A stretch of 64,000 nucleotides of DNA from Bacteroidota bacterium (GTDB lineage: Bacteria > Bacteroidota > Bacteroidia > Bacteroidales > JAAUTT01): NCBI GenBank assembly GCA_021779665.1, contig JAJYAG010000007.1, positions 1-64,000 on the forward strand, given 5' to 3'. This document shows positions 1-64,000 of the stretch, piece by piece. Both the position numbers and the translations under genes were made by a program. Below the pieces are notes generated by a model. The model saw only the letters and a list, made by a program, of their open reading frames with translations, ran no database searches and was not told the DNA's origin. Positions within the stretch are counted from its first letter, which is position 1. Each line of letters begins with the position of its first letter.

Positions 1-835
1 GCGGAACTTCCATTCCTGCTTCAACAGCTAATCTTTTGAGGGTTTGCATATGTTTTTGTCCATATTCGGCATACACGTTTCCTTTTTGGTTCACACCAAC
101 ACCAGCCTGAATAATTCTTTTATCGAGCCTGGCGGAAGTATAATCCCTGTCGGCTCCTTCGTAGGTAATCGCCCAGGGCGCGGCCGAATGCTGATATTCG
201 TTCTCGAGCTGAATGCCAACTATCGGACCGCCATCTTTAAAATAAAGGCCTTGCAGTTGTTTGCCAATTTGCTTGTATAGCTTCTCCACACAGGCCAGGT
301 AGACCGAATCGTTGGAGCGGACTTCGAAAGGCCTTCCATAAAGCCAGTCGGGCAAACCCCCGTTGCGCATTTCACCATGTGCAAAAGGCCCAATCCTGAC
401 AATAACATCCATGCCATTGACTTTGCACAACTCCACAAAATGCCGGAGGTTCAGATCCCCATCCCAGTTGAAAACCCCTTCTTTCCGTTCGTGCAGATTC
501 CAGAAAACATAAGTGGCCACTATCTTGATTCCACCCGCTTTCATTTTCCTGATTTCCGTGTCCCAATACTTGTTTGGAAAACGGGAATAATGAAATTCGC
601 CGATAACGGGAATGTAAGGACTGCCGTTGCGCTCAATATAAAAGTTATTTACATCGATGGATTCTCCTGTTTTGCTTTTTCCTCCAAGATCCAGATGGCC
701 TCTTTTTATGTTTGGCTTAACCTCTGAAACATTGATTTCATAAGTCTGCGCAAACGAAATCTTGCATGAAAGGAAGAAAAATATGCAAAATACACTAACC
801 CAATTAAAGGTCTTCCTGGAACTCTTCTCAGTCAT
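1..835 (-). CDS. GH35 beta-galactosidase-like glycoside hydrolase (partial, C-terminus outside window)
   Basis: The reading frame is open from an ATG at 835 to the left edge, giving the first 278 residues. Residues 1-30 form a signal peptide ending SFAQ. From about residue 78 the GH35 TIM barrel starts with GEFHYSRFP, continues through ATYVFWNLHE (about 107-116) and RIGPFAHGEMRNGG, and contains GIQLENEY, whose second Glu (about 213) aligns with the family's acid/base. GH35 enzymes cleave terminal beta-galactose or related residues from oligosaccharides, here probably in the periplasm or outside the cell. The start overlaps the end of the GH2 gene by 8 bases, so the two are translationally linked. 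The exact substrate is unknown and the nucleophile lies beyond the window. Confidence 0.9.
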   Translation of the reverse strand, partial: MTEKSSRKTFNWVSVFCIFFFLSCKISFAQTYEINVSEVKPNIKRGHLDLGGKSKTGESIDVNNFYIERNGSPYIPVIGEFHYSRFPNKYWDTEIRKMKAGGIKIVATYVFWNLHERKEGVFNWDGDLNLRHFVELCKVNGMDVIVRIGPFAHGEMRNGGLPDWLYGRPFEVRSNDSVYLACVEKLYKQIGKQLQGLYFKDGGPIVGIQLENEYQHSAAPWAITYEGADRDYTSARLDKRIIQAGVGVNQKGNVYAEYGQKHMQTLKRLAVEAGMEVP

Positions 836-3671
836 TGTTAAAAAAGCTTTTGATTTCATTTAATTCAACGCTCACAGCAGGATTGAACGAACTTCCGCTC
901 ATATAGCTTCTCAGACTATATAGCAACTGCCTGGCTTCAGGACGGGCCTGGCTATCGGTAAGCAGGTCGGCACCACAAACAAGCAGTTTTCCATTTCCTG
1001 CCTTAACTTCAAAGATTAACCCCAGAGGCCGGTTTGTGACCCAATCGTCGATAACGCGGACCACGGGTTTTAAATCTTTTGGTAATTCGGATAAGTTCAG
1101 GGCGTTGCAGTGACTCATAGCATCCCACCACTGCCAGTTGCTGTGGTAATCGGTTGGGAAAGCTGCCAATGCAGGATGATTGGGATTACAAAGAATGCCC
1201 AGTGTATGAGGCGGCTGTTTGTTTGTCCAGGCAGTATTCCAGAATATACTCGAGAAGCCAACGGCCACATTACCTCCTTTTTCGGGTTTGACACTGCCCT
1301 TTTTAACCGTTAGCAATACTTTTCCGCCTTTAGCCAAAATATCCTCAGCTTTAGAGTCTAATTTTTGCGTTATCAATATATCCGATCCGGCTTGTGGAAG
1401 GACGGCAGGATAAACCCATATATCCCAGATATTTTCGGCCGATCCAACGGTGACTGACAACTGAAGTTTTCCGGCTTCTTTTATGGAAGTCAATACCTGT
1501 TTGATTGTTCCGAGTTTTATACCATTTCCAAGGGGGATATCTTTTGTATCGAGTTGTCCTTCGAACAATGTTTTGCCGGTAATATCAGCCACCTTCCATT
1601 TGGGAGTGACGTTTGAGAGTGCCTTATCACCAAAGTGAGCCACTTCTAAAGGAATTGAAAGTGTATCGGTATTTGTGTAAACCATTTTTGGCAAACGCGC
1701 CAGGGGAACCGTAGCATTGCAGAACCGGCTGTATTCCTGTGGTGTGACATAACCCTTTTCTTTCCAGAATGGATTGAGTACGCCCACCAGCGCAGTACCC
1801 TGACCGGGAAAATCGTGCAGGTCGAGCAACTGGAAACCACCAAAACCGGGAGTACGAAGCGCAGCTTCAATATCGGCCTTGTAGCACAATGCCTGCAGCT
1901 TTCCCGAAGCCAGCAGAAAACTGTCGGCCAATGTTCCCATGCCATTTTCTTCAAGTGTTTCCCTGAATATTTCAAAATTCTTTGCTTTCAGAACCCCATC
2001 GTATTGGGCAATTTCTTTGAAATCGGGGTAAACACACCACTGCCCAATTTCGTGGCTCACCGTAGGTTTATTAAAAGTGGCTATCTGCGCGCTCCAGTCA
2101 TAATCGAAACGAGGCGGCTGGCTGTTGATAATGCTGTTTAACCCTTGTCCCCAGAGCTGAATTCGCGGATCGGAAGTGCTGTTAAAGTCCGATTCGGGAA
2201 TCAAGGGCCAGCCGGCACCGCTGGAATACAGCCGGCGATTGTCCCTGTTCTTCCAGTAAGTATCAAACTCGCCAAGCCATTTAACCTGGTTGGAGCCTGC
2301 CGGTTCGTTTCCATAAAGCAGGATGCAAAAGGAAGGATGATTGCCATATTCGGCGACCATGCGTTCACTTTCATCATAGATGAATTTGTCAACAGGTGCT
2401 CCGTAACCGATAGAGGCCCCCTGATTTGCCCACGACGGACCTTCCACATGAAGGTAAAAGCCTGCTCTGTCGGCTGCTTCGAAAGCTGCAGCGGGTGGAC
2501 ACCATGAATGAAAGCGGAAATGATTCAGTCCATGCGCTTTGGCAACCCTGTAAATCCTTCCCCACTCGGCAGTATCGGTGGGAGGATAACCGGTTTTGGG
2601 GAAAATGGCACATTCGAGCGTTCCGCGCAAAAAGGTGGGCCTGCCGTTAATCGAAAACTGCGTTCCATTGATTTTAAATTCGCGCATGCCGAATAAAACT
2701 TCTTTCCGGTCAGTTTCCTGCTCACTGCTTTCAAGGGTAACAACCAATTTGTATAAATCGGGATGAAATTCGCTCCACAATAACGGATTGTTCCCCATTG
2801 AATATTCAACATCAAGCGATGCCAAATCAGGATCAATGACTATATCCGTTTGAAAAGGTTCTAATTTCTCTACGGTTGCATTTTCAGGAATTGCCTGAAA
2901 TTTCAATGTACCCTTTACTTTTTTACCGGAGGTGTTTTTGAAAAATACTTTTACTCTGATTTCTTTATTCACCACATCCGGGTATACATCTACAAAAGCC
3001 AGATGAGCTGCCGGTCGGGCACGCAACTCCATTTTGCCGACGATCCCGTTCCAGTTACTTTGTGTGTGGTCGGAGATACTGTGCGAATTCTGTCCGACTT
3101 TGATGTCCTTCACCCTGTTATCCACACAAATGGTAATTACATGTTTGCCCGGTGTCAACAATGAAGTTAGATCGTAAATATGTGGGGCAACCAGGGAATT
3201 CTGCATCCCGGCTTCTTTATCATCAACCCAGATGCGGGTTTCCCAGTGGCAGCGTTCAAGGAAGAGCTGCACATTTTTACCTTCCCAGTTACCCGGAATA
3301 TCCACCGTTTTCTGGTACCAGGCAGCTCCCACATAATATTTCACCGGCTGCAACCAGAATGGAACCTTGATATTTCCCTCCTGACGATATTTTTCGTAAC
3401 GCGGGTCTTTAAACCACGAGCTATCCACAATTTGCCCTGTCCATGGGTTATTCACCACAATGTCGTTTCCTTTACCATTGGTAGTCATGGAGCCGGGAAG
3501 GGTTATCTTATCGTTTAAATTCAGCGAAAACCACTTTTCGCTTATACCCTTGTCGTTGGGATCAGCCTGAAATGCCCATTCGCCCGAGAGGTCGATGGTT
3601 GCTTTTTTGTTGCACCCCGTAAGACAAACGGATGCTATTATAACGAGCAGGGTAAATGTAATTTGCTTCAT
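828..3671 (-). CDS. GH2 family glycoside hydrolase lipoprotein
   Basis: This 947-residue protein has a lipoprotein signal (SVCLTGC, Cys20). It shows the GH2 order: a jelly-roll sugar-binding domain (about 25-215), an Ig-like domain (about 215-325), then a TIM barrel. LLYGNEPAGS places the acid/base Glu at about 456, and VSHEIGQW places a candidate nucleophile at about 541. The remaining 350 residues are accessory beta domains. GH2 includes beta-galactosidases, glucuronidases and mannosidases; the sequence alone does not choose between them. It sits 10 bases downstream of the MFS transporter and overlaps the GH35 gene, so the three form one operon for import and breakdown of a glycan. No SusC/SusD pair is seen beside it. 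Confidence 0.88.
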   Translation of the reverse strand: MKQITFTLLVIIASVCLTGCNKKATIDLSGEWAFQADPNDKGISEKWFSLNLNDKITLPGSMTTNGKGNDIVVNNPWTGQIVDSSWFKDPRYEKYRQEGNIKVPFWLQPVKYYVGAAWYQKTVDIPGNWEGKNVQLFLERCHWETRIWVDDKEAGMQNSLVAPHIYDLTSLLTPGKHVITICVDNRVKDIKVGQNSHSISDHTQSNWNGIVGKMELRARPAAHLAFVDVYPDVVNKEIRVKVFFKNTSGKKVKGTLKFQAIPENATVEKLEPFQTDIVIDPDLASLDVEYSMGNNPLLWSEFHPDLYKLVVTLESSEQETDRKEVLFGMREFKINGTQFSINGRPTFLRGTLECAIFPKTGYPPTDTAEWGRIYRVAKAHGLNHFRFHSWCPPAAAFEAADRAGFYLHVEGPSWANQGASIGYGAPVDKFIYDESERMVAEYGNHPSFCILLYGNEPAGSNQVKWLGEFDTYWKNRDNRRLYSSGAGWPLIPESDFNSTSDPRIQLWGQGLNSIINSQPPRFDYDWSAQIATFNKPTVSHEIGQWCVYPDFKEIAQYDGVLKAKNFEIFRETLEENGMGTLADSFLLASGKLQALCYKADIEAALRTPGFGGFQLLDLHDFPGQGTALVGVLNPFWKEKGYVTPQEYSRFCNATVPLARLPKMVYTNTDTLSIPLEVAHFGDKALSNVTPKWKVADITGKTLFEGQLDTKDIPLGNGIKLGTIKQVLTSIKEAGKLQLSVTVGSAENIWDIWVYPAVLPQAGSDILITQKLDSKAEDILAKGGKVLLTVKKGSVKPEKGGNVAVGFSSIFWNTAWTNKQPPHTLGILCNPNHPALAAFPTDYHSNWQWWDAMSHCNALNLSELPKDLKPVVRVIDDWVTNRPLGLIFEVKAGNGKLLVCGADLLTDSQARPEARQLLYSLRSYMSGSSFNPAVSVELNEIKSFFNND

Positions 3672-3681
3672 AGTAAATTAT

Positions 3682-5016
3682 TTAATGACGGGTTACAAAT
3701 TCGTTTTCAATATCTTCGAGCGATTTGCCTTTGGTTTCCTTCACCTTGAGATAAATAAAAATAAAACCAAGAACACAAATCACTGAATATCCCCAGAACG
3801 CCATGGCATCGCCAAATTTCTTCTCGATAATAGGGAAGGTGAATACAAGCACAAAATAAGCTAACCAAAGGCTCAGCACGGCAATGGAAGTGGCCACACC
3901 GCGAACGCTGTTTGGGAAAATTTCGGAAATAAGCACCCAGGTAAGTGGGGCCAGCGACATGGCATAAACCCCGATGGCCAGGATAATGAAAGTTGCCAGA
4001 CCCTGGGCTGTTCCGGTATAAAGCAGCGCGCCGATCATCACATATAAAACAGCCAGTCCTCCGGCACCAATCAGCATCAAAGGGCGGCGTCCCCATTTAT
4101 CCACCAGTGACATGGCAACTAATGTGAAGACCAAATTGGCAAGACTGATCCATACGGCCTGCAATAATTGCTCACTCTTACTTGCGCCAATGCTGCTGAA
4201 AATATTGGTGGTGTAGTTAAATACTACGTTTATGCCGCAAAATTGCTGGAAAACTGCCAGGCCAATCCCAATAAGCACAATGGGATAAATTGCTTTTTGG
4301 AACAGGTGGATATAATTTGTTTTAACTTCTCCATGCACTGTTTTCCTGATAGCAGCAACGGTTTCGTTCACGAAGCCCGGCGAGCCAATCCGGCCAAGCA
4401 CCTTTCTTGTCTCGTCTTCACGACCGGCACGCAACAACCAGCGCGGACTTTCGGGCAGAAAAAATACTCCTGCCAGGAACAAAAAGGAAGGAACCATACC
4501 CAAGCCGAACATCCATCGCCATGCATCAGGACCGGAGTCGCGAAGGAGGAAATTTTCAAGATGCGTAATAACCTGACCCAAAACAATGGTTAATTGATTG
4601 ATGGCCACCATACGGCCGCGCACTTCGGCAGGGGAAATCTCGGCAATATACATGGGCGAAAGCATGGATGCCATTCCCACGCCAATTCCTGCAGCAAAAC
4701 GCGATGCAATAAAAAAGGAAAGAGAAGGCGAAAACGCCATGGCCAGCGACGAAACGAAAAAGATAGCAGCGGCAGCCATCAGGCCGGGTTTACGGCCATA
4801 CTTATCAGCTAAACCACCTGCAATCAGGCATCCCAAAACACACCCCAGGGCCAGAGAACCTGTTGTAAATCCTTCCCAGTATTCGTTCAATCCAAACTGT
4901 TCTCTTAAGAAAGGGAGTCCTCCTGTGATTACGGCAAAATCGAACCCGAACAGATAACCACCCATGGCCGAAACCAGGGAGATGCCAATTAAAAATTTCC
5001 AGTTGTATTTACTCAT
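3682..5016 (-). CDS. MFS sugar porter (sugar:H+ symporter)
   Basis: The 444-residue protein has twelve predicted hydrophobic segments and sugar-porter signatures: GGYLFGFDFAVITGG in the first helix, DKYGRKPG between helices 2 and 3, PESPRWLL before the central loop, and DKWGRRPLM as the mirrored loop motif in the second half. This places it in the XylE/GalP/GLUT branch of the major facilitator superfamily, which carries monosaccharides across the inner membrane. It is the first gene of the GH2-GH35 operon and presumably imports the sugar that they release. The operon is divergent from the AraC regulator that starts at 5131. The specific sugar is not deducible. Confidence 0.9.
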   Translation of the reverse strand: MSKYNWKFLIGISLVSAMGGYLFGFDFAVITGGLPFLREQFGLNEYWEGFTTGSLALGCVLGCLIAGGLADKYGRKPGLMAAAAIFFVSSLAMAFSPSLSFFIASRFAAGIGVGMASMLSPMYIAEISPAEVRGRMVAINQLTIVLGQVITHLENFLLRDSGPDAWRWMFGLGMVPSFLFLAGVFFLPESPRWLLRAGREDETRKVLGRIGSPGFVNETVAAIRKTVHGEVKTNYIHLFQKAIYPIVLIGIGLAVFQQFCGINVVFNYTTNIFSSIGASKSEQLLQAVWISLANLVFTLVAMSLVDKWGRRPLMLIGAGGLAVLYVMIGALLYTGTAQGLATFIILAIGVYAMSLAPLTWVLISEIFPNSVRGVATSIAVLSLWLAYFVLVFTFPIIEKKFGDAMAFWGYSVICVLGFIFIYLKVKETKGKSLEDIENEFVTRH

Positions 5017-5080
5017 TAGTTAGTGGTAAAAATTAAAACGAAAATACAAACACTCTTTCCTTTGGTAAATGGATTAATTA

Positions 5081-5111
5081 TTGAATTACATGCACTATTT
5101 TATTATTTTTG
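5081..5111 (+). promoter_or_regulatory. Bacteroidota-type promoter of the AraC regulator gene
   Basis: TTG at 5081-5083 is followed after 20 bases by TATTTTTG at 5104-5111, matching the known Bacteroidota consensus (TTTG, 19-21 bases, TAnnTTTG). The gene's ATG is 19 bases downstream. The same 114-base gap must hold the divergent promoter of the MFS-GH2-GH35 operon, so it is a likely regulator binding site. Confidence 0.6.
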
Positions 5112-5130
5112 AAACAAAACTCAGATAACA

Positions 5131-6009
5131 ATGCGCAAACGCGATGGATTTAACAATCAGCTTGCAATAGTATTGCCTCCGCATATTCAAACCGAATTGA
5201 AAGAAAATCCATTGACAAAATTACTATTCGTTACCGATATTGGATTTTATCCGTCCGCAATGTATCATTACCGGGAAAGAGCCGAGGGGTGTGAACAAAA
5301 TATTCTTATTTTCTGCACCGATGGAAACGGTTGGATTGAAGCCAACGGATCAGTCAAAAAGATAAACAAGGACACGTTCCTGATTATTCCTGCCGGCCTG
5401 CGCCATAAATATGGGGCCGACAATTCCAGTCCATGGACTATTTACTGGTTTCATTTCACCGGCTTACAAGCTGCCGGTTTTTGCAGCGACAGTTTGACTG
5501 TTTTCAACATAAACAGTGGCGAAAACACACGAAACGACCGCCGTATAAGACTTTTCGAAGAAATATACCAAACCCTTTCCATGGGTTATAGCAAGGAAAA
5601 TCTGGAATATTCGTCCATTTGCCTCTGGTATTTGCTGGGATCGTTCAATTATCTTCCACAGTTTGAACGCATGCGCACTTTTCAGCAAACCGATGTAATC
5701 GAAAAAAGCATCCTTTACATGCATGAGCATCTGAAGGAAAACATTAACCTTCAGGATCTGGCAACCCACTGTGGTTATTCTACATCCCACTTTTCGGCTA
5801 TCTTCCGAAAAAAAACCACCCGCTCACCCATAGAGTATTTTCTCGACCTGAAGATGCAAAACGCCTGTCAGCAGCTCGACTTCACCAATAAAAGAATAAA
5901 GGAGATTGCTACAGACCTTGCCTTTGGCGACCAGTTTTATTTTTCGCGGCTATTTAAGCGAATTATTGGAGTTTCACCGGTGGAATACAGAAATAAGAAG
6001 AAGGGATAG
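5131..6009 (+). CDS. AraC-family transcriptional regulator
   Basis: The 292-residue protein has an N-terminal cupin-type effector-binding domain of the AraC type (about 30-165; note DTFLIIPAGLRHKY) and a C-terminal double helix-turn-helix (about 190-290) with NLQDLATHCGYSTSHFSAIF and IKEIATDLAFGDQFYFSRLF followed by GVSPVEYR, all typical AraC/XylS signatures. It is transcribed divergently from the MFS-GH2-GH35 operon, so by position it probably senses the imported sugar and activates that operon. The promoter at 5081-5111 supports the chosen ATG. Confidence 0.9.
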   Translation: MRKRDGFNNQLAIVLPPHIQTELKENPLTKLLFVTDIGFYPSAMYHYRERAEGCEQNILIFCTDGNGWIEANGSVKKINKDTFLIIPAGLRHKYGADNSSPWTIYWFHFTGLQAAGFCSDSLTVFNINSGENTRNDRRIRLFEEIYQTLSMGYSKENLEYSSICLWYLLGSFNYLPQFERMRTFQQTDVIEKSILYMHEHLKENINLQDLATHCGYSTSHFSAIFRKKTTRSPIEYFLDLKMQNACQQLDFTNKRIKEIATDLAFGDQFYFSRLFKRIIGVSPVEYRNKKKG

Positions 6010-6100
6010 ACTTTGGTTATTATTTACCGTGAGTGCGATCTAGGAATTTATTTAATACAATTCTAATTCTACTTTGAAAGATTAGTAAAAAATATAATTT

Positions 6101-6117
6101 GCCACTAATTCACTAAT
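6101..6117 (+). repeat. Left flanking repeat of the GxxExxY gene
   Basis: The 17-mer gccactaattcactaat matches the reverse complement of 6536-6552 (gccacgaatgcacgaat) at 14 of 17 positions. The three differences are all T versus G at matching places in the repeated unit. The pair therefore brackets the GxxExxY gene as imperfect inverted repeats. Confidence 0.6.
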
Positions 6118-6124
6118 AAAAAAT

Positions 6125-6499
6125 ATGAGTGAAATTTTGTATAAAGAAGAAAGCTACCGGATAATTGGAATATGTATGGATGTACATAATAATTTAGGAC
6201 CTGGGTTTCTTGAAATTGTCTACAAAGATGCATTGGAATATGAATTTCGTAAAGCTGACATTTTTTTTGAAAGAGAGAAAGAATATCCGGTAAAATACAA
6301 GGAGATATTTCTTCCTCATAAATTCTACGCTGTTTTTGTAGTTTTTAACAAAATTATACTGGAAATAAAGGCTGTTTCGGGAATGGACGATGCATTTACA
6401 GCTCTGGCTATCAATTATCTTACTGTTTCACAAAATAAACTGGCTCTTATAGTTAATTTTGGTGAACTTAAATTGAATTATAAACGAATTATTAAATAA
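6125..6499 (+). CDS. GxxExxY protein
   Basis: This 124-residue protein carries the family-defining motif GPGFLEIVY (about 25-33) within a small alpha/beta fold. The family is thought to be distantly related to PD-(D/E)XK nucleases, and its function is unknown. The length matches the family's usual 120-130 residues. GxxExxY genes are common as isolated, scattered copies in Bacteroidota. This one stands alone between inverted repeats and is followed directly by a strong hairpin, which fits a small self-contained or transferable unit, though that is inference. Confidence 0.8.
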   Translation: MSEILYKEESYRIIGICMDVHNNLGPGFLEIVYKDALEYEFRKADIFFEREKEYPVKYKEIFLPHKFYAVFVVFNKIILEIKAVSGMDDAFTALAINYLTVSQNKLALIVNFGELKLNYKRIIK

Positions 6500-6500
6500 T

Positions 6501-6560
6501 CACGAATCGAATAATTTATTCTTTTTGAATAAATTATTCGTGCATTCGTGGCTATTTTTT
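6501..6560 (+). terminator. Hairpin terminator and right flanking repeat after the GxxExxY gene
   Basis: The perfect 14-base stem cgaataatttattc (6508-6521) pairs with 6527-6540 around a TTTTT loop. An outer arm, cacgaat (6501-6507) with attcgtg (6544-6550), extends it, and a T-run follows at 6555-6560. It begins one base after the stop codon. The right flanking repeat (6536-6552) is part of this structure. Confidence 0.75.
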
Positions 6561-6885
6561 ATTTAAATATAAATGTGTCAAAGTAGAACTAATAAGATAA
6601 TAAGGTTATAAGCCATTTGATGCCTTTTGTACTAAGCTTAAAATACAATCAGAAATAAGGTTTTCTAAAAAGAACCTTATTTTGCATTTCATCAACCTTA
6701 GTAGAACAGATATACGCGCCGTATTAACGTTATTTCCGGCGTTTAATAAATATATTCAGTTCGGACTCATGTTACTTAAGAGTATTGTTCCCATTTTGTA
6801 TAAATAAACATTCAAAAAGTATATTGATTATTGTTGGTTGAGTAAGTAATTTTAATGCTTAAACTTTCCTTTAAAATTTACAGGT
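6561..6885. other. Intergenic region with a second hairpin
   Basis: No gene was recognised here. A perfect 10-base stem (6653-6662 with 6673-6682) with a 10-base loop ends in a short T-rich stretch and could act as a second terminator or a leader structure for the aldolase gene. The rest is AT-rich and presumably holds the promoter of the gene at 6886. Confidence 0.5.
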
Positions 6886-8211
6886 ATGTCTTCAGTTCTG
6901 GATATAAAGTTAATGCACCCCCGTGATCAGATTGTGTTGGTAATTAGCCGGATTTATAATCGCGGACTTACTACAACTTCTGGCGGAAATATTTCCATTA
7001 TCGACGAAAGTGGTGATATTTGGGTAACTCCTTCAGGGGTTGATAAGGGAACACTTCAACCCTCTGACATCATCTGTGTTAAACACGATGGCACAATTGT
7101 CGGAAAACATAACCCTTCCTCTGAATTTCCATTTCATAAAGCCATATATCAGAAAAGGCCTGATATTAAGGCTATCATACACGCACATCCCCCTGCCCTT
7201 GTTTCTTTTAGCATTGTCCGCGAAATTCCTAATACAAATATTGTTTCGCAGGCGCGGCATGTCTGCGGACCGATCGGATACGCTCCTTATGCCCTTCCCG
7301 GAAGCGAGGATTTGGGAAAGATAATTTCAGAAGAATTTGAAAAAGGTTACCTGGCCATCATCATGGAAAATCATGGAACCGTTATCGGGGGAACCGATCT
7401 CGTAAACGCGTTCCAACGGTTTGAAGCTTTGGAATTCTGCGCACGAACCATTCTTTATGGAAAAACCATTGGTAATCCTGTATTTCTCACGGATGCTCAG
7501 ATCTATGCTTTCGATTCGCAAATACCACAGCCATTTCCCGAAATGGAAACTGTTAGCTATCCGTCGGACGAAAGGGAGAAGAGAGCCGAGATTTGCAACA
7601 TTGTTCATCGTGCCTGCAATCAGGGGTTAATGATAAGCTCATATGGAACGGTTTCTGCACGCTGGCGCGATAACGACTTTTTAATTACACCCACCAATGT
7701 CGCCCGATGGGATCTGGAACCAGGCGATATTGTCCAGATTAAAGGAGGACAAAGAGAACCAGGCAAAATTCCTAGTCGCGCTACCTGGTTACACCAGGAA
7801 ATTTACCGGAATAATCCCCATGTTAATTCTATTATATTTACACAACCCCCGTATTTAATGGCTTTCGGGGTTACACAGGCACTTTTTGACGTGCGAACCA
7901 TCCCCGAAAGCTGGATTTTCCTTCAGGATGTTCCTTCACTGCCTTTTGGAACTCATTTTATGGGAAATAAGGAAATTCTGGAATTGATTTCATCAGGCGT
8001 TTCGGCATTGTTGATTCAGAATGACGCCTTTATGGTTGCCGGCGATAAATTAATTCAGACGTTCGACAGACTCGAAGTTGCAGAATTCAGCGCAAAGTCA
8101 TTGGTGATGAGCGCTCCTATTGGCGAACTGAAGCCTATAAACGATAAACAGGTGGAAGAACTTAAAATTGCTTTTAAGAAAATGATACCTGAAAGAAAAA
8201 TTAAAAAATGA
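6886..8211 (+). CDS. Tandem class II aldolase/adducin-domain protein
   Basis: The 441-residue protein holds two class II aldolase domains. The N-terminal copy (about 8-215) has the expected features: TSGGNIS, the catalytic Glu in SSEFPFH (about 80), zinc ligands in HAHPP (about 99 and 101) and a third His in ENHGT. The C-terminal copy (about 225-435) keeps the fold pattern (SSYGTVSARW, FLITPTNVARWDLEPGD, LHQEIYRNNP), but the Glu motif is PSRAT, HAHPP is FTQPP, and ENHG is QNDAF, so it cannot bind zinc in the usual way. Family members cleave fuculose- or rhamnulose-1-phosphate, or epimerise ribulose-5-phosphate. Given the rhamnose cluster nearby without an aldolase, this is a possible rhamnulose-1-phosphate aldolase, but that is inference. 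Confidence 0.85.
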   Translation: MSSVLDIKLMHPRDQIVLVISRIYNRGLTTTSGGNISIIDESGDIWVTPSGVDKGTLQPSDIICVKHDGTIVGKHNPSSEFPFHKAIYQKRPDIKAIIHAHPPALVSFSIVREIPNTNIVSQARHVCGPIGYAPYALPGSEDLGKIISEEFEKGYLAIIMENHGTVIGGTDLVNAFQRFEALEFCARTILYGKTIGNPVFLTDAQIYAFDSQIPQPFPEMETVSYPSDEREKRAEICNIVHRACNQGLMISSYGTVSARWRDNDFLITPTNVARWDLEPGDIVQIKGGQREPGKIPSRATWLHQEIYRNNPHVNSIIFTQPPYLMAFGVTQALFDVRTIPESWIFLQDVPSLPFGTHFMGNKEILELISSGVSALLIQNDAFMVAGDKLIQTFDRLEVAEFSAKSLVMSAPIGELKPINDKQVEELKIAFKKMIPERKIKK

Positions 8212-8757
8212 AGTGAATAGATCCCTCAAAGGATTCCTCATTCCACTACGTTCCATTACCAGGACAGATTTGGGGCAAGGATCGTAAATATTGGGTATAG
8301 CTATTGCGACGATGTTGACATGGTTTCTTTGCCCAAATGTTTTTCGCGTCGCTGAAATATATTCTTGAATCTAATCCGGGGGTTACACTTCGTTTCACCC
8401 CCGGCTACAAAACTGAAACACCTACGGCGTTTTAACAGCCGTCATCAGTCCATTATGCCCCATTTTTCTGGGGCGGGGTCTACCAATGACAAATTTCTGT
8501 GGCAAGCTGTTTATGAGGTGTTTAAATTACGCTCAAGTATGCCAGAAATGGCTAATTTTCGGGACCTCCCTTCAGAAAATGGTGTTAAGAAAACATGTGA
8601 GGATCAGTAACGAGAGGTGCTGGTGGCTATCGGCATGAGCGGTTATAAAGGTCAAAATTCATAGAGCCTATGAAGCTAAAACCTTAATACCTTTCAAAAC
8701 TGGCACTCCATAGCGGTTTATCCTGCAGTATATGATAAACTCGATTCTGCAACATGC
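8212..8757. other. Gene-free region with a palindromic repeat remnant
   Basis: No convincing gene is present. A hairpin at 8376-8404 (ccgggggt paired with acccccgg around a loop containing acacttcgtttc) looks like the dispersed palindromic repeats of Bacteroidota. The 81-codon frame at 8365-8610 runs across this hairpin and has no recognisable features. The region may be a decayed insertion. Confidence 0.45.
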
Positions 8758-9438
8758 TTAAACTGCAGCATTGAAAGCTGGTAATTCGAAAATGCTGTAT
8801 TGCTTATTTTCAAGGTTATTCTCAAGAATGCTTCTGACAATTGTTTTAACCCCGTTAACATAGGATGCATGACCCAAAACTTTCATTTCTATAATTAATT
8901 CATCATCTCCGTCGCTAATTTGGATTTTATGATATGCATGTTTCGAAAGGTAAGCTTCAGGAATTCCTATTATATTTTGTTGTATATCAGGGTTACGAAC
9001 CGAAATGATACTATTCGCGGGGACATTCAGTGAGCGGGCAAAAGCTAATGCTGTGCCTGCTTCCGTTTTTTTGGCCAACTGGTGGGATTCCAGAATTGAA
9101 ATTTTAAAATGCTCAAAATATTTTCCGGTTTCATTAATCATTTGAAGGGCCTTTAAAATTAATATTGAGGCATTCGGACAAGAAATGTAAGGGAAATCGA
9201 AGACTTTTCTTTCTGGTTCCAACCCCGTTGAAAGTTGAATGAAGGCAGATTGGGTGCGTGAACAGAATGAGGTACATTCCTCCATTTGCCTTCCCGATCC
9301 GGTATGGATCACAATTGCCTTTTCGTTCATACTTTGAATTGATGTTTCCCATCTGACAATGTCGTGAGGAAGAAATGACCAGTCGGAAGCAAGTAACGCT
9401 CCGGCCAGTTTGCCTGAACCAACAACAATAATTTTCAT
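8758..9438 (-). CDS. DapB-like (dihydrodipicolinate reductase-fold) oxidoreductase
   Basis: This 226-residue protein begins with a Rossmann nucleotide-binding turn (VVGSGKLAG, about 5-13). Its middle resembles the DapB C-terminal domain: ILESHQLAKKTEAGTALA (about 124-141) occupies the place of the DapB catalytic motif E-x-HH-x-x-K-x-D-x-PSGTA. One His of the pair, the Asp and the Pro-Ser are changed, so the substrate probably differs from that of lysine biosynthesis. DapB uses NAD(P)H to reduce a cyclic imine; a similar reduction of another substrate is possible. It stands alone without lysine genes, and could be a paralogue of a housekeeping DapB elsewhere. Confidence 0.6.
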   Translation of the reverse strand: MKIIVVGSGKLAGALLASDWSFLPHDIVRWETSIQSMNEKAIVIHTGSGRQMEECTSFCSRTQSAFIQLSTGLEPERKVFDFPYISCPNASILILKALQMINETGKYFEHFKISILESHQLAKKTEAGTALAFARSLNVPANSIISVRNPDIQQNIIGIPEAYLSKHAYHKIQISDGDDELIIEMKVLGHASYVNGVKTIVRSILENNLENKQYSIFELPAFNAAV

Positions 9439-9494
9439 TTTCCAGGTTTGAATTAATTAGATTGGGAGGATTAATGTTTTAAATACAATCCAAA

Positions 9495-9549
9495 CACAAG
9501 GACACAAAGAATTGATTCTGTTTTTTCTCTCTTCGTTTTAGTGTCCTTG
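9495..9549. repeat. Degenerate CAAGGACAC-type inverted repeat tract
   Basis: The 9-mer caaggacac (9497-9505) is repeated in inverse as gtgtccttg (9541-9549), inside low-complexity sequence of the cacaaggacacaaag type. It lies between the DapB-like gene and the small gene ending at 9579. A similar tract is found at 63185-63275. Confidence 0.55.
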
Positions 9550-9578
9550 CGCTTAAACGTTTCATTTACATTCTGAAA

Positions 9579-9887
9579 CTACCAGTTTTTTACCTGGCTA
9601 AAAAAAGTGACACTCATACTTCCAGGAACAATGAGCGGCGTAATTTCATCGAAAAGTCTGCTGGCACGCAGTTTTTCGCCAACAGCTTTAAGTTTCTCCA
9701 TGTTCTTGATATGGTAAATAAAATACCAGATATTACCTTCCATAGCTTTTATAAGCTCTGCATCCAAAAAACCATCCTGTTTTTGCAAAAAAGAATTTAT
9801 CAAATCGGCTTTCGTTAATAACTGTTCACTGGTTGTGGTTTGTAAAGCTTCTATTTTTACAAACTCGGTTATAACTGTTGTTTTCAT
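9579..9887 (-). CDS. Small dimeric alpha-beta barrel protein (antibiotic biosynthesis monooxygenase-like)
   Basis: This 102-residue protein has the length and strand-helix-strand pattern of the dimeric alpha-beta barrel (ABM/EthD-like) superfamily: an N-terminal strand VITEFVKIE, a central GFLDAELIKAMEGNIWYFIYHI and a C-terminal strand MSVTFFSQV. Such proteins form dimers that bind or oxidise small hydrophobic molecules, but many have unknown roles. It is transcribed in the same direction as the AraC gene whose start is upstream at 10779, with a 73-base gap, so they may share a transcript and a signal. No catalytic residue is identifiable with confidence. Confidence 0.55.
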   Translation of the reverse strand: MKTTVITEFVKIEALQTTTSEQLLTKADLINSFLQKQDGFLDAELIKAMEGNIWYFIYHIKNMEKLKAVGEKLRASRLFDEITPLIVPGSMSVTFFSQVKNW

Positions 9888-9960
9888 AATTTATGTGGTT
9901 TAAAAATTATGAGACAAAATTGGGAGAGAACGGTCTGATAAAATAGTATAAAAACGACAA

Positions 9961-10779
9961 CTAGGTTAGTTTGCCGATTTGCAGGATGGAATTATTCTGG
10001 TTAACAAATGTTTTGGGTGTATTTCCTGTAAAGCGCTTGAATTCTTTTATAAAATGCATCTGATCGAAATATTCGTTATCATAGGCCAGATCGGAAAGTT
10101 TTGAATAACCGCTGTTAAGCAATTGGTTTACGCTATTATGAAATCGGTTAAGAGTATTGTAAGAACTGGCCGACAGCCCGACATATTTTGCATACATGCG
10201 CTCCAGTTGCCGGAGGCTGATGTTGTGCTGCTTACAGAAATCTGTTATCTGAATCGAATTCTCCTGCTTGAGTGCATTAAAAATCAGCCGGAAATTCGCG
10301 GGAAGCAGACAGGAACTATCGAGTAATAATATTAGTTCATTTTCAAGGACTTTTAGTTTACTGGTGATGTCGTCCGCCTCTTTCAGGCGATCGTTTATCT
10401 TTCGGGCAACTTTAAAACCTATTTCCTCAGCTCCCAGTATCTGATTCTTAAATTCGGAAACCGGAATTTTCAGGAAAGGATACACTCCGTCGGGTTTAAA
10501 ACAGACACCTATAACGTTGACATTCCCGTTTAATTTCAGGTGAACATTTGTAAATTGGTTTTGTAAGCCCGGGAAATAAACATCTTCCAGCAAATTTTCC
10601 CGGCCGTCGCGACAAACATAATGAGGCGTATCGCTCAGGTTAAACCTCATATTAATATTTCTCTGTGGAATTAGTTTGTGGTTAAGTTGGGCATGATCCA
10701 TGCGAAGCTCCCAGAAGAACCGGATGTAATTCTTAAGGATGGGATGTTGAACTTCGTATCGTTTTATTGGATTCTGCAT
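9961..10779 (-). CDS. AraC-family transcriptional regulator
   Basis: The ATG at 10779 gives a 272-residue protein starting MQNPIKRY; an in-frame start at 10836 would add 19 residues that look non-native. The N-terminal half (PILKNYIRFFWELR, LIPQRNINMRFNLSD) resembles the effector domain of AraC regulators such as those with DUF6597. The C-terminal half holds two helix-turn-helix units, IQITDFCKQHNISLRQLERM and LSDLAYDNEYFDQMHFIKEF, followed by GNTPKTF. It probably controls its own gene and the small barrel protein downstream. The inducer is unknown. Confidence 0.82.
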   Translation of the reverse strand: MQNPIKRYEVQHPILKNYIRFFWELRMDHAQLNHKLIPQRNINMRFNLSDTPHYVCRDGRENLLEDVYFPGLQNQFTNVHLKLNGNVNVIGVCFKPDGVYPFLKIPVSEFKNQILGAEEIGFKVARKINDRLKEADDITSKLKVLENELILLLDSSCLLPANFRLIFNALKQENSIQITDFCKQHNISLRQLERMYAKYVGLSASSYNTLNRFHNSVNQLLNSGYSKLSDLAYDNEYFDQMHFIKEFKRFTGNTPKTFVNQNNSILQIGKLT

Positions 10780-10839
10780 CAAACTAATGAATGAATTTTT
10801 AATTCTTTGCAGAACAAATTTATTCAAAATCAACAAATT

Positions 10840-11412
10840 CTACCGTTTAAAAAACTCATTTTCGTTTAGGTTAACATTATCAATACTTTTGTTGGTAATA
10901 GTACCCGATACTCCTAAACTCTCCCGGCAAACAACAAAATAATCATCGTAAAGGGATTTGTAATAGATAGTTATTCTTATTTTCTCTTTATTCGCTTTCA
11001 GGAGTTTGTAAAGTTTCCCATCTGGAATAGTCAATATTGGGAAGATCTGCATGGGGACAAGCATTCTGTTTTTAAGTTTTGTGGAAGAGAAATCTTCAAA
11101 ATTAAGACTATCCTTGTTCATCATCCGGAACAATTCATCCCAACTGGAAACTGCAACTGAATTGTATTCAATTTTAGTGGCAAGGATTTCGGCAGGTCCT
11201 ATACCGCAATTGTTAATAGAAATATTAAGGTTCTCGGAAGGGTTTTCGGAGAAGGAAATATCGATCCTAGGTAAAACTGAAAGATGCATTTGTTCACGCA
11301 TTAGCTTTGCCTGCGAGATTGAAACAAATAATGCACAAAGGCTCACCAGTACTGCTGAAACGCCAATAATGATCTGAAGTGTTGAGGTTTTTTTATGTTT
11401 CGAGTTTCCCAT
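10840..11412 (-). CDS. Membrane-anchored hypothetical protein
   Basis: This 190-residue protein was not recognised. A Lys-rich start is followed by one transmembrane segment (about 13-33, IIIGVSAVLVSLCALFVSIS). The remainder looks like a periplasmic beta-rich domain (LPRIDISFSENPSENLNISI and further strands) similar in style to the single-pass proteins often annotated as hypothetical in many phyla. ATG at 11412 is preferred over a TTG two codons upstream. It is 60 bases upstream of the AraC gene on the same strand and divergent from the alcohol dehydrogenase at 11666. No function is proposed. Confidence 0.6.
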   Translation of the reverse strand: MGNSKHKKTSTLQIIIGVSAVLVSLCALFVSISQAKLMREQMHLSVLPRIDISFSENPSENLNISINNCGIGPAEILATKIEYNSVAVSSWDELFRMMNKDSLNFEDFSSTKLKNRMLVPMQIFPILTIPDGKLYKLLKANKEKIRITIYYKSLYDDYFVVCRESLGVSGTITNKSIDNVNLNENEFFKR

Positions 11413-11665
11413 TTTCAAGGCTGTGAGTTTTAAACGGGCCTAAAGTAATCATTTCAATGTTTTCTAAAAATGTCTTGCAGAATTTTGTTTAGGGTCTAAT
11501 CTTGTCCGCCTATGTTGAATCCGGATATTTTTCTCTTGAAATCGCATAACTGTTGTTGTAAATTTAAGCCTTTTTTCGTAAGGCATCGGCTTTGATCGAA
11601 ATTCTTGATATATGCCTTTTTATAAGTGGACTTTTGTTCTTCTTATTTTTTAAACCAAACCATTC

Positions 11666-12676
11666 ATGAAAACATTAGCTTATGCAGCTTCCCAGCCCGG
11701 AGGTAAATTATTGCCTTTTGAATACGATTCTGGTGCGTTGGGCGATCACCAGGTGGAAGTTAAGGTGGAACACTGCGGCGTTTGCCACAGCGATCTCAGT
11801 ATGCTCGATAATCACTGGGGAATTACACAATACCCTTTTGTGCCCGGTCATGAGATCATAGGTACTATTGAAAAAGCTGGTTCTTACGTTACACACCTGA
11901 AAGAGGGACAACGCGTGGGAATAGGATGGAGTTCGGGTTCATGTAATACCTGCGATATGTGTATGAGTGGCAACCATCATCTTTGTGCAGCCAATATTCC
12001 TACAGTACTCGGACCCTACGGTGGATTTGCAGAAAGGGTGAGGGCTCAGGCCGAATGGGTGTTCCCTTTGCCCGAAAATCTTGATCCTAAAATGGCTGGC
12101 CCATTAATGTGCGGAGGAATAACAGTTTTTAGCCCTATGCTTGAATTCAATGTAAAGCCTACGCATAGGGTTGGTGTAATCGGAATTGGAGGCCTCGGTC
12201 ACATGGCTATTAAGTTTCTCAATGCCTGGGGATGTGAAGTTACTGCGTTTTCAAGTCATCCCGAGAAAGAACAGGAAGTGCGAAGTTTTGGTGCGCATAA
12301 TTTTGTGAAATCAACTGACAGCAATGCCTTAGCGAAATATGTCAATTATTTCGATTACATCATCAGTACGGTCAATGTTACATTGAATTGCGACTGGAAT
12401 GCATATATCAATGCTTTACACCAAAAAGGGAAACTTGTTTTTGTTGGAGTAGTGCTGGAACCGCTTCAGGTAAACCTGTTCCCCATGATTATTAAACAAA
12501 CAATTGTTGCGGCAAGTCCTACAGGAAGTCCGGCTGTCATTGCTTCCATGCTCGAGTTTGCAGCCAGGCATAATATTTTGCCAACAGTGGAATCCTTTCC
12601 CTTTACAGACGTGAACAAGGCCGTTGATCTATTAAAGGAAGGCAGGATGCATTACAGGGCTGTTCTTTCAAATTGA
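11666..12676 (+). CDS. Zinc-dependent NAD(P)-linked alcohol dehydrogenase (CAD/YahK type)
   Basis: This 336-residue medium-chain dehydrogenase has catalytic zinc ligands in CGVCHSD (about 37-43) and PGHEI (about 60-64), four structural-zinc cysteines in CNTCDMCMSGNHHLC (about 93-107), and a cofactor-binding GIGGLGHMAIK (about 173-183). These signatures place it with cinnamyl-alcohol-dehydrogenase-like enzymes such as YahK, which reduce broad aldehyde substrates, usually with NADPH. It sits alone. A role in reducing lactaldehyde from rhamnose or fucose breakdown is conceivable because an aldolase gene lies 3.5 kb away, but nothing in the sequence shows this. Confidence 0.9.
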   Translation: MKTLAYAASQPGGKLLPFEYDSGALGDHQVEVKVEHCGVCHSDLSMLDNHWGITQYPFVPGHEIIGTIEKAGSYVTHLKEGQRVGIGWSSGSCNTCDMCMSGNHHLCAANIPTVLGPYGGFAERVRAQAEWVFPLPENLDPKMAGPLMCGGITVFSPMLEFNVKPTHRVGVIGIGGLGHMAIKFLNAWGCEVTAFSSHPEKEQEVRSFGAHNFVKSTDSNALAKYVNYFDYIISTVNVTLNCDWNAYINALHQKGKLVFVGVVLEPLQVNLFPMIIKQTIVAASPTGSPAVIASMLEFAARHNILPTVESFPFTDVNKAVDLLKEGRMHYRAVLSN

Positions 12677-12918
12677 AAAACTGAGATTCGTCTCTGGCTT
12701 ATCGGTCGTTACGATTTTTATCCAGGCATCCTGACAGGATGAAATCGTCCGTCTTTTACGGAGAAGGTCTCGACTACCCTGCAATGGTTTCCCGGGGTCA
12801 GATGACGTAAAGTTCAGCTCATCAGTAGTTATGTAGAGTTTGATCTATTCTGATTATTGGGAGTTTCTTTTTTAAATTATTATTGAATTCTGATTATTTA
12901 CCTTTAAATATTTACATT

Positions 12919-13239
12919 ATGAAACGAATTTTTATTCTTTATCCAAACACCAATGGTAATTGGTTTAATATGGATTACTATATCAGTAATCATGTTCCTC
13001 TGGTTTGGAGATGTATGGAACCGTATGGCATGGAAAAGATAGAAATGGATATGGGTATTGCAGGTCTGAACGGACCAGCTCCTTACTTTGCTATTGCCAG
13101 TATGACATTTCGCACCCTGGAGCAATTCCAGAAAGCTATGGAAGCTGAAGGGAAAACGCTGACAGATGATATTCCCAATTATACCCGCGATTTCGTGGTT
13201 CAGATTGGAGAAACCGTTGAACTAATGCAGCACGTATAA
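12919..13239 (+). CDS. EthD-family dimeric alpha-beta barrel protein
   Basis: The ATG at 12919 gives 106 residues starting MKRIFILYPN; an upstream in-frame start would add only AT-rich codons. The pattern FNMDYYISNHVPLVWRCM, with the conserved Tyr and the His-Val-Pro motif, and the later PYFAIASMTF and TRDFVVQIGE strands match EthD proteins, which in some bacteria help ether or quinone metabolism and usually have no known role. The gene stands alone, downstream of the alcohol dehydrogenase with a 242-base gap. Confidence 0.75.
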   Translation: MKRIFILYPNTNGNWFNMDYYISNHVPLVWRCMEPYGMEKIEMDMGIAGLNGPAPYFAIASMTFRTLEQFQKAMEAEGKTLTDDIPNYTRDFVVQIGETVELMQHV

Positions 13240-13306
13240 GTTGCATTTGTATTGATGGCGACTTGCTTTACAATTTATTCCTGGAGCTTTGTGTGAACTA
13301 TTCAAA

Positions 13307-13334
13307 ACCGACCTGTCGGGTATTCACGGTCGGT
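13307..13334. terminator. Possible hairpin between converging genes
   Basis: The 7-mer accgacc (13307-13313) pairs perfectly with ggtcggt (13328-13334) in the gap between the converging EthD and RNase H genes. There is no T-run, so terminator function is uncertain. Confidence 0.3.
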
Positions 13335-13485
13335 CAATCTTCTATTGCCTTGATCTTTAAGTTTTCCCAGCGCGTCTTTCATAGTTTTGACCCGTTCTGG
13401 AGAGTGTCCCTGCCAGGAATGGTAAATGTGAGTTAGAGTCAATTATATTTAAAAGGTAACCTCGATAAAAGCATGGTAAATGGCT

Positions 13486-13947
13486 CTATTCGCAGCTATC
13501 TCTCATCACCTTCCGGCAAATCATGTCTACCTCACGGTTCAGATTTTCCCGGGTACTGTTTTTTTGGTGGGCTTTGACTTTATGGAAAGCAATGGTGTGG
13601 CTTTTTAAAAGCGAAATCAACTCCTGCAATAAATCCGAATTTTTTAGGACATTTCCTTTTTTGGTTATAAAACGGGAGCCAAGTAACTTCTCAGCTCTTT
13701 CGGGGAGATTTGTTACATATTGGCTGTCGGTGTAAATTTCCAGTGGGATTTCCGGATAACGGGAAACGGCAAAATCGATAGATTTAAGCACTGCCAGCAA
13801 TTCCATCCGGTTATGGGTGGTGTCCTTTTCAGTGCCATGAAGAATTGTTTTTTGCTCTCCGACAATGATGATCGCCGCCCAGGCGCCGCAACATGTTTGG
13901 GTGTTGCAGCTGCCATCGGTATAAATGATAACGGGAGAGAGGAGCAT
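13486..13947 (-). CDS. rnhA: Ribonuclease HI
   Basis: This 153-residue protein shows the RNase HI active site in order: YTDGS (first Asp, about 10), HNRMELLAVLKS (Glu, about 49), EIYTDSQYV (second Asp, about 72) and NREVDMI (last Asp, about 139). It degrades the RNA of RNA-DNA hybrids, removing primers and R-loops in the cytoplasm. KVKAHQKNSTREN is the usual segment with the catalytic His before the final Asp. The length is normal for the family. It converges with the EthD gene and diverges from the toxin-antitoxin pair. Confidence 0.88.
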   Translation of the reverse strand: MLLSPVIIYTDGSCNTQTCCGAWAAIIIVGEQKTILHGTEKDTTHNRMELLAVLKSIDFAVSRYPEIPLEIYTDSQYVTNLPERAEKLLGSRFITKKGNVLKNSDLLQELISLLKSHTIAFHKVKAHQKNSTRENLNREVDMICRKVMRDSCE

Positions 13948-14091
13948 GACACAAAGGTATGGAAATAACCATTGCTTATGAAGTTGATGTAAGCTTTTAC
14001 TCTATTGTTATTCTTACATGTATTAGGTATATTTACCCATTAATTAGAGTATTTGTGTTTCGCAGGTTACTTTAGATTAAAGAGTTTGGAT

Positions 14092-14337
14092 ATGAACCCA
14101 CAACATATAAAGTTAAGCATACCCCTTACGTTTAATCAGGTGGTCGAAATTGTAAAGCAGTTGTCGCCTCAGGATAAAATAAAATTGAAAGAAGTTTTAC
14201 AGGAAACCGAGGAAATTAATGATTCTGAAATTCCTGAAGAACATAAGAATATTGTAAGGCAACGGGTTAGGGCAAGTCAGAAGGATCCTTCCCGGATTTT
14301 AAACTGGAATGAAGCCAAACACAAGCTTAAAGTTTGA
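14092..14337 (+). CDS. Antitoxin-like protein of a RelE/ParE-type module
   Basis: The ATG at 14092 gives 81 residues. The N-terminal part (LTFNQVVEIVKQLSPQDKIKLKEVL) matches the short helical segment common in addiction-module antitoxins of Bacteroidota, and the C-terminal tail (DPSRILNWNEAKHKLKV) is a typical toxin-wrapping extension. The stop codon is one base before the toxin ATG, the usual antitoxin-toxin arrangement. It would neutralise the toxin and probably repress the operon. The assignment rests on context more than on a strong family motif. Confidence 0.7.
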   Translation: MNPQHIKLSIPLTFNQVVEIVKQLSPQDKIKLKEVLQETEEINDSEIPEEHKNIVRQRVRASQKDPSRILNWNEAKHKLKV

Positions 14338-14338
14338 G

Positions 14339-14656
14339 ATGCTTAGAAAATTCTCTATTGATATCGAACCCGAAGCCCTTGATGATATTCAGAACGCTAT
14401 TGATTTTTATAACTCTTGCAAGCCAGGTCTTGGCAAACGATTTTATAAAGCTATTGACAAGCATTTCATTTTTCTCCAAAAGAATTACTCATTGTTTGAA
14501 ATTCGTTATGATGATATTCGTTGCATGAAGGTTGCCAAATTTCCTTATATGATTCATTATCGCGTTTTAATGAGCCAGCAAACTGTAGGCATCAAGGCCG
14601 TTTTTTGTACATTCGGGACCCAATCAAATGGGGAAAAGAGGATTGAAGAAAAATAG
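14339..14656 (+). CDS. RelE/ParE-superfamily toxin
   Basis: The ATG at 14339 gives 105 residues. IDIEPEALDDIQNAIDFYN (about 7-25), LGKRFYKAIDKHFIFLQKN and the strand run IRYDDIRCMKVAKFPYMIHY followed by KAVFCTFG are characteristic of the ParE/RelE fold. Toxins of this fold either cleave ribosome-bound mRNA or poison gyrase; which of the two cannot be told here. It follows the antitoxin by one base, and no stop or frameshift is present, so the pair looks intact. Confidence 0.82.
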   Translation: MLRKFSIDIEPEALDDIQNAIDFYNSCKPGLGKRFYKAIDKHFIFLQKNYSLFEIRYDDIRCMKVAKFPYMIHYRVLMSQQTVGIKAVFCTFGTQSNGEKRIEEK

Positions 14657-14702
14657 AAGTTGGATGATAAAATTCTCTTTTACTCTGCGGAATTATTTAG
14701 TT

Positions 14703-15299
14703 CTAAGGTGCTAAATAGTTTATTTTGCTCAGGTTGGCATATAATTCCTTTGCAGCAGCAATTGCTTCATCGGCTGTTATACCTCCATTTATTCTGATTT
14801 CAACAGATTTCATAAAATTACCCTGAAGGCTTCTAAATGAAACCGATTCAAAACTATTATGCTGATCTTGTATACAGCCTGTTTTTTGAATGTAATAAGC
14901 TGCGCTGCCGTCCTCAAGTTTTAACTCTTTAGTGAGTGAATACGACACCAAAGGGTTGTTTGAATCTGATGAGGGTTTATAATTGGATGCATTTGGCAGG
15001 GTACTCTGGAAGGGCATCTTTTTATCTATCATGGTCAGGTATTCTTTTTTAGCGTCGTCGTTTTGAGTTATTTTAATTCCGATATTACATTCTCCCAAAT
15101 TCCCATCGTTACAGCCAAATTTGTTTGGAATAGCCAGAGAGATCTCACAAACGGCAGTTAAGCCGGGTTTCATGTACATCTGGGAAGTAACTTTATATTT
15201 TGAGGGTATCGCCTTCAATACACTTGGTGGAAGGGATCTCTGCGCTTTAAGGGAGATGGTTGCCAGAAGAATAATACTGATTAATACTAACTTTTTCAT
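14703..15299 (-). CDS. Secreted hypothetical protein
   Basis: The ATG at 15299 gives 198 residues starting with a clear signal peptide (MKKLVLISIILLATISLKAQ); an upstream in-frame start would place 16 charged residues before it. The mature part has four cysteines and was not matched to any family. The Cys pattern (FGCNDGNLGEC and KTGCIQD) suggests one or two disulphides in the periplasm. It is 117 bases upstream of nothing obvious and looks like a single-gene unit. Confidence 0.6.
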   Translation of the reverse strand: MKKLVLISIILLATISLKAQRSLPPSVLKAIPSKYKVTSQMYMKPGLTAVCEISLAIPNKFGCNDGNLGECNIGIKITQNDDAKKEYLTMIDKKMPFQSTLPNASNYKPSSDSNNPLVSYSLTKELKLEDGSAAYYIQKTGCIQDQHNSFESVSFRSLQGNFMKSVEIRINGGITADEAIAAAKELYANLSKINYLAP

Positions 15300-15416
15300 G
15301 GTTGCAGTTTTAGGTAAATATTTGGAAAGGTGTGATTGAACTATCATTCACCATCAAAATTAGGATCTGGTAAAAGCAAATTCATCCCCCGAAAAGAGGA
15401 TTTTAGGTTTGTATGT

Positions 15417-17930
15417 TTAATCTAAAACCGACATTTTCTTTGTCTGTATAATGGTGTTTCCTAATATTAGCCGGTAATAATAGATCCCGGGTGACAGGTT
15501 TAGTGCATTTATTTCCAGACTATACTTCCCTTTAGGCTTAAACTCCTTCATTAAAACCCCGATTTCTTTTCCCAGGGCATTGTATAAAAGAAGTGAAACC
15601 ATATTGTCCTCTCCAATCTGGTAAGCAATTGTTGTTGTTTCGCTGAATGGATTCGGGTAATTCTGTCCAAGCCACGACTTATCGGGATTGTAAAATATTT
15701 CTTCAGCAGAAGTTATCAATTCCCTGTAAGGATAAAGATTGGCAGTTTGTAATTCGCTCAGGAAAGCATTGGTTCGGTTGGGGAAATACGTGTTCATGAT
15801 AAAGTCTTTCTGCAACAGCCAGTGCTCTTTTGTATACAACTCGAAAGGACCGGTATTATAAGGATGCACATCGCGCCTGTAATCACCCCATCGGGCCGAT
15901 TCGGCAATAATCGCCGGTTCAACCTGGTTCGACCGTACCATCCATGTTTGCTGGCACGAGGCAGGTGTAAGTATGCCATTGTTTTTGCAAAACAGTTCCA
16001 CCCGTTGAGCGAAGAGGTATCTGAATTTATTGTTCTTTGCCAGCAGTTGAAACAGCTCGCTGGGACAATTTACATTTTTCTCGTTTGTAATATTTGCATT
16101 TACCGATTCAATAATGCGTTCGGCATCCCACGAAAAGAATTTAAAGCCGCTACCCGGATAAGCTCTGTTACGCATGGCCGTCCAGTTGTGGTGATCCCAG
16201 TCGGCATTGCTGACAAAGAAATTGAGGATCATATAATCGGCCAGGTTCTGAACGTCTACATAAGCCGGAAATGTGGAATTAACTGTTCCGTCAGGGTTCT
16301 TACCCTGAAGTCGGTAATAAACATCATTACTCACACCCTGCCGGGCCATTGCCAGTGTTGCATTCCAGGCATCCATATCGCCATCTACAATTTCTCCGTA
16401 ATCTTTTATTACATCGTAATCATCTTTATCGCCTCCCAGGTATGAGGCTGCAAAGTCATTATCCAGTTTTTCGGTAGGATTATAAATACCCCAATAAATC
16501 CCGTTCAGGTAAAGATGTGCATAAATTCCATGGCCGGAAGGATTGCCCATCTCCTGTTGCTTGTCTTTTGCCCAAAGGTCCTGTATAAGCTGATGTCTGC
16601 TTCGCTCGGTGGCAGCCCAGTGTGTCCAGGTATTCCCGAAACCGCCTCTTAATATAATGCTGTTGAAAGATTGAGCAACGCCGTTTGCTTCTCCGAATAA
16701 GGGATAATTCATTTTGGACGAGCCATACTTTTCGCGAAAAGCAAGCGTAAATGAATGTTTCGGAGTTTTTTCGGCTCGCCGGCTGTGCCCTCCGTGAAGT
16801 CGCAACCCGCAATTAATTGCAAAATCATACGAACCGGTTGAATTAAAAATTTCAACCGAAGCAGGTCGTTCCCAGTCTTCGCCTAACTCGGGAACTTCGC
16901 CTGCTCCGGGAGCTCCGGTGTAGATATAAATTCCTCCCGAGTCGGGGTTTGTATTTTTCGAGAATAAGTTTTTTATATCAGTAACGATGGAAATGGAAGG
17001 AAGCGCCAGCATCGCGGTTTTGAAGTCACCTTTATATTTTTCGTTCTGTACAATTTCCTGATCCATTTCGTAATCGGCAGGTGCTGTACCCTGAATTCCG
17101 GTAAACGGTCCCCAGGTAGACGGATATCCTTCAGGGTTATTGGGTTGTTTCAATACATCGTCAATAAACAAATACGTTTGACTGGTAATGGTGCTTTTCA
17201 AGGTTGCAGATTTAATTGCACGGGCTCTTAAAACGGTGGTAGTATTTATCGGAATTGAATCGCTATAAAGCTTTCCTGTTTTTTCATTAAGCTCGCTGCC
17301 GTTTGTGGTGTAATAAATCGGTGCGTCGGAGTGAGGTGAGGACATGCCAACCTTAAAAGGAGCACTGTAAAAGCCATGTTTTTTGCTTATGGTTGGGGCA
17401 TAAACTATCAGAGAGCTGTTGAACGCATTTGCTGCTCCCGGAGTAGGAGCGCCAGTTTCCAGATATTGAGTTCCGTCGAATGCATAGGAAATATTCTCTT
17501 TTTGCATCGGAAATGACGGACTAAAGATGGAAACTGCAGTTCCGGAAGAATTGTATAAACCTAGGAATTCGCCGGTAGTACTCAGTTTGAAGTTGGTGTG
17601 AAGCTCACTTCCCGCAACAGTTCTGTTTTTCCCCGAAGCAAAAACAACCAGGTAACTCTGGGGCATGATATCGACAGCCGGAAATTTCCACATACCCGGC
17701 GTCTCCTTTGAATCGGTGAGCGACCATCCTGAAAGATTTATTGTATTATTTGTCGGATTATAAATTTCGATCCAGTCGGAGAATGCTCCGTCAGAGTCTT
17801 TGATGGTGGCCGAATTTTCAGCCATAAACTCATTGATCAGGATATTCTGCTGAGCATTTACAGTGAAGCTAAGAGCAAATGATAAAGCTAAGGTTTGTAA
17901 AGTATGCAGGTAATTGTAGATTTTGTGCAT
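15417..17930 (-). CDS. Secreted CotH-family protein with lamin-tail domain and T9SS sorting tail
   Basis: This 837-residue protein starts with a signal peptide (about 1-26). A lamin-tail domain follows (ILINEFMAENSATIKDSDG, SDWIEIYNPTNNTINLSGW, about 30-140), then a chitobiase/Fn3-type beta domain (about 180-260, APIYYTTNGSELNEKTGKLY). The large CotH kinase-like domain (about 330-720) includes LRLHGGHSRRAEKTPKHSF, YAHLYLNGIYWGIYNPTEKL and FKFFSWDAERI. The C-terminus (WLGQNYPNPFSETTTIAYQI to KKMSVLD) is a T9SS sorting domain, so it is exported and attached or released at the cell surface. CotH in Bacillus is an atypical protein kinase; the target here is unknown. It shows a different domain order from the CotH protein at 36522. 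Confidence 0.88.
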   Translation of the reverse strand: MHKIYNYLHTLQTLALSFALSFTVNAQQNILINEFMAENSATIKDSDGAFSDWIEIYNPTNNTINLSGWSLTDSKETPGMWKFPAVDIMPQSYLVVFASGKNRTVAGSELHTNFKLSTTGEFLGLYNSSGTAVSIFSPSFPMQKENISYAFDGTQYLETGAPTPGAANAFNSSLIVYAPTISKKHGFYSAPFKVGMSSPHSDAPIYYTTNGSELNEKTGKLYSDSIPINTTTVLRARAIKSATLKSTITSQTYLFIDDVLKQPNNPEGYPSTWGPFTGIQGTAPADYEMDQEIVQNEKYKGDFKTAMLALPSISIVTDIKNLFSKNTNPDSGGIYIYTGAPGAGEVPELGEDWERPASVEIFNSTGSYDFAINCGLRLHGGHSRRAEKTPKHSFTLAFREKYGSSKMNYPLFGEANGVAQSFNSIILRGGFGNTWTHWAATERSRHQLIQDLWAKDKQQEMGNPSGHGIYAHLYLNGIYWGIYNPTEKLDNDFAASYLGGDKDDYDVIKDYGEIVDGDMDAWNATLAMARQGVSNDVYYRLQGKNPDGTVNSTFPAYVDVQNLADYMILNFFVSNADWDHHNWTAMRNRAYPGSGFKFFSWDAERIIESVNANITNEKNVNCPSELFQLLAKNNKFRYLFAQRVELFCKNNGILTPASCQQTWMVRSNQVEPAIIAESARWGDYRRDVHPYNTGPFELYTKEHWLLQKDFIMNTYFPNRTNAFLSELQTANLYPYRELITSAEEIFYNPDKSWLGQNYPNPFSETTTIAYQIGEDNMVSLLLYNALGKEIGVLMKEFKPKGKYSLEINALNLSPGIYYYRLILGNTIIQTKKMSVLD

Positions 17931-18052
17931 TGCAGATAGTTTAAGCAGGCTCCCAAATTTATTTAAATTTATGATTGAATGATAAGAATTTAAATTATCC
18001 TTTATGTTGGTTTATTTGCTAGGCTCCGGCATTCCGACTCATGATTTAATTT

Positions 18053-18060
18053 TATATTTG
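18053..18060 (+). promoter_or_regulatory. -7 box of the Mur-ligase-like gene
   Basis: TATATTTG matches the Bacteroidota -7 element exactly and lies 25 bases before the ATG at 18086. No clear -33 TTG was found at the right distance. Confidence 0.45.
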
Positions 18061-18085
18061 GTTGATAAAACTGACATCTTTAGAT

Positions 18086-19459
18086 ATGAATATAGAAAAT
18101 TTTAAAAATTACTTCTTTATAGGAATAGCAGGAACTGGCATGAGCGCCATTGCCCAGTATTTGCAAGGAATAGGCCGGAATGTAGCCGGATCAGACCGAC
18201 TTTTCAACCAAAATAACAAAATGCTGATCCAGGAACAATTCGAAAAGCAGGGAATCCAATGCTTTTTTCAGGATGGAACAGGCATTACTGCCGAAACTGA
18301 GGTTGTGGTTGTTTCAACAGCCATTGAAGAGAGTAATGTTGAGTACAGGAAAGCCGTTGAAATGGGCATTCCGGTAATGAAGAGGTCGGAACTGCTGGCT
18401 GCCATCTCATCAAGCAAAAGAACAATTGCCGTTGGAGGTACTTCTGGAAAGTCTACCACCACAGCCATGATATTCCATATATTACAGGAAAACGGTTATT
18501 CTCCTTCGTTAATGACGGGTGCCGGTTTAACAGCTTTGCAGAAGCAGGGCCTGCCCGGTAATGCATGGGTTGGCGAAAGTGATTGGCTGGTGATTGAGTC
18601 GGACGAATCAGATGGTTCTATTGTAAACTATTTTCCGGAAATTAGTGTTGTGCTAAATGTCGACCGCGATCATAAGGAATTCGAAGAGCTGATGCAGTTG
18701 TTTGCTACTTTTAAGGAGCATACACGTGGAAAGTTCATAGTAAATCACGATCACGCTTTGATACGAACGTTATCACAAAATTCAGCTATTGATTTTGGAA
18801 CAGTTCCGGGAGTTGGGTATCAGGGAAATGATTTTAAACAGGTTGGTTTTTCAATTCAATTTACTATCAATGGTGTTCCGTTCAAAATTCCGGTTATAGG
18901 CAAACACAATATGGAAAACGCCATGGCTGCTGTTGCTGTTTCGAATGTCATTGGAATTGATATCGAAAAAGCATCAAAGGCCCTGGAGAGTTATGTTGGG
19001 ATTTACCGGAGAACACAGCTTGTAGGCGAAAGTAATGGTATTTATGTTATTGATGACTTTGCGCATAATCCGGCCGAAGTCGCTGCCGCTGTTAAAGCCT
19101 GCCAGCAGATAGGGGAGCGGGTAATCGCCTGGTTTCAGCCACATGGATACGGTCCACTCAGGTTTATGCACGAGGAACTTGCTGAAAAGGTAACTGATAC
19201 ACTCAGGGAAAAGGATTGCTTTGTGATGTCGGATGTATATTATGCCGGAGGTACTGTAAACAGGGATATTGGTTCGGAAGTTGTTATTGCCGCTATTCAG
19301 CAAAATAAAAAAAATGCACTGCTCGTTACGGACAGATCCAGGCTCCCGGCAACATTTAAAAGTATGGTTCAGCCCGGCGATGTTATTTTGATGATGGGTG
19401 CCAGGGATCCTTCACTATCGGACTTTGCGGCAGAAGTTTTAGAAAATTTGAAATCATAA
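18086..19459 (+). CDS. Orphan MurC/Mpl-like Mur ligase
   Basis: The ATG at 18086 gives 457 residues (an alternative start lies 8 codons upstream). The N-terminal Rossmann domain has FIGIAGTGMSAIA and VAGSD; the central ATPase domain has the P-loop GGTSGKSTTTAM (about 117-128), where MurC proteins usually have GTHGKTTT; ESDESDGS (about 171-178) and VLNVDRDH follow; the third domain has GKHNMENAMAAVAV and DDFAHNPAEV. These enzymes join an amino acid or peptide to UDP-MurNAc. There is no cell-wall gene cluster around it, so it may be a paralogue for peptidoglycan recycling or another conjugate. The altered P-loop His-to-Ser is notable. Confidence 0.8.
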   Translation: MNIENFKNYFFIGIAGTGMSAIAQYLQGIGRNVAGSDRLFNQNNKMLIQEQFEKQGIQCFFQDGTGITAETEVVVVSTAIEESNVEYRKAVEMGIPVMKRSELLAAISSSKRTIAVGGTSGKSTTTAMIFHILQENGYSPSLMTGAGLTALQKQGLPGNAWVGESDWLVIESDESDGSIVNYFPEISVVLNVDRDHKEFEELMQLFATFKEHTRGKFIVNHDHALIRTLSQNSAIDFGTVPGVGYQGNDFKQVGFSIQFTINGVPFKIPVIGKHNMENAMAAVAVSNVIGIDIEKASKALESYVGIYRRTQLVGESNGIYVIDDFAHNPAEVAAAVKACQQIGERVIAWFQPHGYGPLRFMHEELAEKVTDTLREKDCFVMSDVYYAGGTVNRDIGSEVVIAAIQQNKKNALLVTDRSRLPATFKSMVQPGDVILMMGARDPSLSDFAAEVLENLKS

Positions 19460-19478
19460 AAATTCCTGTTCGATATTG

Positions 19479-19516
19479 GATCCGGACTGTGGTTTAGCAT
19501 TCGCAGACCGGATTTT
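19479..19516 (+). terminator. Terminator after the Mur-ligase-like gene
   Basis: gatccggactg (19479-19489) pairs with cagaccggatt (19504-19514) with one internal mismatch and a 14-base loop, followed by T residues. It starts 20 bases after the stop codon. Confidence 0.65.
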
Positions 19517-19599
19517 CCATTTTATATAAAACAAACTCCAAAATCTATATTGATTCACCCCGTTGCTAATGTTATTTTTGATTTTAGCCAGTAACTTCA

Positions 19600-19735
19600 G
19601 GAAGTTAGATAGGTTTTTAGGATTTAGGAACTTAGGAGACAGAAGATAAGTTCAGTTTTACTGCTTCAATTCTTTTATGAAGCCTAAACCTACAGCCTAA
19701 AACCTAACCGCCTAAAGCCTGACATTAGTAATAAC
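19600..19735. repeat. Degenerate TAGGTTTTAGG/CCTAAAACCTA repeat tract
   Basis: The left part reads like repeats of taggatttagg and the right part like its complement (agcctaaacctacagcctaa, aacctaaccgcctaaagcct), making a diffuse inverted repeat upstream of the rhamnose permease gene. It resembles other decayed repeat tracts in this window. Confidence 0.55.
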
Positions 19736-19749
19736 ATTTATCTATCTAC

Positions 19750-20775
19750 ATGGACTCACTACTTAGCATCGTTCTGATGGCTGTTGGAAGTATCTGCGCA
19801 GCCAGTTTTTATGTCCCCATCAAAAAAGTTAAAGGCTGGTCCTGGGAATCCTACTGGATCGTACAGGGATTATTTTCATGGATTATTGTTCCCATATTGT
19901 TTGCATGGATCACAACTCCTGCCGGTACTTTAGGTGATATCATCGGCAGTGTTCCCGGCTCTGTGCTTGGGTGGACCATCTTCTACGGAGCCCTTTGGGG
20001 TGTTGGAGGCCTTACTTTCGGTCTTAGTATGCGTTATCTCGGAGTTGCGCTGGGACAGTCTATCGCGCTTGGTTTGTGCGCTGCAATAGGAACGCTGATC
20101 CCCCCGATTATTAACGGTCAGAACCTGTTTGCCGATCGTTCTGGAATTCTTATGTTAATTGGTATTTCAGTTAGTTTGGCTGGTATTGCTACCATTGGTT
20201 ACGCCGCCGGATTAAAAAGCAAAGGTCTTTCGGAAGAAGAAAAGAAAGCTGCCGTTAAGGAATTTGCATTGAAGAAAGGGATTCTAATCGCGATACTGGC
20301 AGGGGTAATGAGTGCCTGCTTTAACTTCGGTCTTACTGCTGGAAAGCCATTACAGGAAGCTGCTTTAAATCTTGGAACCAATCCTTTGTTTGCTAAAAAT
20401 CCAGTGATTATGTTCGTTACTTTGGGTGGTTTCTTTACCAACCTCATCTATTGTGTATTTCTTAATATCAAAAATAAATCGGGCAAGGACTATCTTTCAG
20501 TTTCGTCTTCGGTGCTGGTTAACAATCTTATTTTTTCAGCCATTGCCGGTACCCTGTGGTATATGCAGTTTTTCTTTATGGGTATGGGCGAAAGTATGTT
20601 GCCTGCAGCCATGGTTGCTTTTGCATGGAGTATCCTTATGTCGATGAACATTGCCTTCAGTAATATCTGGGGAATTATTCTCAAGGAATGGAAGGGCGTC
20701 GATCGCAAAACAATCACTGTTTTGGTTATCGGTATTGTAGTGCTGGTGCTGTCGACTTTTGTGATAAAACTGTAG
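19750..20775 (+). CDS. rhaT: L-rhamnose/H+ symporter
   Basis: This 341-residue protein has about ten hydrophobic segments. MDSLLSIVLMAVGSICAASF, YVPIKKVKGWSWESYWIVQG and WGVGGLTFGLSMRYLGVALG are characteristic of the RhaT permease family, part of the drug/metabolite superfamily, which brings L-rhamnose through the inner membrane with protons. It is the first gene of the rhamnose catabolic cluster and is followed by mutarotase, isomerase and kinase genes on the same strand. The gap to the next gene holds a repeat element. The terminal GIILKEWKGVDRKT is also typical. Confidence 0.92.
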   Translation: MDSLLSIVLMAVGSICAASFYVPIKKVKGWSWESYWIVQGLFSWIIVPILFAWITTPAGTLGDIIGSVPGSVLGWTIFYGALWGVGGLTFGLSMRYLGVALGQSIALGLCAAIGTLIPPIINGQNLFADRSGILMLIGISVSLAGIATIGYAAGLKSKGLSEEEKKAAVKEFALKKGILIAILAGVMSACFNFGLTAGKPLQEAALNLGTNPLFAKNPVIMFVTLGGFFTNLIYCVFLNIKNKSGKDYLSVSSSVLVNNLIFSAIAGTLWYMQFFFMGMGESMLPAAMVAFAWSILMSMNIAFSNIWGIILKEWKGVDRKTITVLVIGIVVLVLSTFVIKL

Positions 20776-20783
20776 ACTAAGCA

Positions 20784-20878
20784 ACCTCACCCCCGGCCCC
20801 TCTCCTGAAAGTAGAGGGGAGGAGATACTGCCTGTATTCAAGTCCTTCTCCTTTAGGAGAAGGACTTAGGATGAGGTA
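20784..20878. repeat. Double-hairpin repeat between rhaT and the mutarotase gene
   Basis: Two hairpins lie here: cccctc with gaggg(g) (about 20797-20820) and a 13-base perfect stem aagtccttctcct (20840-20852) with 20855-20867. The tract begins cctcacccccggcccctctc and ends ggatgaggt, so its ends are also complementary. It is of the dispersed CTCACCCCCGG type and could attenuate transcription within the operon. Confidence 0.7.
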
Positions 20879-20914
20879 ATACTTAAAAATAAATGACATT
20901 AAAACTCAACGAAT

Positions 20915-21229
20915 ATGGCAAAACTTGCATTTAAAATGAAGCTTTACCCTGGTATGAAAGAGGAGTATAAGCGCCGTCACAACGAGATATGGCCCGAGCT
21001 TGTAAAACTTCTGCACGATAACGGAGTGAGCGACTACTATATCTTCCTCGACGAAGAGACCAACTTTTTATTTGCGGTTCAGAATCAGGACGGCGAAAAA
21101 GGTTCTCAGGATCTAGGGCAAACCGAAATAGTACAAAGATGGTGGAAATACATGGCTGATATCATGGAGACTAACCCCGATAATTCACCCATCTCAACTC
21201 CGCTCGAACAGGTATTTTATATGAAGTAA
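20915..21229 (+). CDS. rhaM: L-rhamnose mutarotase
   Basis: This 104-residue protein matches the RhaM/RhaU family throughout: KMKLYPGMKEEYKRRHNEIW with the conserved His (about 22), NGVSDYYIFLDEETNFLFAV and the end segment WKYMADIMETNP. The enzyme interconverts alpha and beta anomers of L-rhamnose, supplying the form used by the isomerase. It belongs to the ferredoxin-like dimeric barrel fold. The isomerase gene begins 19 bases downstream, so both are in one transcript. Confidence 0.93.
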   Translation: MAKLAFKMKLYPGMKEEYKRRHNEIWPELVKLLHDNGVSDYYIFLDEETNFLFAVQNQDGEKGSQDLGQTEIVQRWWKYMADIMETNPDNSPISTPLEQVFYMK

Positions 21230-21248
21230 CAACATAAAATCTTACGAT

Positions 21249-22514
21249 ATGAACAAAGAACAAGTATTGAAGGCATACGAAAATGCAAAGGCACAATATG
21301 CTGCCCTTGGAGTAAATACCGATGAGGCTCTTGAAAAACTCAATCAGGTAAAAATTAGTCTGCATTGCTGGCAAACCGACGATGTGGGTGGTTTCGAAAC
21401 TCCCGATGCCGAACTTGGCGGCGGGGGTATTCAGGTAACCGGTAACTATCCCGGTAAAGCCCGCACTATTGCTCAGTTGCGTCAGGATATTGAAAAGGTG
21501 ATGAGCCTTCTTCCCGGCAAGCAACGCCTTAACCTCCATGCTATCTATGGCGATTTCCAGGGACAAAAGGTTGACCGCGACCAGATCGATGTAAAGCATT
21601 TTCAATCGTGGATCGACTGGGCTAAAAAGCTGGGTACCGGCCTCGACTTCAACCCTACCTGTTTCTCACATCCTTATGCCGATGACGGATTTACCCTGTC
21701 GAGCAAAAACGAGAAATACCGTAAGTTCTGGGTAGATCACGTAAAACTCACCCGTAAAATTGCTGCCGAAATGGGTAAGCAGCTTGGAACTCCATGCGTT
21801 AACAACATCTGGATCCCCGACGGTTCGAAAGACACTCCGGTTGATCGCAATACCCACCGTGCCTTGTTGAAAAAATCGCTCGATGAAATTTTTACAGTTG
21901 ATTATCCAAAGGAATATCTGAAGGATGCTGTAGAAAGTAAGCTCTTTGGTATAGGTTCTGAAGCGATGGTTGTTGGATCGCACGAATTCTACCTCGGCTA
22001 TGCCATCAAAAATAATAAGCTTATCTGTCTGGATAACGGCCATTTCCATCCGACAGAACAGGTGGGCGATAAGATTTCGTCTGTTTTACAGTTTGTAGAC
22101 GAACTGTTATTGCACGTAACCCGTGGTGTTCGTTGGGACAGCGACCATGTGGTTATCTTCAACGACGAAATTCAGCTGATAGCCCAGGAAATTGTCCGTG
22201 CCAACGCTTTGGGTCGTGTTAACATTGGCTTGGATTATTTCGACGCAAGTCTTAACCGTATCGGAGCTTATGTGGTTGGTGTACGTGCCGCCCAACTTGC
22301 CTTCCTGTTTGCCTTGCTCGAACCTACAGCAAAATTGCGGGAATTTGAGACCCAGGGTAAAAACTTCGAACGTCTTGCTTATCTCGAATTGCTTAAGACC
22401 AAACCATTTGGCGCTGTTTACGAATATTACTGTTTGATGAACAATGTTCCTGTTGGAGAGGATTATATCGCCGAAGTTCAAAATTACGAAAAGAGTGTTC
22501 TGAGTTTGCGTTAG
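21249..22514 (+). CDS. rhaA: L-rhamnose isomerase
   Basis: This 421-residue protein has the RhaA-type features: VKISLHCWQTDDVGGFE (about 34-50), GIQVTGNYPGKARTIAQLR, KRLNLHAIYGDF and near the end GLDYFDASLNRIGAYVVG. These match the Escherichia coli-type enzyme, which converts L-rhamnose to L-rhamnulose in the cytoplasm with divalent metal. The length equals the family norm of about 420. It follows the mutarotase gene and precedes a terminator and the kinase gene. Confidence 0.95.
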   Translation: MNKEQVLKAYENAKAQYAALGVNTDEALEKLNQVKISLHCWQTDDVGGFETPDAELGGGGIQVTGNYPGKARTIAQLRQDIEKVMSLLPGKQRLNLHAIYGDFQGQKVDRDQIDVKHFQSWIDWAKKLGTGLDFNPTCFSHPYADDGFTLSSKNEKYRKFWVDHVKLTRKIAAEMGKQLGTPCVNNIWIPDGSKDTPVDRNTHRALLKKSLDEIFTVDYPKEYLKDAVESKLFGIGSEAMVVGSHEFYLGYAIKNNKLICLDNGHFHPTEQVGDKISSVLQFVDELLLHVTRGVRWDSDHVVIFNDEIQLIAQEIVRANALGRVNIGLDYFDASLNRIGAYVVGVRAAQLAFLFALLEPTAKLREFETQGKNFERLAYLELLKTKPFGAVYEYYCLMNNVPVGEDYIAEVQNYEKSVLSLR

Positions 22515-22526
22515 TTAATTTTGTAC

Positions 22527-22567
22527 ATTCACACAGGGCTAATATCTGTCCTGTGTGAATTTTTTTA
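22527..22567 (+). terminator. Strong terminator between rhaA and the kinase gene
   Basis: attcacacagg (22527-22537) pairs perfectly with cctgtgtgaat (22550-22560) and is followed by TTTTTTT (22561-22566 region). It starts 13 bases after the rhaA stop codon, so transcription of the kinase gene must read through it or start anew. Confidence 0.85.
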
Positions 22568-22589
22568 CTGACTACCAATCTGCTAAGTT

Positions 22590-22626
22590 TGGCTGTGGAC
22601 TGTGGTCAGTCGTCTGTGGACTTTCA
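22590..22626. repeat. Degenerate GTGGACTGTGG tract before the kinase gene
   Basis: Low-complexity sequence ggctgtggactgtggtcagt and cgtctgtggacttt is related to the tracts at 24000-24088, 31305-31402 and 46321-46350. It occupies the 5' region just ahead of the kinase ATG. Confidence 0.6.
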
Positions 22627-22638
22627 AAATATTACCTT

Positions 22639-23997
22639 ATGATTGATGTAATTGCTGTTTTTGATATTGGGAAAACCAATAAGAAAATTTTATTATTTGA
22701 TAAGAATCTGAAGCTTGTGTTTCAGCAGGAACAGATGCTCGAGGAAATTAAGGACGACGACGGGTTTGCCTGCGACGATATCGATAAAATTGAAAAATGG
22801 ATGGTCGATACCGTCAAAAATCTGGTTGCCGGAAGTGAATACAACATCAAAGCAGTGAACTTCGCCACCTATGGAGCCTCGCAGGCTTATCTTGATGAGC
22901 AGGGTAAAAGACTGACTCCGGTTTACAATTATCTAAAACCTATGCCTCCTGCTGTTTTGGAAGGTTTTTACGAGAAATACGGCGGTGTGGAAGAATTTTG
23001 CCGCAAAACGGCATCGCCCGCCATGGGTATGCTAAACTCCGGTTTGCAGACCTTGTGGCTGATGAAAGAGAAACCGGCCGTTTATGCAAAGGTGAAGACT
23101 GTTATTAATTTCCCTCAGTACCTGAGCTATTGTTTTACAGGAAAAGTGCTTTCGGAGTATACCTATCTGGGTTGTCATACCTCGCTCTGGGATTTCGATA
23201 ACATGCAATATCATAAATGGTTAAAGGATTACGGCATCAGCCTCCCAGAGCCTGTTGAGAGTGGAATTACAAACCCTGTTTCCATTGAAGGTAAAAAAGT
23301 TGAAATCGGTATTGGCATTCACGACAGTTCAGCCTCGCTGGTCCCATATTTTACTGTGAGCAAAGATCCTTTTGTGCTGCTATCCACAGGTACATGGTTT
23401 GTGGTGATGAATCCATTTAACGGAGAACCATTAACAGCCGAGCAACTGAGGAGCAACGGACTGGCATATATGTCGGTGTACAAAAAGCCGGTGAAGTCGT
23501 CTCTTTTGTTCCTGGGTTTTGTGCATCAGGTAAATGCAAAGAATATCTCCGATTTCTTCTGTGTGGAAGAAGACTTTTTCAAGAAGGTAAAACTTGATGA
23601 AGCTTTACTTAAAAAAATGCTGGCAACAGATCAGATATTCTTCAAAAAAGGTATTCCCTCCGACCATGTGGATAAGGAAGTTGATCTCGAGCAATTTAGC
23701 TCTGCAGATGAAGCCTATCACCAGATGGTAGTCGATTTAACCCGGGTTGCGGTGAATGCATTTAAGATGGTGCTTGCCAAGAATGATACAACCAAAACTG
23801 TCTATATATCCGGAGGTTTTGCACGTAACACCATTTTCACCCGGTTAATGGCCACCATGCTCCCCGACAAAAAGGTTTACACATCCGAAATTGACAATGC
23901 TACCGCCCTCGGCGCCGCACTGGCAATCTGGAAGAATGCCTACGGCGTTGATGCGCCTTTGACTGATTTGGGATTGAATGAGATAAAAGAATTATAA
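22639..23997 (+). CDS. rhaB: FGGY-family carbohydrate kinase, probable L-rhamnulokinase
   Basis: The ATG at 22639 gives 452 residues; the frame is open upstream to 22555, but that part is terminator and repeat tract. VFDIGKTNKKILLFD (about 6-20) is the first phosphate-binding hairpin, LLSTGTWFVVMNP (about 250-262) the second, and YISGGFARNTIFTRLM with ATALGAALAIW the C-terminal ATP-binding part of the FGGY fold. In the rhamnose cluster it should phosphorylate L-rhamnulose at C1 using ATP. The family also contains fuculo- and xylulokinases, so the substrate is inferred from context. Confidence 0.85.
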   Translation: MIDVIAVFDIGKTNKKILLFDKNLKLVFQQEQMLEEIKDDDGFACDDIDKIEKWMVDTVKNLVAGSEYNIKAVNFATYGASQAYLDEQGKRLTPVYNYLKPMPPAVLEGFYEKYGGVEEFCRKTASPAMGMLNSGLQTLWLMKEKPAVYAKVKTVINFPQYLSYCFTGKVLSEYTYLGCHTSLWDFDNMQYHKWLKDYGISLPEPVESGITNPVSIEGKKVEIGIGIHDSSASLVPYFTVSKDPFVLLSTGTWFVVMNPFNGEPLTAEQLRSNGLAYMSVYKKPVKSSLLFLGFVHQVNAKNISDFFCVEEDFFKKVKLDEALLKKMLATDQIFFKKGIPSDHVDKEVDLEQFSSADEAYHQMVVDLTRVAVNAFKMVLAKNDTTKTVYISGGFARNTIFTRLMATMLPDKKVYTSEIDNATALGAALAIWKNAYGVDAPLTDLGLNEIKEL

Positions 23998-23999
23998 GT

Positions 24000-24088
24000 C
24001 CACAGTCGTCGGACCACAGACCACAGCTATACAGCCACCAGAAATTGGCTGTTTGCCGTGGACAGTGGTCTGGCGACCGAGGACCAAG
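24000..24088. repeat. Degenerate GTGGACAGTGG tract before the rhamnosidase gene
   Basis: Sequence of the ccacagtcgtcggaccacag type is followed by its approximate complement (ccgtggacagtggtctggcg) around 24060, making a loose inverted repeat. It fills the 117-base gap between the kinase and rhamnosidase genes. Confidence 0.6.
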
Positions 24089-24113
24089 TATTTTAAACTT
24101 AACTACTAACATT

Positions 24114-27110
24114 ATGAAAAGATCAGGTATTCTTGTTTTGATTTTATTTTCATTTTTTGTTTCTGTAACGGCTCAGGTGAAGCTGCAGAAGCTAACTGTA
24201 GAGAATCTGACCAACCCTGTAGGACTGGATGTTAAGCAGCCGCGCTTTGGCTGGCAGTTGGTCAGCGATAAACGTAACACTACCCAAACGGCTTACGAAA
24301 TCTGGGTGGGCGAAACTCCCGAATCACTTGCAGGAGGTAAGAACCTCGTATGGAAATCGGGTAAGGTTATGTCGGACGCCTCCATACATGTTCCATATGC
24401 AGGTTCCGATCTGGCATCCAACAAAAAATACTTCTGGAAAGTAAAAGTGTGGGATAATAACGGCAAAGCTTCCGACTGGAGTGCTGTTGCATCGTGGCAC
24501 ACAGCTTTTTTCAATACCACCGACTGGAAAGCAAAGTGGATTGCTCCGGGTTATGTGGAAGACTCGGTGATGCGTCCCAGTCCTATGTTCCGTAAAAAGT
24601 TCACTTCTTCCAAGAAGATAGCTTCCGCCATGGCTTATATCACCGCTCATGGTATGTACGAAGCTATGATCAACGGCAAAAGGGTAGGAGATGCTTATCT
24701 CACTCCCGGCTGGACTGCCTACAAAAAACGTTTGCAATACCAGGTTTTCGATGTGACAAACCTTTTGACCCAGGGCGAAAATGCCATTGGTGTTACCTTG
24801 GGCAGCGGATGGTACCGCGGTATCATTGGCTTTACAAACAATAAAAATGTTTATGGAAAGGATATTGCACTGCTGTTGCAGATTAACATCACCTATGCAG
24901 ATGGTACTACAGAAACTGTAATTTCCGACGAAAGCTGGAAATCATCTACAGGGCCTATCCTCTATGCTGAAATTTATAACGGTGAAACTTACGATGCCCG
25001 TCTGGAGAAAAAAGGATGGTCGTTACCCGGTTATAACGACTCCGATTGGAGCGGTGTAAAGGTTGCCAATATTTCCAAAAACGAGTTGATTGCAACTTAC
25101 AACGAGATGGTTAAGAAGCATGAGACATTTGTTCCTGTAAAAGTACTCACCACGCCCAAAGGAGAAAAAGTTATTGACTTCGGTCAGAACCTCGTTGGCT
25201 GGGTTGTTGTAAAAGCGAGCGGCAAAGCTGGCGATAAGATCAGGATTACCCATGCAGAAGTGCTGGATAAGGAAGGTAATTTTTATACCACCAACCTGCG
25301 TGCCGCTAAATCGGAGGCTAACTATACATTAAAAGGCGAAGGTGTTGAGGTGTTTGAGCCTCACTTTACCTGGCATGGTTTCCGTTATATACGTATCGAA
25401 GGTTATCCCGGCGATATCAAACCTGAAAACTTCACTGCAGTGGCATTGTATTCTGATATGGAGCCCACAGGAACATTTACCTCGTCGCATGCGCTTATCA
25501 ACCAGCTGCAGCATAACATTCAGTGGGGACAAAGAGGTAATTTCCTCGATGTGCCAACCGATTGTCCGCAACGTGACGAACGTTTGGGTTGGACCGGAGA
25601 TGCTCAGGCATTTTCGCGTACAGCGTCCTTCAATATGAATGTAAATAATTTCTTTGCCAAGTGGCTGAAAGATCTGGAAGCTGATCAGGTGGATGGTGCC
25701 GTGCCTTTTGTCGTTCCCAATGTTTTGGGATCGACAGTGAGCAGTGCCGGTTGGGCCGATGTGGCAACCATTGCTCCCTGGAATATGTACCTTGCTTATG
25801 GCGACAAGAGAATTCTTGAAAACCAGTATGCAAGTATGAAAGCCTATGTGGAAAGCATTCGCAGAACAGCAAAAGATAACCTCTGGAATACAGGTTTTCA
25901 CTTTGGCGACTGGCTTTTCTACCGTCCCGATGACGATAACGACGGTCGTGCTGCTGTTACTGATAAATACCTTATTTCGCAATGTTTTTATGCCAATTCC
26001 ACACAGCTGCTGATCAATGCCGCCAATGTTCTTGGGAAAACTGAAGATGTGGCAGCTTATACAGCACTTCTTAAAAATATCAAGGATGCATTTATGAAGG
26101 AATATGTTACTCCCAACGGCCGCCTTGTTTCCAGCACCCAAACAGCTTATGTGCTGGCGCTCAATTTCGATATGTTACCCGAAAACCTGAGAGCTCAGGC
26201 TGCAGAAAGACTTGCAACCAATGTGAAGAGCTATGGCAACCATCTTACGACCGGTTTCTTAGGCACGCCTTATTTGTGTCATGTGTTAACCCGTTTTGGA
26301 TATCTGGATATCGCTTATAAGTTGCTTCTGCAGGAATCATATCCATCATGGCTGTATCCTGTAAAAATGGGTGCTACAACCATCTGGGAACGCTGGGATG
26401 GTCAAAAGCCCGACGGCAGCTTTCAGACTCCCGGAATGAACTCTTTCAACCACTATGCTTATGGTGCTATTGGCGATTGGATGTACCGTGTTATGGTGGG
26501 CCTTGATACTTACGAAGATGGTGTCGGATACAAACATATCCGCATCAAACCAAACATTGGCGGCGGTTTTACAAATGCCTCGGCAAGTTTGATTACCTAT
26601 TACGGAAAAGTAAGCAGCGGCTGGAAAATTCAGAATAACACCATTACCATGGATATTGAAATTCCGGTTAACACTACTGCAACCGTTTATGCTCCTGCCC
26701 AGTCAGCCGATGCAATGATGGAAGGTGGAAAAGCGCTTTCGTTAAATAAGGACATCAAAGTTCAGGGTACAGAAAAAGGATATATTGTGGTGAATATTGG
26801 ATCGGGCAAATATCAGTTCTCGGCCGAAAATCCACAGTTGGTAGCTGCAAATATCAACCTCGATGAGTATGTCGGCAAATATACAATCACCGGCGGAATG
26901 GTGCCTGAGGTTGTTGTTTCCATAAAGGACGGGAAATTGTTTATCAATGCCCGGGAAAATACAGGAGCATTGGATCCGATTTCCAGCTCCCGCGATCAGT
27001 TTACAACATCCGACGGATCCACGGCTGTTTTTAGCCGTAACGATCAGAACAGGGTTAACAAACTGAAAATAAAAATCCTCGGCATGGATTACGAAGGCGT
27101 AAGGAAATAG
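24114..27110 (+). CDS. GH78 alpha-L-rhamnosidase, secreted
   Basis: The ATG at 24114 gives 998 residues with a signal peptide (about 1-22). The frame extends upstream only through a repeat tract. An N-terminal Fn3-type domain (about 25-135) is followed by the rhamnosidase N domain (AMINGKRVGDAYLTPGWTAY), a concanavalin-like domain and the (alpha/alpha)6 barrel. There, DCPQRDERLGWTGDAQ (about 487-502) carries the conserved Asp, Glu and Asp, and TTIWERWDG (about 756) carries the general acid/base candidate Glu. A C-terminal beta domain follows, and about 80 extra residues end the protein. It would release L-rhamnose from glycans or glycosides, feeding the transporter and catabolic genes upstream. 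Confidence 0.93.
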   Translation: MKRSGILVLILFSFFVSVTAQVKLQKLTVENLTNPVGLDVKQPRFGWQLVSDKRNTTQTAYEIWVGETPESLAGGKNLVWKSGKVMSDASIHVPYAGSDLASNKKYFWKVKVWDNNGKASDWSAVASWHTAFFNTTDWKAKWIAPGYVEDSVMRPSPMFRKKFTSSKKIASAMAYITAHGMYEAMINGKRVGDAYLTPGWTAYKKRLQYQVFDVTNLLTQGENAIGVTLGSGWYRGIIGFTNNKNVYGKDIALLLQINITYADGTTETVISDESWKSSTGPILYAEIYNGETYDARLEKKGWSLPGYNDSDWSGVKVANISKNELIATYNEMVKKHETFVPVKVLTTPKGEKVIDFGQNLVGWVVVKASGKAGDKIRITHAEVLDKEGNFYTTNLRAAKSEANYTLKGEGVEVFEPHFTWHGFRYIRIEGYPGDIKPENFTAVALYSDMEPTGTFTSSHALINQLQHNIQWGQRGNFLDVPTDCPQRDERLGWTGDAQAFSRTASFNMNVNNFFAKWLKDLEADQVDGAVPFVVPNVLGSTVSSAGWADVATIAPWNMYLAYGDKRILENQYASMKAYVESIRRTAKDNLWNTGFHFGDWLFYRPDDDNDGRAAVTDKYLISQCFYANSTQLLINAANVLGKTEDVAAYTALLKNIKDAFMKEYVTPNGRLVSSTQTAYVLALNFDMLPENLRAQAAERLATNVKSYGNHLTTGFLGTPYLCHVLTRFGYLDIAYKLLLQESYPSWLYPVKMGATTIWERWDGQKPDGSFQTPGMNSFNHYAYGAIGDWMYRVMVGLDTYEDGVGYKHIRIKPNIGGGFTNASASLITYYGKVSSGWKIQNNTITMDIEIPVNTTATVYAPAQSADAMMEGGKALSLNKDIKVQGTEKGYIVVNIGSGKYQFSAENPQLVAANINLDEYVGKYTITGGMVPEVVVSIKDGKLFINARENTGALDPISSSRDQFTTSDGSTAVFSRNDQNRVNKLKIKILGMDYEGVRK

Positions 27111-27130
27111 CAATAATATTTTTTAAGGCT

Positions 27131-27162
27131 GGGCGGTGCATCGTATGTATCGCCCTGTTTTT
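27131..27162 (+). terminator. Terminator after the rhamnosidase gene
   Basis: gggcggtgcat (27131-27141) pairs with atgtatcgccc (27145-27155) with two G-U pairs and a 3-base loop, followed by TGTTTTTAT. It begins 21 bases after the stop codon. Confidence 0.75.
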
Positions 27163-27247
27163 ATATCCGCTGGTTTGTTAGAAGTATCTTTCCCTCGGAT
27201 CTTTTTTGTAATTTCGGAATATCTTTACTTAAAACTTAACCATAACG

Positions 27248-28573
27248 ATGAGAAATTTTAGCGTACTTTCTTTGCTGCTGCTTTTTACTACCGTTTTGAA
27301 CGCTCAAAACCCTATTGTTCCGGCTGGCGTTTATATCGCCGATCCGTCAGCGCACGTCTGGGCCGATGGCAAATTATACATCTACGGCTCACGCGATGAG
27401 AGTCCGAACTATTACTGTTCCTGGACTCATCATGTGCTTTCTACCTCCGACCTAAAAACATGGACCATTCACCCGAATGTTTTTGCTTCCAAAGGAGCTG
27501 GTGATCAGGTGTCTTACAGCGACGATTTCCTTTATGCGCCTGATGCCCAATATAAAAATGGTGTGTACTATCTTTATTATTGTCTTGCAAACAACAAAAC
27601 CACCGAAGGTGTTGCCACATCCAAATCACCTGTTGGACCCTTCACAAACGGTAAAGTCATATACACCAAAGGCATCAATCAGATCGATCCCTGCGTTTTT
27701 ATCGACGACGATGGACAGGCTTATTACATCTGGGGGCAGTTTAAGGCCAAAGTTGCGAAACTCAAATCCAATATGACCGAAATAGATACAACCACCATCC
27801 ATGAAGATGTAATCAACGAAAAAGAGCATCATTTTCACGAAGGTGGCTACATGATAAAGCGGAATGGCATTTATTATTTTGTGTATGCAGGTATTGGTCC
27901 GGCGGGAATGCCCACCTGTATAAGCTATGCCACAGCAAAGTCACCTTTTGGGCCTTTTAAATACGGAGGAATTATTATCGATAACGACCATTGCGATCCG
28001 GGTAACTGGAACAACCACGGCTCGCTTGTCGAATTCAAAGGGAAATGGTATGTGTTTTATCATCGGGCCACTCACGGAAGCTACACCATGCGCAAAGCCT
28101 GCGTGGAACCAATTGCCTTTTTACCCGACGGCAGTATCCCCCAGGTTGAGATGACTTCTCAAGGTGCCGGCGGTCCGTTGAAAGCCCTTAATAAAATTGA
28201 AGCTGAACAGGCTTGCTTATTGCATGGAAATGTTCGTGTGCAGGCTTATGCTGCCGATCAGGAAGAGCTTGGCGGAATCAGAAATGAAGACAAAGCCGGT
28301 TATAAATACATCGATTTTGGCGAAGGCGTTGAAAACATCACCGTAAGGGTTGCCCCGGGTGCACATTCCGGAAAAATAAGCTTTGGAGTGGATAATTTAT
28401 GGAACTGGCCTGCGCTGGCAACTATTGAAGTTCCTGGTAATGGCGATGGAAAAACCTGGCAGGATATTACTGTTAAAGTAAATAAAGTTAAAGGCGTACA
28501 TTCTGTGTGGCTGAGGCTATATGGCGAGGGAACAGACCTTTTTAAAATCGATTGGTTTCAGTTTGGGAAATGA
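27248..28573 (+). CDS. GH43-family glycoside hydrolase with C-terminal CBM6-like domain, secreted
   Basis: This 441-residue protein has a signal peptide (about 1-19). Its five-bladed propeller shows the GH43 triad: IADPSAHVW (base Asp, about 29), INQIDPCVFIDDDG (pKa-modulating Asp, about 141) and FHEGGYMIKRNG (acid Glu, about 197). The last 130 residues, from KIEAEQACLLHG to IDWFQFG, match the CBM6-type beta-sandwich that binds beta-glycan chains. GH43 enzymes remove arabinose or xylose side chains, which fits with the rhamnosidase next door in attacking a pectin- or plant-like polymer. The gene is separated from the rhamnosidase by a terminator and may have its own promoter. Confidence 0.88.
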   Translation: MRNFSVLSLLLLFTTVLNAQNPIVPAGVYIADPSAHVWADGKLYIYGSRDESPNYYCSWTHHVLSTSDLKTWTIHPNVFASKGAGDQVSYSDDFLYAPDAQYKNGVYYLYYCLANNKTTEGVATSKSPVGPFTNGKVIYTKGINQIDPCVFIDDDGQAYYIWGQFKAKVAKLKSNMTEIDTTTIHEDVINEKEHHFHEGGYMIKRNGIYYFVYAGIGPAGMPTCISYATAKSPFGPFKYGGIIIDNDHCDPGNWNNHGSLVEFKGKWYVFYHRATHGSYTMRKACVEPIAFLPDGSIPQVEMTSQGAGGPLKALNKIEAEQACLLHGNVRVQAYAADQEELGGIRNEDKAGYKYIDFGEGVENITVRVAPGAHSGKISFGVDNLWNWPALATIEVPGNGDGKTWQDITVKVNKVKGVHSVWLRLYGEGTDLFKIDWFQFGK

Positions 28574-29210
28574 GATAATTAACTCTGCTTTAAAAATTTA
28601 AATATATATTCTGCTAAAAGAGATCAACGCTACGCGGCTGTTAAGCTGCAGAGCAGCCATTCTATTTATGGATATTCAGTTATGAAATTCTTTATAGCCG
28701 TATCGCGATGCTCTATTTCTCCAGAGATATTTCGACAGTTCTTAATCAAGGTCAAAACAAAATTGGAAATGATTCATTTTTCACTGTAAATATTTAAACA
28801 AATCTAAAGGGGTGATAAACGATATAGATGTTTTGACGAAATGTAGTTTTTTATAGATAAGCGTTGTGCTAAATTTTTAAACATTTTAGCAACAAAAAAA
28901 GGCCGGGTCTTCACGACCGGACCTTTTACTAACCAACAAATCCAAATTGATTATTACTTGAATTTAGATGACAAAAATATGTAATTAATAATTACAAAAG
29001 CAAGTGTTTTCGATTTTTTTTGACTAATATTTATCATATCATTTTTGTTGCATTTTTAAAAAATATAGCTAATTCCAGCTATAGTGCGCGATTTGAGGGA
29101 TTTATTGCTAAATCCATTTAGCATTTTTTTTTAATCTTTTCATTTTAGCATTTGTTTATTCTGGTTAGTATTTGTTTCAATTCAGTAATTTTGAACAAAC
29201 CTTTTTTGTT
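28574..29210. other. Long intergenic region with a hairpin
   Basis: No gene was found. An imperfect hairpin at 28899-28926 (aaggccgggtc with gaccggacctt around ttcac) lies between A- and T-runs, so it may terminate transcription on either strand. It is followed by actaaccaacaaatccaaat, which resembles leaders before Bacteroidota outer-membrane genes, but no such gene follows. The remainder is AT-rich and ends with the uvrB promoter region. Confidence 0.5.
29186..29193 (+). promoter_or_regulatory. -7 box of uvrB
   Basis: TAATTTTG matches TAnnTTTG exactly, 17 bases ahead of the ATG at 29211. No -33 TTG stands at the ideal distance. Confidence 0.4.
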
Positions 29211-31253
29211 ATGCCTTTAAAACTTATTTCAGAATATTCACCCAGTGGAGATCAACCCGAGGCCATAAATCAGCTTGTCCAGGGGTTGAAGGAGGGAAGG
29301 CAATACCAGACCTTGTTAGGTGTTACCGGATCGGGGAAGACTTTTACTGTAGCTAATGTAATTGAACGGGTGCAGCGGCCAGTTCTGGTGCTGAGTCATA
29401 ATAAAACCCTTGCTGCTCAGTTGTATGGTGAGTTCAAGAATTTTTTTCCTGAAAATGCTGTTGAGTATTTTGTGTCGTATTACGATTATTATCAACCCGA
29501 AGCATATTTACCAACCACAGGAACTTATATAGAAAAAGATTTATCAATCAACGAGGAAATTGAAAAACTACGTTTGAGCGCCACATCTTCTCTGTTGAGT
29601 GGTCGCAAAGATGTGATTGTTGTTTCATCCGTGTCCTGCCTTTATGGTATTGGAAATCCGGAAGATTTTAACGAAAGTACAATTTATATCAAAACCGGAC
29701 AGGTAGTCAGCCGCAACCAGTTTTTACACCGGTTGGTAGATAGTCTTTATTTTCGTAGCGATATCGATTTCAAGCGTGGCACTTTCAGGGTAAAGGGCGA
29801 TACAGTCGATATTTTCCTTGCATATAGCGATCTTGCTTATCGAATTGTTTTCTGGGGCGATGAAATTGAAGAGATCTACTCTTTCGATCCATTCAACGGG
29901 ACAAAACTCGAAAATTACCGGGAAGCGCAGATTTATCCTGCAAATATTTTTATCACTACCAAAGAAAGAATGCAGAGTGCCTTACGCCAGATAGAAGAAG
30001 ATTTGGTGCATCAGGTGCAGTATTTTCACGATATTGGCAAACACGAAGAAGCTAAACGCCTGGAGCAAAGGGTAACTTTCGACCTTGAAATGATTAAGGA
30101 ACTTGGCTATTGTTCCGGTATTGAAAATTACTCCCGTTATTTTGACGGGCGCCGACCCGGCACGAGACCTTTCTGCCTGCTCGATTATTTTCCCGATGAT
30201 TTTATTATGGTTATCGACGAGAGCCATGTTACGGTACCTCAGATAAGAGCAATGTACGGGGGTGACAGGTCCCGTAAGCAAACGCTGGTGGAATATGGCT
30301 TCCGCTTACCTGCAGCTATTGACAACCGGCCTTTGAAGTTCGAAGAGTTCGAATCCATGATCGGGCAAACAATATATGTCAGTGCAACGCCTTCGGACTA
30401 TGAGCTTGAAAAATCGGAAGGCATTGTGGTTGATCAGGTAATCAGGCCGACAGGACTGCTGGATCCAACAATTGACGTTCGTCCCAGTCTTAACCAGATT
30501 GACGATCTGATGAATGAAATCCACGTACGGACTGATAAAAACGAACGCGTACTTGTTACAACTCTCACAAAGCGTATGGCAGAAGAGCTGTCCAACTATC
30601 TTATCCGCATGGGGGTGAAATGCCGCTATATTCATTCCGACATCGACACACTTGAGCGCATCGAAATTATGGAGAGCCTGCGCAATGGATACTTCGATGT
30701 TTTGGTTGGAGTAAACCTTTTGCGCGAAGGACTCGATTTACCTGAAGTTTCCCTGGTAGCCATTCTCGACGCTGATAAGGAAGGATTCCTGCGAAGTGAA
30801 AAATCGCTTACCCAAACTGCTGGTCGGGCTGCCCGTAATATTAACGGAAAGGTTATCATGTATGCCGATAAAATTACCGATAGCATGCAGCGCACCATTA
30901 CCGAAACCACCCGACGCCGCGAAAAGCAGTTAAAATACAATGAGGAAAACGGCATAACGCCGCGTCAGATCGTGAAAGCTGTCGGATCAATTATGGGTGA
31001 AAAAGGTGAGACTGTTGTGAAAGGTAAAAAGGTCTACGTAGAACCCGATCAGGTAAATGTGGCTGCCGATCCTGTGGTACAATACATGAATCCTGGCGGT
31101 TTGGAGAAAGCTATTGAGCAAACCAAAAAGGCCATGCAAAAAGCAGCTAAAGAGCTCGATTTTATTGAAGCTGCCCGTTTACGTGACGAGATGTATGCCT
31201 TGCAGGAGCTTCTGAAGAAAAGCGGAGAAGGTCAGGGGGTGAAAAAGAAATGA
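29211..31253 (+). CDS. uvrB: Excinuclease ABC subunit B
   Basis: The ATG at 29211 gives 680 residues, normal for UvrB; an in-frame extension upstream is not conserved in style. GVTGSGKTFT (about 38-47) is Walker A, YYDYYQPEAYLPTTGTYIEK (about 92-111) is the DNA-clamping beta-hairpin, MVIDESHVT is the DEAH-type box, and GLDLPEVSLVAILDADKEGF and QTAGRAARN are helicase motifs V and VI. KELDFIEAARLRDEMYALQE near the end is the UvrC-binding UVR motif. The protein verifies damage in nucleotide excision repair together with UvrA and UvrC. It stands alone with its own promoter. Confidence 0.97.
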   Translation: MPLKLISEYSPSGDQPEAINQLVQGLKEGRQYQTLLGVTGSGKTFTVANVIERVQRPVLVLSHNKTLAAQLYGEFKNFFPENAVEYFVSYYDYYQPEAYLPTTGTYIEKDLSINEEIEKLRLSATSSLLSGRKDVIVVSSVSCLYGIGNPEDFNESTIYIKTGQVVSRNQFLHRLVDSLYFRSDIDFKRGTFRVKGDTVDIFLAYSDLAYRIVFWGDEIEEIYSFDPFNGTKLENYREAQIYPANIFITTKERMQSALRQIEEDLVHQVQYFHDIGKHEEAKRLEQRVTFDLEMIKELGYCSGIENYSRYFDGRRPGTRPFCLLDYFPDDFIMVIDESHVTVPQIRAMYGGDRSRKQTLVEYGFRLPAAIDNRPLKFEEFESMIGQTIYVSATPSDYELEKSEGIVVDQVIRPTGLLDPTIDVRPSLNQIDDLMNEIHVRTDKNERVLVTTLTKRMAEELSNYLIRMGVKCRYIHSDIDTLERIEIMESLRNGYFDVLVGVNLLREGLDLPEVSLVAILDADKEGFLRSEKSLTQTAGRAARNINGKVIMYADKITDSMQRTITETTRRREKQLKYNEENGITPRQIVKAVGSIMGEKGETVVKGKKVYVEPDQVNVAADPVVQYMNPGGLEKAIEQTKKAMQKAAKELDFIEAARLRDEMYALQELLKKSGEGQGVKKK

Positions 31254-31304
31254 TTAAAATGACGGTTTAGTTTATTGGCTGAAAATATAGCCGACTAACC
31301 ACGA

Positions 31305-31427
31305 TCATCAGTCCACAGCTTTAGCTTTGACAAATGAAAATATCTTCGGCTTTTTGCAATTTGCACTGGCTGTTGACTGTCGTCTGAGGACAGTGAACTG
31401 CTGTTTTCTTCTTACTACTTACGACTA
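31305..31427. repeat. Degenerate repeat tract downstream of uvrB
   Basis: Short pieces like tcagtccacagctttagctt and gttgactgtcgtctgaggac are of the GTGGACTGT family. At 31411-31427 lies cttactacttacgacta, which recurs exactly at 51865-51881. This tract separates the converging uvrB and thioredoxin-like genes. Confidence 0.6.
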
Positions 31428-31429
31428 GA

Positions 31430-31969
31430 CTATTTCACCTTTCCAACGAAAGTCTTCTTGAATTCCTCGAAATTAGTTCCGCCCTTATATTTTTCCTGTT
31501 CAATAAAGGTGATCAGGGGTTCAAAATCTTTTGCGTTGTAATAGCCAGGAATAGCAGCAATAGGTTCAAGTTTCTCACTCAGATAAGCAATGGATGGATA
31601 CGACATTTGTCCCTGCAGCAAGGCAATTGCAAACTGGTGAGACGAACGGCCTCCCTGACCTTCATTAACGAAGGTTTTACCACCGAAATTTATAGGCTCT
31701 TTTGATTCGGCATTGAATTTTACCGGATAAAAATTTGCATTGAGATATTCGGCAATTACAGGGTGTGAAAAGGTTTCGGCATCCATTTTTTTGCACCAGC
31801 CGCACCAGTCGGTATATACGTCAATCATTATTTTACGGGGCTCTTTCTTCTGCATTTCAATGGCCTGTTCAATGGTGTACCATTTAACTTTAGCCGGTAA
31901 TTTAAGCTGCGCCTGAGCAACACCAACCATCATAGCGCAAATAAGGGAAAGAATGAGTATCTTCTTCAT
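31430..31969 (-). CDS. Thioredoxin-fold protein with CGWC active site, exported
   Basis: This 179-residue protein has a signal peptide (about 1-20, ending AQA). The thioredoxin-like domain includes IMIDVYTDWCGWCKKMDAE, with the redox pair CGWC (about 56-59), and GGRSSHQFAIALLQGQMSYP with the cis-Pro before PSIAYL. It resembles the periplasmic thioredoxin_7/DUF255-like proteins of Bacteroidota, which reduce or form disulphides outside the cytoplasm. Partner proteins are not evident; the gene stands alone, convergent with uvrB. Confidence 0.82.
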   Translation of the reverse strand: MKKILILSLICAMMVGVAQAQLKLPAKVKWYTIEQAIEMQKKEPRKIMIDVYTDWCGWCKKMDAETFSHPVIAEYLNANFYPVKFNAESKEPINFGGKTFVNEGQGGRSSHQFAIALLQGQMSYPSIAYLSEKLEPIAAIPGYYNAKDFEPLITFIEQEKYKGGTNFEEFKKTFVGKVK

Positions 31970-32051
31970 GATCTTTTTTTTGCAAATTTAATAAAACCAT
32001 CAATACTAAATGAGTTGATTGCTTATACGAAAACGATAAAAAATGTTTCTG

Positions 32052-32082
32052 ACCTGACAGAGTCTAAAGACCTGTCAGAGTC
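32052..32082. repeat. REP-like hairpin beside the RAYT gene
   Basis: acctgacagagt and acctgtcagagt are 6 bases apart. CTGACAG and CTGTCAG are complementary, so they form a hairpin. The same two units occur inside the adjacent transposase gene at 32455-32487. Confidence 0.7.
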
Positions 32083-32088
32083 AAGCTG

Positions 32089-32757
32089 TTATTCCAATAA
32101 GTACTCTTTTAGACTTTCAGTATCAAGTTTCTGATTATGAACAGCTATAAAGTTAGATTTGTCTGAAAATAAATAAATAACTTTTTCTCTCATTAGCTTG
32201 GTTGTCTTTGCAGATAAAATAGAATTATAGGAGGTCCAAGGATATAATTCCGGTTTATTGCATAATCCATGATGGACAGGATTGGTATGAATATAAATAA
32301 TAAGATTTTTAAGATATTCTTCTGATTGGATTGACTTTCGCTGAAATGGTCTTTTAAATAGTGAACCGCTGCGATTTAAATGAATGTTATAATATTTCGA
32401 GTAAGCATTAAATAAATGGGAGAAATGTTTACATGGATTTGGAACCCGTAAATTAACTCTGTCAGGTTCTTCGAACTCTGACAGGTTATCAGCTGCAATT
32501 GTCTGGAACTTTATGTATTGTTCAGATGGATTAATCTTGGGCTTGTAAAATCCAATTTCATGTGATTCTTTAATTCTTACCAAAAAATGAAAATGATTTT
32601 TCATCAGTGCCCACGCACAAGTATTTGCTACAGGATAAATATATTTTCCATAAAGTGAAAGGAAGTGCATGTAATCTTCTTTGGAGTGAAAGAGAATTTC
32701 ATTATTTATACTCTTGTTGTAAATGTGATAGTATTTTCCTGCTTCCAGATTTCCCAT
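32089..32757 (-). CDS. REP-associated tyrosine transposase (RAYT, IS200-like Y1 family)
   Basis: This 222-residue protein starts GKYYHIYNKSINNE, typical of RAYTs, and has the HUH motif in MKNHFHFLVRI (about 52-62) that binds metal. KHFSHLFNAYSKYYNIHLNR and GSLFKRPFQRKSI follow, the usual second half; the catalytic Tyr is probably in the later helix (YLKNLIIYIHTNP region). RAYTs nick single-stranded DNA at palindromic REP sequences and are thought to spread them. The gene follows two conserved genes of unknown function with a 17-base gap. REP-like hairpins are found both beside and inside its frame. Confidence 0.88.
   Translation of the reverse strand: MGNLEAGKYYHIYNKSINNEILFHSKEDYMHFLSLYGKYIYPVANTCAWALMKNHFHFLVRIKESHEIGFYKPKINPSEQYIKFQTIAADNLSEFEEPDRVNLRVPNPCKHFSHLFNAYSKYYNIHLNRSGSLFKRPFQRKSIQSEEYLKNLIIYIHTNPVHHGLCNKPELYPWTSYNSILSAKTTKLMREKVIYLFSDKSNFIAVHNQKLDTESLKEYLLE
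32455..32487. repeat. REP-like hairpin inside the RAYT reading frame
   Basis: On the coding strand it reads acctgtcagagt, seven bases, then acctgacagagt. It encodes residues about 91-102 (NLSEFEEPDRVN), in the loop before the helix HFSHLFNAYSKYYN. Both 12-mers are identical to those of the hairpin at 32052-32082. Confidence 0.7.
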
Positions 32758-32774
32758 TTCCAGAGTTTTTACTC

Positions 32775-33542
32775 CTACACGCCTTCTTCTTCAATAATAT
32801 AATAAGTAATGTTGATGTTTCTGATTTGCTGATAAGGAATTACAAAAATATCGCCTGGCATTTTGTAGTAACGGTCGTCGAACTCCTGTTCAATGGGGGC
32901 GGTGAGTTCCCGGGGGGAATCGTCGGTAAGTTTACGGCGGTAAACGTTTGTAAGGTAAATGCGGTCTAATCCGTCGGCTTTCGAAAGATAAAACTCCCGT
33001 AAAATGCCGCTGTAAATAATGGTGTTTCCCTGTGATTCACTCAAAACATCCACCCGAACCATATTGATATTCCGGGAATCACCCGCATTGCCGGGGAAAT
33101 CAATTATTCTGCCAGATAGCAGATAATACCATTCGTTATTGAACCTCAGCGAGTGATATTTAATATCCCAGTTGTTTTTTGCAACGAGATTCCTGAAAAG
33201 TTTTCCGGAAAGAAATCCAAAAGAACAGGTTACGATATTGTAAACAGAAAAAAGCAGCATGGAGTTTTCGATGGTTTGAAACTCGGCGGAACTTACTGAT
33301 GAAACCTGCGATACGAGCCTGATGAGCAAACTTACATCCACGTTTATTTTCAAAACAGGCTCAATAATCGCGTATGCCAATGTTTGAATTATAAATGCCG
33401 GAATTAAAGAAAGTACGACTTCATCGGAGAGTGACGACTGGAAATTTTTGCGCGAGTAAGGACCGCTCAGATAGGCATATCGGAAAAGAATACCGGGAAA
33501 TATCAATAAGAGCAGAACAAGTGCGCCAATGGCAATATTCAT
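32775..33542 (-). CDS. Conserved membrane protein of unknown function
   Basis: This 255-residue protein begins with a membrane segment (about 2-17) followed by FRYAYLSGPYSRKN and a second hydrophobic pair (about 45-60 and 97-112). The C-terminal half is soluble and beta-rich (NMVRVDVLSESQGNTIIYSG, LDRIYLTNVYRRKL, MPGDIFVIPYQQIRNINITY). It resembles the membrane proteins called DUF6338-like, which have no known function; that match is tentative. Its start overlaps the stop codon of the small gene at 33539-33733 by an ATGA, showing translational coupling. Confidence 0.65.
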   Translation of the reverse strand: MNIAIGALVLLLLIFPGILFRYAYLSGPYSRKNFQSSLSDEVVLSLIPAFIIQTLAYAIIEPVLKINVDVSLLIRLVSQVSSVSSAEFQTIENSMLLFSVYNIVTCSFGFLSGKLFRNLVAKNNWDIKYHSLRFNNEWYYLLSGRIIDFPGNAGDSRNINMVRVDVLSESQGNTIIYSGILREFYLSKADGLDRIYLTNVYRRKLTDDSPRELTAPIEQEFDDRYYKMPGDIFVIPYQQIRNINITYYIIEEEGV

Positions 33543-33733
33543 TTCTTGTAATTTTTGTCAATGGTATTTTCGACCGAGGCTACTCTTTGGATTTTAATTT
33601 TCTTGTCTTCCAGGTTGAGATACTCGGCTTTATCTCCGAATCTTTCACCAAGAATAATCTGTTGCATCAGCTTTTTCGATGCGTCTTTGTCGGTAAGGAT
33701 TTTTCGAACAATATTTCCTAATGGAGCTTCCAT
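33539..33733 (-). CDS. Small conserved-looking hypothetical protein
   Basis: The ATG at 33733 gives 64 residues starting MEAPLGNIVRKILTDKDASK; a TTG start five codons upstream is less likely. It is charged and probably helical with no membrane segment. Its stop codon overlaps the start of the membrane protein gene (ATGA), which suggests that the two act together. It was not recognised. It is divergent from the sigma factor gene at 33852. Confidence 0.6.
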   Translation of the reverse strand: MEAPLGNIVRKILTDKDASKKLMQQIILGERFGDKAEYLNLEDKKIKIQRVASVENTIDKNYKK

Positions 33734-33851
33734 ATCGTTTTTTTTCAAAGTTATGCATAAACTTCAAATTGGCAATTGCTTATTTAATTTTCATTATTTT
33801 GTAATAAAACCTTTTCAGGAGATATAATATAGATAAACAATAAGATCTGCA

Positions 33852-34352
33852 ATGCCTGATAAAAAACAATTTCTTGAAATAATCTCTAAATATCAGGGTA
33901 TTATACATAAGGTGTGCTGGATTTATTTCAGAAATAAATGCGACAGGGAAGATGCTTTCCAGGAAATACTGTTTCAGCTTTGGAAGTCGTTTCCTGACAT
34001 TGATAATTATCAAAAGATTGGGTCATGGATTTATGCGGTTTCTATCAATATTTCCCTTGCAAAGTTAAGAAAGACTTCAAGAGTTGATTATACAGATTGC
34101 CTGCCGGATATCGCCGAAAAATCTGATGTATTGGAAAAAATGACTCAGGACGAATCTCTTAAAAAATTGCTGGAGGCAATTTATTTAATGGATGAAATTG
34201 ATAAATCCATTATGCTTCTTTACCTCGAAGAGAAAAGTTATGAAGAAATTGCTGAGATTATCGGCATCACAAAATCGAATGTGGGAGTACGCATTAGCAG
34301 AGCCAAGAATATTTTGAAACAAAATTTAGATCGGTTAAACTATGGAAAATAA
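33852..34352 (+). CDS. ECF-type RNA polymerase sigma factor
   Basis: This 166-residue protein has sigma region 2 (CWIYFRNKCDREDAFQEILF, about 18-37, with IGSWIYAVSINIS at 56-68) and region 4 (about 110-160: LYLEEKSYEEIAEIIGITKS and NVGVRISRAKNILKQNL). It would direct transcription of a small regulon, perhaps including its own operon. The downstream gene overlaps by 11 bases and encodes a membrane protein that may act as its anti-sigma factor. Confidence 0.9.
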   Translation: MPDKKQFLEIISKYQGIIHKVCWIYFRNKCDREDAFQEILFQLWKSFPDIDNYQKIGSWIYAVSINISLAKLRKTSRVDYTDCLPDIAEKSDVLEKMTQDESLKKLLEAIYLMDEIDKSIMLLYLEEKSYEEIAEIIGITKSNVGVRISRAKNILKQNLDRLNYGK

Positions 34353-34953
34353 TGAATTACAGAAGATCTGGAGAAATTTTGATGTAAATCCCAAGCCTGT
34401 TGAAGAACTTGATTTATTGCTTACCTCAAAAGTGCGTCTGACGATGAGCAAATTTTTGATCATCAGAATTGTATCGATTTCAGTAAGTATAGGAATGTTG
34501 ATTTTTCTTGCCATAACTACCTCCAAAAAATCAACTGACGTTCTGTACGTTGTAAATAATTCTGTTCTCGGACTTTTCACTTTTGCTGCTATGGTTTTTG
34601 GACTTTTATCGCTGAAAAATCTTCAGAATTACAAATACGACATCTCCCTCAGGAACTGGCTGGAAAACCGAATACAACTTCTTTCACATCAACTGAATGG
34701 AAAGCTCAGGTGGATGTACATTATTATTCTTCCTCTTCTTTTTATTCTTATTGAATTGTCAATTCATGTTTATTATGAGGAAAAATCCATGATTGAAGTG
34801 CTGCAAAACGAAGAGTCGGTTTATGGATTACTTTTTGGAGCAGTTATCGGACTGGCGGTGTCATTTTACAGCGCTATCAGAATCAGAAGATTTCAGTCCG
34901 CAAATCTGGAATTCTTAAAAGATTTGCACAAAAGACTTTCTTTGGAAATTTAG
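34342..34953 (+). CDS. Membrane protein coupled to the sigma factor, candidate anti-sigma factor
   Basis: This 203-residue protein has a short cytosolic N-terminus (MENNELQKIWRNFDVNPKPV) and about four membrane segments (near 40-58, 72-88, 125-142 and 155-178). It lacks the zinc-binding H-x3-C-x2-C of classic ZAS-type anti-sigma factors. The overlap with the sigma gene by 11 bases on another frame and the membrane location argue for an anti-sigma or signal-sensing role, which is inference only. The type is seen in Bacteroidota next to ECF genes. Confidence 0.6.
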   Translation: MENNELQKIWRNFDVNPKPVEELDLLLTSKVRLTMSKFLIIRIVSISVSIGMLIFLAITTSKKSTDVLYVVNNSVLGLFTFAAMVFGLLSLKNLQNYKYDISLRNWLENRIQLLSHQLNGKLRWMYIIILPLLFILIELSIHVYYEEKSMIEVLQNEESVYGLLFGAVIGLAVSFYSAIRIRRFQSANLEFLKDLHKRLSLEI

Positions 34954-34988
34954 AAAAGCCAAAGTTTACGAACTGCACTTTTTACTAT

Positions 34989-35912
34989 TTAGTTCAATAA
35001 CAGTTTAATCTGATTTTCAATCTCATCTGCTCTCCTTTTGGCTTCAGGCAATGGTAGCCCGGTTTTCATCCCGGGGCGTTTATGTCCTGTTGAGGTAAGC
35101 CAGGCATCCTTCATCAAAGCTGACCGTTCTTTTACAAGACTGAGAATTTTTTCTCCGTTTGGATGAAAAGCTACAGCAGATTGCACGTCGGGAGCATTTT
35201 GAACATCTTTTTCACCCAGGTATAGCAGTATGGCTTTTGCCATCAGCCAGTGGCCAAGATCACCCGGATGCACACCATCTTTGGCAAGAACAAAAGAGGT
35301 GTCGGCAAGCCTTTTATCTTCAAGGTATTTTTTCATGGGCCAGTGAAGGTCAGCAACATTCCAGCTGTTCGTGTACCGGCAGCTGATAAGCCAGGCGGAA
35401 TAAATATCGAGTACGTTGGAATAAGCTTCACCTTTTCTTTCATCAAAGAGGGGAGGAGTGACATGAACTATGGCTGCACCTGTTTTTGTAACTTCATTGT
35501 GGAGCCAATAAATTCCATCTTTGTATTTAGAAAAACGTTCGTCGGAGAAAGGCAGATAAATTCCGTCGTTCATTCCATAGCAGGCAAACACAAGGTCGGG
35601 CCTGGTCTGGTCGAGTACTCTCCCGAGACGTTCGTGTAAGTCGGGACGGGGAAACTTGCCATCAGCATGGCCATCTTCCGAGAGTCCGGAGACGGTTTCG
35701 CTCGGCAGACCAACATTCATAAACTCATAATGTCTACCGGGATGTTTTAATTTCAGGTAAGCTTCAATATAAGCCACATACTGGCCGCTATAAGTGATGC
35801 TGTTTCCCAGAAAAAGTATTCTTTTTACGCTGTCAGGAATGTGATAACTACTCTGAGAATTTCCTGAGAACTGAAGACTTATCAGGATTACGAACAAAAG
35901 AAGTCTGGCCAT
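34989..35912 (-). CDS. Secreted SGNH/GDSL-family hydrolase
   Basis: This 307-residue protein has a signal peptide (about 1-19). The four SGNH blocks are visible: ILFLGNSITYSG with the nucleophile Ser (about 38), GLPSETVSG with the Gly, FACYGMNDGIYLP with the Asn, and AKDGVHPGDLGHW with the Asp-x-x-His pair near 215. Such enzymes remove acetyl or other ester groups from carbohydrates or lipids; proteins of this type are often fused to or encoded near glycan-degrading enzymes. It is the last gene of the operon that starts with the CotH gene at 38567, 12 bases after the LysE-type gene. Confidence 0.85.
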   Translation of the reverse strand: MARLLLFVILISLQFSGNSQSSYHIPDSVKRILFLGNSITYSGQYVAYIEAYLKLKHPGRHYEFMNVGLPSETVSGLSEDGHADGKFPRPDLHERLGRVLDQTRPDLVFACYGMNDGIYLPFSDERFSKYKDGIYWLHNEVTKTGAAIVHVTPPLFDERKGEAYSNVLDIYSAWLISCRYTNSWNVADLHWPMKKYLEDKRLADTSFVLAKDGVHPGDLGHWLMAKAILLYLGEKDVQNAPDVQSAVAFHPNGEKILSLVKERSALMKDAWLTSTGHKRPGMKTGLPLPEAKRRADEIENQIKLLLN

Positions 35913-35924
35913 ATTATTAAGTTT

Positions 35925-36515
35925 TTAAATCCAAATCATTACGATACTGGCAACCATCAGCAGGAAAAGGACAATTCCTAAAATTCTGTTGGCTTTTTCC
36001 GATTTGAGCACTTTCGAAATCAGATCGCCAAAAGCAATCCATGAGATCATGCATGGAATTCCAACCAGTCCGAAACTTATGGCAAAAATAAATACGTTAA
36101 AATGGATGGAAGCTGATTTGGGCAGAAATGCTGCCGCTCCCGTTATTGCCATTATCCATGCTTTAGGGTTAACAAACTGCAAAATAAATCCTTGTAAAAA
36201 TCCGGCCCGGGAATTATTACCTTCGGAAACTTCCGAACTTAATCTGCTTAATACTATTGCAAGATATAGCAACCACGCAGAACTTACCACTTTGAGGATG
36301 ATTTCTGCTGTGGAACTTTGGGTAATAATCCCGGCAATACCGTAACCTGCAATATAAAGCAACACGAAAAAGCCTAGAAATATCCCGAACATAAGATAAC
36401 TTGATCGCTTAAATCCGAAAAGCTTACCATAGGAGAACAATAAATAATTATTAGGCCCCGGAGTTATGGAGGTTACAAAAGCAAACAGAAGATATCCGGC
36501 AAGGTCAAAACCCAT
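35925..36515 (-). CDS. LysE/RhtB-family amino-acid exporter
   Basis: This 196-residue protein has about six membrane segments and the family's N-terminal signature TSITPGPNNYLLFSYGKLFG (about 15-34), in which the Gly-Pro-Asn is conserved. FILQFVNPKAWIMAITGAAA (about 110-129) is the second signature. The family exports lysine, threonine, homoserine or related small molecules. It lies 6 bases from the CotH gene upstream and 12 bases from the SGNH gene downstream, so all three are co-transcribed; the functional link between them is not obvious. Confidence 0.88.
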   Translation of the reverse strand: MGFDLAGYLLFAFVTSITPGPNNYLLFSYGKLFGFKRSSYLMFGIFLGFFVLLYIAGYGIAGIITQSSTAEIILKVVSSAWLLYLAIVLSRLSSEVSEGNNSRAGFLQGFILQFVNPKAWIMAITGAAAFLPKSASIHFNVFIFAISFGLVGIPCMISWIAFGDLISKVLKSEKANRILGIVLFLLMVASIVMIWI

Positions 36516-36521
36516 TGATGT

Positions 36522-38567
36522 TTAAATTTTGTTCACCTTAATGTTTATTGTTTCTCCAGTTTCCAGACTGATCCTCACCAGATAAACGCCAGTTGTCAGA
36601 TGCTCAATATTTTCCTCAACCAGGTTTGAGGACAGGTTGTTTTCATATAACATACGTCTTCCACGTATATCGGTAATTTCAACCCCAACAATCAAATATT
36701 TTCCACTTTCAATTCTGATGTTTGTTCTCGCAGGGTTAGGATAAACATTTATCTGACTATTATTTGTTGTATTTGAAACGCCAAGAGTTGTGATTGTAGA
36801 AACCGACCAGCTTGAAGCCAGGCTGTTATTTGAATTGAGGTCGGTAAGACAGAGGTAATATCCTGTACCATTTGCCTGCGCAGGCCAGGGTGAGTTGTTT
36901 TGATAGTTTACACTATCGATCGTGTTTCCAAAAGCATCGGCAAGAACAAGGCGTTCTGTACTGTCGGACAAGCTTCGCGTAAATTCGCCAAACGGACTGA
37001 ATCCATAAAACTGTAGAAAAGAAATTGCATTATTCGCGATATAAAGCCTCTCTCCGGCAGGTAAGGATGAATTTGCAGGAAACTGATAAGTTAGGCCCAA
37101 ATCGCGGAAATGAACTCCTGTTAAATCAGCCGTCTGACTACCGTTGTTTGCTATTTCGAGAAACTCAAGATCTTCGCTCTTGTGTCCCAAAGCATCTTTG
37201 GGGTTGTAATGGATTTTTGAAATTGCCAGCGTCGGAACTGTGGGATTGGCGCAATTTCCGTAATTATTGAGGTTACTGTTTAACCAATTTATTCTGTTCT
37301 GAATCCACCACTTCATATTTTCAATATTCTGAAGATAGCTGCCTCCATTACCCCATCGTGTGTTTTCGCGAGGTAAAGCTTCAGAAATCTGTTTAAGAAC
37401 CTTGTCTATTTTTGCGGAGATGGAAGTGTAGCTAAGCGGACCATTGCCTCCGCTCAGGCTGTTCCACCGGCGGGCCAGATAGCACCTGAATGTTGGAGTG
37501 TCGTATAAGTCTTTCCAGAATTTTGCACCCGTGTTATCGCCGTTATTAAACTGCCAAACATTATAAAAACTGCGGTTATATCCCCATATAAACAAGTCGT
37601 TGCCATAGGTGAGGTCGTAATCCCAAATGGGGCCGGCTCTGAGTTTTCCACCTCTTTCTTTATGAAAATACGTGCTGTACTGATAGGAATCGGCATTGGA
37701 CGACAATTCGCACATAATCATATAATCGACAAAACTGGGTATGTCAATGATTGAAGGGTACCCATTTACAATCGAACTGTTTTGTGATGAAGCAGTACTC
37801 TGTAAATTTGTAAACTGCGATTTAATGTAGTTGATTTGTTCCCAGGTAATTTCATTAGATTTTGGGTTTTCGAACAAAAATTCAGTGGTTTTGCTGTACG
37901 ATGACATGGTCCATGCAACCGGATCGCCTCCTGTTGTTTTATCGGCTTTTATAATATACCCTCCTGTAATTTCGGGATTGGTATTGTCGTACCTGGTCAT
38001 TTTGGAGATGTTGACCCTGCCTTTATCAATCTTAATTTTCTCCATAAAAATGTACAATCCTTTGTAATCGCCGTTAATAATCACTTCACAATATACACAG
38101 CGGGGAGCGTAGTTACCCATGCTCCGGGCAAGATCGTACGATAGAAAATTACGGATTAACGATGGGTCGAAAGCAATCGAATTCAGCACCCAGTCATTTT
38201 CAGGAGGCATTCCCAAAATACTTACATTGTTATTAGTAACATTGTCGCTCATATAAGTAGTGAGGCCGTAAGGTTTTTTAGGCAGTAACTGCGATGAAGA
38301 ACCTCTTGTTTCAATGCCGATGCGGCCATTGTAATTCAGAAACGCAGCTGTGTTTTGATCTGCCACATAATTTCTGGAGCTGTCGGGACGAAAAATGATT
38401 TTCATACTGGCACCCACTTTGTATGCATCGGGTATTTCGCGCGGTTGTCCGGTTCCTGAACTCAGATCGGTATTGATGATCACAATCGGTAAGTTGCTGT
38501 CCGTTAAAGTTTGAGTCCGGGCAAAAGTTAAGTTAAATATAAGAAGTAGAGGTAAAAAGTGCTTCAT
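36522..38567 (-). CDS. Secreted CotH-family protein with lamin-tail domain and T9SS sorting tail
   Basis: This 681-residue protein has a signal peptide (about 1-20). The CotH kinase-like domain covers about 25-440, with IGIETRGSSSQLLPKKPYGL, GDYKGLYIFMEKIKIDKGRV, GGYIIKADKTTGGDP and AGPIWDYDLTYGN, the last corresponding to the metal-binding Asp region. A lamin-tail domain follows (about 450-590), and the end (INVYPNPARTNIRIESG to INIKVNKI) is a T9SS sorting domain. The first CotH protein in the window (15417-17930) has the lamin-tail domain ahead of the kinase domain instead. It leads an operon with LysE-type and SGNH genes. Confidence 0.88.
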   Translation of the reverse strand: MKHFLPLLLIFNLTFARTQTLTDSNLPIVIINTDLSSGTGQPREIPDAYKVGASMKIIFRPDSSRNYVADQNTAAFLNYNGRIGIETRGSSSQLLPKKPYGLTTYMSDNVTNNNVSILGMPPENDWVLNSIAFDPSLIRNFLSYDLARSMGNYAPRCVYCEVIINGDYKGLYIFMEKIKIDKGRVNISKMTRYDNTNPEITGGYIIKADKTTGGDPVAWTMSSYSKTTEFLFENPKSNEITWEQINYIKSQFTNLQSTASSQNSSIVNGYPSIIDIPSFVDYMIMCELSSNADSYQYSTYFHKERGGKLRAGPIWDYDLTYGNDLFIWGYNRSFYNVWQFNNGDNTGAKFWKDLYDTPTFRCYLARRWNSLSGGNGPLSYTSISAKIDKVLKQISEALPRENTRWGNGGSYLQNIENMKWWIQNRINWLNSNLNNYGNCANPTVPTLAISKIHYNPKDALGHKSEDLEFLEIANNGSQTADLTGVHFRDLGLTYQFPANSSLPAGERLYIANNAISFLQFYGFSPFGEFTRSLSDSTERLVLADAFGNTIDSVNYQNNSPWPAQANGTGYYLCLTDLNSNNSLASSWSVSTITTLGVSNTTNNSQINVYPNPARTNIRIESGKYLIVGVEITDIRGRRMLYENNLSSNLVEENIEHLTTGVYLVRISLETGETINIKVNKI

Positions 38568-38764
38568 TAATAGTGTTTTCCGATGAAATTTCCATGAACA
38601 ATTCGGGGATGAATATAGTTGATTTGCTGATATATTAAAGTTTTAGCGACGTCAAAAATGCTGGTTGTAGTTTGAAAGGCCCTTTTCATGAGCTCCCTGG
38701 GGTTTTCAACATCGAGATGTTCATAAAACTTAAACAATGGTCCGATTCTTCAAAATTTAAATCA

Positions 38765-38772
38765 TATATTTG
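38765..38772 (+). promoter_or_regulatory. -7 box of the cobalamin uptake operon
   Basis: TATATTTG matches the Bacteroidota -7 element exactly and lies about 15-20 bases before the first riboswitch helix. A -33 box is not clear. Confidence 0.5.
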
Positions 38773-38784
38773 TCAACGAAATTT

Positions 38785-38976
38785 TTGGTTCGTACGGGAG
38801 TTTCACTCCTGCCGATTAAAAAGGGAATGCCGTGAAAGGCGGCAACAGTACCCGCTGCTGTAAATCCCGGTCTGCGAAAGCAGATCAGTCGCTTCGGTCA
38901 CACAAACCACTGTCACGCTCAGTTGTGATGGGAAGGGAAACCGGAGAGGGATAAGTCAGAAGACCTGCCAGAATAA
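38785..38976 (+). promoter_or_regulatory. Cobalamin (adenosylcobalamin-class) riboswitch
   Basis: A first hairpin near 38790-38815 (gggagtttcactcc) is followed by aaaagggaatgccgtgaaag (38817-38836), the conserved core, then gtacccgctgctgtaa (38849-38864), where CCCGCTGCTGTAA is the B12-box-type element. gatgggaaggg (38929-38939) and taagtcagaagacctgcc (38954-38971) complete the conserved 3' half. All are in order and spacing. The riboswitch binds cobalamin and would switch the downstream operon off when the vitamin is plentiful. The first gene starts at 39084. Confidence 0.95.
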
Positions 38977-39083
38977 TTATTGTCAACGCTTTCGGGAATA
39001 AAAGCGAGGAATTGAACCGTATGTCAATCCCCCTGTTTTTCCTTGAAGCCATTTTATTAATCTTTTAAAAATGGTATTCAGTA

Positions 39084-39824
39084 ATGAAATCAATTAAGTT
39101 TTTACCGGCCTTAGTTCTGGCCGTTGTTCTCTTTTCATCGTGCGAAAAGGATGAAGATAATTCAGTTGTAGAAAATTTTAACCTCCTGACAGTTCCTTCG
39201 TCAGGTTATTGGAATGGCTCTGATAATTCCGGCAATTTCAAGGTTAACGAAATTGCTTTCCCGAATACATACACTGCGGCATGGGGTACCTGGAGCGGAT
39301 TTGCCTACTCAAACAAGCACGACGTTAAAACATCCGGCTATGGAAATCAGTATTCCAGCTATGTATTAAAGGATTCGGCAAGCAGCAATGTTTTTGTTGT
39401 TGCATATCCCTATTATACTACCAATACAATTGAATTTGATAATGTTGTTTCCGATGTGCGCTTTAAAGTTGCGAATGATACCTATACAGCTTTATCCATG
39501 AAATCGGGCGATATGTTTTCGAAAAAGTTTGGCGGTACCTCCGGCAACGATCAGGATTGGCTGAAACTGAGAATTATTGGAATTAGTGATACAGGAACGC
39601 CAACTGATTCTGTTGATTTTTACCTGGCCGATTACCGTTTTGCCGACAATAAGCAGGATTATATTCTTAATGAATGGAAGTCTGTTAACCTGGATAAGTT
39701 GGGCAAAATCAAAAAAATAAAATTTGCTCTCAGCTCCACTGATAATGGCCAATGGGGGATGAATACTCCCGGCTACTTCTGTCTGGACGATATAGCATAT
39801 AAACCTGTTGCAAAAACAGAATAA
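39084..39824 (+). CDS. DUF4465-type surface lipoprotein, candidate cobalamin-binding protein
   Basis: This 246-residue protein has a lipoprotein signal (VVLFSSCEKDED, Cys20) with a following acidic stretch typical of surface-exposed lipoproteins in Bacteroidota. SGYWNGSDNSGNF, WGTWSGFAYSNKHD and TPGYFCLDDIAYKP are features of DUF4465 domains, a jelly-roll type fold. It is the first gene after the cobalamin riboswitch. Some Bacteroides cobalamin loci encode B12-binding surface lipoproteins named BtuH; this gene could be a functional counterpart, but I cannot confirm the homology. A direct test of binding would settle it. Confidence 0.8.
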   Translation: MKSIKFLPALVLAVVLFSSCEKDEDNSVVENFNLLTVPSSGYWNGSDNSGNFKVNEIAFPNTYTAAWGTWSGFAYSNKHDVKTSGYGNQYSSYVLKDSASSNVFVVAYPYYTTNTIEFDNVVSDVRFKVANDTYTALSMKSGDMFSKKFGGTSGNDQDWLKLRIIGISDTGTPTDSVDFYLADYRFADNKQDYILNEWKSVNLDKLGKIKKIKFALSSTDNGQWGMNTPGYFCLDDIAYKPVAKTE

Positions 39825-39896
39825 AGATAATCCGACCAGCCTTTTTAATGCCCTGACCGGTTCTCGTAAGAGGCCGGACAGGTTAAAACTAAAAAA

Positions 39897-40928
39897 GTGA
39901 AAAGATTTTTATCAATATTCATTGCGTTTTTAGCCTTCGCTCCGACCTTCGGTCAGTTTGCGCCGGCAGCAGGAGAAACAGGATCTACAGCCATACACAA
40001 GGATGATGTATCCTTTAAAGGCTGGGCAAAGACCTGTAAGGTAATCAGGGGGTTTATCAACATCAGCGATACTTCCAAAACATTCACCCAAAATCCGACG
40101 ACTTCAAACCGGGCTTTTTTTGGCACCGAAGCCATGGCAATTGGTCAACCCGGCGGCCCGCTTGATTGTATAAGTCTTGGCGATGGTGGTTCAGCAGTTC
40201 TTACGTTTGATTTCCCTGCTAAAAATGGTCCGGGTCCCGATTTCGCAATTTTCGAGAATGGAATTAAGGAGCAGGAATCGCCTTTCCAGTATTTTCTCGA
40301 ACTTGGCTTTGTGGAAGTAAGTACAAATGGGAAAAGATATGTGCGTTTCCCTGCTGTTTCCAATACCTTGGCAAAAGATCAGATTACAAGCTTTGGCCAG
40401 ATCGACCCGACTAAAATCCATAATTTCGCCGGGAAATATGTTGCCAACTACGGTACACCGTTCGATCTCGAAGATATAAAAGACAGTACCGGTATTAACC
40501 TCGACAGTGTCAATTATATCCGCATTGTTGACGTGGTTGGAAATGTCGATCCGAAATTTGCCCGTTACGATTCCAAAGGTCAGGTAATTAACGATCCTTT
40601 TCCGACCGAATTCTGGACAGGAGGTTTCGACCTCGATGCAGTGGGTTTGATCAATATAAATCGGGAAATAAGTAACTACGAATCTTTGAATAAAGGATCA
40701 TTTAAGGTTTATCCAAATCCGGCTAAATCTGGTGAAGCCATTTCTATTGAAGGAGTTGACGATGCTGCAATCCGGCTTTGTTCTCAAGCGGGGAAAGTAT
40801 TAGGCGACTGGAAGGTAAACCGTCAGGAGGTCCTTACAATGAATCTTCCCGAGCTCGCCACAGGTTTGTATCTTTTAACAGTGAGGTCTTCAAAAAATAT
40901 TCAAACAATTAAGTTATTGGTTAAATGA
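39897..40928 (+). CDS. Secreted surface protein with T9SS sorting tail in the cobalamin operon
   Basis: It starts with GTG at 39897 and has 343 residues. A signal peptide (about 1-19) precedes a domain of about 230 residues with GTEAMAIGQPGGPLDCISLG, GGSAVLTFDFPAKNGPGPDF, AIFENGIKEQESPFQYFLEL and GKYVANYGTPFDLEDIKDS. This looks like the beta-rich 'cell surface protein' found in Bacteroidota cobalamin loci. The C-terminus (FKVYPNPAKSGEAISIEG to IKLLVK) is a T9SS sorting domain, so the protein is surface-delivered. The stop codon overlaps the start of the TonB receptor gene by 4 bases. A role in B12 capture is inferred from location. Confidence 0.78.
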   Translation: MKRFLSIFIAFLAFAPTFGQFAPAAGETGSTAIHKDDVSFKGWAKTCKVIRGFINISDTSKTFTQNPTTSNRAFFGTEAMAIGQPGGPLDCISLGDGGSAVLTFDFPAKNGPGPDFAIFENGIKEQESPFQYFLELGFVEVSTNGKRYVRFPAVSNTLAKDQITSFGQIDPTKIHNFAGKYVANYGTPFDLEDIKDSTGINLDSVNYIRIVDVVGNVDPKFARYDSKGQVINDPFPTEFWTGGFDLDAVGLININREISNYESLNKGSFKVYPNPAKSGEAISIEGVDDAAIRLCSQAGKVLGDWKVNRQEVLTMNLPELATGLYLLTVRSSKNIQTIKLLVK

Positions 40929-42874
40929 GAAGGTTGTTGGCCATATTGTTTGTTATCTGTCCTTTTGCGAAAGGGATTGGACAATCGTTGGCTGACACCG
41001 TTAGGCTCCACGAAGTGTTTGTGACTTCGGCACGACAAGTTACCGAACGGGCTTTTTATATCAAAAGCATCGATTCAATTGTTCTTGCCAATACTTCCGG
41101 TACTGATCTGTCGGAGCTGTTACAGAAGTATTCCTTTCTTTATATTAAATCTTATGGTGCCGGAGGATTGTCAACAGCATCCTTTCGGGGTACTTCCGCA
41201 TCGCATACCCAGGTGTTATGGAATGGTTTCAATATAAATTCGCCCTTGTGGGGACAAACCGATTTATCCATGATGCCAGTGTTTTTTACCGACGAAGTTT
41301 CGTTGTTCTATGGCAGCAGCTCCCTTGCTAAAACTTCAGGTGGTTTAGGTGGCTGTATAAGTTTGAACAATTCGCCCGACTGGAATGCAGGAACTCAGCT
41401 TTCGCTGGCACAAACTGCAGGAAGTTTTGGCTATTATCTTTCGCAGTTGAAGGCCGGTTTTAGCCGCAACCGTTTTGTGAGTAGCACAAGGTTGTTTTAC
41501 GACAGGGCTAAAAATAACTTCCGCTACTACGATAATGCAAGCGGGCTTTTTGATTATATAAGGCAGAAAAACGCGGATTATCACAAAGAAGGTTTTCTTC
41601 AGGAAGTTTATTATAAAATCTCGTCACGGCAATTTGCAGGGTTGAAAGTTATGAGCGTCTGGGCCGATCGTAACCTGCCTCCAATAATGAGTTTCAGCGG
41701 AGCCAGCAGATACGAAAACCAAAAGGATAATATGCTTAATATAATCGGAGAGTGGAAATATTACAGTGCCAACAGCAATTTGACCTTTCACTCCGGATTA
41801 ATCAGAAATTCGTTAAGCTACATCTTAACCAATACCAATCCGGGCGGCACTTTCGTGAATTACGATACCGAAAACAGGAGTAATGTCTTTGCCAATAAGC
41901 TGAACTTTCAGCATAATTTCACGCCTAATTCGGTGCTAAAAACCTTTGTTGAAGCCAATTTTACTTCGGCCAGGTATTCGGACCTGAAAGAAAATACCGG
42001 TTTCGATGTTCAGCAAAGTGATATTAATTTGCAATCGTCGTTTCACCGCATTTTCAATCCAGCAGTTTCGGGTTATCTTCTGGCTCAGCAAAAAATGCTC
42101 GATGGTAAACTGATGCCTTTTATTGCTGCTGCTGGTCTCGAAATTCAGCCATGGATTAACCAGGGACTTACAATCAGGGCAAATATGGGCCGAAACCTGC
42201 ATGTTCCTAATCTGAACGACCGTTATTTCAATCCCGGCGGAAACCATGATCTCAAACCCGAAACAGGTTACCAGGCCGATGCAGGTGTGCAGTTCGTTAA
42301 AACCCTGAATAATGTTCGCTTTCAACTCGAAGTTACCGGTTTTACTGCCTGGATTAACGACTGGATATTGTGGCACCCGAGCGAATACAGGTATTGGACT
42401 GCCGATAATGTGCAGCAGGTTTTTTCGCGCGGAGCTGAAGTAAATGCCGGCCTAAAAGGTGATTTGGGTTCGGTTACATGGCAGCTTAAGGGAAACTATG
42501 CGTTTACGCGGACTACAAATGAAGAGAGTGAATCGCCGTCAAAAGGCATGCAGCTGATTTATATACCCAAAAACGTTTCGAACTTACAGCTGTTTCTCGA
42601 AAAGGGAACTTATTCTTCATCGATTTCATTTCATAATACAGGTTCGCGTTATACATCAACAACCGAGAGTGAAGCGTATCAGCTTCCGTCGTATTTTCTC
42701 CTGGATTTTGCATTGGGTAAGAAGTTCGATATTAAGCAACATGCCCTCAATTTCAATCTTAAACTCAACAATATCCTTAATAAACAATATCAGGTAATTG
42801 AACAACGCGCCATGCCGGGAAGGAATTTTCTGGTTGGGCTGAGTTTTAATTTTTCTAAAAATGGTAATCAGTAA
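40925..42874 (+). CDS. btuB: BtuB-like TonB-dependent outer-membrane receptor
   Basis: This 649-residue protein has a signal peptide (about 1-20), then a plug domain (TVRLHEVFVTSARQVTERAF, LLQKYSFLYIKSYGAGGLST, SFRGTSASHTQVLWNGFNIN, about 22-150), then a beta-barrel ending NFLVGLSFNFSKNGNQ. No N-terminal carboxypeptidase-like domain is present, so it is of the classical rather than SusC type. It would move cobalamin through the outer membrane with TonB energy. The operon with a cobalamin riboswitch, BtuG-like lipoprotein and ABC genes strongly supports the substrate. The stop codon overlaps the next gene by 14 bases. Confidence 0.9.
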   Translation: MRRLLAILFVICPFAKGIGQSLADTVRLHEVFVTSARQVTERAFYIKSIDSIVLANTSGTDLSELLQKYSFLYIKSYGAGGLSTASFRGTSASHTQVLWNGFNINSPLWGQTDLSMMPVFFTDEVSLFYGSSSLAKTSGGLGGCISLNNSPDWNAGTQLSLAQTAGSFGYYLSQLKAGFSRNRFVSSTRLFYDRAKNNFRYYDNASGLFDYIRQKNADYHKEGFLQEVYYKISSRQFAGLKVMSVWADRNLPPIMSFSGASRYENQKDNMLNIIGEWKYYSANSNLTFHSGLIRNSLSYILTNTNPGGTFVNYDTENRSNVFANKLNFQHNFTPNSVLKTFVEANFTSARYSDLKENTGFDVQQSDINLQSSFHRIFNPAVSGYLLAQQKMLDGKLMPFIAAAGLEIQPWINQGLTIRANMGRNLHVPNLNDRYFNPGGNHDLKPETGYQADAGVQFVKTLNNVRFQLEVTGFTAWINDWILWHPSEYRYWTADNVQQVFSRGAEVNAGLKGDLGSVTWQLKGNYAFTRTTNEESESPSKGMQLIYIPKNVSNLQLFLEKGTYSSSISFHNTGSRYTSTTESEAYQLPSYFLLDFALGKKFDIKQHALNFNLKLNNILNKQYQVIEQRAMPGRNFLVGLSFNFSKNGNQ

Positions 42875-43979
42875 AAATAAATATAAAGTCAACCTGAGCA
42901 CTGTTGAAGGGTGGCTGAGTTTACTTCTCGTTTTCCTCTTATTTCCTTTTTCCTCGTGTGAAGACGAAGCTCCTTTGAAACAATTCCAGGTTAATGAAGG
43001 TGTTTTTATTTTGAATGAAGGAAATTATACCTACGGCAACGCCGCTCTTTCTTTTTACAATCCTGATAAAAAGGAACTTACTAACCGGATTTTTAAGAAT
43101 ACAAATGGATTTCCCATTGGAGATGTACTTCAGTCGATGACAATTGCCGATTCCCTTGCCTATCTTGTGGTGAATAATTCGGGAAAAATCCTGGCAATAA
43201 GCATCAACACTTTCAAACATAAGGGAACCATTTCGGGGTTAGTATCGCCGCGACAAATGCTTGTTTTAAGTGCTTCAAAGGCATACGTGAGCGATTTATA
43301 CGACAAGTCTGTTTCCATTGTTAATCCGCAGACTTACACCAAAACCGGAAGTATTCCTCTTGGTAAAAGCAGCGAAGCCATGCTGAAATGGGGTAATTAT
43401 GTTTTTGTTACCAACTGGTCGAAACAGAATACACTCCAACGGATTGATATAGCCACCGATAAATTTGTCGACAGCATGGTTGTTACAAAACAGCCCAACA
43501 GCATGGTGCTGGATAAGAATAACAAAATCTGGGTTCTGAGCGATGGCGGTTTAGCCAGTTTGCCCGGCGGTAAAGTAAAGGCTTGTCTCACAAGGATTGA
43601 CCCCGAGACTTTTAAAATTGAAAAAGAGTTTGTCTTTCCCGACCTGAATGCTGCTCCAACACGTTTGTGCATGAATAATGGAAAGGATTCTCTTTATTTT
43701 TTAAACGGCTCCTGGGGAAGTTCTGTTTCCAACGGCGGTGTTTATCGAATGTCGGTAAGTGATTTAGCTTTGCCGGCTTCACCCTGGATTCCTGAAAGCG
43801 GAAAGCTGTTTTATGCTTTGGGGGTTGACCCGCGGAACGGCAATGTTTACGTGAGCGATGCCGTTGATTACATGCAGCCGGGTTGGGTTTACCGATACAG
43901 CAGAGAGGCTGTGTTGCTCGATTCTTTTAAGACAGATATCATCCCTTCTGCTTTTTGCTTTAAATACCAGAAATTATAA
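42861..43979 (+). CDS. btuG: BtuG-like beta-propeller surface lipoprotein
   Basis: This 372-residue protein has a lipoprotein signal (LLFPFSSCEDEAP, Cys33). After it, a YncE/DUF5074-type beta-propeller occupies the rest: NEGVFILNEGNYTYGNAALS, VVNNSGKILAISINTFKHKG, SPRQMLVLSASKAYVSDLYD, LSDGGLASLPGGKV and NVYVSDAVDYMQPGWVYRYS. BtuG of Bacteroides is a propeller that sits on BtuB and binds cobalamin with extreme affinity. This gene overlaps btuB by 14 bases, the same partnership. The Cys-Glu-Asp-Glu start fits a surface export signal. Confidence 0.88.
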   Translation: MVISKNKYKVNLSTVEGWLSLLLVFLLFPFSSCEDEAPLKQFQVNEGVFILNEGNYTYGNAALSFYNPDKKELTNRIFKNTNGFPIGDVLQSMTIADSLAYLVVNNSGKILAISINTFKHKGTISGLVSPRQMLVLSASKAYVSDLYDKSVSIVNPQTYTKTGSIPLGKSSEAMLKWGNYVFVTNWSKQNTLQRIDIATDKFVDSMVVTKQPNSMVLDKNNKIWVLSDGGLASLPGGKVKACLTRIDPETFKIEKEFVFPDLNAAPTRLCMNNGKDSLYFLNGSWGSSVSNGGVYRMSVSDLALPASPWIPESGKLFYALGVDPRNGNVYVSDAVDYMQPGWVYRYSREAVLLDSFKTDIIPSAFCFKYQKL

Positions 43980-44087
43980 CTTTACCAATCGTAACTTAAT
44001 TGTAACCTCGTTTTGAGACCCAGGCTCAATATTTCCGGTATCTTATATCCGCATAAAACAGTGCGGCATGGATCTGAATTTATCCTG

Positions 44088-46226
44088 ATGTTTCTTTTTT
44101 CAATTTGTTTTGGTCCTAAGCTTGCTGCCCAGCAAACGGTTTCGGGGGTTCCTTTCAGCATTATTAACAATTTACCTGCGCCTGATGTATATGAGGTTAT
44201 GCCTGATTATCGGCAGGTTAAAAAAGTGATGCGCGCAGATGAGGCTTCCGGCAGACTGAAACGACTGGAGTTTGCGCATGTCTTCGATCTTTCATTTAAT
44301 CCTGAGAATTCGGGCGAATGGCAAACCTTAAATACAGGTGACAGACTATGGCGTCTGGGGGTTGTTTCCAAAGGAGCCTATTCTCTGAACTTGATTTTCG
44401 GAATTTTCAACCTAGAGCCTGAGGTGAAAGTTTATGTGTATTCACCGGATAAGAAATACTTGCTTGGGGCATATTCTTCGCAAAATAACAATGCGGCAGG
44501 TAAGCTTGCCATCGAACCTTTGCCTGGCGATTCGCTGGTAATTGAAATGAACATTCCAGCTTCGGTTTCAAGTTATGGAGATCTCGAATTAACCCGAGTG
44601 GGGCACGATTTTATGAATGTTTTTGGCACATCATATAAAAGTTCGTCGGGTGTGGCAGTTTCTGGAGCATGCAATGCAGATATCAACTGCGACGTTGGCA
44701 TTCCGTGGCAACGTGAAAAGTATGCTGTTTGCAAACTCATTATCGATGCCCGCGATATCTGCACCGGTACGCTTGTTAACAACACCGCAAAGGACAGGAT
44801 ACCTTACCTGATTACGGCTAATCACTGCATCGATACCACCACCAAAGCTGCTGCCACGGTTTTTATTTTCAATTACGAAAAGTGGAAATGCGGAGGTCAG
44901 GATGGGCCTAAGCCTGTAACACTTTCAGGCTCATATCTGATAGCAACAACACCCAATCTCGATTTTTCGCTTGTACGCTTATATGAGATGCCCATTTTCA
45001 GTGCGTATCCTTACCTTGCCGGCTGGAACCGGTCGAACATTGCACCGTTGAGCAGTTCTACAATTCATCATCCCAATGGCGATTTTAAAAAGATCTCCAT
45101 CGATGAAAATCCTGCTGTGAGTGCGACCTATGCCGAGGATTACAATCCCAATACCCATTGGCTCATTAACAAGTGGGAGGTGGGTACAACCGAACGCGGA
45201 TCTTCCGGTGCGCCGTTGTTTAATCAGTATCACCAGGTAGTTGGCGATCTTACCGGAGGCGATGCTACATGCTCGTCCTCGGTGAGAGATTATTTTGCCA
45301 AACTTTACAATTCGTGGGCCGATTATCCCGAATGGAAACGGCAGCTCCGTCACTGGCTCGATCCGCTTAACTCCGACAGTGTAAGCATTACTGGTTTAGA
45401 TCCTTATGAGCTCGAAAAAGCTTCGTGCGATACTTTCAGAACTGTTCCGGCTTCTGAGCAGAAGCAACTTTATACCACCGGTCTGGGATGGGGAAGTTAC
45501 AGTGGCCACAATTCGCTTTTAATTACTCAGTTTGCCGAAAAGGTTGATGTGGGCGGAGTTCTGAAAATACCGGGATTTTATTTGGATGTAGCCAAAGCTT
45601 ATAATGCTTCACCCTTGTCGTTCATTACCATAAAACTTTGGAATGGAGGCGATATCCCCGGAGATTTAATAACTTCCCGAGCGGTTTACCTGAAGGATTT
45701 GACACCCAATAAGCTCAATTACCTGGGATTTGATTCGACAATTGTAGTAAATGGCCCGGTTTACCTGGGTTATTCAGTAAATTACTCGGCTCCGCAGGAT
45801 ACTTTTTCTCTTTATCAGGCACAGGATCGCGGATCAGGTGGCTTCTCAGGAATGTTTGTCTATAAGGACGGAAATTGGGTCAATATTTCGGAGGTCACCT
45901 CGCCTAAAATTTACAGTTCTTTATCTGTTGGCTTGATTTCCTGCAGTCTGATCAACAAAGTGCCTGAGATCAGCCTTCAGTCGCATAAGCTGTATGTTTA
46001 TCCCAATCCTGTTGAACGGGGTATTTTGAAAGCTGAGGTGCCTTCTGTTGAAAATATTGTGGTGAGCGTTTACGATTTGACCGGAAGATCTGTCAGAGTG
46101 AATTGGATAGCCGAAGGAAACGGAATTCAGCTGAATACTTCCGGGTTGAGTTCGGGAACATATATTTTAAAAGTGATTATTCCCGGCGAAGGGATTTACA
46201 ATGCTAAGTTTTTGGTAATAAGATGA
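44088..46226 (+). CDS. Secreted trypsin-like (lysyl-endopeptidase-type) serine protease with T9SS sorting tail
   Basis: ATG at 44088 gives 712 residues with a signal peptide (FLFSICFGPKLAAQ); a TTG start at 44013 would add 25 residues. An N-terminal beta domain (about 25-175) precedes the peptidase S1 domain (about 190-430). The triad is ITANHCIDT (His), TPNLDFSLVRL (Asp) and TERGSSGAPLF (Ser), as in lysyl endopeptidases, with several cysteines. A further beta domain and a T9SS tail (LYVYPNPVERGILKAEVPS to KFLVIR) follow. It lies inside the cobalamin operon, overlapping the BtuF-like gene by 4 bases. It may process surface partners or free protein-bound cobalamin; this is inference. Confidence 0.88.
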   Translation: MFLFSICFGPKLAAQQTVSGVPFSIINNLPAPDVYEVMPDYRQVKKVMRADEASGRLKRLEFAHVFDLSFNPENSGEWQTLNTGDRLWRLGVVSKGAYSLNLIFGIFNLEPEVKVYVYSPDKKYLLGAYSSQNNNAAGKLAIEPLPGDSLVIEMNIPASVSSYGDLELTRVGHDFMNVFGTSYKSSSGVAVSGACNADINCDVGIPWQREKYAVCKLIIDARDICTGTLVNNTAKDRIPYLITANHCIDTTTKAAATVFIFNYEKWKCGGQDGPKPVTLSGSYLIATTPNLDFSLVRLYEMPIFSAYPYLAGWNRSNIAPLSSSTIHHPNGDFKKISIDENPAVSATYAEDYNPNTHWLINKWEVGTTERGSSGAPLFNQYHQVVGDLTGGDATCSSSVRDYFAKLYNSWADYPEWKRQLRHWLDPLNSDSVSITGLDPYELEKASCDTFRTVPASEQKQLYTTGLGWGSYSGHNSLLITQFAEKVDVGGVLKIPGFYLDVAKAYNASPLSFITIKLWNGGDIPGDLITSRAVYLKDLTPNKLNYLGFDSTIVVNGPVYLGYSVNYSAPQDTFSLYQAQDRGSGGFSGMFVYKDGNWVNISEVTSPKIYSSLSVGLISCSLINKVPEISLQSHKLYVYPNPVERGILKAEVPSVENIVVSVYDLTGRSVRVNWIAEGNGIQLNTSGLSSGTYILKVIIPGEGIYNAKFLVIR

Positions 46227-47485
46227 GAGAAATGGATAGAAAGTCGACAGACGACAGACGACAGACGACAGCAAGAATACAGAAGACAGAACAAAGACGA
46301 GGGATCGCTGCTAACATTGCCGTGGACCGTGGACTGAGGACTTTGGACTTACTTTTTTTAATCCTTTCCTGCTTCATTGTAATTTCGTGCAACCATTCGG
46401 GAATAGAAGCAAACACTGCTCAACAAGCTGTTGCCGGTAAGCTTGAAAATACTTATGCAAAAGGCTTTGCAATTGAAAAATATAGTGATTTCAAAATTCT
46501 CACTGTTTATAATCCATGGCAGCACGCCCAGGGGGTTGAATATAAGTATGTGCTTGCTGAAAATCCGGCTACCGTTCCCGATAGTCTTAAGAAGTTTGAT
46601 ATTATTCAAACTCCTGTAAAAAGGGTTGTTTGTCTTTCAACTACGCATCTGGCGTTTATCAAGGAACTGAACGGGATGGATGCTATTTGCGGTGTTTCGG
46701 CTCCCGAATTTATTTACGACTCTCTGATCCGTGAGCGGGTGAAAGCTGGTAAAATCAGCAATGTAGGATACGATCAGGCCATGAATATTGAGACCATCAT
46801 CAGCCTCAAGCCCGACTTTGTAATGGCTTACGGCGTTGGCAGCGAGTCGTCGGGGCAGTTTCAGCGGCTGAAGCAGCTGGGCATAAAAGTGGTGTTTAAT
46901 GCCGAATATCTGGAGCAAACACCGCTGGGAAAAGCCGAATGGCTCAATTTTGTGGGAGCTTTTTTCAACAAGGAAGATTCTGCCGCGCTGTTATTTAAAA
47001 AGACTTCTGAAACATACATGGAACTGGCTCAAAAAGCTGCTTCGGTAAAAGAGAAACCCATGGTTTTAAGTGGTCTCCCTTGGAAAGGTGTCTGGTACGT
47101 TCCGGGAGGAAAATCGTATGCTTCGAATTTTATCTACGATGCTGGTGGCGATTACTTATGGAAGGAGGACCGGGGTTCCGAGTCTATCCCGCTTTCGCTG
47201 GAAACGGTTCTGGAGCGTGCCAACAAAGCTCAGTTGTGGATTAACCCCGGATCTGCTGCAAGCCTGAGTGAAATGGCCATGCCTGATTCACGGATCAAAA
47301 CCATCCGACCTTTACAGGAAAAGAAAGTTTTCAATTTCAACCGACGCATGTCTCCTGGTGGCGGAAACGATTTCTGGGAGTCGGGCGTTGTTCACCCCGA
47401 TTTGATTTTAAAAGATTTGATAGCAATTTTTCATCCTGAATTGATACCAAATCATACCTTTGTATATTATCAACTCCTAAACTGA
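46223..47485 (+). CDS. btuF: BtuF-like cobalamin ABC-transporter substrate-binding lipoprotein
   Basis: This 420-residue protein has a helical-backbone ABC binding fold of the BtuF/FhuD class: VKRVVCLSTTHLAFIKELNG, IETIISLKPDFVMAYGVGSE and LKQLGIKVVFNAEYLEQTPL. It would receive cobalamin in the periplasm and pass it to BtuCD. The start at 46223 overlaps the protease stop codon (ATGA). Residues 4-42 are encoded by degenerate repeat sequence, placing an unusual basic stretch before the lipoprotein signal (LLFLILSCFIVISC, Cys56). A TTG at 46343 in the repeat tract would give a normal short signal (LDLLFLIL). Either the real start is there or the extension is tolerated. Confidence 0.85.
   Translation: MREMDRKSTDDRRQTTARIQKTEQRRGIAANIAVDRGLRTLDLLFLILSCFIVISCNHSGIEANTAQQAVAGKLENTYAKGFAIEKYSDFKILTVYNPWQHAQGVEYKYVLAENPATVPDSLKKFDIIQTPVKRVVCLSTTHLAFIKELNGMDAICGVSAPEFIYDSLIRERVKAGKISNVGYDQAMNIETIISLKPDFVMAYGVGSESSGQFQRLKQLGIKVVFNAEYLEQTPLGKAEWLNFVGAFFNKEDSAALLFKKTSETYMELAQKAASVKEKPMVLSGLPWKGVWYVPGGKSYASNFIYDAGGDYLWKEDRGSESIPLSLETVLERANKAQLWINPGSAASLSEMAMPDSRIKTIRPLQEKKVFNFNRRMSPGGGNDFWESGVVHPDLILKDLIAIFHPELIPNHTFVYYQLLN
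46243..46350. repeat. Degenerate repeat tract within the 5' end of the BtuF-like gene
   Basis: The unit acgacag occurs in four near-perfect tandem copies at 46243-46271, then gaatacagaagacagaac, and gtggaccgtggactgagg with actttggact at 46322-46349. The latter is of the same GTGGACTGT family found at 22590, 24000 and 31305. Confidence 0.75.
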
Positions 47486-47491
47486 TAAGCT

Positions 47492-47764
47492 ATGGCTAGT
47501 AAAAGAATTTTAAAAAAGAGCATCAATAACCTCACTTACGATTTAGTATCGGAATGCTTTACGTACCGTCACTTTCATCCCGATCAGAATTCCGGGATCA
47601 ACCAGATTATCCAGGATGTTGTTAAAACCCGTAACGAGCTTATCTCAAAAGTAAATCAGGCTCCGAAGGAGAAAAGTGAAAACGCCGCTTATTTCAAGGG
47701 AGTGGTTTCGGAGATGCGCGCCATGGTAAACCAGCTCGATAAAATCGATAAATTAAAAAAGTAA
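47492..47764 (+). CDS. Small conserved-looking protein in the cobalamin operon
   Basis: This 90-residue protein begins MASKRILKKSINNLTYDLVS and is rich in charged residues, probably all-helical, with no signal peptide or membrane segment, so it is likely cytoplasmic. It lies 6 bases after the BtuF-like gene and 7 bases before the permease gene, so it is translated within the operon. I do not recognise the family by name. Its place inside a riboswitch-controlled transport operon suggests a role in cobalamin uptake or use, which is inference. Confidence 0.7.
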   Translation: MASKRILKKSINNLTYDLVSECFTYRHFHPDQNSGINQIIQDVVKTRNELISKVNQAPKEKSENAAYFKGVVSEMRAMVNQLDKIDKLKK

Positions 47765-47771
47765 ACTTTTA

Positions 47772-48803
47772 ATGCTTCCCGGTTCTAAAACCTTTGTCCG
47801 AACTTTTGTCTGGCTGAGCATTTTACTTTTAGTGCTGTTTTTGCTCAACCTTGTATTAGGACCGGTAAAAATTCCTCTTAAAGAGGTTGTAAGTGCCCTC
47901 TTCACCGGCAATGCTTCGCGTGAGGAGTGGACTACCATTATCCTTGGTTTTCGGGTACCAAAAGCCTTGACGGCTATATTGGCAGGTGTAGCTTTGAGTG
48001 TCAGCGGGCTGCAGATGCAGACCATTTTTCGCAATCCATTGGCCGGGCCGTATGTTCTGGGTATCAGCTCGGGCGCCAGTCTTGGAGTTGCCGTTGTGAT
48101 ACTAGGATATGCTGCATTTTTTGGATCTGCTATGAACGCCTGGGCCGGGAAATGGATGATAGTACTTGCCTCGTGGCTGGGAAGTGGTTTGGTGTTACTG
48201 CTCATTATGGCGGTTTCGGTCCGCATAAAGGATATCATGACCATCCTTATCCTGGGAATGATGTTTGGAAGTATCATCTCGGCAATTGTGAGTGCTTTCC
48301 AGTATTTCAGCGACGAAGCCATGCTGAAATCGTATGTGATCTGGACCATGGGCAGTGTTGCCAATGTGAGCGGCGACCAGATTTATATTTTTTCGCTGTG
48401 TATACTGGCTGGCCTTGTAATCAGCCTCCTAAGTGTCAAATTTTTGAATATGTTACTGTTGGGCGAGAATTATGCTCAAACGCTGGGGTTGAATATCCGC
48501 ACCGCCCGCCTGATGATTTTTTTAAGTACCAGCATTCTTACCGGCACTGTCACAGCGTTTTGCGGACCTATCGGGTTTATTGGCATTGCGGTGCCTCATC
48601 TTTGCCGCATCCTGCTTCGTACCGACGATCAGAAACTGCTGATGTACACCTGTATTCTTGCCGGCGCTGCTGTTATGCTTTTAAGCGATACGCTCTCGCT
48701 GCTTCCCGGCAAGGGGACAATTCTGCCTTTGAATACGGTTACTGCAATAATCGGTATTCCCATTGTGATTTACATTATCATGCGAAACCACAAAGTAAGC
48801 TAG
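47772..48803 (+). CDS. btuC: BtuC-like FecCD-family ABC permease
   Basis: This 343-residue protein has about ten membrane segments and FecCD-family motifs: GFRVPKALTAILAGVALSVS (about 58-77), GLQMQTIFRNPLAGPYVLGI, LNMLLLGENYAQTLGLNIRT (the coupling helix region) and CGPIGFIGIAVPHLCRILLR (about 260-279). This family forms the membrane channel for siderophores, haem or cobalamin. The riboswitch and neighbours select cobalamin. The ATPase gene begins after a single base. Confidence 0.92.
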   Translation: MLPGSKTFVRTFVWLSILLLVLFLLNLVLGPVKIPLKEVVSALFTGNASREEWTTIILGFRVPKALTAILAGVALSVSGLQMQTIFRNPLAGPYVLGISSGASLGVAVVILGYAAFFGSAMNAWAGKWMIVLASWLGSGLVLLLIMAVSVRIKDIMTILILGMMFGSIISAIVSAFQYFSDEAMLKSYVIWTMGSVANVSGDQIYIFSLCILAGLVISLLSVKFLNMLLLGENYAQTLGLNIRTARLMIFLSTSILTGTVTAFCGPIGFIGIAVPHLCRILLRTDDQKLLMYTCILAGAAVMLLSDTLSLLPGKGTILPLNTVTAIIGIPIVIYIIMRNHKVS

Positions 48804-48804
48804 C

Positions 48805-49824
48805 ATGGAAAGGGAAACCATTATTGAAATGAAAGGCCTTGTTGTGGGGTACAGGCGCAAAAACCAGGCGGTTCCTGTAATGCGCTTTCCTTCCATTAAA
48901 ATTGAAAAGGGCGATTTCATTGCTGTTGCCGGACAAAATGGAATTGGGAAAAGTACGCTGATCAAAACACTTATTCAGCTTATCCCTGAAATTGAGGGCG
49001 AAATACTGCTGAAAGGGAAATCTGTTAAATTTTACTCCCGAACTGCTCTGGCTTCGATTATCAGCTATGTATCGACCGAAATTGTTCACAACCAGCAGAT
49101 GACGGTTCGCGATCTGGTTACTTTTGGACGCTATCCGTATACCAACTGGTTTGGTAAAATTGAGAAGGATGATTTGAAAATTGTTGACGAAGCCATAGAA
49201 TTGCTCGAACTGCAGCATCTGGCAGGCCGGAGCATCGACGAAATAAGCGATGGAGAACGTCAGCGTACCATGATAGCCCGGGCACTTGCCCAGCAAACCG
49301 AAATCATGATTCTGGATGAGCCAACGGCTTTTCTGGATCTTCCGCATAAGCACGAGATTGTTAATCTCCTTGGATGGTTGTCGCGTAAATTTAAGAAAAC
49401 AGTGATTTTCACCACGCACGATTTGGGTATCGCCATCCGTGAAGCCGATAAGTTATGGTTACTGTCGGGCGATGGCTTTTTTCATGGAAGTCCTGAAGAT
49501 CTTATTTTGAGCGGAACTGTTTCCAGGACTTTTAATACTTCCAAAGTTAGCTTCGATAACCGGAAGGGCGAATTTACCATAAAAAAGGAGCTGCGGCCTT
49601 TTATTTATATTTCAGGGAAAAGCAGCGCGGTTTACTGGACAAAAAATGCCATTGAAAAAGATGGATTTACGGTGCTTGACAAAGAATCGGAAGGTTTTCC
49701 GTCTATTGCTGTCCTGCCACAAACTGACGGATATGAATGGAAGTTAGCGGATAAAGGCAACGTAATTCTTTTCAGATCAATAGCAGAACTGAGGGTATAT
49801 ATCAAAGAGAATTTCCTTCAATAA
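48805..49824 (+). CDS. btuD: BtuD-like ABC-transporter ATPase with C-terminal extension
   Basis: This 339-residue protein has Walker A GQNGIGKSTLI (about 46-56), the ABC signature ISDGERQRTMIARAL (about 147-161), Walker B EIMILDEPTAFLD (about 167-179) and the H-loop TTHDLGIA. It powers import through the permease encoded one base upstream. The last 85 residues (from about 255, FTIKKELRPFIYISGKSSA to ELRVYIKENF) form a domain absent from typical BtuD, so this protein is about 80 residues longer than the usual 250-260. The function of that tail is unknown; it may regulate the ATPase. Confidence 0.92.
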   Translation: MERETIIEMKGLVVGYRRKNQAVPVMRFPSIKIEKGDFIAVAGQNGIGKSTLIKTLIQLIPEIEGEILLKGKSVKFYSRTALASIISYVSTEIVHNQQMTVRDLVTFGRYPYTNWFGKIEKDDLKIVDEAIELLELQHLAGRSIDEISDGERQRTMIARALAQQTEIMILDEPTAFLDLPHKHEIVNLLGWLSRKFKKTVIFTTHDLGIAIREADKLWLLSGDGFFHGSPEDLILSGTVSRTFNTSKVSFDNRKGEFTIKKELRPFIYISGKSSAVYWTKNAIEKDGFTVLDKESEGFPSIAVLPQTDGYEWKLADKGNVILFRSIAELRVYIKENFLQ

Positions 49825-49879
49825 ATTGATTCGTATTAAAACTTTTCCTAATTTTTCACTCTCATTAAAACTGACAAAT

Positions 49880-50113
49880 ATGAACCAAAGTGTTAAAAAA
49901 ATTGTAGGCTACCTGTTGGTGCTTATCGTGCTTATGTTTACTGTTTTGGGAATTTTAGGAGTATGGGGAGTTATTGATCTTGAAGACATAGGACAGAAAG
50001 TAATATCATCGCTGTTAATTGTTTTTGCTGCATCGGCAGTGTTGTTGTTCATCTTCTCGGTTGTTTTGCGCGACGATGTAAACAACAGACCTGGTCCTGG
50101 TCCAACCATTTAA
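49880..50113 (+). CDS. Small two-helix membrane protein
   Basis: ATG at 49880 gives 77 residues with two membrane segments (about 8-30, YLLVLIVLMFTVLGILGVWG, and 43-62, SLLIVFAASAVLLFIFSVVL) and a Pro-Gly-rich tail (NRPGPGPTI). It follows the ATPase gene by 55 bases and precedes the terminator at 50131, so it is probably the last gene of the cobalamin operon. The family was not recognised; a relationship to cobalamin transport is only suggested by position. Confidence 0.65.
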   Translation: MNQSVKKIVGYLLVLIVLMFTVLGILGVWGVIDLEDIGQKVISSLLIVFAASAVLLFIFSVVLRDDVNNRPGPGPTI

Positions 50114-50130
50114 CAAGAAACCGCAAAAAA

Positions 50131-50160
50131 TAAAAGCGCAGTCACACGGCTGCGCTTTTA
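50131..50160 (+). terminator. Terminator of the cobalamin uptake operon
   Basis: taaaagcgcag (50131-50141) pairs perfectly with ctgcgctttta (50150-50160), loop of 8, with A-rich and T-rich sides. It lies 17 bases after the last stop codon and could work on both strands. Confidence 0.9.
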
Positions 50161-50509
50161 TTATAAATAAGAGGTATATCCCTGTTAATGAATTGCAGCG
50201 ATTTGATTTTTGTAAAACTGAAACTTATTTCCTGATCTGATTTTCCAAAGATAATTTCCGTAGTCCGGATAGTTTTCTCAAATTCCCTGGTAATTATAAC
50301 ATCTGTAAATCTGTTGATTTTTAGGGTGATCATAACATGAGTGGGATTTAAATGTATTGCATTAAATAGAATAGCCCGGGAGGAGCAAAAGTGAGGTTGT
50401 ACAATTATTCCCTAACCGGAGGTTGAGTCTGTCGAAACCTCATTGTAAATCAGTATGATTACACTTCGACAGGCTCAGTGTCCGGCACTTTTCACACAAC
50501 CTCATAAAG

Positions 50510-50787
50510 CATAGCCGTCAAGTTAATTACTGCTATGTATTGATATTCAATAGCCCCGACCTTTAGGTCGGGGTAAAACGCGAAAGAGGATTTGAGGCGC
50601 ACGATATAGTTAATAAAAGGCTGTATCGCTCATTGCGCCGCATCCAGCATCTCTTCAATTCCGACGATGTCAATTTTTCTGCTTTTTATAAGATGATTAC
50701 ACGTCGGAAAACAACTTCTCCTTTACAAATCCCTGGCATAAATGCCAGGGCTATTGAAAGATGCTTTCTCTTAACTTGACGGCTATG
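50510..50787. mobile_element. Non-autonomous MITE-like insertion with 9-bp target duplication
   Basis: catagccgtcaagttaa (50510-50526) and its perfect complement ttaacttgacggctatg (50771-50787) end the element. ctcataaag stands outside both ends (50501-50509 and 50788-50796), a 9-base direct repeat typical of a transposase target duplication. The inside (278 bases in total) has no gene of transposase size, so mobilisation would need an element in trans. Inner palindromes lie at 50546-50758. Confidence 0.9.
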
Positions 50788-50815
50788 CTCATAAAGGGGT
50801 AAAAAAGTCAAATAC

Positions 50816-51784
50816 CTACAGCGGTTTAACCGGAATGCAAATATCAAATAAATACTTTCCTTCCGGGTGCTCCTTGTGATCGCCCTGGTAAAGCTCAAAG
50901 CATGGCGCATCGTCGGGTTGATAACCGCTAGTTGGTAACCATTCGCCGCAGGCCCATGTCCAGGCTTCCTGAAATTCGTTCTCACTTATTTCGCAATGGA
51001 TCATGGCATATTTGCCTCCGTGCATCATCATTTTACCAATTTCCCCATCCACCACAGTGTTGTCGGGGACGCTAATGCAAACGCTGGTCCGGAGAAGTTC
51101 CTCACTGGTAATCTCTGGGTTGTCGTGATAAACTGCCATCACTTTGGTTTCGGGCGGATCTACTAATACCCGCGGACCTGCCCAAGTGAATAATTTATTA
51201 AACAATCCTTCGAAAAGGTTTGAGTCGCCCTTATAAGGTCCGATGTGACGGACATAGGCAACGGTAAAAGGTTTAAGTTCTTCAACTCTTACAACTGGTG
51301 TTTTCATGTTATACTTCCTTGTTTGATTGATGGTGCTAAGGTACAAGGAAGGTGCCTGAACAGTTTGGCTGCCATTGCGAAGCATTTGATCCAAATTGCT
51401 TTCCGTTTTGCTTAAATTGCTTCTATCAATATTTTTTGCTGACCGCCATTGAGTAGCCGACATTTTGAAATTGCTCTTAAAGGCACGGGCAAAACTGGCC
51501 TGGTCGGCAAAGCCACAGTCAATTGCAATTTGGCCAATGGAGATGCGCGGATTACCGGCCATGACAGATGCTGCCCTTTCCAGCCGTAACCGCTGAATAA
51601 ATTGAAACAGCGTTTCGCCAACCATCACGGCAAATATGCGATGAAAATGAAATTTTGAGAAATTGGCGATCTCCGACAGTTCCTCAAGGGTAAAGCTATG
51701 GTCCAGATTTTTTTCAATATAATCTATAACTCTGTTGATGCGCGACTTATATTCTTCGAGCAGGTAAGGATTAGTTTCGGCCAT
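50816..51784 (-). CDS. AraC-type regulator fused to a GyrI-like effector-binding domain
   Basis: ATG at 51784 gives 322 residues. Helix-turn-helix motifs TLEELSEIANFSKFHFHRIF (about 32-51) and ISIGQIAIDCGFADQASFARAF are at the N-terminus. From about residue 160 (KTPVVRVEELKPFTVAYVRH) a GyrI-like small-molecule binding domain follows, ending YLFDICIPVKPL. This order is that of Rob/SoxS-like multidrug-responsive activators such as those in many Gram-negatives. The target genes are not obvious. The gene lies immediately beside the MITE (its 3' end is 20 bases away). Confidence 0.9.
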   Translation of the reverse strand: MAETNPYLLEEYKSRINRVIDYIEKNLDHSFTLEELSEIANFSKFHFHRIFAVMVGETLFQFIQRLRLERAASVMAGNPRISIGQIAIDCGFADQASFARAFKSNFKMSATQWRSAKNIDRSNLSKTESNLDQMLRNGSQTVQAPSLYLSTINQTRKYNMKTPVVRVEELKPFTVAYVRHIGPYKGDSNLFEGLFNKLFTWAGPRVLVDPPETKVMAVYHDNPEITSEELLRTSVCISVPDNTVVDGEIGKMMMHGGKYAMIHCEISENEFQEAWTWACGEWLPTSGYQPDDAPCFELYQGDHKEHPEGKYLFDICIPVKPL

Positions 51785-51860
51785 GGATAATTTGTTTTTG
51801 CAAATAAAAGACAAATTCATAAATCTTAAAAGCTGTTAATGATTCATGAATATTTGGTAG

Positions 51861-51901
51861 TTTTCTTACTACTTACGACTAACAACTTACGACTTACTAC
51901 T
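51861..51901. repeat. Degenerate ACTTACGACT tract before trmD
   Basis: cttactacttacgacta at 51865-51881 is identical to 31411-31427. It is followed by aacaacttacgacttactac. The tract directly abuts the trmD promoter. Confidence 0.65.
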
Positions 51902-51909
51902 AAATCTAT

Positions 51910-51917
51910 TACTTTTG
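51910..51917 (+). promoter_or_regulatory. -7 box of trmD
   Basis: TACTTTTG matches TAnnTTTG exactly, 15 bases before the ATG at 51933. Where a -33 element would be, there is repeat tract, without a clear TTG. Confidence 0.4.
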
Positions 51918-51932
51918 CCTAAAATTTCGATA

Positions 51933-52613
51933 ATGAGAATTGACGTTATTACCGTTCTGCCCGAATTGCTCGAAAGTCCGCTTAACCATTCCATTGTTCA
52001 GCGGGCCAAGGATAAGGGATTATGTGAGATAGTGCTGCATCATCTGCGCGATTACAGCACCGACAAACACCGTCGCGTGGACGATTATGCCTTCAGCGGC
52101 GATGCCGGCATGGTAATGACAATTGAACCTATTTACAACGTGATCACCCATCTGAAATCGCAGCGCGACTACAACGAAGTGATTTACACATCGCCCGACG
52201 GGGAGCTCTATTCTCAGGGTAAAGCGAATTACATTTCCACACTTAAAAATATTATCATCCTCTGCGGTCATTACAAAGGAATTGACCAAAGGGTTCGAGA
52301 TCATTTAATCACACGTGAAATATCCGTTGGCGATTATGTGCTTACCGGCGGCGAACTGGCCGCTGCTATTATTATCGACAGTGCTGTACGGTTGCTGCCC
52401 GGCGCTCTGGGCGATGAAATGTCGGCACTGACTGACTCTTTCCAGGATAATCTGCTCGCACCTCCGGTTTACACAAGGCCAGCAGAGTTTAACGGCTGGA
52501 AAGTCCCAGATATTCTTCTCAGCGGCAATACAAAGCTGATCGACGAGTGGAAACTGGAGCAATCGCTCGAACGAACCAGACGTCTACGCCCGGATTTGCT
52601 GGATGAGGATTGA
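51933..52613 (+). CDS. trmD: tRNA (guanine-N1-)-methyltransferase
   Basis: ATG at 51933 gives 226 residues starting [13 protein letters not shown]; a TTG start six codons upstream is less likely. [10 protein letters not shown] (about 107-116) and [13 protein letters not shown] (about 131-143) are the knot-forming SAM-binding motifs of the SPOUT family TrmD. The protein methylates G37 of tRNAs that read CNN codons, preventing +1 frameshifts. It is usually in an operon with ribosomal protein genes, but here it stands alone. Confidence 0.97.
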
Positions 52614-52617
52614 AAAA

Positions 52618-52848
52618 TCAGGATTCTTTCAAATAGTTATAAATTCGATATCCGTCTTTTTGTACAAATCCCACGGGCATATATCCAGCATTTAAAATTG
52701 CATCGCTGATTATAGCCATATTCATTCCCAAGGGATCATTTATTGTGTCAGATATCTAAAGAGCTTCACGTGATTTGCGAAAACTTCCTGAGATATAAAT
52801 TAAAGCTTCGTCCAATGAAACAATTGGTTTTCTGCTAATATTTTCCAT
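52618..52848 (-). pseudogene. Small interrupted gene
   Basis: From ATG at 52848 a 77-codon frame runs to TGA at 52618. It would encode a start MENISRKPIVSLDEALIYIS, and after an in-frame TAG near codon 31, ISDTINDPLGMNMAIISDAI and a tail ending YNYLKESE. Codon use is gene-like on both sides of the stop, suggesting that a single mutation broke it. The family was not recognised. It could also be two non-genic frames by chance. Confidence 0.45.
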
Positions 52849-52883
52849 AACTTTTTGGAAATAGCAGAGCTAAAAAGAGGATT

Positions 52884-53309
52884 TCAAATTTGTTCCCACA
52901 ATTCTATTTTGTTGCCTTCTGCATCCATAATATGAACAAATTTGCCATAGTCGTAGGTCTCGATATTGTCCAGTATGGTTACTCCTTTTTCTTTCAGGTT
53001 GCTTACAAGTCCTTCAATGTTTTGAACGCGGTAATTTATCATAAACTCTTTTTTCGAGGGCGCGAAATATTCACTGCCTTTTTCAAAAGGGCTCCATTGG
53101 AGCGAATTAATTTCATCAGGACGGTTTAAATTTCTAAATTCAAAAGTAGAACCCCATTCATTTACATCAAGTCCTAAATTTTGGGCATACCAATCTTTTG
53201 TCCCCTGCGGATTTTCAGAAAAAAAGAAAATTCCTCCGATGCCAATTACCTTAGGGGTTTTATCGTTGGTTGCAGAAGGGTTTGTGGTTTCATTTTTTTG
53301 TGTTTCCAT
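52884..53309 (-). CDS. VOC-superfamily (glyoxalase-like) protein
   Basis: This 141-residue protein shows one complete VOC repeat pattern: IGIGGIFFFSENPQGTKDWY followed by AQNLGLDVNEWG, and at the end FVHIMDAEGNKIELWEQI, where the Glu is a typical metal ligand of the fold. VOC proteins include glyoxalase, dioxygenases and resistance proteins; nothing here selects among them. It stands alone between the broken small gene and the serine hydrolase, convergent with neither. Confidence 0.85.
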   Translation of the reverse strand: METQKNETTNPSATNDKTPKVIGIGGIFFFSENPQGTKDWYAQNLGLDVNEWGSTFEFRNLNRPDEINSLQWSPFEKGSEYFAPSKKEFMINYRVQNIEGLVSNLKEKGVTILDNIETYDYGKFVHIMDAEGNKIELWEQI

Positions 53310-53350
53310 GTTTCTGTTTTTGTTATTGTAACAGATGATTTGGTATTTTG

Positions 53351-55195
53351 TTATTGCCCGATATTTTGGCTCAGACTATCATATATCACCTGCTGTACCT
53401 TGGTGCGGATGCTTAATTCCAGCAGTTTGTTATGATTGCGGTTTGGATAAACCCGGTTGGCAAGCATAATATATACAAGCTTGTATTTGGGATCGACCCA
53501 GAAAAAAGTACCAGTATAGCCCGAATGTCCAAAACTCTCAGGACTTACGCTTGGAGAAGGGTAGGAGTCCTTCAGGCTGAGAGTGCTGTTATTGGGAAGT
53601 GGCTTATCAAATCCTAACGCGCGCCGGTTTTTGTTCTGAGGGTATTGCACCCGGTTAAATTCCCTGAATGTTTCGGGCCTGATATATTGTTCACCTCCAT
53701 ACGAACCCTCGTTGAGGTACATCTGCAGCAGTTTGGCCATGTCGTTTGCCGAAGCAAACAATCCGGCGTTTCCTGATATTCCTCCTAAAACGGCTGCCGC
53801 TTCATCGTGAACAGAGCCTTGTAATAAACGTTTGCGGTAATACTCATCCTTTTCGGTGGGAACAATCCGGTCAATAGAGAATTCTTTTGTAGGAAGATAA
53901 GTGATGGTGCCTGCTCCAAGGGGTTTGTAAAAGCATGAGTCGAGGTATTTCACATAATTGCTTCCCGATACTTTGCTGATAAGTTCGGGCGACATCACAA
54001 AGAACAGATCACTGTATACATATTTGCCGCGGTCTTTTAAAGGCGTTTTGCGGATGGTTTTATAAACATATTTTCTGAAATTCTGATTGAGGTACATGCC
54101 CGGTGTTACTTCAAGGTTGTAATCTCCATCCGGTTCAATATTGTACCATTTATGAATGATTTTACAGTCTTTCTGGCTTTTGCCCCAGAATTTTATGAAT
54201 GGTACCAACCCTGCCTGGTGCGCCAGCAACTCCCGCATGGTGATATCTTCCTTGTCTGATTGGTGAAACAGTCGTTTTTTCCAGTCGGGCCAGTAGGTGG
54301 AAAATCGCTCGTCGAGATCGATTTTCCCTTCCCCATGTAATTTCATAATGGCAGGCAGAGCGCTGCTTACCTTGGTTACGGAAGCCAGATCGTAAATGTC
54401 GGCTTTACTGGTCGGGATAATATTATCGTAGGTATGGTATCCATAGGTCTTGTGAAAAATAATTTTACCATCCTTAGCCACCAGGATATTGCATCCCGGG
54501 AAAGCCTGCTGAGCAATGGCGTCCTGGATAATAGAATCGATCTGAAGCGAGAGTAATGCAGAGTTCATTCCCACATCTTCGGGGATGGAGTATCCAAGCC
54601 TGACTGGTTGTTCAATTGAAATACCCGCTCCGGCAGGATATTTTCCAACAGCGGCAGATAACCGTCCGTGGGCACTGATACCACCAAAAATAAGTTGAGC
54701 AGCAAGTTTTTGTGAGAGCTCATTGTTACGAAAAACGGTGATAACAGCTGAAGGCGCGGTATGTTGCATCTTTACGAAAGAAGCTGTATCACAAAAGAAA
54801 GCCAGAATGCTTTTGCTATGAATTGACTTTGTTAGTTGATCCGCCGCCTGAATATTCCCATGCACACCAATAATGATCAGGTTGTATCTCTCAAGCTTTT
54901 TAATGGTTTTTGTCATGAGCGAATCGGAGCAGTGGGCCGGAATATTGTAGAAATCGGCCGGAGCATAATTACCTGCCATATTCTGGAAAGGAGTGATACT
55001 TCCTGTTTCGATAGAAACGGCAGCAATCCGCAGTGTGTCGAGGCGCCTGAGCGGAATAATGTCTTTCTGGTTTTCGAGCAAAGTGATATTCTGGAGCGCT
55101 TCGGCACGAAGTGTCAGGTAATCTGCTTCCTGACAGTAGCTTTTAAAGATTGAAAAGATCAAAAAAGCAGCGATGAAAGAACTTGTTAGCTTCAT
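53351..55195 (-). CDS. Serine hydrolase (beta-lactamase class C fold) with N-terminal GH3 C-domain remnant
   Basis: This 614-residue protein has a signal peptide (about 1-21). Residues about 30-205 (SLRAEALQNITLLENQ-like start LRAEALQNITLLENQKDIIP, RYNLIIIGVHGN and SVITVFRNNELSQKL-like segments) resemble the C-terminal domain of GH3 enzymes. The rest is a class C beta-lactamase/esterase fold: SVTKVSSALPAIMKLHGEG with the Ser-x-x-Lys (about 275-278), a YSD in place of the usual YxN (KYVYSDLFF), and FGHSGYTGTFFW. In Bacteroidota, full-length GH3-serine-hydrolase fusions are known; here the catalytic GH3 N-terminal domain is absent. It probably acts on peptidoglycan or esters in the periplasm. 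Confidence 0.82.
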   Translation of the reverse strand: MKLTSSFIAAFLIFSIFKSYCQEADYLTLRAEALQNITLLENQKDIIPLRRLDTLRIAAVSIETGSITPFQNMAGNYAPADFYNIPAHCSDSLMTKTIKKLERYNLIIIGVHGNIQAADQLTKSIHSKSILAFFCDTASFVKMQHTAPSAVITVFRNNELSQKLAAQLIFGGISAHGRLSAAVGKYPAGAGISIEQPVRLGYSIPEDVGMNSALLSLQIDSIIQDAIAQQAFPGCNILVAKDGKIIFHKTYGYHTYDNIIPTSKADIYDLASVTKVSSALPAIMKLHGEGKIDLDERFSTYWPDWKKRLFHQSDKEDITMRELLAHQAGLVPFIKFWGKSQKDCKIIHKWYNIEPDGDYNLEVTPGMYLNQNFRKYVYKTIRKTPLKDRGKYVYSDLFFVMSPELISKVSGSNYVKYLDSCFYKPLGAGTITYLPTKEFSIDRIVPTEKDEYYRKRLLQGSVHDEAAAVLGGISGNAGLFASANDMAKLLQMYLNEGSYGGEQYIRPETFREFNRVQYPQNKNRRALGFDKPLPNNSTLSLKDSYPSPSVSPESFGHSGYTGTFFWVDPKYKLVYIMLANRVYPNRNHNKLLELSIRTKVQQVIYDSLSQNIGQ

Positions 55196-55418
55196 AAAGT
55201 TGTATGATGTATTTCAAATCCGAAAATAAGAAAAAATTGAAAGTAAAGAGTCGATATGAATGGGTATTTAGTAAAACCGCCCTGTTTCTTCCTCTAATCT
55301 GACTTTATTACTTAGAATTATGATGCAGGAATGTCCGTAGAAAGCATATGCGGACAACTCATGCTTGACAAAATAGTATTTGCCAATTATATTGGTAACA
55401 TATTAAAAATTATCTATT

Positions 55419-55910
55419 ATGAAAACAAAATACCTCTTATTGTCAGGTTGTACATTCCTGCTTGCTTTTTTGGTGTTTACATGTAATCGTCCCCAACCTT
55501 TGAATGATGAAGCCGAGAAAGCTGCTATCCAAAAAATTATTGATATGCATCTGGAAGGTGTCGATAAACTGGATATAAATCTTATTGCACCGCATTTAGC
55601 CGAAGATCATCTGGAAATGCCCGCGAATATGGACCGGATTTCGGGAGTGAAACCCTATTTGGAATATTGCCAGGGCTTTTTTGATTATGCAAAAAACCTA
55701 AAAAAGCATGAAATGATATGCAAAGCCAATGAAACAGTAGTTTCAGGAAACTGGGCATTTCAGATCGGGACCTATACCTTCAGGACTGTAGATTCTAACG
55801 ACTCGGTGCAGGAAGACAAAGGAAACTATGTGTGGATCTTCAAAAAAGACTCAGCTAATAACTGGAAATGGGCGCGTGTGATTTCTAATTCCACATTACC
55901 AATGAAGTAA
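55419..55910 (+). CDS. NTF2-like (SnoaL/DUF4440-type) lipoprotein
   Basis: This 163-residue protein has a lipoprotein signal (LLAFLVFTCNRPQP, Cys22). EAEKAAIQKIIDMHLEGVDK and later DKGNYVWIFKKDSANNWKWA are the beginning and end of a NTF2-like cone fold, as in ketosteroid isomerase-like and DUF4440 proteins. The domain binds small hydrophobic molecules in many cases; no active site was recognised. It is a single gene, with a terminator 16 bases after the stop codon. Confidence 0.75.
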   Translation: MKTKYLLLSGCTFLLAFLVFTCNRPQPLNDEAEKAAIQKIIDMHLEGVDKLDINLIAPHLAEDHLEMPANMDRISGVKPYLEYCQGFFDYAKNLKKHEMICKANETVVSGNWAFQIGTYTFRTVDSNDSVQEDKGNYVWIFKKDSANNWKWARVISNSTLPMK

Positions 55911-55925
55911 ATAGGATTTTATTAA

Positions 55926-55961
55926 AGCCAACTGATTGTATCATCAGGTGGCTACTTTTAA
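55926..55961 (+). terminator. Terminator after the NTF2-like gene
   Basis: agccaactgat (55926-55936) pairs with atcaggtggct (55943-55953) with one mismatch, followed by ACTTTTA. The rest of the gap to 56248 (about 290 bases) shows no gene. Confidence 0.65.
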
Positions 55962-56248
55962 AATAAATTAATGCTTCAAGTGAAGGCCGAAAAGTGAACC
56001 AAAACACTACTTCTTTACTTTTTGAAATTTGATAATAAGAATTTTTGACACGGAGCGAAGGTTCTCACGAAAGCTCACTAACTGACCAATTTTTCTGCTC
56101 ATCCATTCTTACCTCTCATCCGCAAAATTCTACAATCCATCATCTTTATTTATGATTAGGCCAGCAATATTGGGAACCTTTGTCTGACAATCAGGCCTAA
56201 GGGCCATGATGTAAATTTCCTGATTAAAAATTATTTAACTTGTACGTC

Positions 56249-57298
56249 ATGAAAAACAATAATTACAACAAAAGAAGGGCTTACCTGAAGATGCTGTTTT
56301 GGGTAATATTCATACTTGTAACAGCAAACATTATCGCTTACCTGTTCCAGGGACCGAGGTTGTTTTCATCCTTTTCGCATTATTTAACCTATACTTCGCT
56401 TGGCTATGCTTATGGATTTTTCTTTGCCTTCGGGAACTCTTTCATCGGTTCCTATACCCAAAAGCTCAATTGGGCCAAAAATCCAAAACGTGCTAATTTG
56501 ACCAGTTTCTTAATGTTTATAGGTTATGGAATTTTTGTTAGTGTTATGATTCCTTACACTTTCGACCGGCTGGTATGGGATATGACCGGAAAGAGCCTTT
56601 TTTATGATGTTACCGCAAAGGCGTTCATCACCATGGTTGCGGATCTGATTGTTATTTATTTCTATTTTTCAAATCGCCTTACCGATCAATGGGTAAAAGC
56701 CATCGAAAAAAACGAGGAACTAAAAAGGGAAAACCTGCTGGCCCGTTACGAAGCGCTAAAGAACCAGGTAAACCCTCATTTCCTTTTTAACAGCCTTAAC
56801 ACCCTTACCGGAGTTGTGGAACAAAAACCGGAGCAGGCTCCTGCTTTTATTAAGAAACTTTCGGATATTTACCGGTATGTACTCGATCAGAACGATAAAG
56901 AACTGGTTGCGATCCACGAGGAACTGAATTTTGTAAATGATTATGTATTCCTCTCAAAAATGCGACTTGGCAACGGATTGATATTCTATTCGCATATACC
57001 GACAGGTCAGAACTATCAGGTGGTGCCACTTGGCATACAAATGCTGGTAGAGAATGCCATCAAGCACAATATAGCTTCTGATGATATGCCGTTGAAAATT
57101 GAAATAAAAATTGAAAATAGTCTTGTGATCGTGCGCAACAATCTGCAAAGAAAAAAAACAGTTTCTGCGGGCAAAAAGCCATTGGGGCTCGAAAATCTTA
57201 AAAAAAGATATGCTTATCTTTCCGCCAAACCGGTAGAAATAATCGAAACAGATAAAGAGTTTATTGTTAAATTTCCGGTAATAGAGCTAAAACCATGA
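56249..57298 (+). CDS. LytS/YehU-type sensor histidine kinase
   Basis: ATG at 56249 gives 349 residues. Four membrane segments lie at about 13-33, 49-66, 88-107 and 124-141. After them, KNQVNPHFLFNSLNTLTGVV (about 171-190) contains the phosphorylated His (about 177), and GIQMLVENAIKHNI and GLENLKKRYAYL are N- and G-boxes of the ATPase domain. It phosphorylates the LytTR regulator encoded by the next gene, whose start overlaps its stop codon (ATGA). The signal is unknown. Confidence 0.93.
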   Translation: MKNNNYNKRRAYLKMLFWVIFILVTANIIAYLFQGPRLFSSFSHYLTYTSLGYAYGFFFAFGNSFIGSYTQKLNWAKNPKRANLTSFLMFIGYGIFVSVMIPYTFDRLVWDMTGKSLFYDVTAKAFITMVADLIVIYFYFSNRLTDQWVKAIEKNEELKRENLLARYEALKNQVNPHFLFNSLNTLTGVVEQKPEQAPAFIKKLSDIYRYVLDQNDKELVAIHEELNFVNDYVFLSKMRLGNGLIFYSHIPTGQNYQVVPLGIQMLVENAIKHNIASDDMPLKIEIKIENSLVIVRNNLQRKKTVSAGKKPLGLENLKKRYAYLSAKPVEIIETDKEFIVKFPVIELKP

Positions 57299-58047
57299 AC
57301 TGCCTGATTATCGAAGACGAGAAAATAGCTGCCGAAAGGTTGGCGGGATTAATCAAGAAATGCGATCCATTGCTTGAAATTTCGGGAACTGTGCAATCAG
57401 TCAAAAATGCGGTTCAATGGCTGAACACCCATCCGGCACCCGGTTTAATATTTATGGACATCCAACTGGCCGACGGGCTAAGCTTTGAAATATTTGAGCA
57501 AGTCACTGTGAAAACACCCGTTATTTTCACCACCGCCTATGAAGAATATGCTATTAAGGCTTTTAAGGTAAATAGCATCGATTACCTGCTCAAACCGATT
57601 GATCAACTGGAACTCAATAATGCCATTGATAAGTTTAAAGCAAGCAGTCAGCATAAAGAAATCCCGGCACAGGTATTTGAGACGATCATGCAATCGCTCA
57701 CAAAGCAATACAAAAATAAATTTGTAATCAAAGTAGGAGAGCACATCAAAGTGTTTACTACCGACGATGTACAGTGTTTCTACAGCATGGAAAAATGCAC
57801 TTTTCTTCAAAACAATTCCGGCCGCGACTATGCTATCAGCTACACCCTCGACCAGTTGGAAGAGTTGCTGGATCCCGTAAAATTCTTCAGAATAAACCGT
57901 AAGTTCATTATAGCCTCAGCAGCTATTTCCGACATCATAAGTTATTCGAACAGCAGGTTGCAGGTGCGGCTTCATACAAACAAATCCGATGAGTTGACCG
58001 TTAGCCGCGATAAGGTGCAGGAATTCAGGAGGTGGCTGGAGGAGTGA
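57295..58047 (+). CDS. LytTR-family response regulator
   Basis: This 250-residue protein has a receiver domain (about 1-120): IIEDEKIAAERL, LIFMDIQLADG with the phosphoacceptor Asp (about 55), and VNSIDYLLKPI with the conserved Lys. A LytTR DNA-binding domain (about 145-250) follows with VQCFYSMEKCTF, FFRINRKFIIASAAI and TVSRDKVQEFRRWLEE. Such regulators bind direct-repeat sites and usually control cell-surface or signalling genes. It is paired with the LytS-type kinase upstream. Confidence 0.94.
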   Translation: MNCLIIEDEKIAAERLAGLIKKCDPLLEISGTVQSVKNAVQWLNTHPAPGLIFMDIQLADGLSFEIFEQVTVKTPVIFTTAYEEYAIKAFKVNSIDYLLKPIDQLELNNAIDKFKASSQHKEIPAQVFETIMQSLTKQYKNKFVIKVGEHIKVFTTDDVQCFYSMEKCTFLQNNSGRDYAISYTLDQLEELLDPVKFFRINRKFIIASAAISDIISYSNSRLQVRLHTNKSDELTVSRDKVQEFRRWLEE

Positions 58048-58055
58048 GGCTCGTT

Positions 58056-58290
58056 CCAACGGATTAAAATCCGTGGTTACAATATGAGTCGTCCCTACGG
58101 GACTGAACAATACATAACCTGGGGCAGGATTGTGGTTGTCTCCTCCCGTAAAGAGCCGTAGGCTCGATGTATATTGTTGCGCTGGATTTTAATCCAGCGA
58201 GATTATAATCCAGCGAGAAGATGATGTAATTAACAATAAGAGAGCCATAGGCTCGATACATTTAGGGATTGGAATTTATCCAGCAACTCA
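58056..58290. repeat. Palindrome-rich repeat, copy A, on one side of the IS200-like gene
   Basis: It contains several small palindromes in a row: aacggattaaaatccgt, gtccctacgggac, gagccgtaggctc, cgctggattttaatccagcg and gagccataggctc. The same order occurs in copy B (58954-59160). The two copies flank the transposase gene. Confidence 0.85.
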
Positions 58291-58297
58291 GCTCATT

Positions 58298-58759
58298 TTA
58301 TATTAACTCCTCAAATAAATACCTCTCATCATAAGGTATATTAAACTTTTCCAGAAACTCCAGATATTCATTCCTGAAAGTTTGTTTTTTGTGATGTTCT
58401 TCCTGATTGGTGATATATTGAAAAACACTATTGACATGAGACTGGCTATAAGAAAATACACCAAATCCTTCCTGCCATTCAAATCTGCTTCTTGTTAACT
58501 GATGATCGTTAATATACTTCGACGATTTCGCTTTTACTGTTTTCATTAATTCCGAGATGGAAACTATTGGCTTCAATCCCACAAAACAATGTACATGATC
58601 TTCTATTCCATTTACAATTATAGTTTTACAGCCTGTTTCATTTATAAGATTTCCAATAACACCAAGCAAAGTCGGTCTCCAGGTTTTATCCAATACAGCA
58701 TCCCGATATTTAACCGCAAACACAAACTGTATGTAAACTTGATGATAGGTATTGGCCAT
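58298..58759 (-). CDS. IS200-like Y1 transposase (REP-mobilising type)
   Basis: This 153-residue protein has the Y1 transposase fold: NTYHQVYIQFVFAVKYRDAV at the start, the HUH motif NGIEDHVHCFVGLKP (about 54-68), and a C-terminal helix SHVNSVFQYITNQEEHHKKQ carrying the likely catalytic Tyr (about 125). It is of normal length (about 150). Such enzymes cut and rejoin single-stranded DNA at hairpin ends. The gene is bracketed by repeats A and B, which contain several palindromes. No TnpB partner is seen. Confidence 0.92.
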   Translation of the reverse strand: MANTYHQVYIQFVFAVKYRDAVLDKTWRPTLLGVIGNLINETGCKTIIVNGIEDHVHCFVGLKPIVSISELMKTVKAKSSKYINDHQLTRSRFEWQEGFGVFSYSQSHVNSVFQYITNQEEHHKKQTFRNEYLEFLEKFNIPYDERYLFEELI

Positions 58760-58953
58760 ATTATTAAGATGCGTTGATTAATATAAATGTAACCTGCTTT
58801 TATCTTAAATGTAATCGTTTTTTAGATTTGTTAAAGAGGAGTGATTAAAAATACAATGATTTTCAAAATATAATAAATTAATCATTCCTGTCTTCTTTTC
58901 TCATTTATATGTATCGTTCCTACGGAACTAATTTACTCATTTTGCTTTTTTTC

Positions 58954-59160
58954 CCAACGGATTAAAATCCGTTGTTACCATATAAATCGTCCCTACGGGA
59001 CTAGATTATGGCTATCCCATTCGGGGAGAGCCGTAGGCTCGAACTATATTGTTGCGCTGGATTTTTAATCCAGCGAGATTTTAATCCAGCAATAAGGATG
59101 ATGCAACTTAATAAGAGAGCCATAGGCTCGGCACATTTTGAATTTTACCCGGCAACTCTG
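58954..59160. repeat. Palindrome-rich repeat, copy B
   Basis: It is a direct counterpart of copy A, with aacggattaaaatccgtt (58957-58974), gtccctacgggac, gagccgtaggctc, cgctggatttttaatccagcg and gagccataggctc in the same order, and both end in a variant of ggcaactc. A further gtatcgttcctacggaac unit lies just upstream around 58912-58929. Confidence 0.85.
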
Positions 59161-59253
59161 TACATTTTTAAAATAATTGTTATTTGTAAAAGGGGAATAA
59201 TCAATAATTTTTAACTTTAAAATGGAAATTCGATGAAGGTTATCTAGAGATTG

Positions 59254-61863
59254 ATGAAAGAGCAAATTGAGGCACGGACCTACTTAGATGCAATTATGAA
59301 CAGCTCTGACGGGGCACGGTTCTGTTTTCTTGACAGGGATTATAATTTCATTTCATTCAGCAATTCCTTTGCGCGGATAATTAAAACGAACTGGGGAACT
59401 GAAATAAAAACCGGAATGTCGGTTTTTGAAATTAAGGATTACATTAAAGATACCTCTAAGGCTGCTGAGACTTTTGAAAATGTGTTGCAGGGGAATTTAC
59501 AAACCGCTACCTATGATTATTTCCAAAACAATCACTTAAAAATATCTGTTGAGTGCTTCTATTCCCCTTTCTACAAGGATAAAGAAATAATAGGCATTTA
59601 CGCCTACGTTCAGGATAATACCGAAAAAAGAAAAGTCGAAGAAGCGATCAGGCTCACTTCGAAACAGCAGTCGTTACTCTCCCTTCCTCTGATTTTTTAT
59701 ACCGGAAGCCTGAGTCCCGATTTCAATACAACATGGATAAGTGATCAGGTGGAGACTATTACGGGCTTTAAACCAGAGCTTTTTACAACTAATCCCGGTT
59801 TTTGGTCCGACAATTTGCATCCCGATGACAAGCAGAGGGCCGTTAACGAATATACCAGTGTCCTTGAAAAAGGGTTTATAGCGATTGAATACAGATGGCG
59901 CTGCGCCGATGGGGTTTATCGTTGGTTTCTGGATCAGGTCTCCCTGTCTTACGATAACCAGCAAAATCCAACAAATTTAGTTGGGGTTTGGATGGATATC
60001 ACCCAAAGAAAAATCAAGGACGAGAAGCTCCAAAAATCTGAGTTAAAGTACCGGCAGTTATTTGATAATGCCAATGATGTGATTATCATTTTTGAACCTG
60101 AAAGCGAAATAATACTTGAAGCTAACAAAGCCGCCTTTAAAACTTACGGTTTTGAACCAGAAGAACTGGTTGGCATGAGTTTAAAACGACTTACCAAAAA
60201 CGTTACTGCGGGTGAAAATCAGATACAGGAACTAATCAAAAGAGGTATTCATCATGATTTCGAAAGTGTTCAGTTCAATAAAAACGGAGAGGAAATATAT
60301 TTCCTGATAAACTCGACTACCATTGATTATAACGGCAGAAGGGCGGTTCTGAGTCTCAACAGGAATATTACCGACAAAAAAAAGGCCGAAACAGCTCTTC
60401 TGGAAATTGCGCAGAGCTATACAGGTTTATTTAATTCGGTAACAGAAGCAATTTATATTCAGGATGAGAATGGTATTTTTATAGATGTTAATGTTGGTGT
60501 CGAAAAAATGTATGGGTATTCCCGTGAGGAAATAATCGGAAAGGACCCTCTGTTCCTGTCTGCTCCCGATAAAAATGATATGGAGCTGGTTGCAAGTCTT
60601 GTTCAAAATACATTTCTGACAGGGGAGTCTCACAAACTTGAATTCTGGGGCCGAAGAAAAAATGGCGAAATATTTCCCAAAGATGTTTTTTTGAACAAAG
60701 GGAAATTTGCAGGAAAAGATGTGATCATTACAACCGCCCGCGATGTTTCCGAAAGGCGAAAGGCCGAACAGGCACTTATTGAAAGTGAAACATGGCTAAA
60801 ACTAGCTATTGAAACAGGAAAGCTGGGAATTTGGGAATGGAATACTTTAACAGGGGAGCTTAAAGTAAATTCTTATTTCTATGAAATGTTTGGTTACGAA
60901 AATCAGGAATTTGAACCGGATTTTGAAAAAATTATAAAATACATTTTCCCGGATGACCTTGAAGTTACAAATGCTGTAATCCGAAATCATATCAAAGAAA
61001 AAACAGCATCATTTGAAACAGAGCAACGTTTCATGACAAAATCGGGTAATTATAAATGGATCCGTACATACGGCAAAGTGATAGAACGTCAGGGAAACGG
61101 AGTGCCTTTGAAAATGGCTGGAACCATTATAGATGTCGACAACCTGAAGTCGCTGACTATGCAGTTGCAGGAAATCAACTTTTTTAAAGACAGGCTCATG
61201 TCCGTCATTGCTCACGACTTGAGGAGCCCTTTTAATAGTATCCTGGGTTTCTCACAACTTGTTGCTGATAACATTCAGACCTATGAAGTTGAAAAAAGCA
61301 GAAAGTATATCATGCAAATTAATACAACGGCCAAAAATACTTTATCTCTGCTTGATACTCTTGTTGATTGGTACAAAACACAAACCGGCGCTATTGTTTT
61401 TAATCCGCAGTTATTGAATCTTGAACCAATAATTGACGAAATAATTGACCTCTGCAGCGCTTCAGCAAAAATCAAGAATGTAGTCCTCGAAAAATCAATT
61501 TCAGGATCGTTAACCATTCAGGCTGATGAAGCCATGCTTAAAACTATTTTAAGGAACCTGATTTATAATTCCATAAAATTCACCAATTCAGGCGGAAAAG
61601 TTTTGATCAGTTCCGCGGCCTTAAGCGACTCTGTTCAGATTACAGTTACCGATAGTGGAATAGGAATAAGCGAAGAGAAGTTAAAGTCCATTTTCAGCCA
61701 AAACGCCAGTTTCAGCTCAACCGGAACCTCCAATGAAACCGGTTTCGGCTTAGGCTTGCGCATCTGCAAGGATTTTATAGACATGCATCACGGCAAAATT
61801 CAAATCGAAAGCCGCATTGGGGAAGGGAGCACGTTTAATATTGAATTTCCGAATAGGTTGTAG
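59254..61863 (+). CDS. Multi-PAS sensor histidine kinase
   Basis: ATG at 59254 gives 869 residues without membrane segments, so it is cytoplasmic. About five PAS domains follow each other (near 10-125, 135-250, 260-380, 390-510 and 515-640), for example VVSERRKAEQALIESETWLK-like linkers ITDKKKAETALLEIAQSY and VSERRKAEQALIESE. The kinase core has SVIAHDLRSPFNSILGFSQL with the phosphorylated His (about 654), and NLIYNSIKFTNSGGK, DSGIGISEE and GFGLGLRICKDF as N- and G-boxes. No receiver domain or neighbouring response regulator gene is present, so its partner is elsewhere. Confidence 0.93.
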   Translation: MKEQIEARTYLDAIMNSSDGARFCFLDRDYNFISFSNSFARIIKTNWGTEIKTGMSVFEIKDYIKDTSKAAETFENVLQGNLQTATYDYFQNNHLKISVECFYSPFYKDKEIIGIYAYVQDNTEKRKVEEAIRLTSKQQSLLSLPLIFYTGSLSPDFNTTWISDQVETITGFKPELFTTNPGFWSDNLHPDDKQRAVNEYTSVLEKGFIAIEYRWRCADGVYRWFLDQVSLSYDNQQNPTNLVGVWMDITQRKIKDEKLQKSELKYRQLFDNANDVIIIFEPESEIILEANKAAFKTYGFEPEELVGMSLKRLTKNVTAGENQIQELIKRGIHHDFESVQFNKNGEEIYFLINSTTIDYNGRRAVLSLNRNITDKKKAETALLEIAQSYTGLFNSVTEAIYIQDENGIFIDVNVGVEKMYGYSREEIIGKDPLFLSAPDKNDMELVASLVQNTFLTGESHKLEFWGRRKNGEIFPKDVFLNKGKFAGKDVIITTARDVSERRKAEQALIESETWLKLAIETGKLGIWEWNTLTGELKVNSYFYEMFGYENQEFEPDFEKIIKYIFPDDLEVTNAVIRNHIKEKTASFETEQRFMTKSGNYKWIRTYGKVIERQGNGVPLKMAGTIIDVDNLKSLTMQLQEINFFKDRLMSVIAHDLRSPFNSILGFSQLVADNIQTYEVEKSRKYIMQINTTAKNTLSLLDTLVDWYKTQTGAIVFNPQLLNLEPIIDEIIDLCSASAKIKNVVLEKSISGSLTIQADEAMLKTILRNLIYNSIKFTNSGGKVLISSAALSDSVQITVTDSGIGISEEKLKSIFSQNASFSSTGTSNETGFGLGLRICKDFIDMHHGKIQIESRIGEGSTFNIEFPNRL

Positions 61864-61908
61864 TTACACTGTTCTAAACAAATCCTATGATTAAAATGTC
61901 CGTTAAGT

Positions 61909-62688
61909 ATGTTTCAAATGCAAACTCCCGACCTCCTCTACAAAAAATACCGTAAACCCATTGTCAACCTTGCTTACCGGATGACGGGCATTATGGATGA
62001 TGCTGAGGATATTGCGCAGGATACTTTTATTCAGGCTTTTAAGAACTTCGAAAAATTCAGGGGCGATAGTAATGTTTATACCTGGCTTTACCGGATTGCG
62101 GTTAACAATTGCCTGCTCTTTCTTAAAAGCAAAAAGAGGAGCAAATTTTCAGATCTCGAAAGTCTGATCGAAACGGTTAGTTCTCCGATTCCGGAGGAGA
62201 TGACGGAAATTGAAAAGTCGGCTTACATAAACCAGGTAAAAGACGGGTGTTTAAGCGGGCTGCTCAGGTGCCTGCCGTTGCAGCAACGAACTGTGTTTAT
62301 CCTGGGTGTTTTGCTCGACCTCCCTAACGATCAGGTTGCAGCGGTGATTGGTAAATCCGAAAATGCAACTCGAATTCTTATTCACAGAGCTCGGCAGAAC
62401 ATCCGTGAGTTTATGTGTAACAACTGCTCGCTCTTCGATCCTCAGAATAAATGCCGGTGCGAAAATCTTATTAGTTTCTCGCTAAAACAGAAATGGATAA
62501 AGGAGAATGTTGTTACTACAGAAAACATTATTTACACTGAAGCTGAAATAAAAAGTCTTAAAAGGTTAATTCTTCTTTACAAAAGCTTAAGCGAAAATGA
62601 TCCTTCTTTCAGGCTCGATCAGAAAATACAGCAGTTTTTGGATAAAAATGAAAACCTGCGCATTTTTTCTTCCGAAAAAGTGAAATAA
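61909..62688 (+). CDS. ECF sigma factor with a Cys-rich C-terminal extension
   Basis: This 259-residue protein has region 2 (RMTGIMDDAEDIAQDTFIQA, about 23-42, then VYTWLYRIAVNNCLLFLKSK) and region 4 (about 110-165: RTVFILGVLLDLPNDQVAAV and ATRILIHRARQNIREFM). Unlike the usual 160-190 residues, it goes on for some 90 more, starting CNNCSLFDPQNKCRCENL. This has four cysteines in CxxC and CxC pairs and may bind zinc. It sits between the multi-PAS kinase and an RHH-barrel gene on the same strand, and may be expressed with them. Confidence 0.88.
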   Translation: MFQMQTPDLLYKKYRKPIVNLAYRMTGIMDDAEDIAQDTFIQAFKNFEKFRGDSNVYTWLYRIAVNNCLLFLKSKKRSKFSDLESLIETVSSPIPEEMTEIEKSAYINQVKDGCLSGLLRCLPLQQRTVFILGVLLDLPNDQVAAVIGKSENATRILIHRARQNIREFMCNNCSLFDPQNKCRCENLISFSLKQKWIKENVVTTENIIYTEAEIKSLKRLILLYKSLSENDPSFRLDQKIQQFLDKNENLRIFSSEKVK

Positions 62689-62733
62689 ACTTCCGGTATG
62701 CAATCAAATGCATATAACCATATTTGAAGTATT

Positions 62734-63168
62734 ATGTCACAAACAGGAAAAAAATGTATTGCGGTTCATGTACCGGTCGATTTGCTGAACCGGATTAATG
62801 AAACTAAACAGAAAAACGGATTGAGTCAGAATGGTCAAATCGTTGAGCTTATCGAAAAAGGTCTGGGAAACACAACAAAAAACGACACAAATGCCCATTG
62901 TTTCTACTTTGTTAAAGTACGAATCGATACCGGTAAAATGGCCGAGCTGGGTCAGAAGATCCAATCGGGCGAACTCGATACCAGCAAAACCATTATGACT
63001 TTTTGTTTAGGAGACGATCCAACCGTTGGTATAAGTTTCTGGAAAGCAGAGAATGAGAAGGATTTTGAAGCTACTTTTTCGGAACACCGGCCGTATTACA
63101 AAGAAATACTTGAAATAACGCCGGTAATCACGCCCCATGGAATCGATGAAGTTGCTGATGCAAAATAG
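62734..63168 (+). CDS. Ribbon-helix-helix/alpha-beta barrel fusion protein
   Basis: This 144-residue protein begins with a possible RHH DNA-binding segment (CIAVHVPVDLLNRINETKQK, about 8-27, then NGLSQNGQIVELIEKGL). After a linker, residues about 55-135 (CFYFVKVRIDTGKMAELGQK, TFCLGDDPTVGISFWKAENE, YYKEILEITPVITPHG) look like a dimeric alpha-beta barrel of the MIase/DUF3303 type. The combination could be a ligand-sensing transcription factor. It follows the sigma factor gene by 45 bases and is followed by an AraC gene. The family was not recognised as a whole. Confidence 0.6.
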   Translation: MSQTGKKCIAVHVPVDLLNRINETKQKNGLSQNGQIVELIEKGLGNTTKNDTNAHCFYFVKVRIDTGKMAELGQKIQSGELDTSKTIMTFCLGDDPTVGISFWKAENEKDFEATFSEHRPYYKEILEITPVITPHGIDEVADAK

Positions 63169-63184
63169 CGTTTTGTAGACTATG

Positions 63185-63275
63185 CCACTAAGTCCCAAAG
63201 AATCAAAGATGCACAAAGATGGTTTGTTATTGATTTATGTCTTGGTGATTTCTTTGTGATTTGGAGACTTTGTGG
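63185..63275. repeat. Degenerate CCACTAAG/CACAAAG inverted tract
   Basis: ccactaagtcccaaag at the left and its approximate complement ctttgtgatttgg and actttgtgg at the right make a loose inverted repeat of low-complexity CAAAG units, between the RHH-barrel gene and the AraC gene. A related tract lies at 9495-9549. Confidence 0.6.
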
Positions 63276-63314
63276 TTTAAAACGGCTTATATTTGGCTGT
63301 TAAAAGCTTTTTCC

Positions 63315-64000
63315 ATGATCGACAAATACAACTTTTTCAAGACCAAATACGGCGACGAATTATTAATCGATCTGATACGGCTCGAATCTCTTGAAAAATA
63401 CATTATTCATGGAAATCCTCATGTCCTTTCCTATTACGATATTACACTCCTTACTGGCGGCAAAGGAACCTTTTCGCTCGACAGCCTGAATTTTGACTTC
63501 ATTCCGGGAAGGATTATTTTTTCGTCGCCCGGGCAGGTTCGTTACTGGGATATAGACGCAATGCCCACCGGATATGTGCTTATTTTTGAGGAAGCATTTC
63601 TCACAAGCTTTTTAAACGACATTCATTTTATCGATAACCTTCATTACTTCCATAATTATATTACTGCGCCTGAAATAACTATTACTTCCGATGAACAGCA
63701 ATTTCTTATTCAGCTCTTTTTGAATATTGAAAAGGAAATCGCAACTTTCGACAGGAACGATACGCATATTCTGAAAGCCTTGCTTTACCAGTCGCTAATA
63801 TGGCTAAACCGGAAGTATACCAGTATTTATCCCGAAAACTCCAAAAATGAATTTAACCGGCACGTTGTAAGTTTCAGAAAGCTGGTGGAATCCAATGTGA
63901 TGTCTCATCACGATGTTTGTTTTTACGCCGGCAAACTGAATATTACCCAGGGTCACCTGAACGACCTGTGCAAAAAACACCTTGGAGTCGGAGCCAAACG
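63315..64000 (+). CDS. AraC-family regulator (partial, C-terminus outside window)
   Basis: The frame is open from ATG at 63315 to the right edge (228 codons). The N-terminal cupin-type part is recognisable: HVLSYYDITLLTGGKGTFSL, DFIPGRIIFSSPGQVRYWDI and GYVLIFEEAFLTSFLND. The last visible part (CFYAGKLNITQGHLNDLCKK followed by HLGVGAK) is the first helix-turn-helix of the C-terminal DNA-binding domain, so about 60 residues are missing. The inducer and targets are unknown. Confidence 0.88.
   Translation, partial: MIDKYNFFKTKYGDELLIDLIRLESLEKYIIHGNPHVLSYYDITLLTGGKGTFSLDSLNFDFIPGRIIFSSPGQVRYWDIDAMPTGYVLIFEEAFLTSFLNDIHFIDNLHYFHNYITAPEITITSDEQQFLIQLFLNIEKEIATFDRNDTHILKALLYQSLIWLNRKYTSIYPENSKNEFNRHVVSFRKLVESNVMSHHDVCFYAGKLNITQGHLNDLCKKHLGVGAK

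Follow-up and report, generated by a model that had tools for sequence, protein, structure and literature searches.

A predicted riboswitch-controlled vitamin B12 uptake operon with a T9SS-sorted BtuH-like protein and a T9SS protease

A run of ten genes behind a cobalamin riboswitch raises the question of which of them take part in the uptake of vitamin B12, and what a specific secreted protease does in a vitamin uptake operon. The genes were studied in a window of 64,000 nucleotides. With good confidence, we read them as an operon that is repressed by cobalamin and serves the complete uptake of B12, from the cell surface to the cytoplasm. Most of its parts are already known; less familiar are a surface protein that looks related to BtuH but is anchored in another way, and a secreted protease, which is conserved and has a putative role in vitamin uptake. 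This reading extends the surface B12-capture machinery of gut Bacteroides to other Bacteroidota.

Layout and known components of the operon

The predicted features are the following.

38765..38772 (+): possible Bacteroidota -7 box TATATTTG, at the expected promoter position
38769..38986 (+): cobalamin riboswitch (RF00174), 80.2 bits
39084..39824 (+): gene 1, DUF4465 lipoprotein, BtuJ (PF14717, E 1.1e-50; 9fct, E 7.3e-24)
39897..40928 (+): gene 2, T9SS-sorted surface protein with a BtuH-like domain (TIGR04183 tail, fold match, profile match, linkage)
40925..42874 (+): gene 3, BtuB, TonB-dependent receptor (Plug domain; Bacteroides BtuB matches)
42861..43979 (+): gene 4, BtuG, beta-propeller surface lipoprotein (8p97_B; DUF5074)
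44013..46226 (+): gene 5, T9SS-sorted serine protease of the lysyl endopeptidase type (1arb, E 3.4e-31; TIGR04183 tail)
46245..46271 (+): CGACAGA repeat, 3.9 copies, at the 5' end of the BtuF reading frame, probably intergenic
46343..47485 (+): gene 6, BtuF, substrate-binding lipoprotein (PF01497; E. coli BtuF; operon position)
47492..47764 (+): gene 7, 90-residue protein between BtuF and BtuC (conserved position; no Pfam match)
47772..48803 (+): gene 8, BtuC permease (FecCD, E 2.9e-72)
48805..49824 (+): gene 9, BtuD-type ATPase (ABC_tran, E 8e-30)
49880..50113 (+): gene 10, small protein, probably with two membrane helices (no Pfam match above threshold)
50129..50162 (+): intrinsic terminator hairpin (-21.9 kcal/mol, z -8.7 against shuffles)

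The riboswitch exceeded the gathering score of 31.5 bits, and RF00174 matched only once in the 6.9-Mb, 96.6% complete genome, at the head of this operon. The host is an uncultured Bacteroidales-type bacterium. The ten open reading frames all lie on one strand between 39084 and 50113, and the gaps given by the listed starts are, in order, about 72, -4, -14, 33, -4, 6, 7, 1 and 1 nt. Two of these values are probably too small: the one ahead of BtuF, because its reading frame (open from 46223) opens in the CGACAGA repeat and the likely start is the downstream TTG at 46343 (MDLLFLILSCFIVISCNHSG, with a lipoprotein signal), and the one ahead of gene 10, because this gene probably starts at the ATG at 49880. 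The gap between genes 1 and 2 contains a hairpin without a T-run (z -2.1). The original prediction had described a riboswitch, ten closely spaced genes on the same strand and a strong terminator, and all of these were recovered. Its Bacteroidota -7 box lies where a promoter is expected, but TANNTTTG was found 63 times in the window against 68 expected, which is no enrichment, and TATATTTG is therefore positional evidence only. A scan for sigma-70 promoters was uninformative, with 24 found and 24.4 expected.

In six of the eight related loci tested, the riboswitch precedes the corresponding operon (L129, L130, L133, L141, L164 and L186). The gene order of the second half is conserved as a block in L129, L130, L132, L141 and L144; in G128 and G136 it is divided between contigs. 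Because of the family matches, the riboswitch before the syntenic operon in relatives and the kept gene order, the ten genes very probably form a real operon, predicted from their arrangement, for the uptake of B12 from outside into the cell.

Genes 3, 4, 6 and 8 were shown by sequence comparison to correspond to BtuB, BtuG, BtuF and BtuC. Gene 3 matched the Bacteroides BtuB proteins 8bmx_C (E 1.5e-66) and 8p98 (E 7e-64) and did not reach the curated cut-off of TIGR01779, which models the E. coli type. Gene 4 matched 8p97_B over 348 residues with E 1.2e-90, and its N-terminus has FSSC followed by EDE, a surface lipoprotein signal. For gene 6, the match to E. coli BtuF (1n2z) had an E-value of 7e-7, and the best NCBIfam match of gene 8 was BtuC, under its cut-off. 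Gene 9 is assigned to BtuD from its ABC family and its position in the operon. The BtuB, BtuG and BtuFCD homologues had been named in the original prediction, which had also set the DUF4465 lipoprotein apart as a non-canonical extra. This last point has to be reversed. Judged from its family match and the conserved HI-loop motif NTPxYF, kept as MNTPGYF, gene 1 was shown to be BtuJ, a direct member of the DUF4465/BtuJ family (9FCT, 9HMU; PMC13398666) with nothing notable to set it apart, and for this family B12 binding has been demonstrated (PMC12751083, PMC13398666). As to a possible dependence on external B12, a search for MetH gave partial matches only, all below the cut-off, and a search for CobI gave one weak match below the cut-off.

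The BtuH-like protein and its delivery by the T9SS

Gene 2 encodes a BtuH-like domain (roughly residues 20-256) followed by a type A sorting tail (271-343), and Pfam detected no domain apart from the tail. Single-sequence and profile searches of the PDB sequences gave significant matches to the sorting tail only, so that a fold comparison and the Bacteroides BtuH sequences were needed. When the full protein was used for the fold search, matches to the tail and to beta-glucuronidase dominated, and the domain was therefore modelled alone (pLDDT 94, pTM 0.92). Among the solved structures compared with VIA-align, the best two matches were the BtuH domains 7biz (Z 12.0, 161 residues) and 8blw (Z 11.5, 166 residues), followed by the next best at Z 9.3; the identity to BtuH in the structural alignment was 15-16%. 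Foldseek ranked 8blw first with a modest E-value of 2.4e-3, and 8blw was likewise the first N-domain match of an earlier full-length model.

HMM matches to BtuH-type proteins were weak, and hhalign gave E 1.6e-6 and 90% probability over only 37 columns. In this alignment the invariant Asn121 of gene 2 is paired with Asn399, which in BtuH2 is reported to contact B12 (PMC8941943). Asn399 is the only one of the six BtuH2 contacts Gln333, Asn399, His476, Tyr510, Trp511 and Trp577 inside the alignable part of gene 2, and in this short part no counterpart was matched to the aromatic contacts Tyr510, Trp511 and Trp577. Genuine BtuH domains with T9SS tails exist (A3); their hhalign alignment with gene 2 reported the shared tail alone and was therefore not counted as evidence for kinship.

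The genomic context was examined by the neighbourhood comparison for co-occurrence with btu genes, which bore out the linkage of the gene 2 family: its relatives were linked to BtuJ, BtuB or BtuG in 18 of 25 and in 36 of 45 well-flanked loci, with no btu gene detected nearby for about one fifth to one quarter. In three genomes (L146, L148 and L149), a domain of the gene 2 type is fused to DUF4465. It is well indicated that gene 2 has the BtuH fold, probably by common descent. Gene 2 resembles BtuH (7BIZ; PMC8941943) in the fold of the B12-binding domain, the operon context and one contact Asn, but it differs by its T9SS tail and the mostly unmatched contacts. Since it has a plain signal peptide and none of the lipoprotein signal and N-terminal Ig-like/PKD domains of BtuH2, we named it BtuH-like and not BtuH. 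Gene 2 would be a candidate B12-binder that is attached by the T9SS instead of a lipid, and its family, which is widespread and not covered by a Pfam model, can be named as a probable B12-binder. An orphan T9SS adhesin, as another reading of gene 2, was set aside after the fold comparison and the use of the Bacteroides BtuH sequences.

The genome encodes the T9SS translocon SprA (2710 bits), and the TIGR04183 type A tails of genes 2 and 5 scored above the cut-off. This route had been thought unusual for a vitamin transport unit. C-terminal targeting motifs are found on 229+88 of 824 DUF4465 proteins (38%; PMC12751083), and whole BtuH-type proteins bearing T9SS tails adjoin BtuB/BtuG. T9SS delivery is not exceptional for B12 capture units.

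The protease and the proposed uptake route

Gene 5 places a specific protease in a vitamin uptake operon, where its role is putative. His271, Asp317, Ser398 and Asp426 were invariant in 10 copies of the protein; we take the first three to be the catalytic triad and Asp426 to be the Asp of the S1 pocket, by their roles in Achromobacter protease I (1ARB). Gene 5 shares the protease domain, the triad and the pocket Asp with that enzyme but has a large N-terminal region, a T9SS tail and a location in a B12 operon. Its family is rich in paralogues, one of them elsewhere in this genome. In several Bacteroidales-type families the protease lies next to BtuG or BtuF, and it is a recurrent member of the B12 unit. 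Most likely, it would liberate B12 bound by carrier proteins or by rival proteins, or else process surface components.

When B12 is scarce, the riboswitch, judged from its class, would permit expression of the operon. At the cell surface, the lipid-anchored BtuJ and the T9SS-attached gene 2 protein would catch B12 and pass it to BtuG, which is the lid on the TonB-dependent channel BtuB; BtuF and BtuCD would then move it across the periplasm and the inner membrane. From their position, genes 7 and 10 probably help the transporter of the inner membrane; no signal peptide was seen on gene 7. More tentatively, and with considerable doubt, we propose that in some Bacteroidota other than gut Bacteroides a riboswitch-controlled, lysine-specific T9SS protease frees protein-bound cobamides, which the T9SS-sorted BtuH-like protein catches. 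If true, this would parallel, for a vitamin, the scavenging of heme with the aid of proteases.

The genes might instead be two neighbouring units, where the protease and genes 7 and 10 are passengers beside a conserved B12 surface and transport core and owe their place to something else, for instance to general T9SS surface functions or to a gene order retained by chance. T9SS proteases of this type are common, the relatives of genes 7 and 10 also sit in unrelated contexts (L150-L162), and L144 and L134 have the protease block without BtuB and BtuG and with no riboswitch detected. However, even these two loci retain the order protease, BtuF, gene 7 in the absence of the surface module. The protease lies beside BtuG at short gaps in the window and in seven loci of several families (L129, L130, L135, L137, L139, L141 and L142), and in L129, L130 and L141 the same-strand block is downstream of the riboswitch. 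We regard such a division as somewhat unlikely. The original prediction suggested a part in B12 capture for every gene. Synteny backs this for genes 2 and 5, and the case is weaker for genes 7 and 10, which belong to the conserved block but have relatives outside btu loci as well.

That gene 2 uses its discoidin-like BtuH-type fold for another ligand, for example a surface glycan or another protein, and acts as an adhesin or a BtuBG assembly factor, appears unlikely. The fold is common to carbohydrate-binding modules (CBM32, Z up to 9.3), most B12-contact residues are unmatched and some members stand away from btu genes, but two B12-binding domains are the nearest folds, the protein occupies the operon slot of BtuH, its domain is fused to the B12-binding DUF4465 and the contact Asn is invariant. 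Import of another compound, for example heme or a siderophore, is very improbable: families of the BtuC and BtuD type serve these compounds too and the BtuF match is moderate, whereas the cobalamin riboswitch, BtuG, BtuJ and the Bacteroides-type BtuB all indicate cobamides.

Comparison with known systems

Among known B12 uptake operons, the locus comes closest to the cobamide operon 2 of Bacteroides thetaiotaomicron, which consists of btuJ2, btuH2, btuL, btuG2, btuB2, btuF, btuC, btuD and btuX (PMC12751083). Both have a riboswitch, BtuJ in first and a BtuH-type protein in second place, then BtuG and BtuB and thereafter BtuFCD. Here, in contrast, the second gene encodes a short T9SS-sorted protein and not a lipoprotein bearing Ig-like domains, BtuB lies ahead of BtuG, BtuL is absent, and the T9SS protease, the 90-residue protein and the small membrane protein are added.

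In Porphyromonas gingivalis, the gingipains, which are secreted by the T9SS, act with the hemophore HmuY, so that a secreted protease is paired with heme capture. The likeness to genes 2 and 5 is an analogy only, that of a secreted protease and the capture of a protein-bound tetrapyrrole-type cofactor; the cofactor here is a corrinoid and not heme, the protease is of another family and no homology is claimed. The layout of the B. thetaiotaomicron operon itself was found at the related locus L169.

Organisation and known parts of the cobalamin unit

The original prediction described a riboswitch-led, same-strand unit of ten genes closed by a terminator, and this observation was right. The ten ORFs all lie on the strand of the riboswitch, which is the sole RF00174 match in the whole assembly (6.9 Mb, 96.6% complete). 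The following elements were located in and around the unit.

Sequence elements of the unit
38765-38772, -7 box TATATTTG, a motif with a frequency no higher than chance
38769-38986, cobalamin riboswitch RF00174, 80.2 bits against a gathering score of 31.5
46245-46271, CGACAGA tandem repeat (3.9 copies) with GGAC-rich repeats after it, where the protease and BtuF genes meet
50129-50162, closing hairpin of the unit, -21.9 kcal/mol, z -8.7

When eight related loci were tested, six had a riboswitch ahead of the corresponding operon; the other two (L134 and L144) were the ones without the BtuB/BtuG module. We infer that the ten genes are co-transcribed. Between genes 1 and 2, a GC-rich hairpin without a T-run (39826-39897, z -2.1) could adjust how much BtuJ is made relative to the downstream proteins. 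The riboswitch is immediately preceded by a divergent gene (36522-38567, minus strand) for a CotH-like protein, its family named from its sequence, that bears a T9SS-type tail.

Gene 1 belongs to the DUF4465 family (E 1.1e-50). It closely resembles B. theta BtuJ (9fct, E 7.3e-24) and retains the MNTPGYF loop. Gene 3 matched Bacteroides BtuB (E 1.5e-66), gene 4 BtuG (E 1.2e-90) and gene 6 BtuF; gene 8 is BtuC, and gene 9, placed where BtuD is expected, encodes an ABC ATPase. The BtuF ORF opens within the heptamer repeat, but the lipoprotein signal of BtuF starts only at TTG 46343, so the protease and BtuF genes probably do not truly overlap. Similar motifs occur at 24013 and other sites of the window, and the repeat appears to be a dispersed intergenic element that makes the BtuF ORF seem too long. 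For MetH, the source genome gave only separate partial matches on three contigs (C47, C229 and C298), all below the curated cut-off, which may reflect a split methionine synthase or assembly gaps.

The interpretation as a B12 uptake unit stood, but not the view of DUF4465 as an unexplained extra and of T9SS delivery as unusual. DUF4465 proteins are demonstrated B12-binders (PMC12751083, PMC13398666) and 38% of them carry C-terminal targeting motifs, so T9SS-type delivery of B12-binders is already apparent in the literature (PMC12751083).

Gene 2, a T9SS-tailed protein resembling BtuH

Apart from its T9SS tail, gene 2 has no Pfam domain. The remaining domain was modelled alone (pLDDT 94.1, pTM 0.92), and the top Foldseek match was 8blw_B (E 2.4e-3). 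With VIA-align the two solved BtuH domains led (7biz, Z 12.0; 8blw, Z 11.5), followed by carbohydrate-binding modules and PAPP-A with Z up to 9.3.

For the test of sequence kinship, Bacteroides-type loci were fetched to represent BtuH. L169 has the order BtuJ-BtuH-BtuL-BtuG-BtuB-BtuF-BtuC-BtuD, where BtuL is labelled by position only, and its second gene matched 7biz (E 2.5e-225). Profile against profile, gene 2 and BtuH were aligned with E 1.6e-6 over only 37 columns (VSLGDGG..F..PI.NG.G.DFAVFEN in gene 2, VSLGGFGG..GFDHSI.N..YDFAV.GN in BtuH). Here Asn121 of gene 2 is paired with Asn399 of BtuH2, a B12 contact (PMC8941943); the remaining five reported contacts fall beyond the alignable stretch. 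Since the fold, the profile with its Asn pairing and the BtuH slot immediately 3' of BtuJ agree, we call gene 2 BtuH-like, and it is predicted to bind B12. This assignment is new; no paper naming BtuH and T9SS together was found in a literature collection that lacks most subscription papers.

In contrast to the characterised BtuH2, gene 2 has neither a lipid anchor nor Ig-like domains. In four loci (L178, L179, L183 and L188), however, proteins encoded beside BtuB/BtuG combine a T9SS tail with a domain that is clearly BtuH (hhalign E 6e-60 to BtuH), and the anchor type of BtuH proteins is thus evidently exchangeable.

Among 118 other sampled genomes of the class, the gene 2 family is represented by 35 full-length relatives, which share 35-43% identity with gene 2 in full-length alignment; named records contain at least 80 loci. 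Counting only loci with at least 4 kb of sequence on each side, 18 of 25 loci and 36 of 45 had BtuJ, BtuB or BtuG on the same strand and no more than 5 kb away, the latter sample being biased since it consists of best matches. In three genomes (L146, L148 and L149), one protein combines the gene 2 domain, a DUF4465 domain and a single T9SS tail. For the relatives at L014, L016, L018, L029, L037 and L039, no neighbouring btu gene was detected. At L147 (1531-3708), beside BtuG, the gene 2 domain is joined to a large N-terminal region. This region includes a domain of the FWVGEGSxxAVxxVNW type that has no Pfam match and is possibly a further B12-associated surface domain.

The protease and genes 7 and 10

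The protease domain of gene 5 matched Achromobacter protease I (1arb, E 3.4e-31). Its His, Asp and Ser residues and the pocket Asp align with 1arb, and none of the four varies among ten copies. The protease gene lies immediately 3' of BtuG in L129, L130, L135, L137, L139, L141 and L142 and immediately 5' of BtuF in L129, L130, L132, L134, L135, L141 and L144, in genomes from several families of the order. This recurrence in btu loci is new. One possibility is that the protease releases protein-bound B12. BtuG can take B12 off intrinsic factor with no protease involved (PMC6143338), so a protease is not needed in principle. In L129, L138, L141, L142 and L143, argS-, ffh- and folD-like genes keep their order 3' of the btu block or the protease, whereas the window has no such conserved order downstream.

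The protease, the 90-residue protein of gene 7 and the probable small membrane protein of gene 10 may all have roles in the unit. Gene 7 between BtuF and BtuC together with gene 10 after BtuD was found in L132, L138, L141 and L144, and in L136 as far as its contig reaches. Gene 7 is also present in L129 and L130; gene 10 was not seen in L129 and is on a different contig in the L130 genome. Relatives occur in unrelated contexts as well, for gene 7 at L150, L151, L154-L158 and L168 and for gene 10 at L159-L162.

Follow-up and report, generated by a model that had tools for sequence, protein, structure and literature searches.

A T9SS-exported, lysyl-endopeptidase-like protease encoded inside cobalamin uptake operons of Bacteroidales, with a possible part in cobamide release

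Why would an operon for vitamin B12 import carry the gene of a secreted protease? The question is raised by a 64,000-nucleotide stretch (hereafter the window, meaning the whole of the DNA analysed) of a 6.9-Mb Bacteroidota draft genome in 305 contigs, for which a preliminary description had placed a lysyl-endopeptidase-like protease within a cobalamin uptake operon. That placement is borne out: nine genes lie on a single (forward) strand behind a cobalamin riboswitch (RF00174, 38769–38986, 80.2 bits, E 3.8e-18), the one RF00174 match in a search of the entire genome, with btuB, btuG, btuF, btuC and btuD around the protease. In order, they encode a DUF4465 lipoprotein of the BtuJ family (39084–39824; PF14717, 1.1e-50), a 343-aa secreted protein with a T9SS tail (39897–40928; Por_Secre_tail, 1.3e-8), a BtuB-like TonB-dependent receptor (40925–42874; Plug domain PF07715, and TIGR01779 at 8e-25, under the TIGR01779 cut-off), a BtuG-like surface lipoprotein with a DUF5074 beta-propeller (42861–43979; PF16819, 4.2e-26), the T9SS-exported serine protease of lysyl-endopeptidase fold (44088–46226; Trypsin_2 3e-9, Por_Secre_tail 2.6e-9, TIGR04183 2e-12), a BtuF-like substrate-binding lipoprotein (46223–47485; PF01497, 4.4e-20), a conserved 90-aa protein that matched no Pfam or NCBIfam family and has homologues in many related operons (47492–47764), a BtuC-like permease (47772–48803; PF01032, 2.9e-72) and a BtuD-like ATPase (48805–49824; PF00005, 8e-30).

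The gaps from riboswitch to btuD measure 97, 72, −4, −14, 108, −4, 6, 7 and 1 bases, and these genes likely form one transcript. A candidate internal promoter ahead of the protease (43955–43983), matching TTG-N19-TAnnTTT, which we take to be the relevant consensus, was rejected, since the window total of such matches is at chance level (9 versus 7.43 expected); sigma-70 matches in the operon are likewise at chance level (23 versus 21.4 expected), and terminator-like matches number 18 against 13.0 expected (s.d. 3.5). On its other side the riboswitch adjoins a divergent gene for a CotH-kinase protein with lamin-tail and T9SS-tail domains (36522–38567). The 343-aa protein has a weak LIC_13355-like stretch and orthologues beside btuB in three further loci (L044, L045, L079), and is possibly another cobamide-related surface protein. 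Metabolically, the genome holds a partial match to the domain of B12-dependent methionine synthase (MetH) and no match to CbiD or CbiC, which suggests that it probably depends on imported cobamide; DUF5074 likewise has a single match over cut-off in the genome. B12 auxotrophy is probable for the source organism, in which one uptake locus was detected.

The protease stop codon had been described as overlapping the start of the BtuF-like gene, and at the level of open reading frames it does, through ATGA at 46223–46226. The true btuF start, though, probably lies further 3'. The BtuF reading frame of the window opens with an extra N-terminal stretch of about 35 codons of short imperfect repeats (46223–46345; GACAGAC..., GTGGACCGTGGACTGAGGACT) that is absent from most relatives, in most of which the lipoprotein signal follows directly from the start codon, so that the real start may be about 100 bases downstream; the repeat seems to have been inserted after the stop codon of the protease, ahead of the signal peptide of btuF. 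Genuine 4-base protease/btuF overlaps occur in seven relatives. At its other end, the protease itself may begin at an upstream in-frame GTG (44061), which, in a by-eye reading with the start codon uncertain, gives a more classical signal peptide.

Structurally, the 712-aa protein consists of an N-terminal beta domain (about residues 56–178), a protease domain (190–440), a lectin-like beta-sandwich (445–622) and a sorting tail (634–712), the last being a T9SS type A tail that scores 46.9 bits against a TIGR04183 cut-off of 23. The catalytic triad and T9SS tail previously reported are thus both present, the triad as H246, D292 and S373, and the lysyl-endopeptidase likeness is upheld by sequence and by predicted structure. 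The best PDB sequence match is Achromobacter protease I (3.2e-31), and an AlphaFold2 model built from an alignment of 38 sequences (mean pLDDT 88.5) superposes over residues 190–441 on three lysyl endopeptidase entries with Z of 37.5–38.0 and an rmsd of 1.9 across about 250 residues, the next structural match being DegP at Z 20.1; Foldseek also returned the lysyl endopeptidase kind (E 3.9e-22). In our numbering of the sequence alignment, D401 falls on Asp225 of Achromobacter protease I, which we take to be the Asp of the S1 pocket. The Trp169/His210 pair of that enzyme, whose role there we presume, is not conserved: the sequence alignment places Tyr at the Trp169 position, and the His210 position is Thr389 in the window protease and T, S, I or R across the 47 btu-linked rows analysed below. 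Cleavage after lysine is therefore likely rather than certain. The triad and Asp401 are kept in all 47 of these rows (window included) and in three linked cases targeted later; since the triad residues are also kept in 121, 121 and 120 of 121 unlinked proteases, this conservation says nothing in favour of a B12 role.

The lectin-like domain is confidently modelled (pLDDT 91.1). Phage baseplate proteins head its structural matches (Z 15.9); carbohydrate-binding modules are among them, as is the lectin-like domain of Cwp84, a surface protease of Clostridioides difficile (Z 15.3, rmsd 2.4, 150 residues). We had considered this part of the window protease as a B12-binding domain and dropped the idea, as its structural matches are lectin-like; no DUF4465 structure is among the matches listed, which by itself excludes nothing. 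It is missing from four linked loci (L044, L045, L053, L064) and so is not needed for linkage to btu genes. Neither the N-terminal nor the C-terminal domain of the protease matched Pfam at E up to 1. Elsewhere in the same genome, on another contig, the protease domain has one more relative (35% identity), while a third match covers the tail only.

To what extent does the association hold beyond this genome? We mapped the neighbours of the 60 top-scoring loci in a sample of 149 genomes of the order, of 20 loci found on searching 395 genomes across the phylum (19 of these loci outside the order), of 20 picked lower-scoring loci in the order (L203 gave no record), and of 80 loci from named genomes that were found with an alignment (A2), a single protease protein as query having given no match there. 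Protease rows were open reading frames scoring more than 380 bits against a profile built from the window protein and its matches, and the 185 records were merged to 178 distinct proteases by collapsing near-identical ones; linkage meant btuB, btuG, btuF or btuC within 4.5 kb on the same strand, with thresholds chosen after the first gene maps. Linked loci numbered 14 of the 60 top-ranked in the order, none of the 20 phylum-wide, none of the 20 lower-ranked and 35 of the 80 from named genomes. The possibility that btu genes adjoin this protease in the present genome only is thereby set aside: 46 of the 178 other distinct proteases are linked, as are three extra cases (G072, G084, G088) chosen because btuF lay near a protease match and kept outside the tally of 178. 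The protease has matches in at least 114 of the 149 order relatives and BtuF, at E up to 1e-30, in 92, and linkage is found in at least 18 genomes from 11 families (G000–G004, G010, G011, G128, G018, G134, G026, G139, G042, G047 and G075, plus the three extra cases). This is a lower bound, because loci were fetched selectively (the top 60, 20 lower and three near btuF) among the matches listed. Within the genus of the window all five sampled genomes are linked, and the proteases closest to that of the window come from uncultured Bacteroidales. A secreted lysyl-endopeptidase-like gene inside a B12-import operon is a feature of many environmental bacteria related to gut Bacteroides.

Wherever it is linked, the protease lies after btuB-btuG and before btuF: among the 46 there is no opposite-strand btuB, btuG, btuF or btuC, no upstream btuF and no downstream btuG. 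Spacing is tight, the protease–btuF gap not exceeding 50 bp in 32 of 40 cases (more than 3 kb in four) and the protease–btuG gap staying within 250 bp in 20 of 24. In L226, L227, L230 and L239 a gene of about 1030–1230 aa stands between protease and btuF, encoding a TPR protein in L227 and L239. Among the three extra cases, one protease ends 19 bp before btuF (L339), and in the other two loci (L337, L338) a second T9SS-tailed gene intervenes; its product, of 612–618 aa, is by eye redoxin-like and is encoded directly before btuF (L337:8642-10498, L338:9631-11469).

Riboswitches accompany many of these operons. Apart from the window, 22 loci have RF00174 ahead of the operon, namely L035, L044, L075, L079, L082, L084 and L088, together with seven of seven and eight of nine loci in two further sets, the one miss being L285, where btuB runs off the contig. 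In 19 of the 22, nothing on the opposite strand and no other block of genes stands between riboswitch and protease; in the exceptions, L044, L226 and L230, opposite-strand ORFs or other genes intervene. One locus counted as unlinked, L267, reads riboswitch, divergent TonB receptor, protease. Where the protease instead opens the unit, no riboswitch stands beside it (none of seven and none of four, the latter L053, L064, L076 and L080; in L301 one lies about 7.8 kb away), so B12 control is not indicated for these protease-first units. A cultured strain that carries the linkage, Prolixibacter bellariivorans ATCC BAA-1284 (L241), has the order protease-btuF-btuC-btuD and likewise lacks a riboswitch close by.

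Evolutionarily, linked rows cluster on the protease tree. With the first 15 linked rows the label needs 5 changes, where shuffled labels average 14.2 and none of 500 shuffles came out as low; a single clade for these 15 is not rejected (AU p 0.658), the tree constrained to one linked clade outscoring the unconstrained quick tree by 12.86 log units. The proteases of G072, G084 and G088 fall in a separate clade, and a single clade for all 18 linked proteases was rejected (AU test, p=2.4e-6, on 53 rows of our choosing), from which it follows that the association was gained repeatedly, or is old and was repeatedly lost. In a FastTree phylogeny of 179 rows the linked label needs 14 changes. Linkage can be lost, as is shown by unlinked rows (Maribellus, Sunxiuqinia, L225) that fall within linked groups; Maribellus and Sunxiuqinia are close relatives, and Marinifilum is a more distant unlinked one. 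Overall, the btu–protease association appears to have arisen more than once, or to be old with many losses.

What might the protease do there? We regard it as an evenly balanced proposition that it is a dedicated accessory of cobamide uptake, freeing protein-bound cobamide at the cell surface. In such a scheme it would be expressed under B12 starvation, as the riboswitch at the operon head suggests, leave the cell by the T9SS and work at or near the surface, a location we infer, where it would cut proteins that carry or trap cobamides, such as corrinoid enzymes from lysed cells or the binding proteins of hosts or competitors; DUF4465/BtuJ and BtuG would then capture the freed cobamide, and BtuB and BtuFCD would import it. 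A protease in an operon of this sort would most simply serve to release cobamide from proteins, much as Fus releases the iron of ferredoxin. Consistent with a dedicated accessory are the fixed gene order, the tight btuF and btuG gaps, the lack of opposite-strand cases, the riboswitches, the clustering of linked rows, the second linked clade, the lysyl-endopeptidase fold with its intact active site and the probable B12 auxotrophy, while the 121 of 178 unlinked proteases, the protease-first units without an adjacent riboswitch, the absence of linked loci in the phylum-wide and lower-ranked sets and the replaced Trp169/His210 pair argue against it. The fuller proposition is more tentative, and we lean slightly away from it: that T9SS-exported proteases of lysyl-endopeptidase type, recruited into btu operons at least twice or retained in them from an early ancestor onwards, cut cobamide proteins outside the cell, open a B12 pool beyond the reach of binding affinity, and so form the cobamide counterpart of protease-assisted iron and haem piracy.

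The main rival to cobamide release is that the protease acts on its surface neighbours (BtuG, DUF4465/BtuJ, the 343-aa T9SS protein or vesicle cargo), processing them, shedding them or turning them over, and thereby tunes B12 capture. Such a role would suit an enzyme whose operon also encodes surface lipoproteins and a second T9SS protein, and the DUF4465 proteins of Bacteroides thetaiotaomicron are reported to work on vesicles (PMC12751083). Moreover, for 11 more of the 178 proteases the sole marker nearby is a DUF4465 gene, convergent in 10 cases, so that the two genes face each other end to end at −11 to 606 bp (L253, L272, L278, L282, L296, L300, L085, L262, L250, L083); several of these loci are in Marinilabiliaceae-type genomes, and L253 has a thioredoxin-like gene after DUF4465. 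However, the 343-aa protein and DUF4465 are missing from most linked loci and protease-first units retain btuF(CD) without adjacent btuB or btuG, which leaves no constant single surface partner, and we consider neighbour processing rather unlikely.

From a nutritional perspective, the enzyme could instead be an ordinary digestive protease supplying peptides, whose place in the operon is inherited or reflects B12 limitation as a signal of general starvation. The family is large and common, as its spread through the order attests, and those 121 proteases have neither a btu nor a DUF4465 neighbour; what digestion alone would not lead one to expect is the fixed order and tight spacing of the linked set, or a second protease clade that is linked too, and we judge this account improbable. 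That the protease shields BtuB by destroying bacteriocins or other BtuB ligands, or destroys competitors' B12-binding proteins, we think very improbable, since 22 of the 46 linked cases have no btuB or btuG seen within 4.5 kb upstream (some being contig-limited) and the PADLOC defence library gave no match, even though many loci co-encode protease and BtuB under one riboswitch and E. coli BtuB is described as a toxin entry point (PMC3050690, available text).

If cobamide release by the protease is real, protease-assisted cofactor piracy would extend from iron and haem to B12. The B12 scavenging of the Bacteroides studied so far relies on very tight binding proteins; BtuG2 draws B12 away from intrinsic factor through its affinity for the vitamin, without cutting (PMC6143338). 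Corrinoid is abundant in soil but seems to be sequestered there, and the expectation voiced in PMC11287211 is that microbes have means of freeing matrix-held corrinoids. A conserved secreted protease in an uptake operon is a concrete, testable candidate for such release.

How, then, does this locus compare with known systems? The preliminary description knew of no cobalamin uptake system with its own protease, and within the open-access literature (most subscription papers and all preprints fall outside this scope) we likewise found no description of a protease in a cobalamin operon. The Bacteroides cobamide loci (BtuB-BtuG, BtuH, BtuJ/DUF4465) share with the window the cobalamin riboswitch, BtuB, DUF5074 BtuG, DUF4465 and BtuFCD, and the available portions of PMC6143338, PMC8941943, PMC12751083 and PMC13398666 yielded no protease belonging to the system. 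DUF4465 proteins are reported there to bind B12 (PMC13398666, PMC12751083), and the words protease and peptidase are absent from the main text of the DUF4465 paper that surveys genome neighbourhoods. In Flavobacterium psychrophilum a cobalamin riboswitch precedes a TonB receptor, the accessible part of PMC9723704 mentioning no protease there. Proteases in iron import are already known: in Fus/PqqL systems, the gene of a TonB-dependent receptor accompanies that of a protease, which serves nutrient uptake by processing a protein that bears a cofactor (PMC6793856, PMC6071955), with Fus freeing ferredoxin iron (PMC6793856). That enzyme, however, is an unrelated M16 metalloprotease that acts in the periplasm, for iron, after the intact protein has been imported (PMC6793856), whereas the window encodes a trypsin-fold serine protease exported by the T9SS from a cobalamin operon with BtuG and BtuFCD. 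With Achromobacter protease I and Lysobacter LysC (PDB 1arb, 4nsv, 4nsy) the window protease has the fold, the triad and the Asp225 equivalent in common. It differs from them in its added N-terminal domain, lectin-like domain and T9SS tail, and in the replacement of Trp169/His210. Secreted T9SS proteases that free haem from haemoproteins are exemplified by gingipains. In PMC9331221 such proteolytic release of haem in T9SS bacteria is a suggestion of the authors, with no link to cobalamin; the likeness lies in extracellular proteolysis that frees a protein-bound tetrapyrrole for a TonB receptor.
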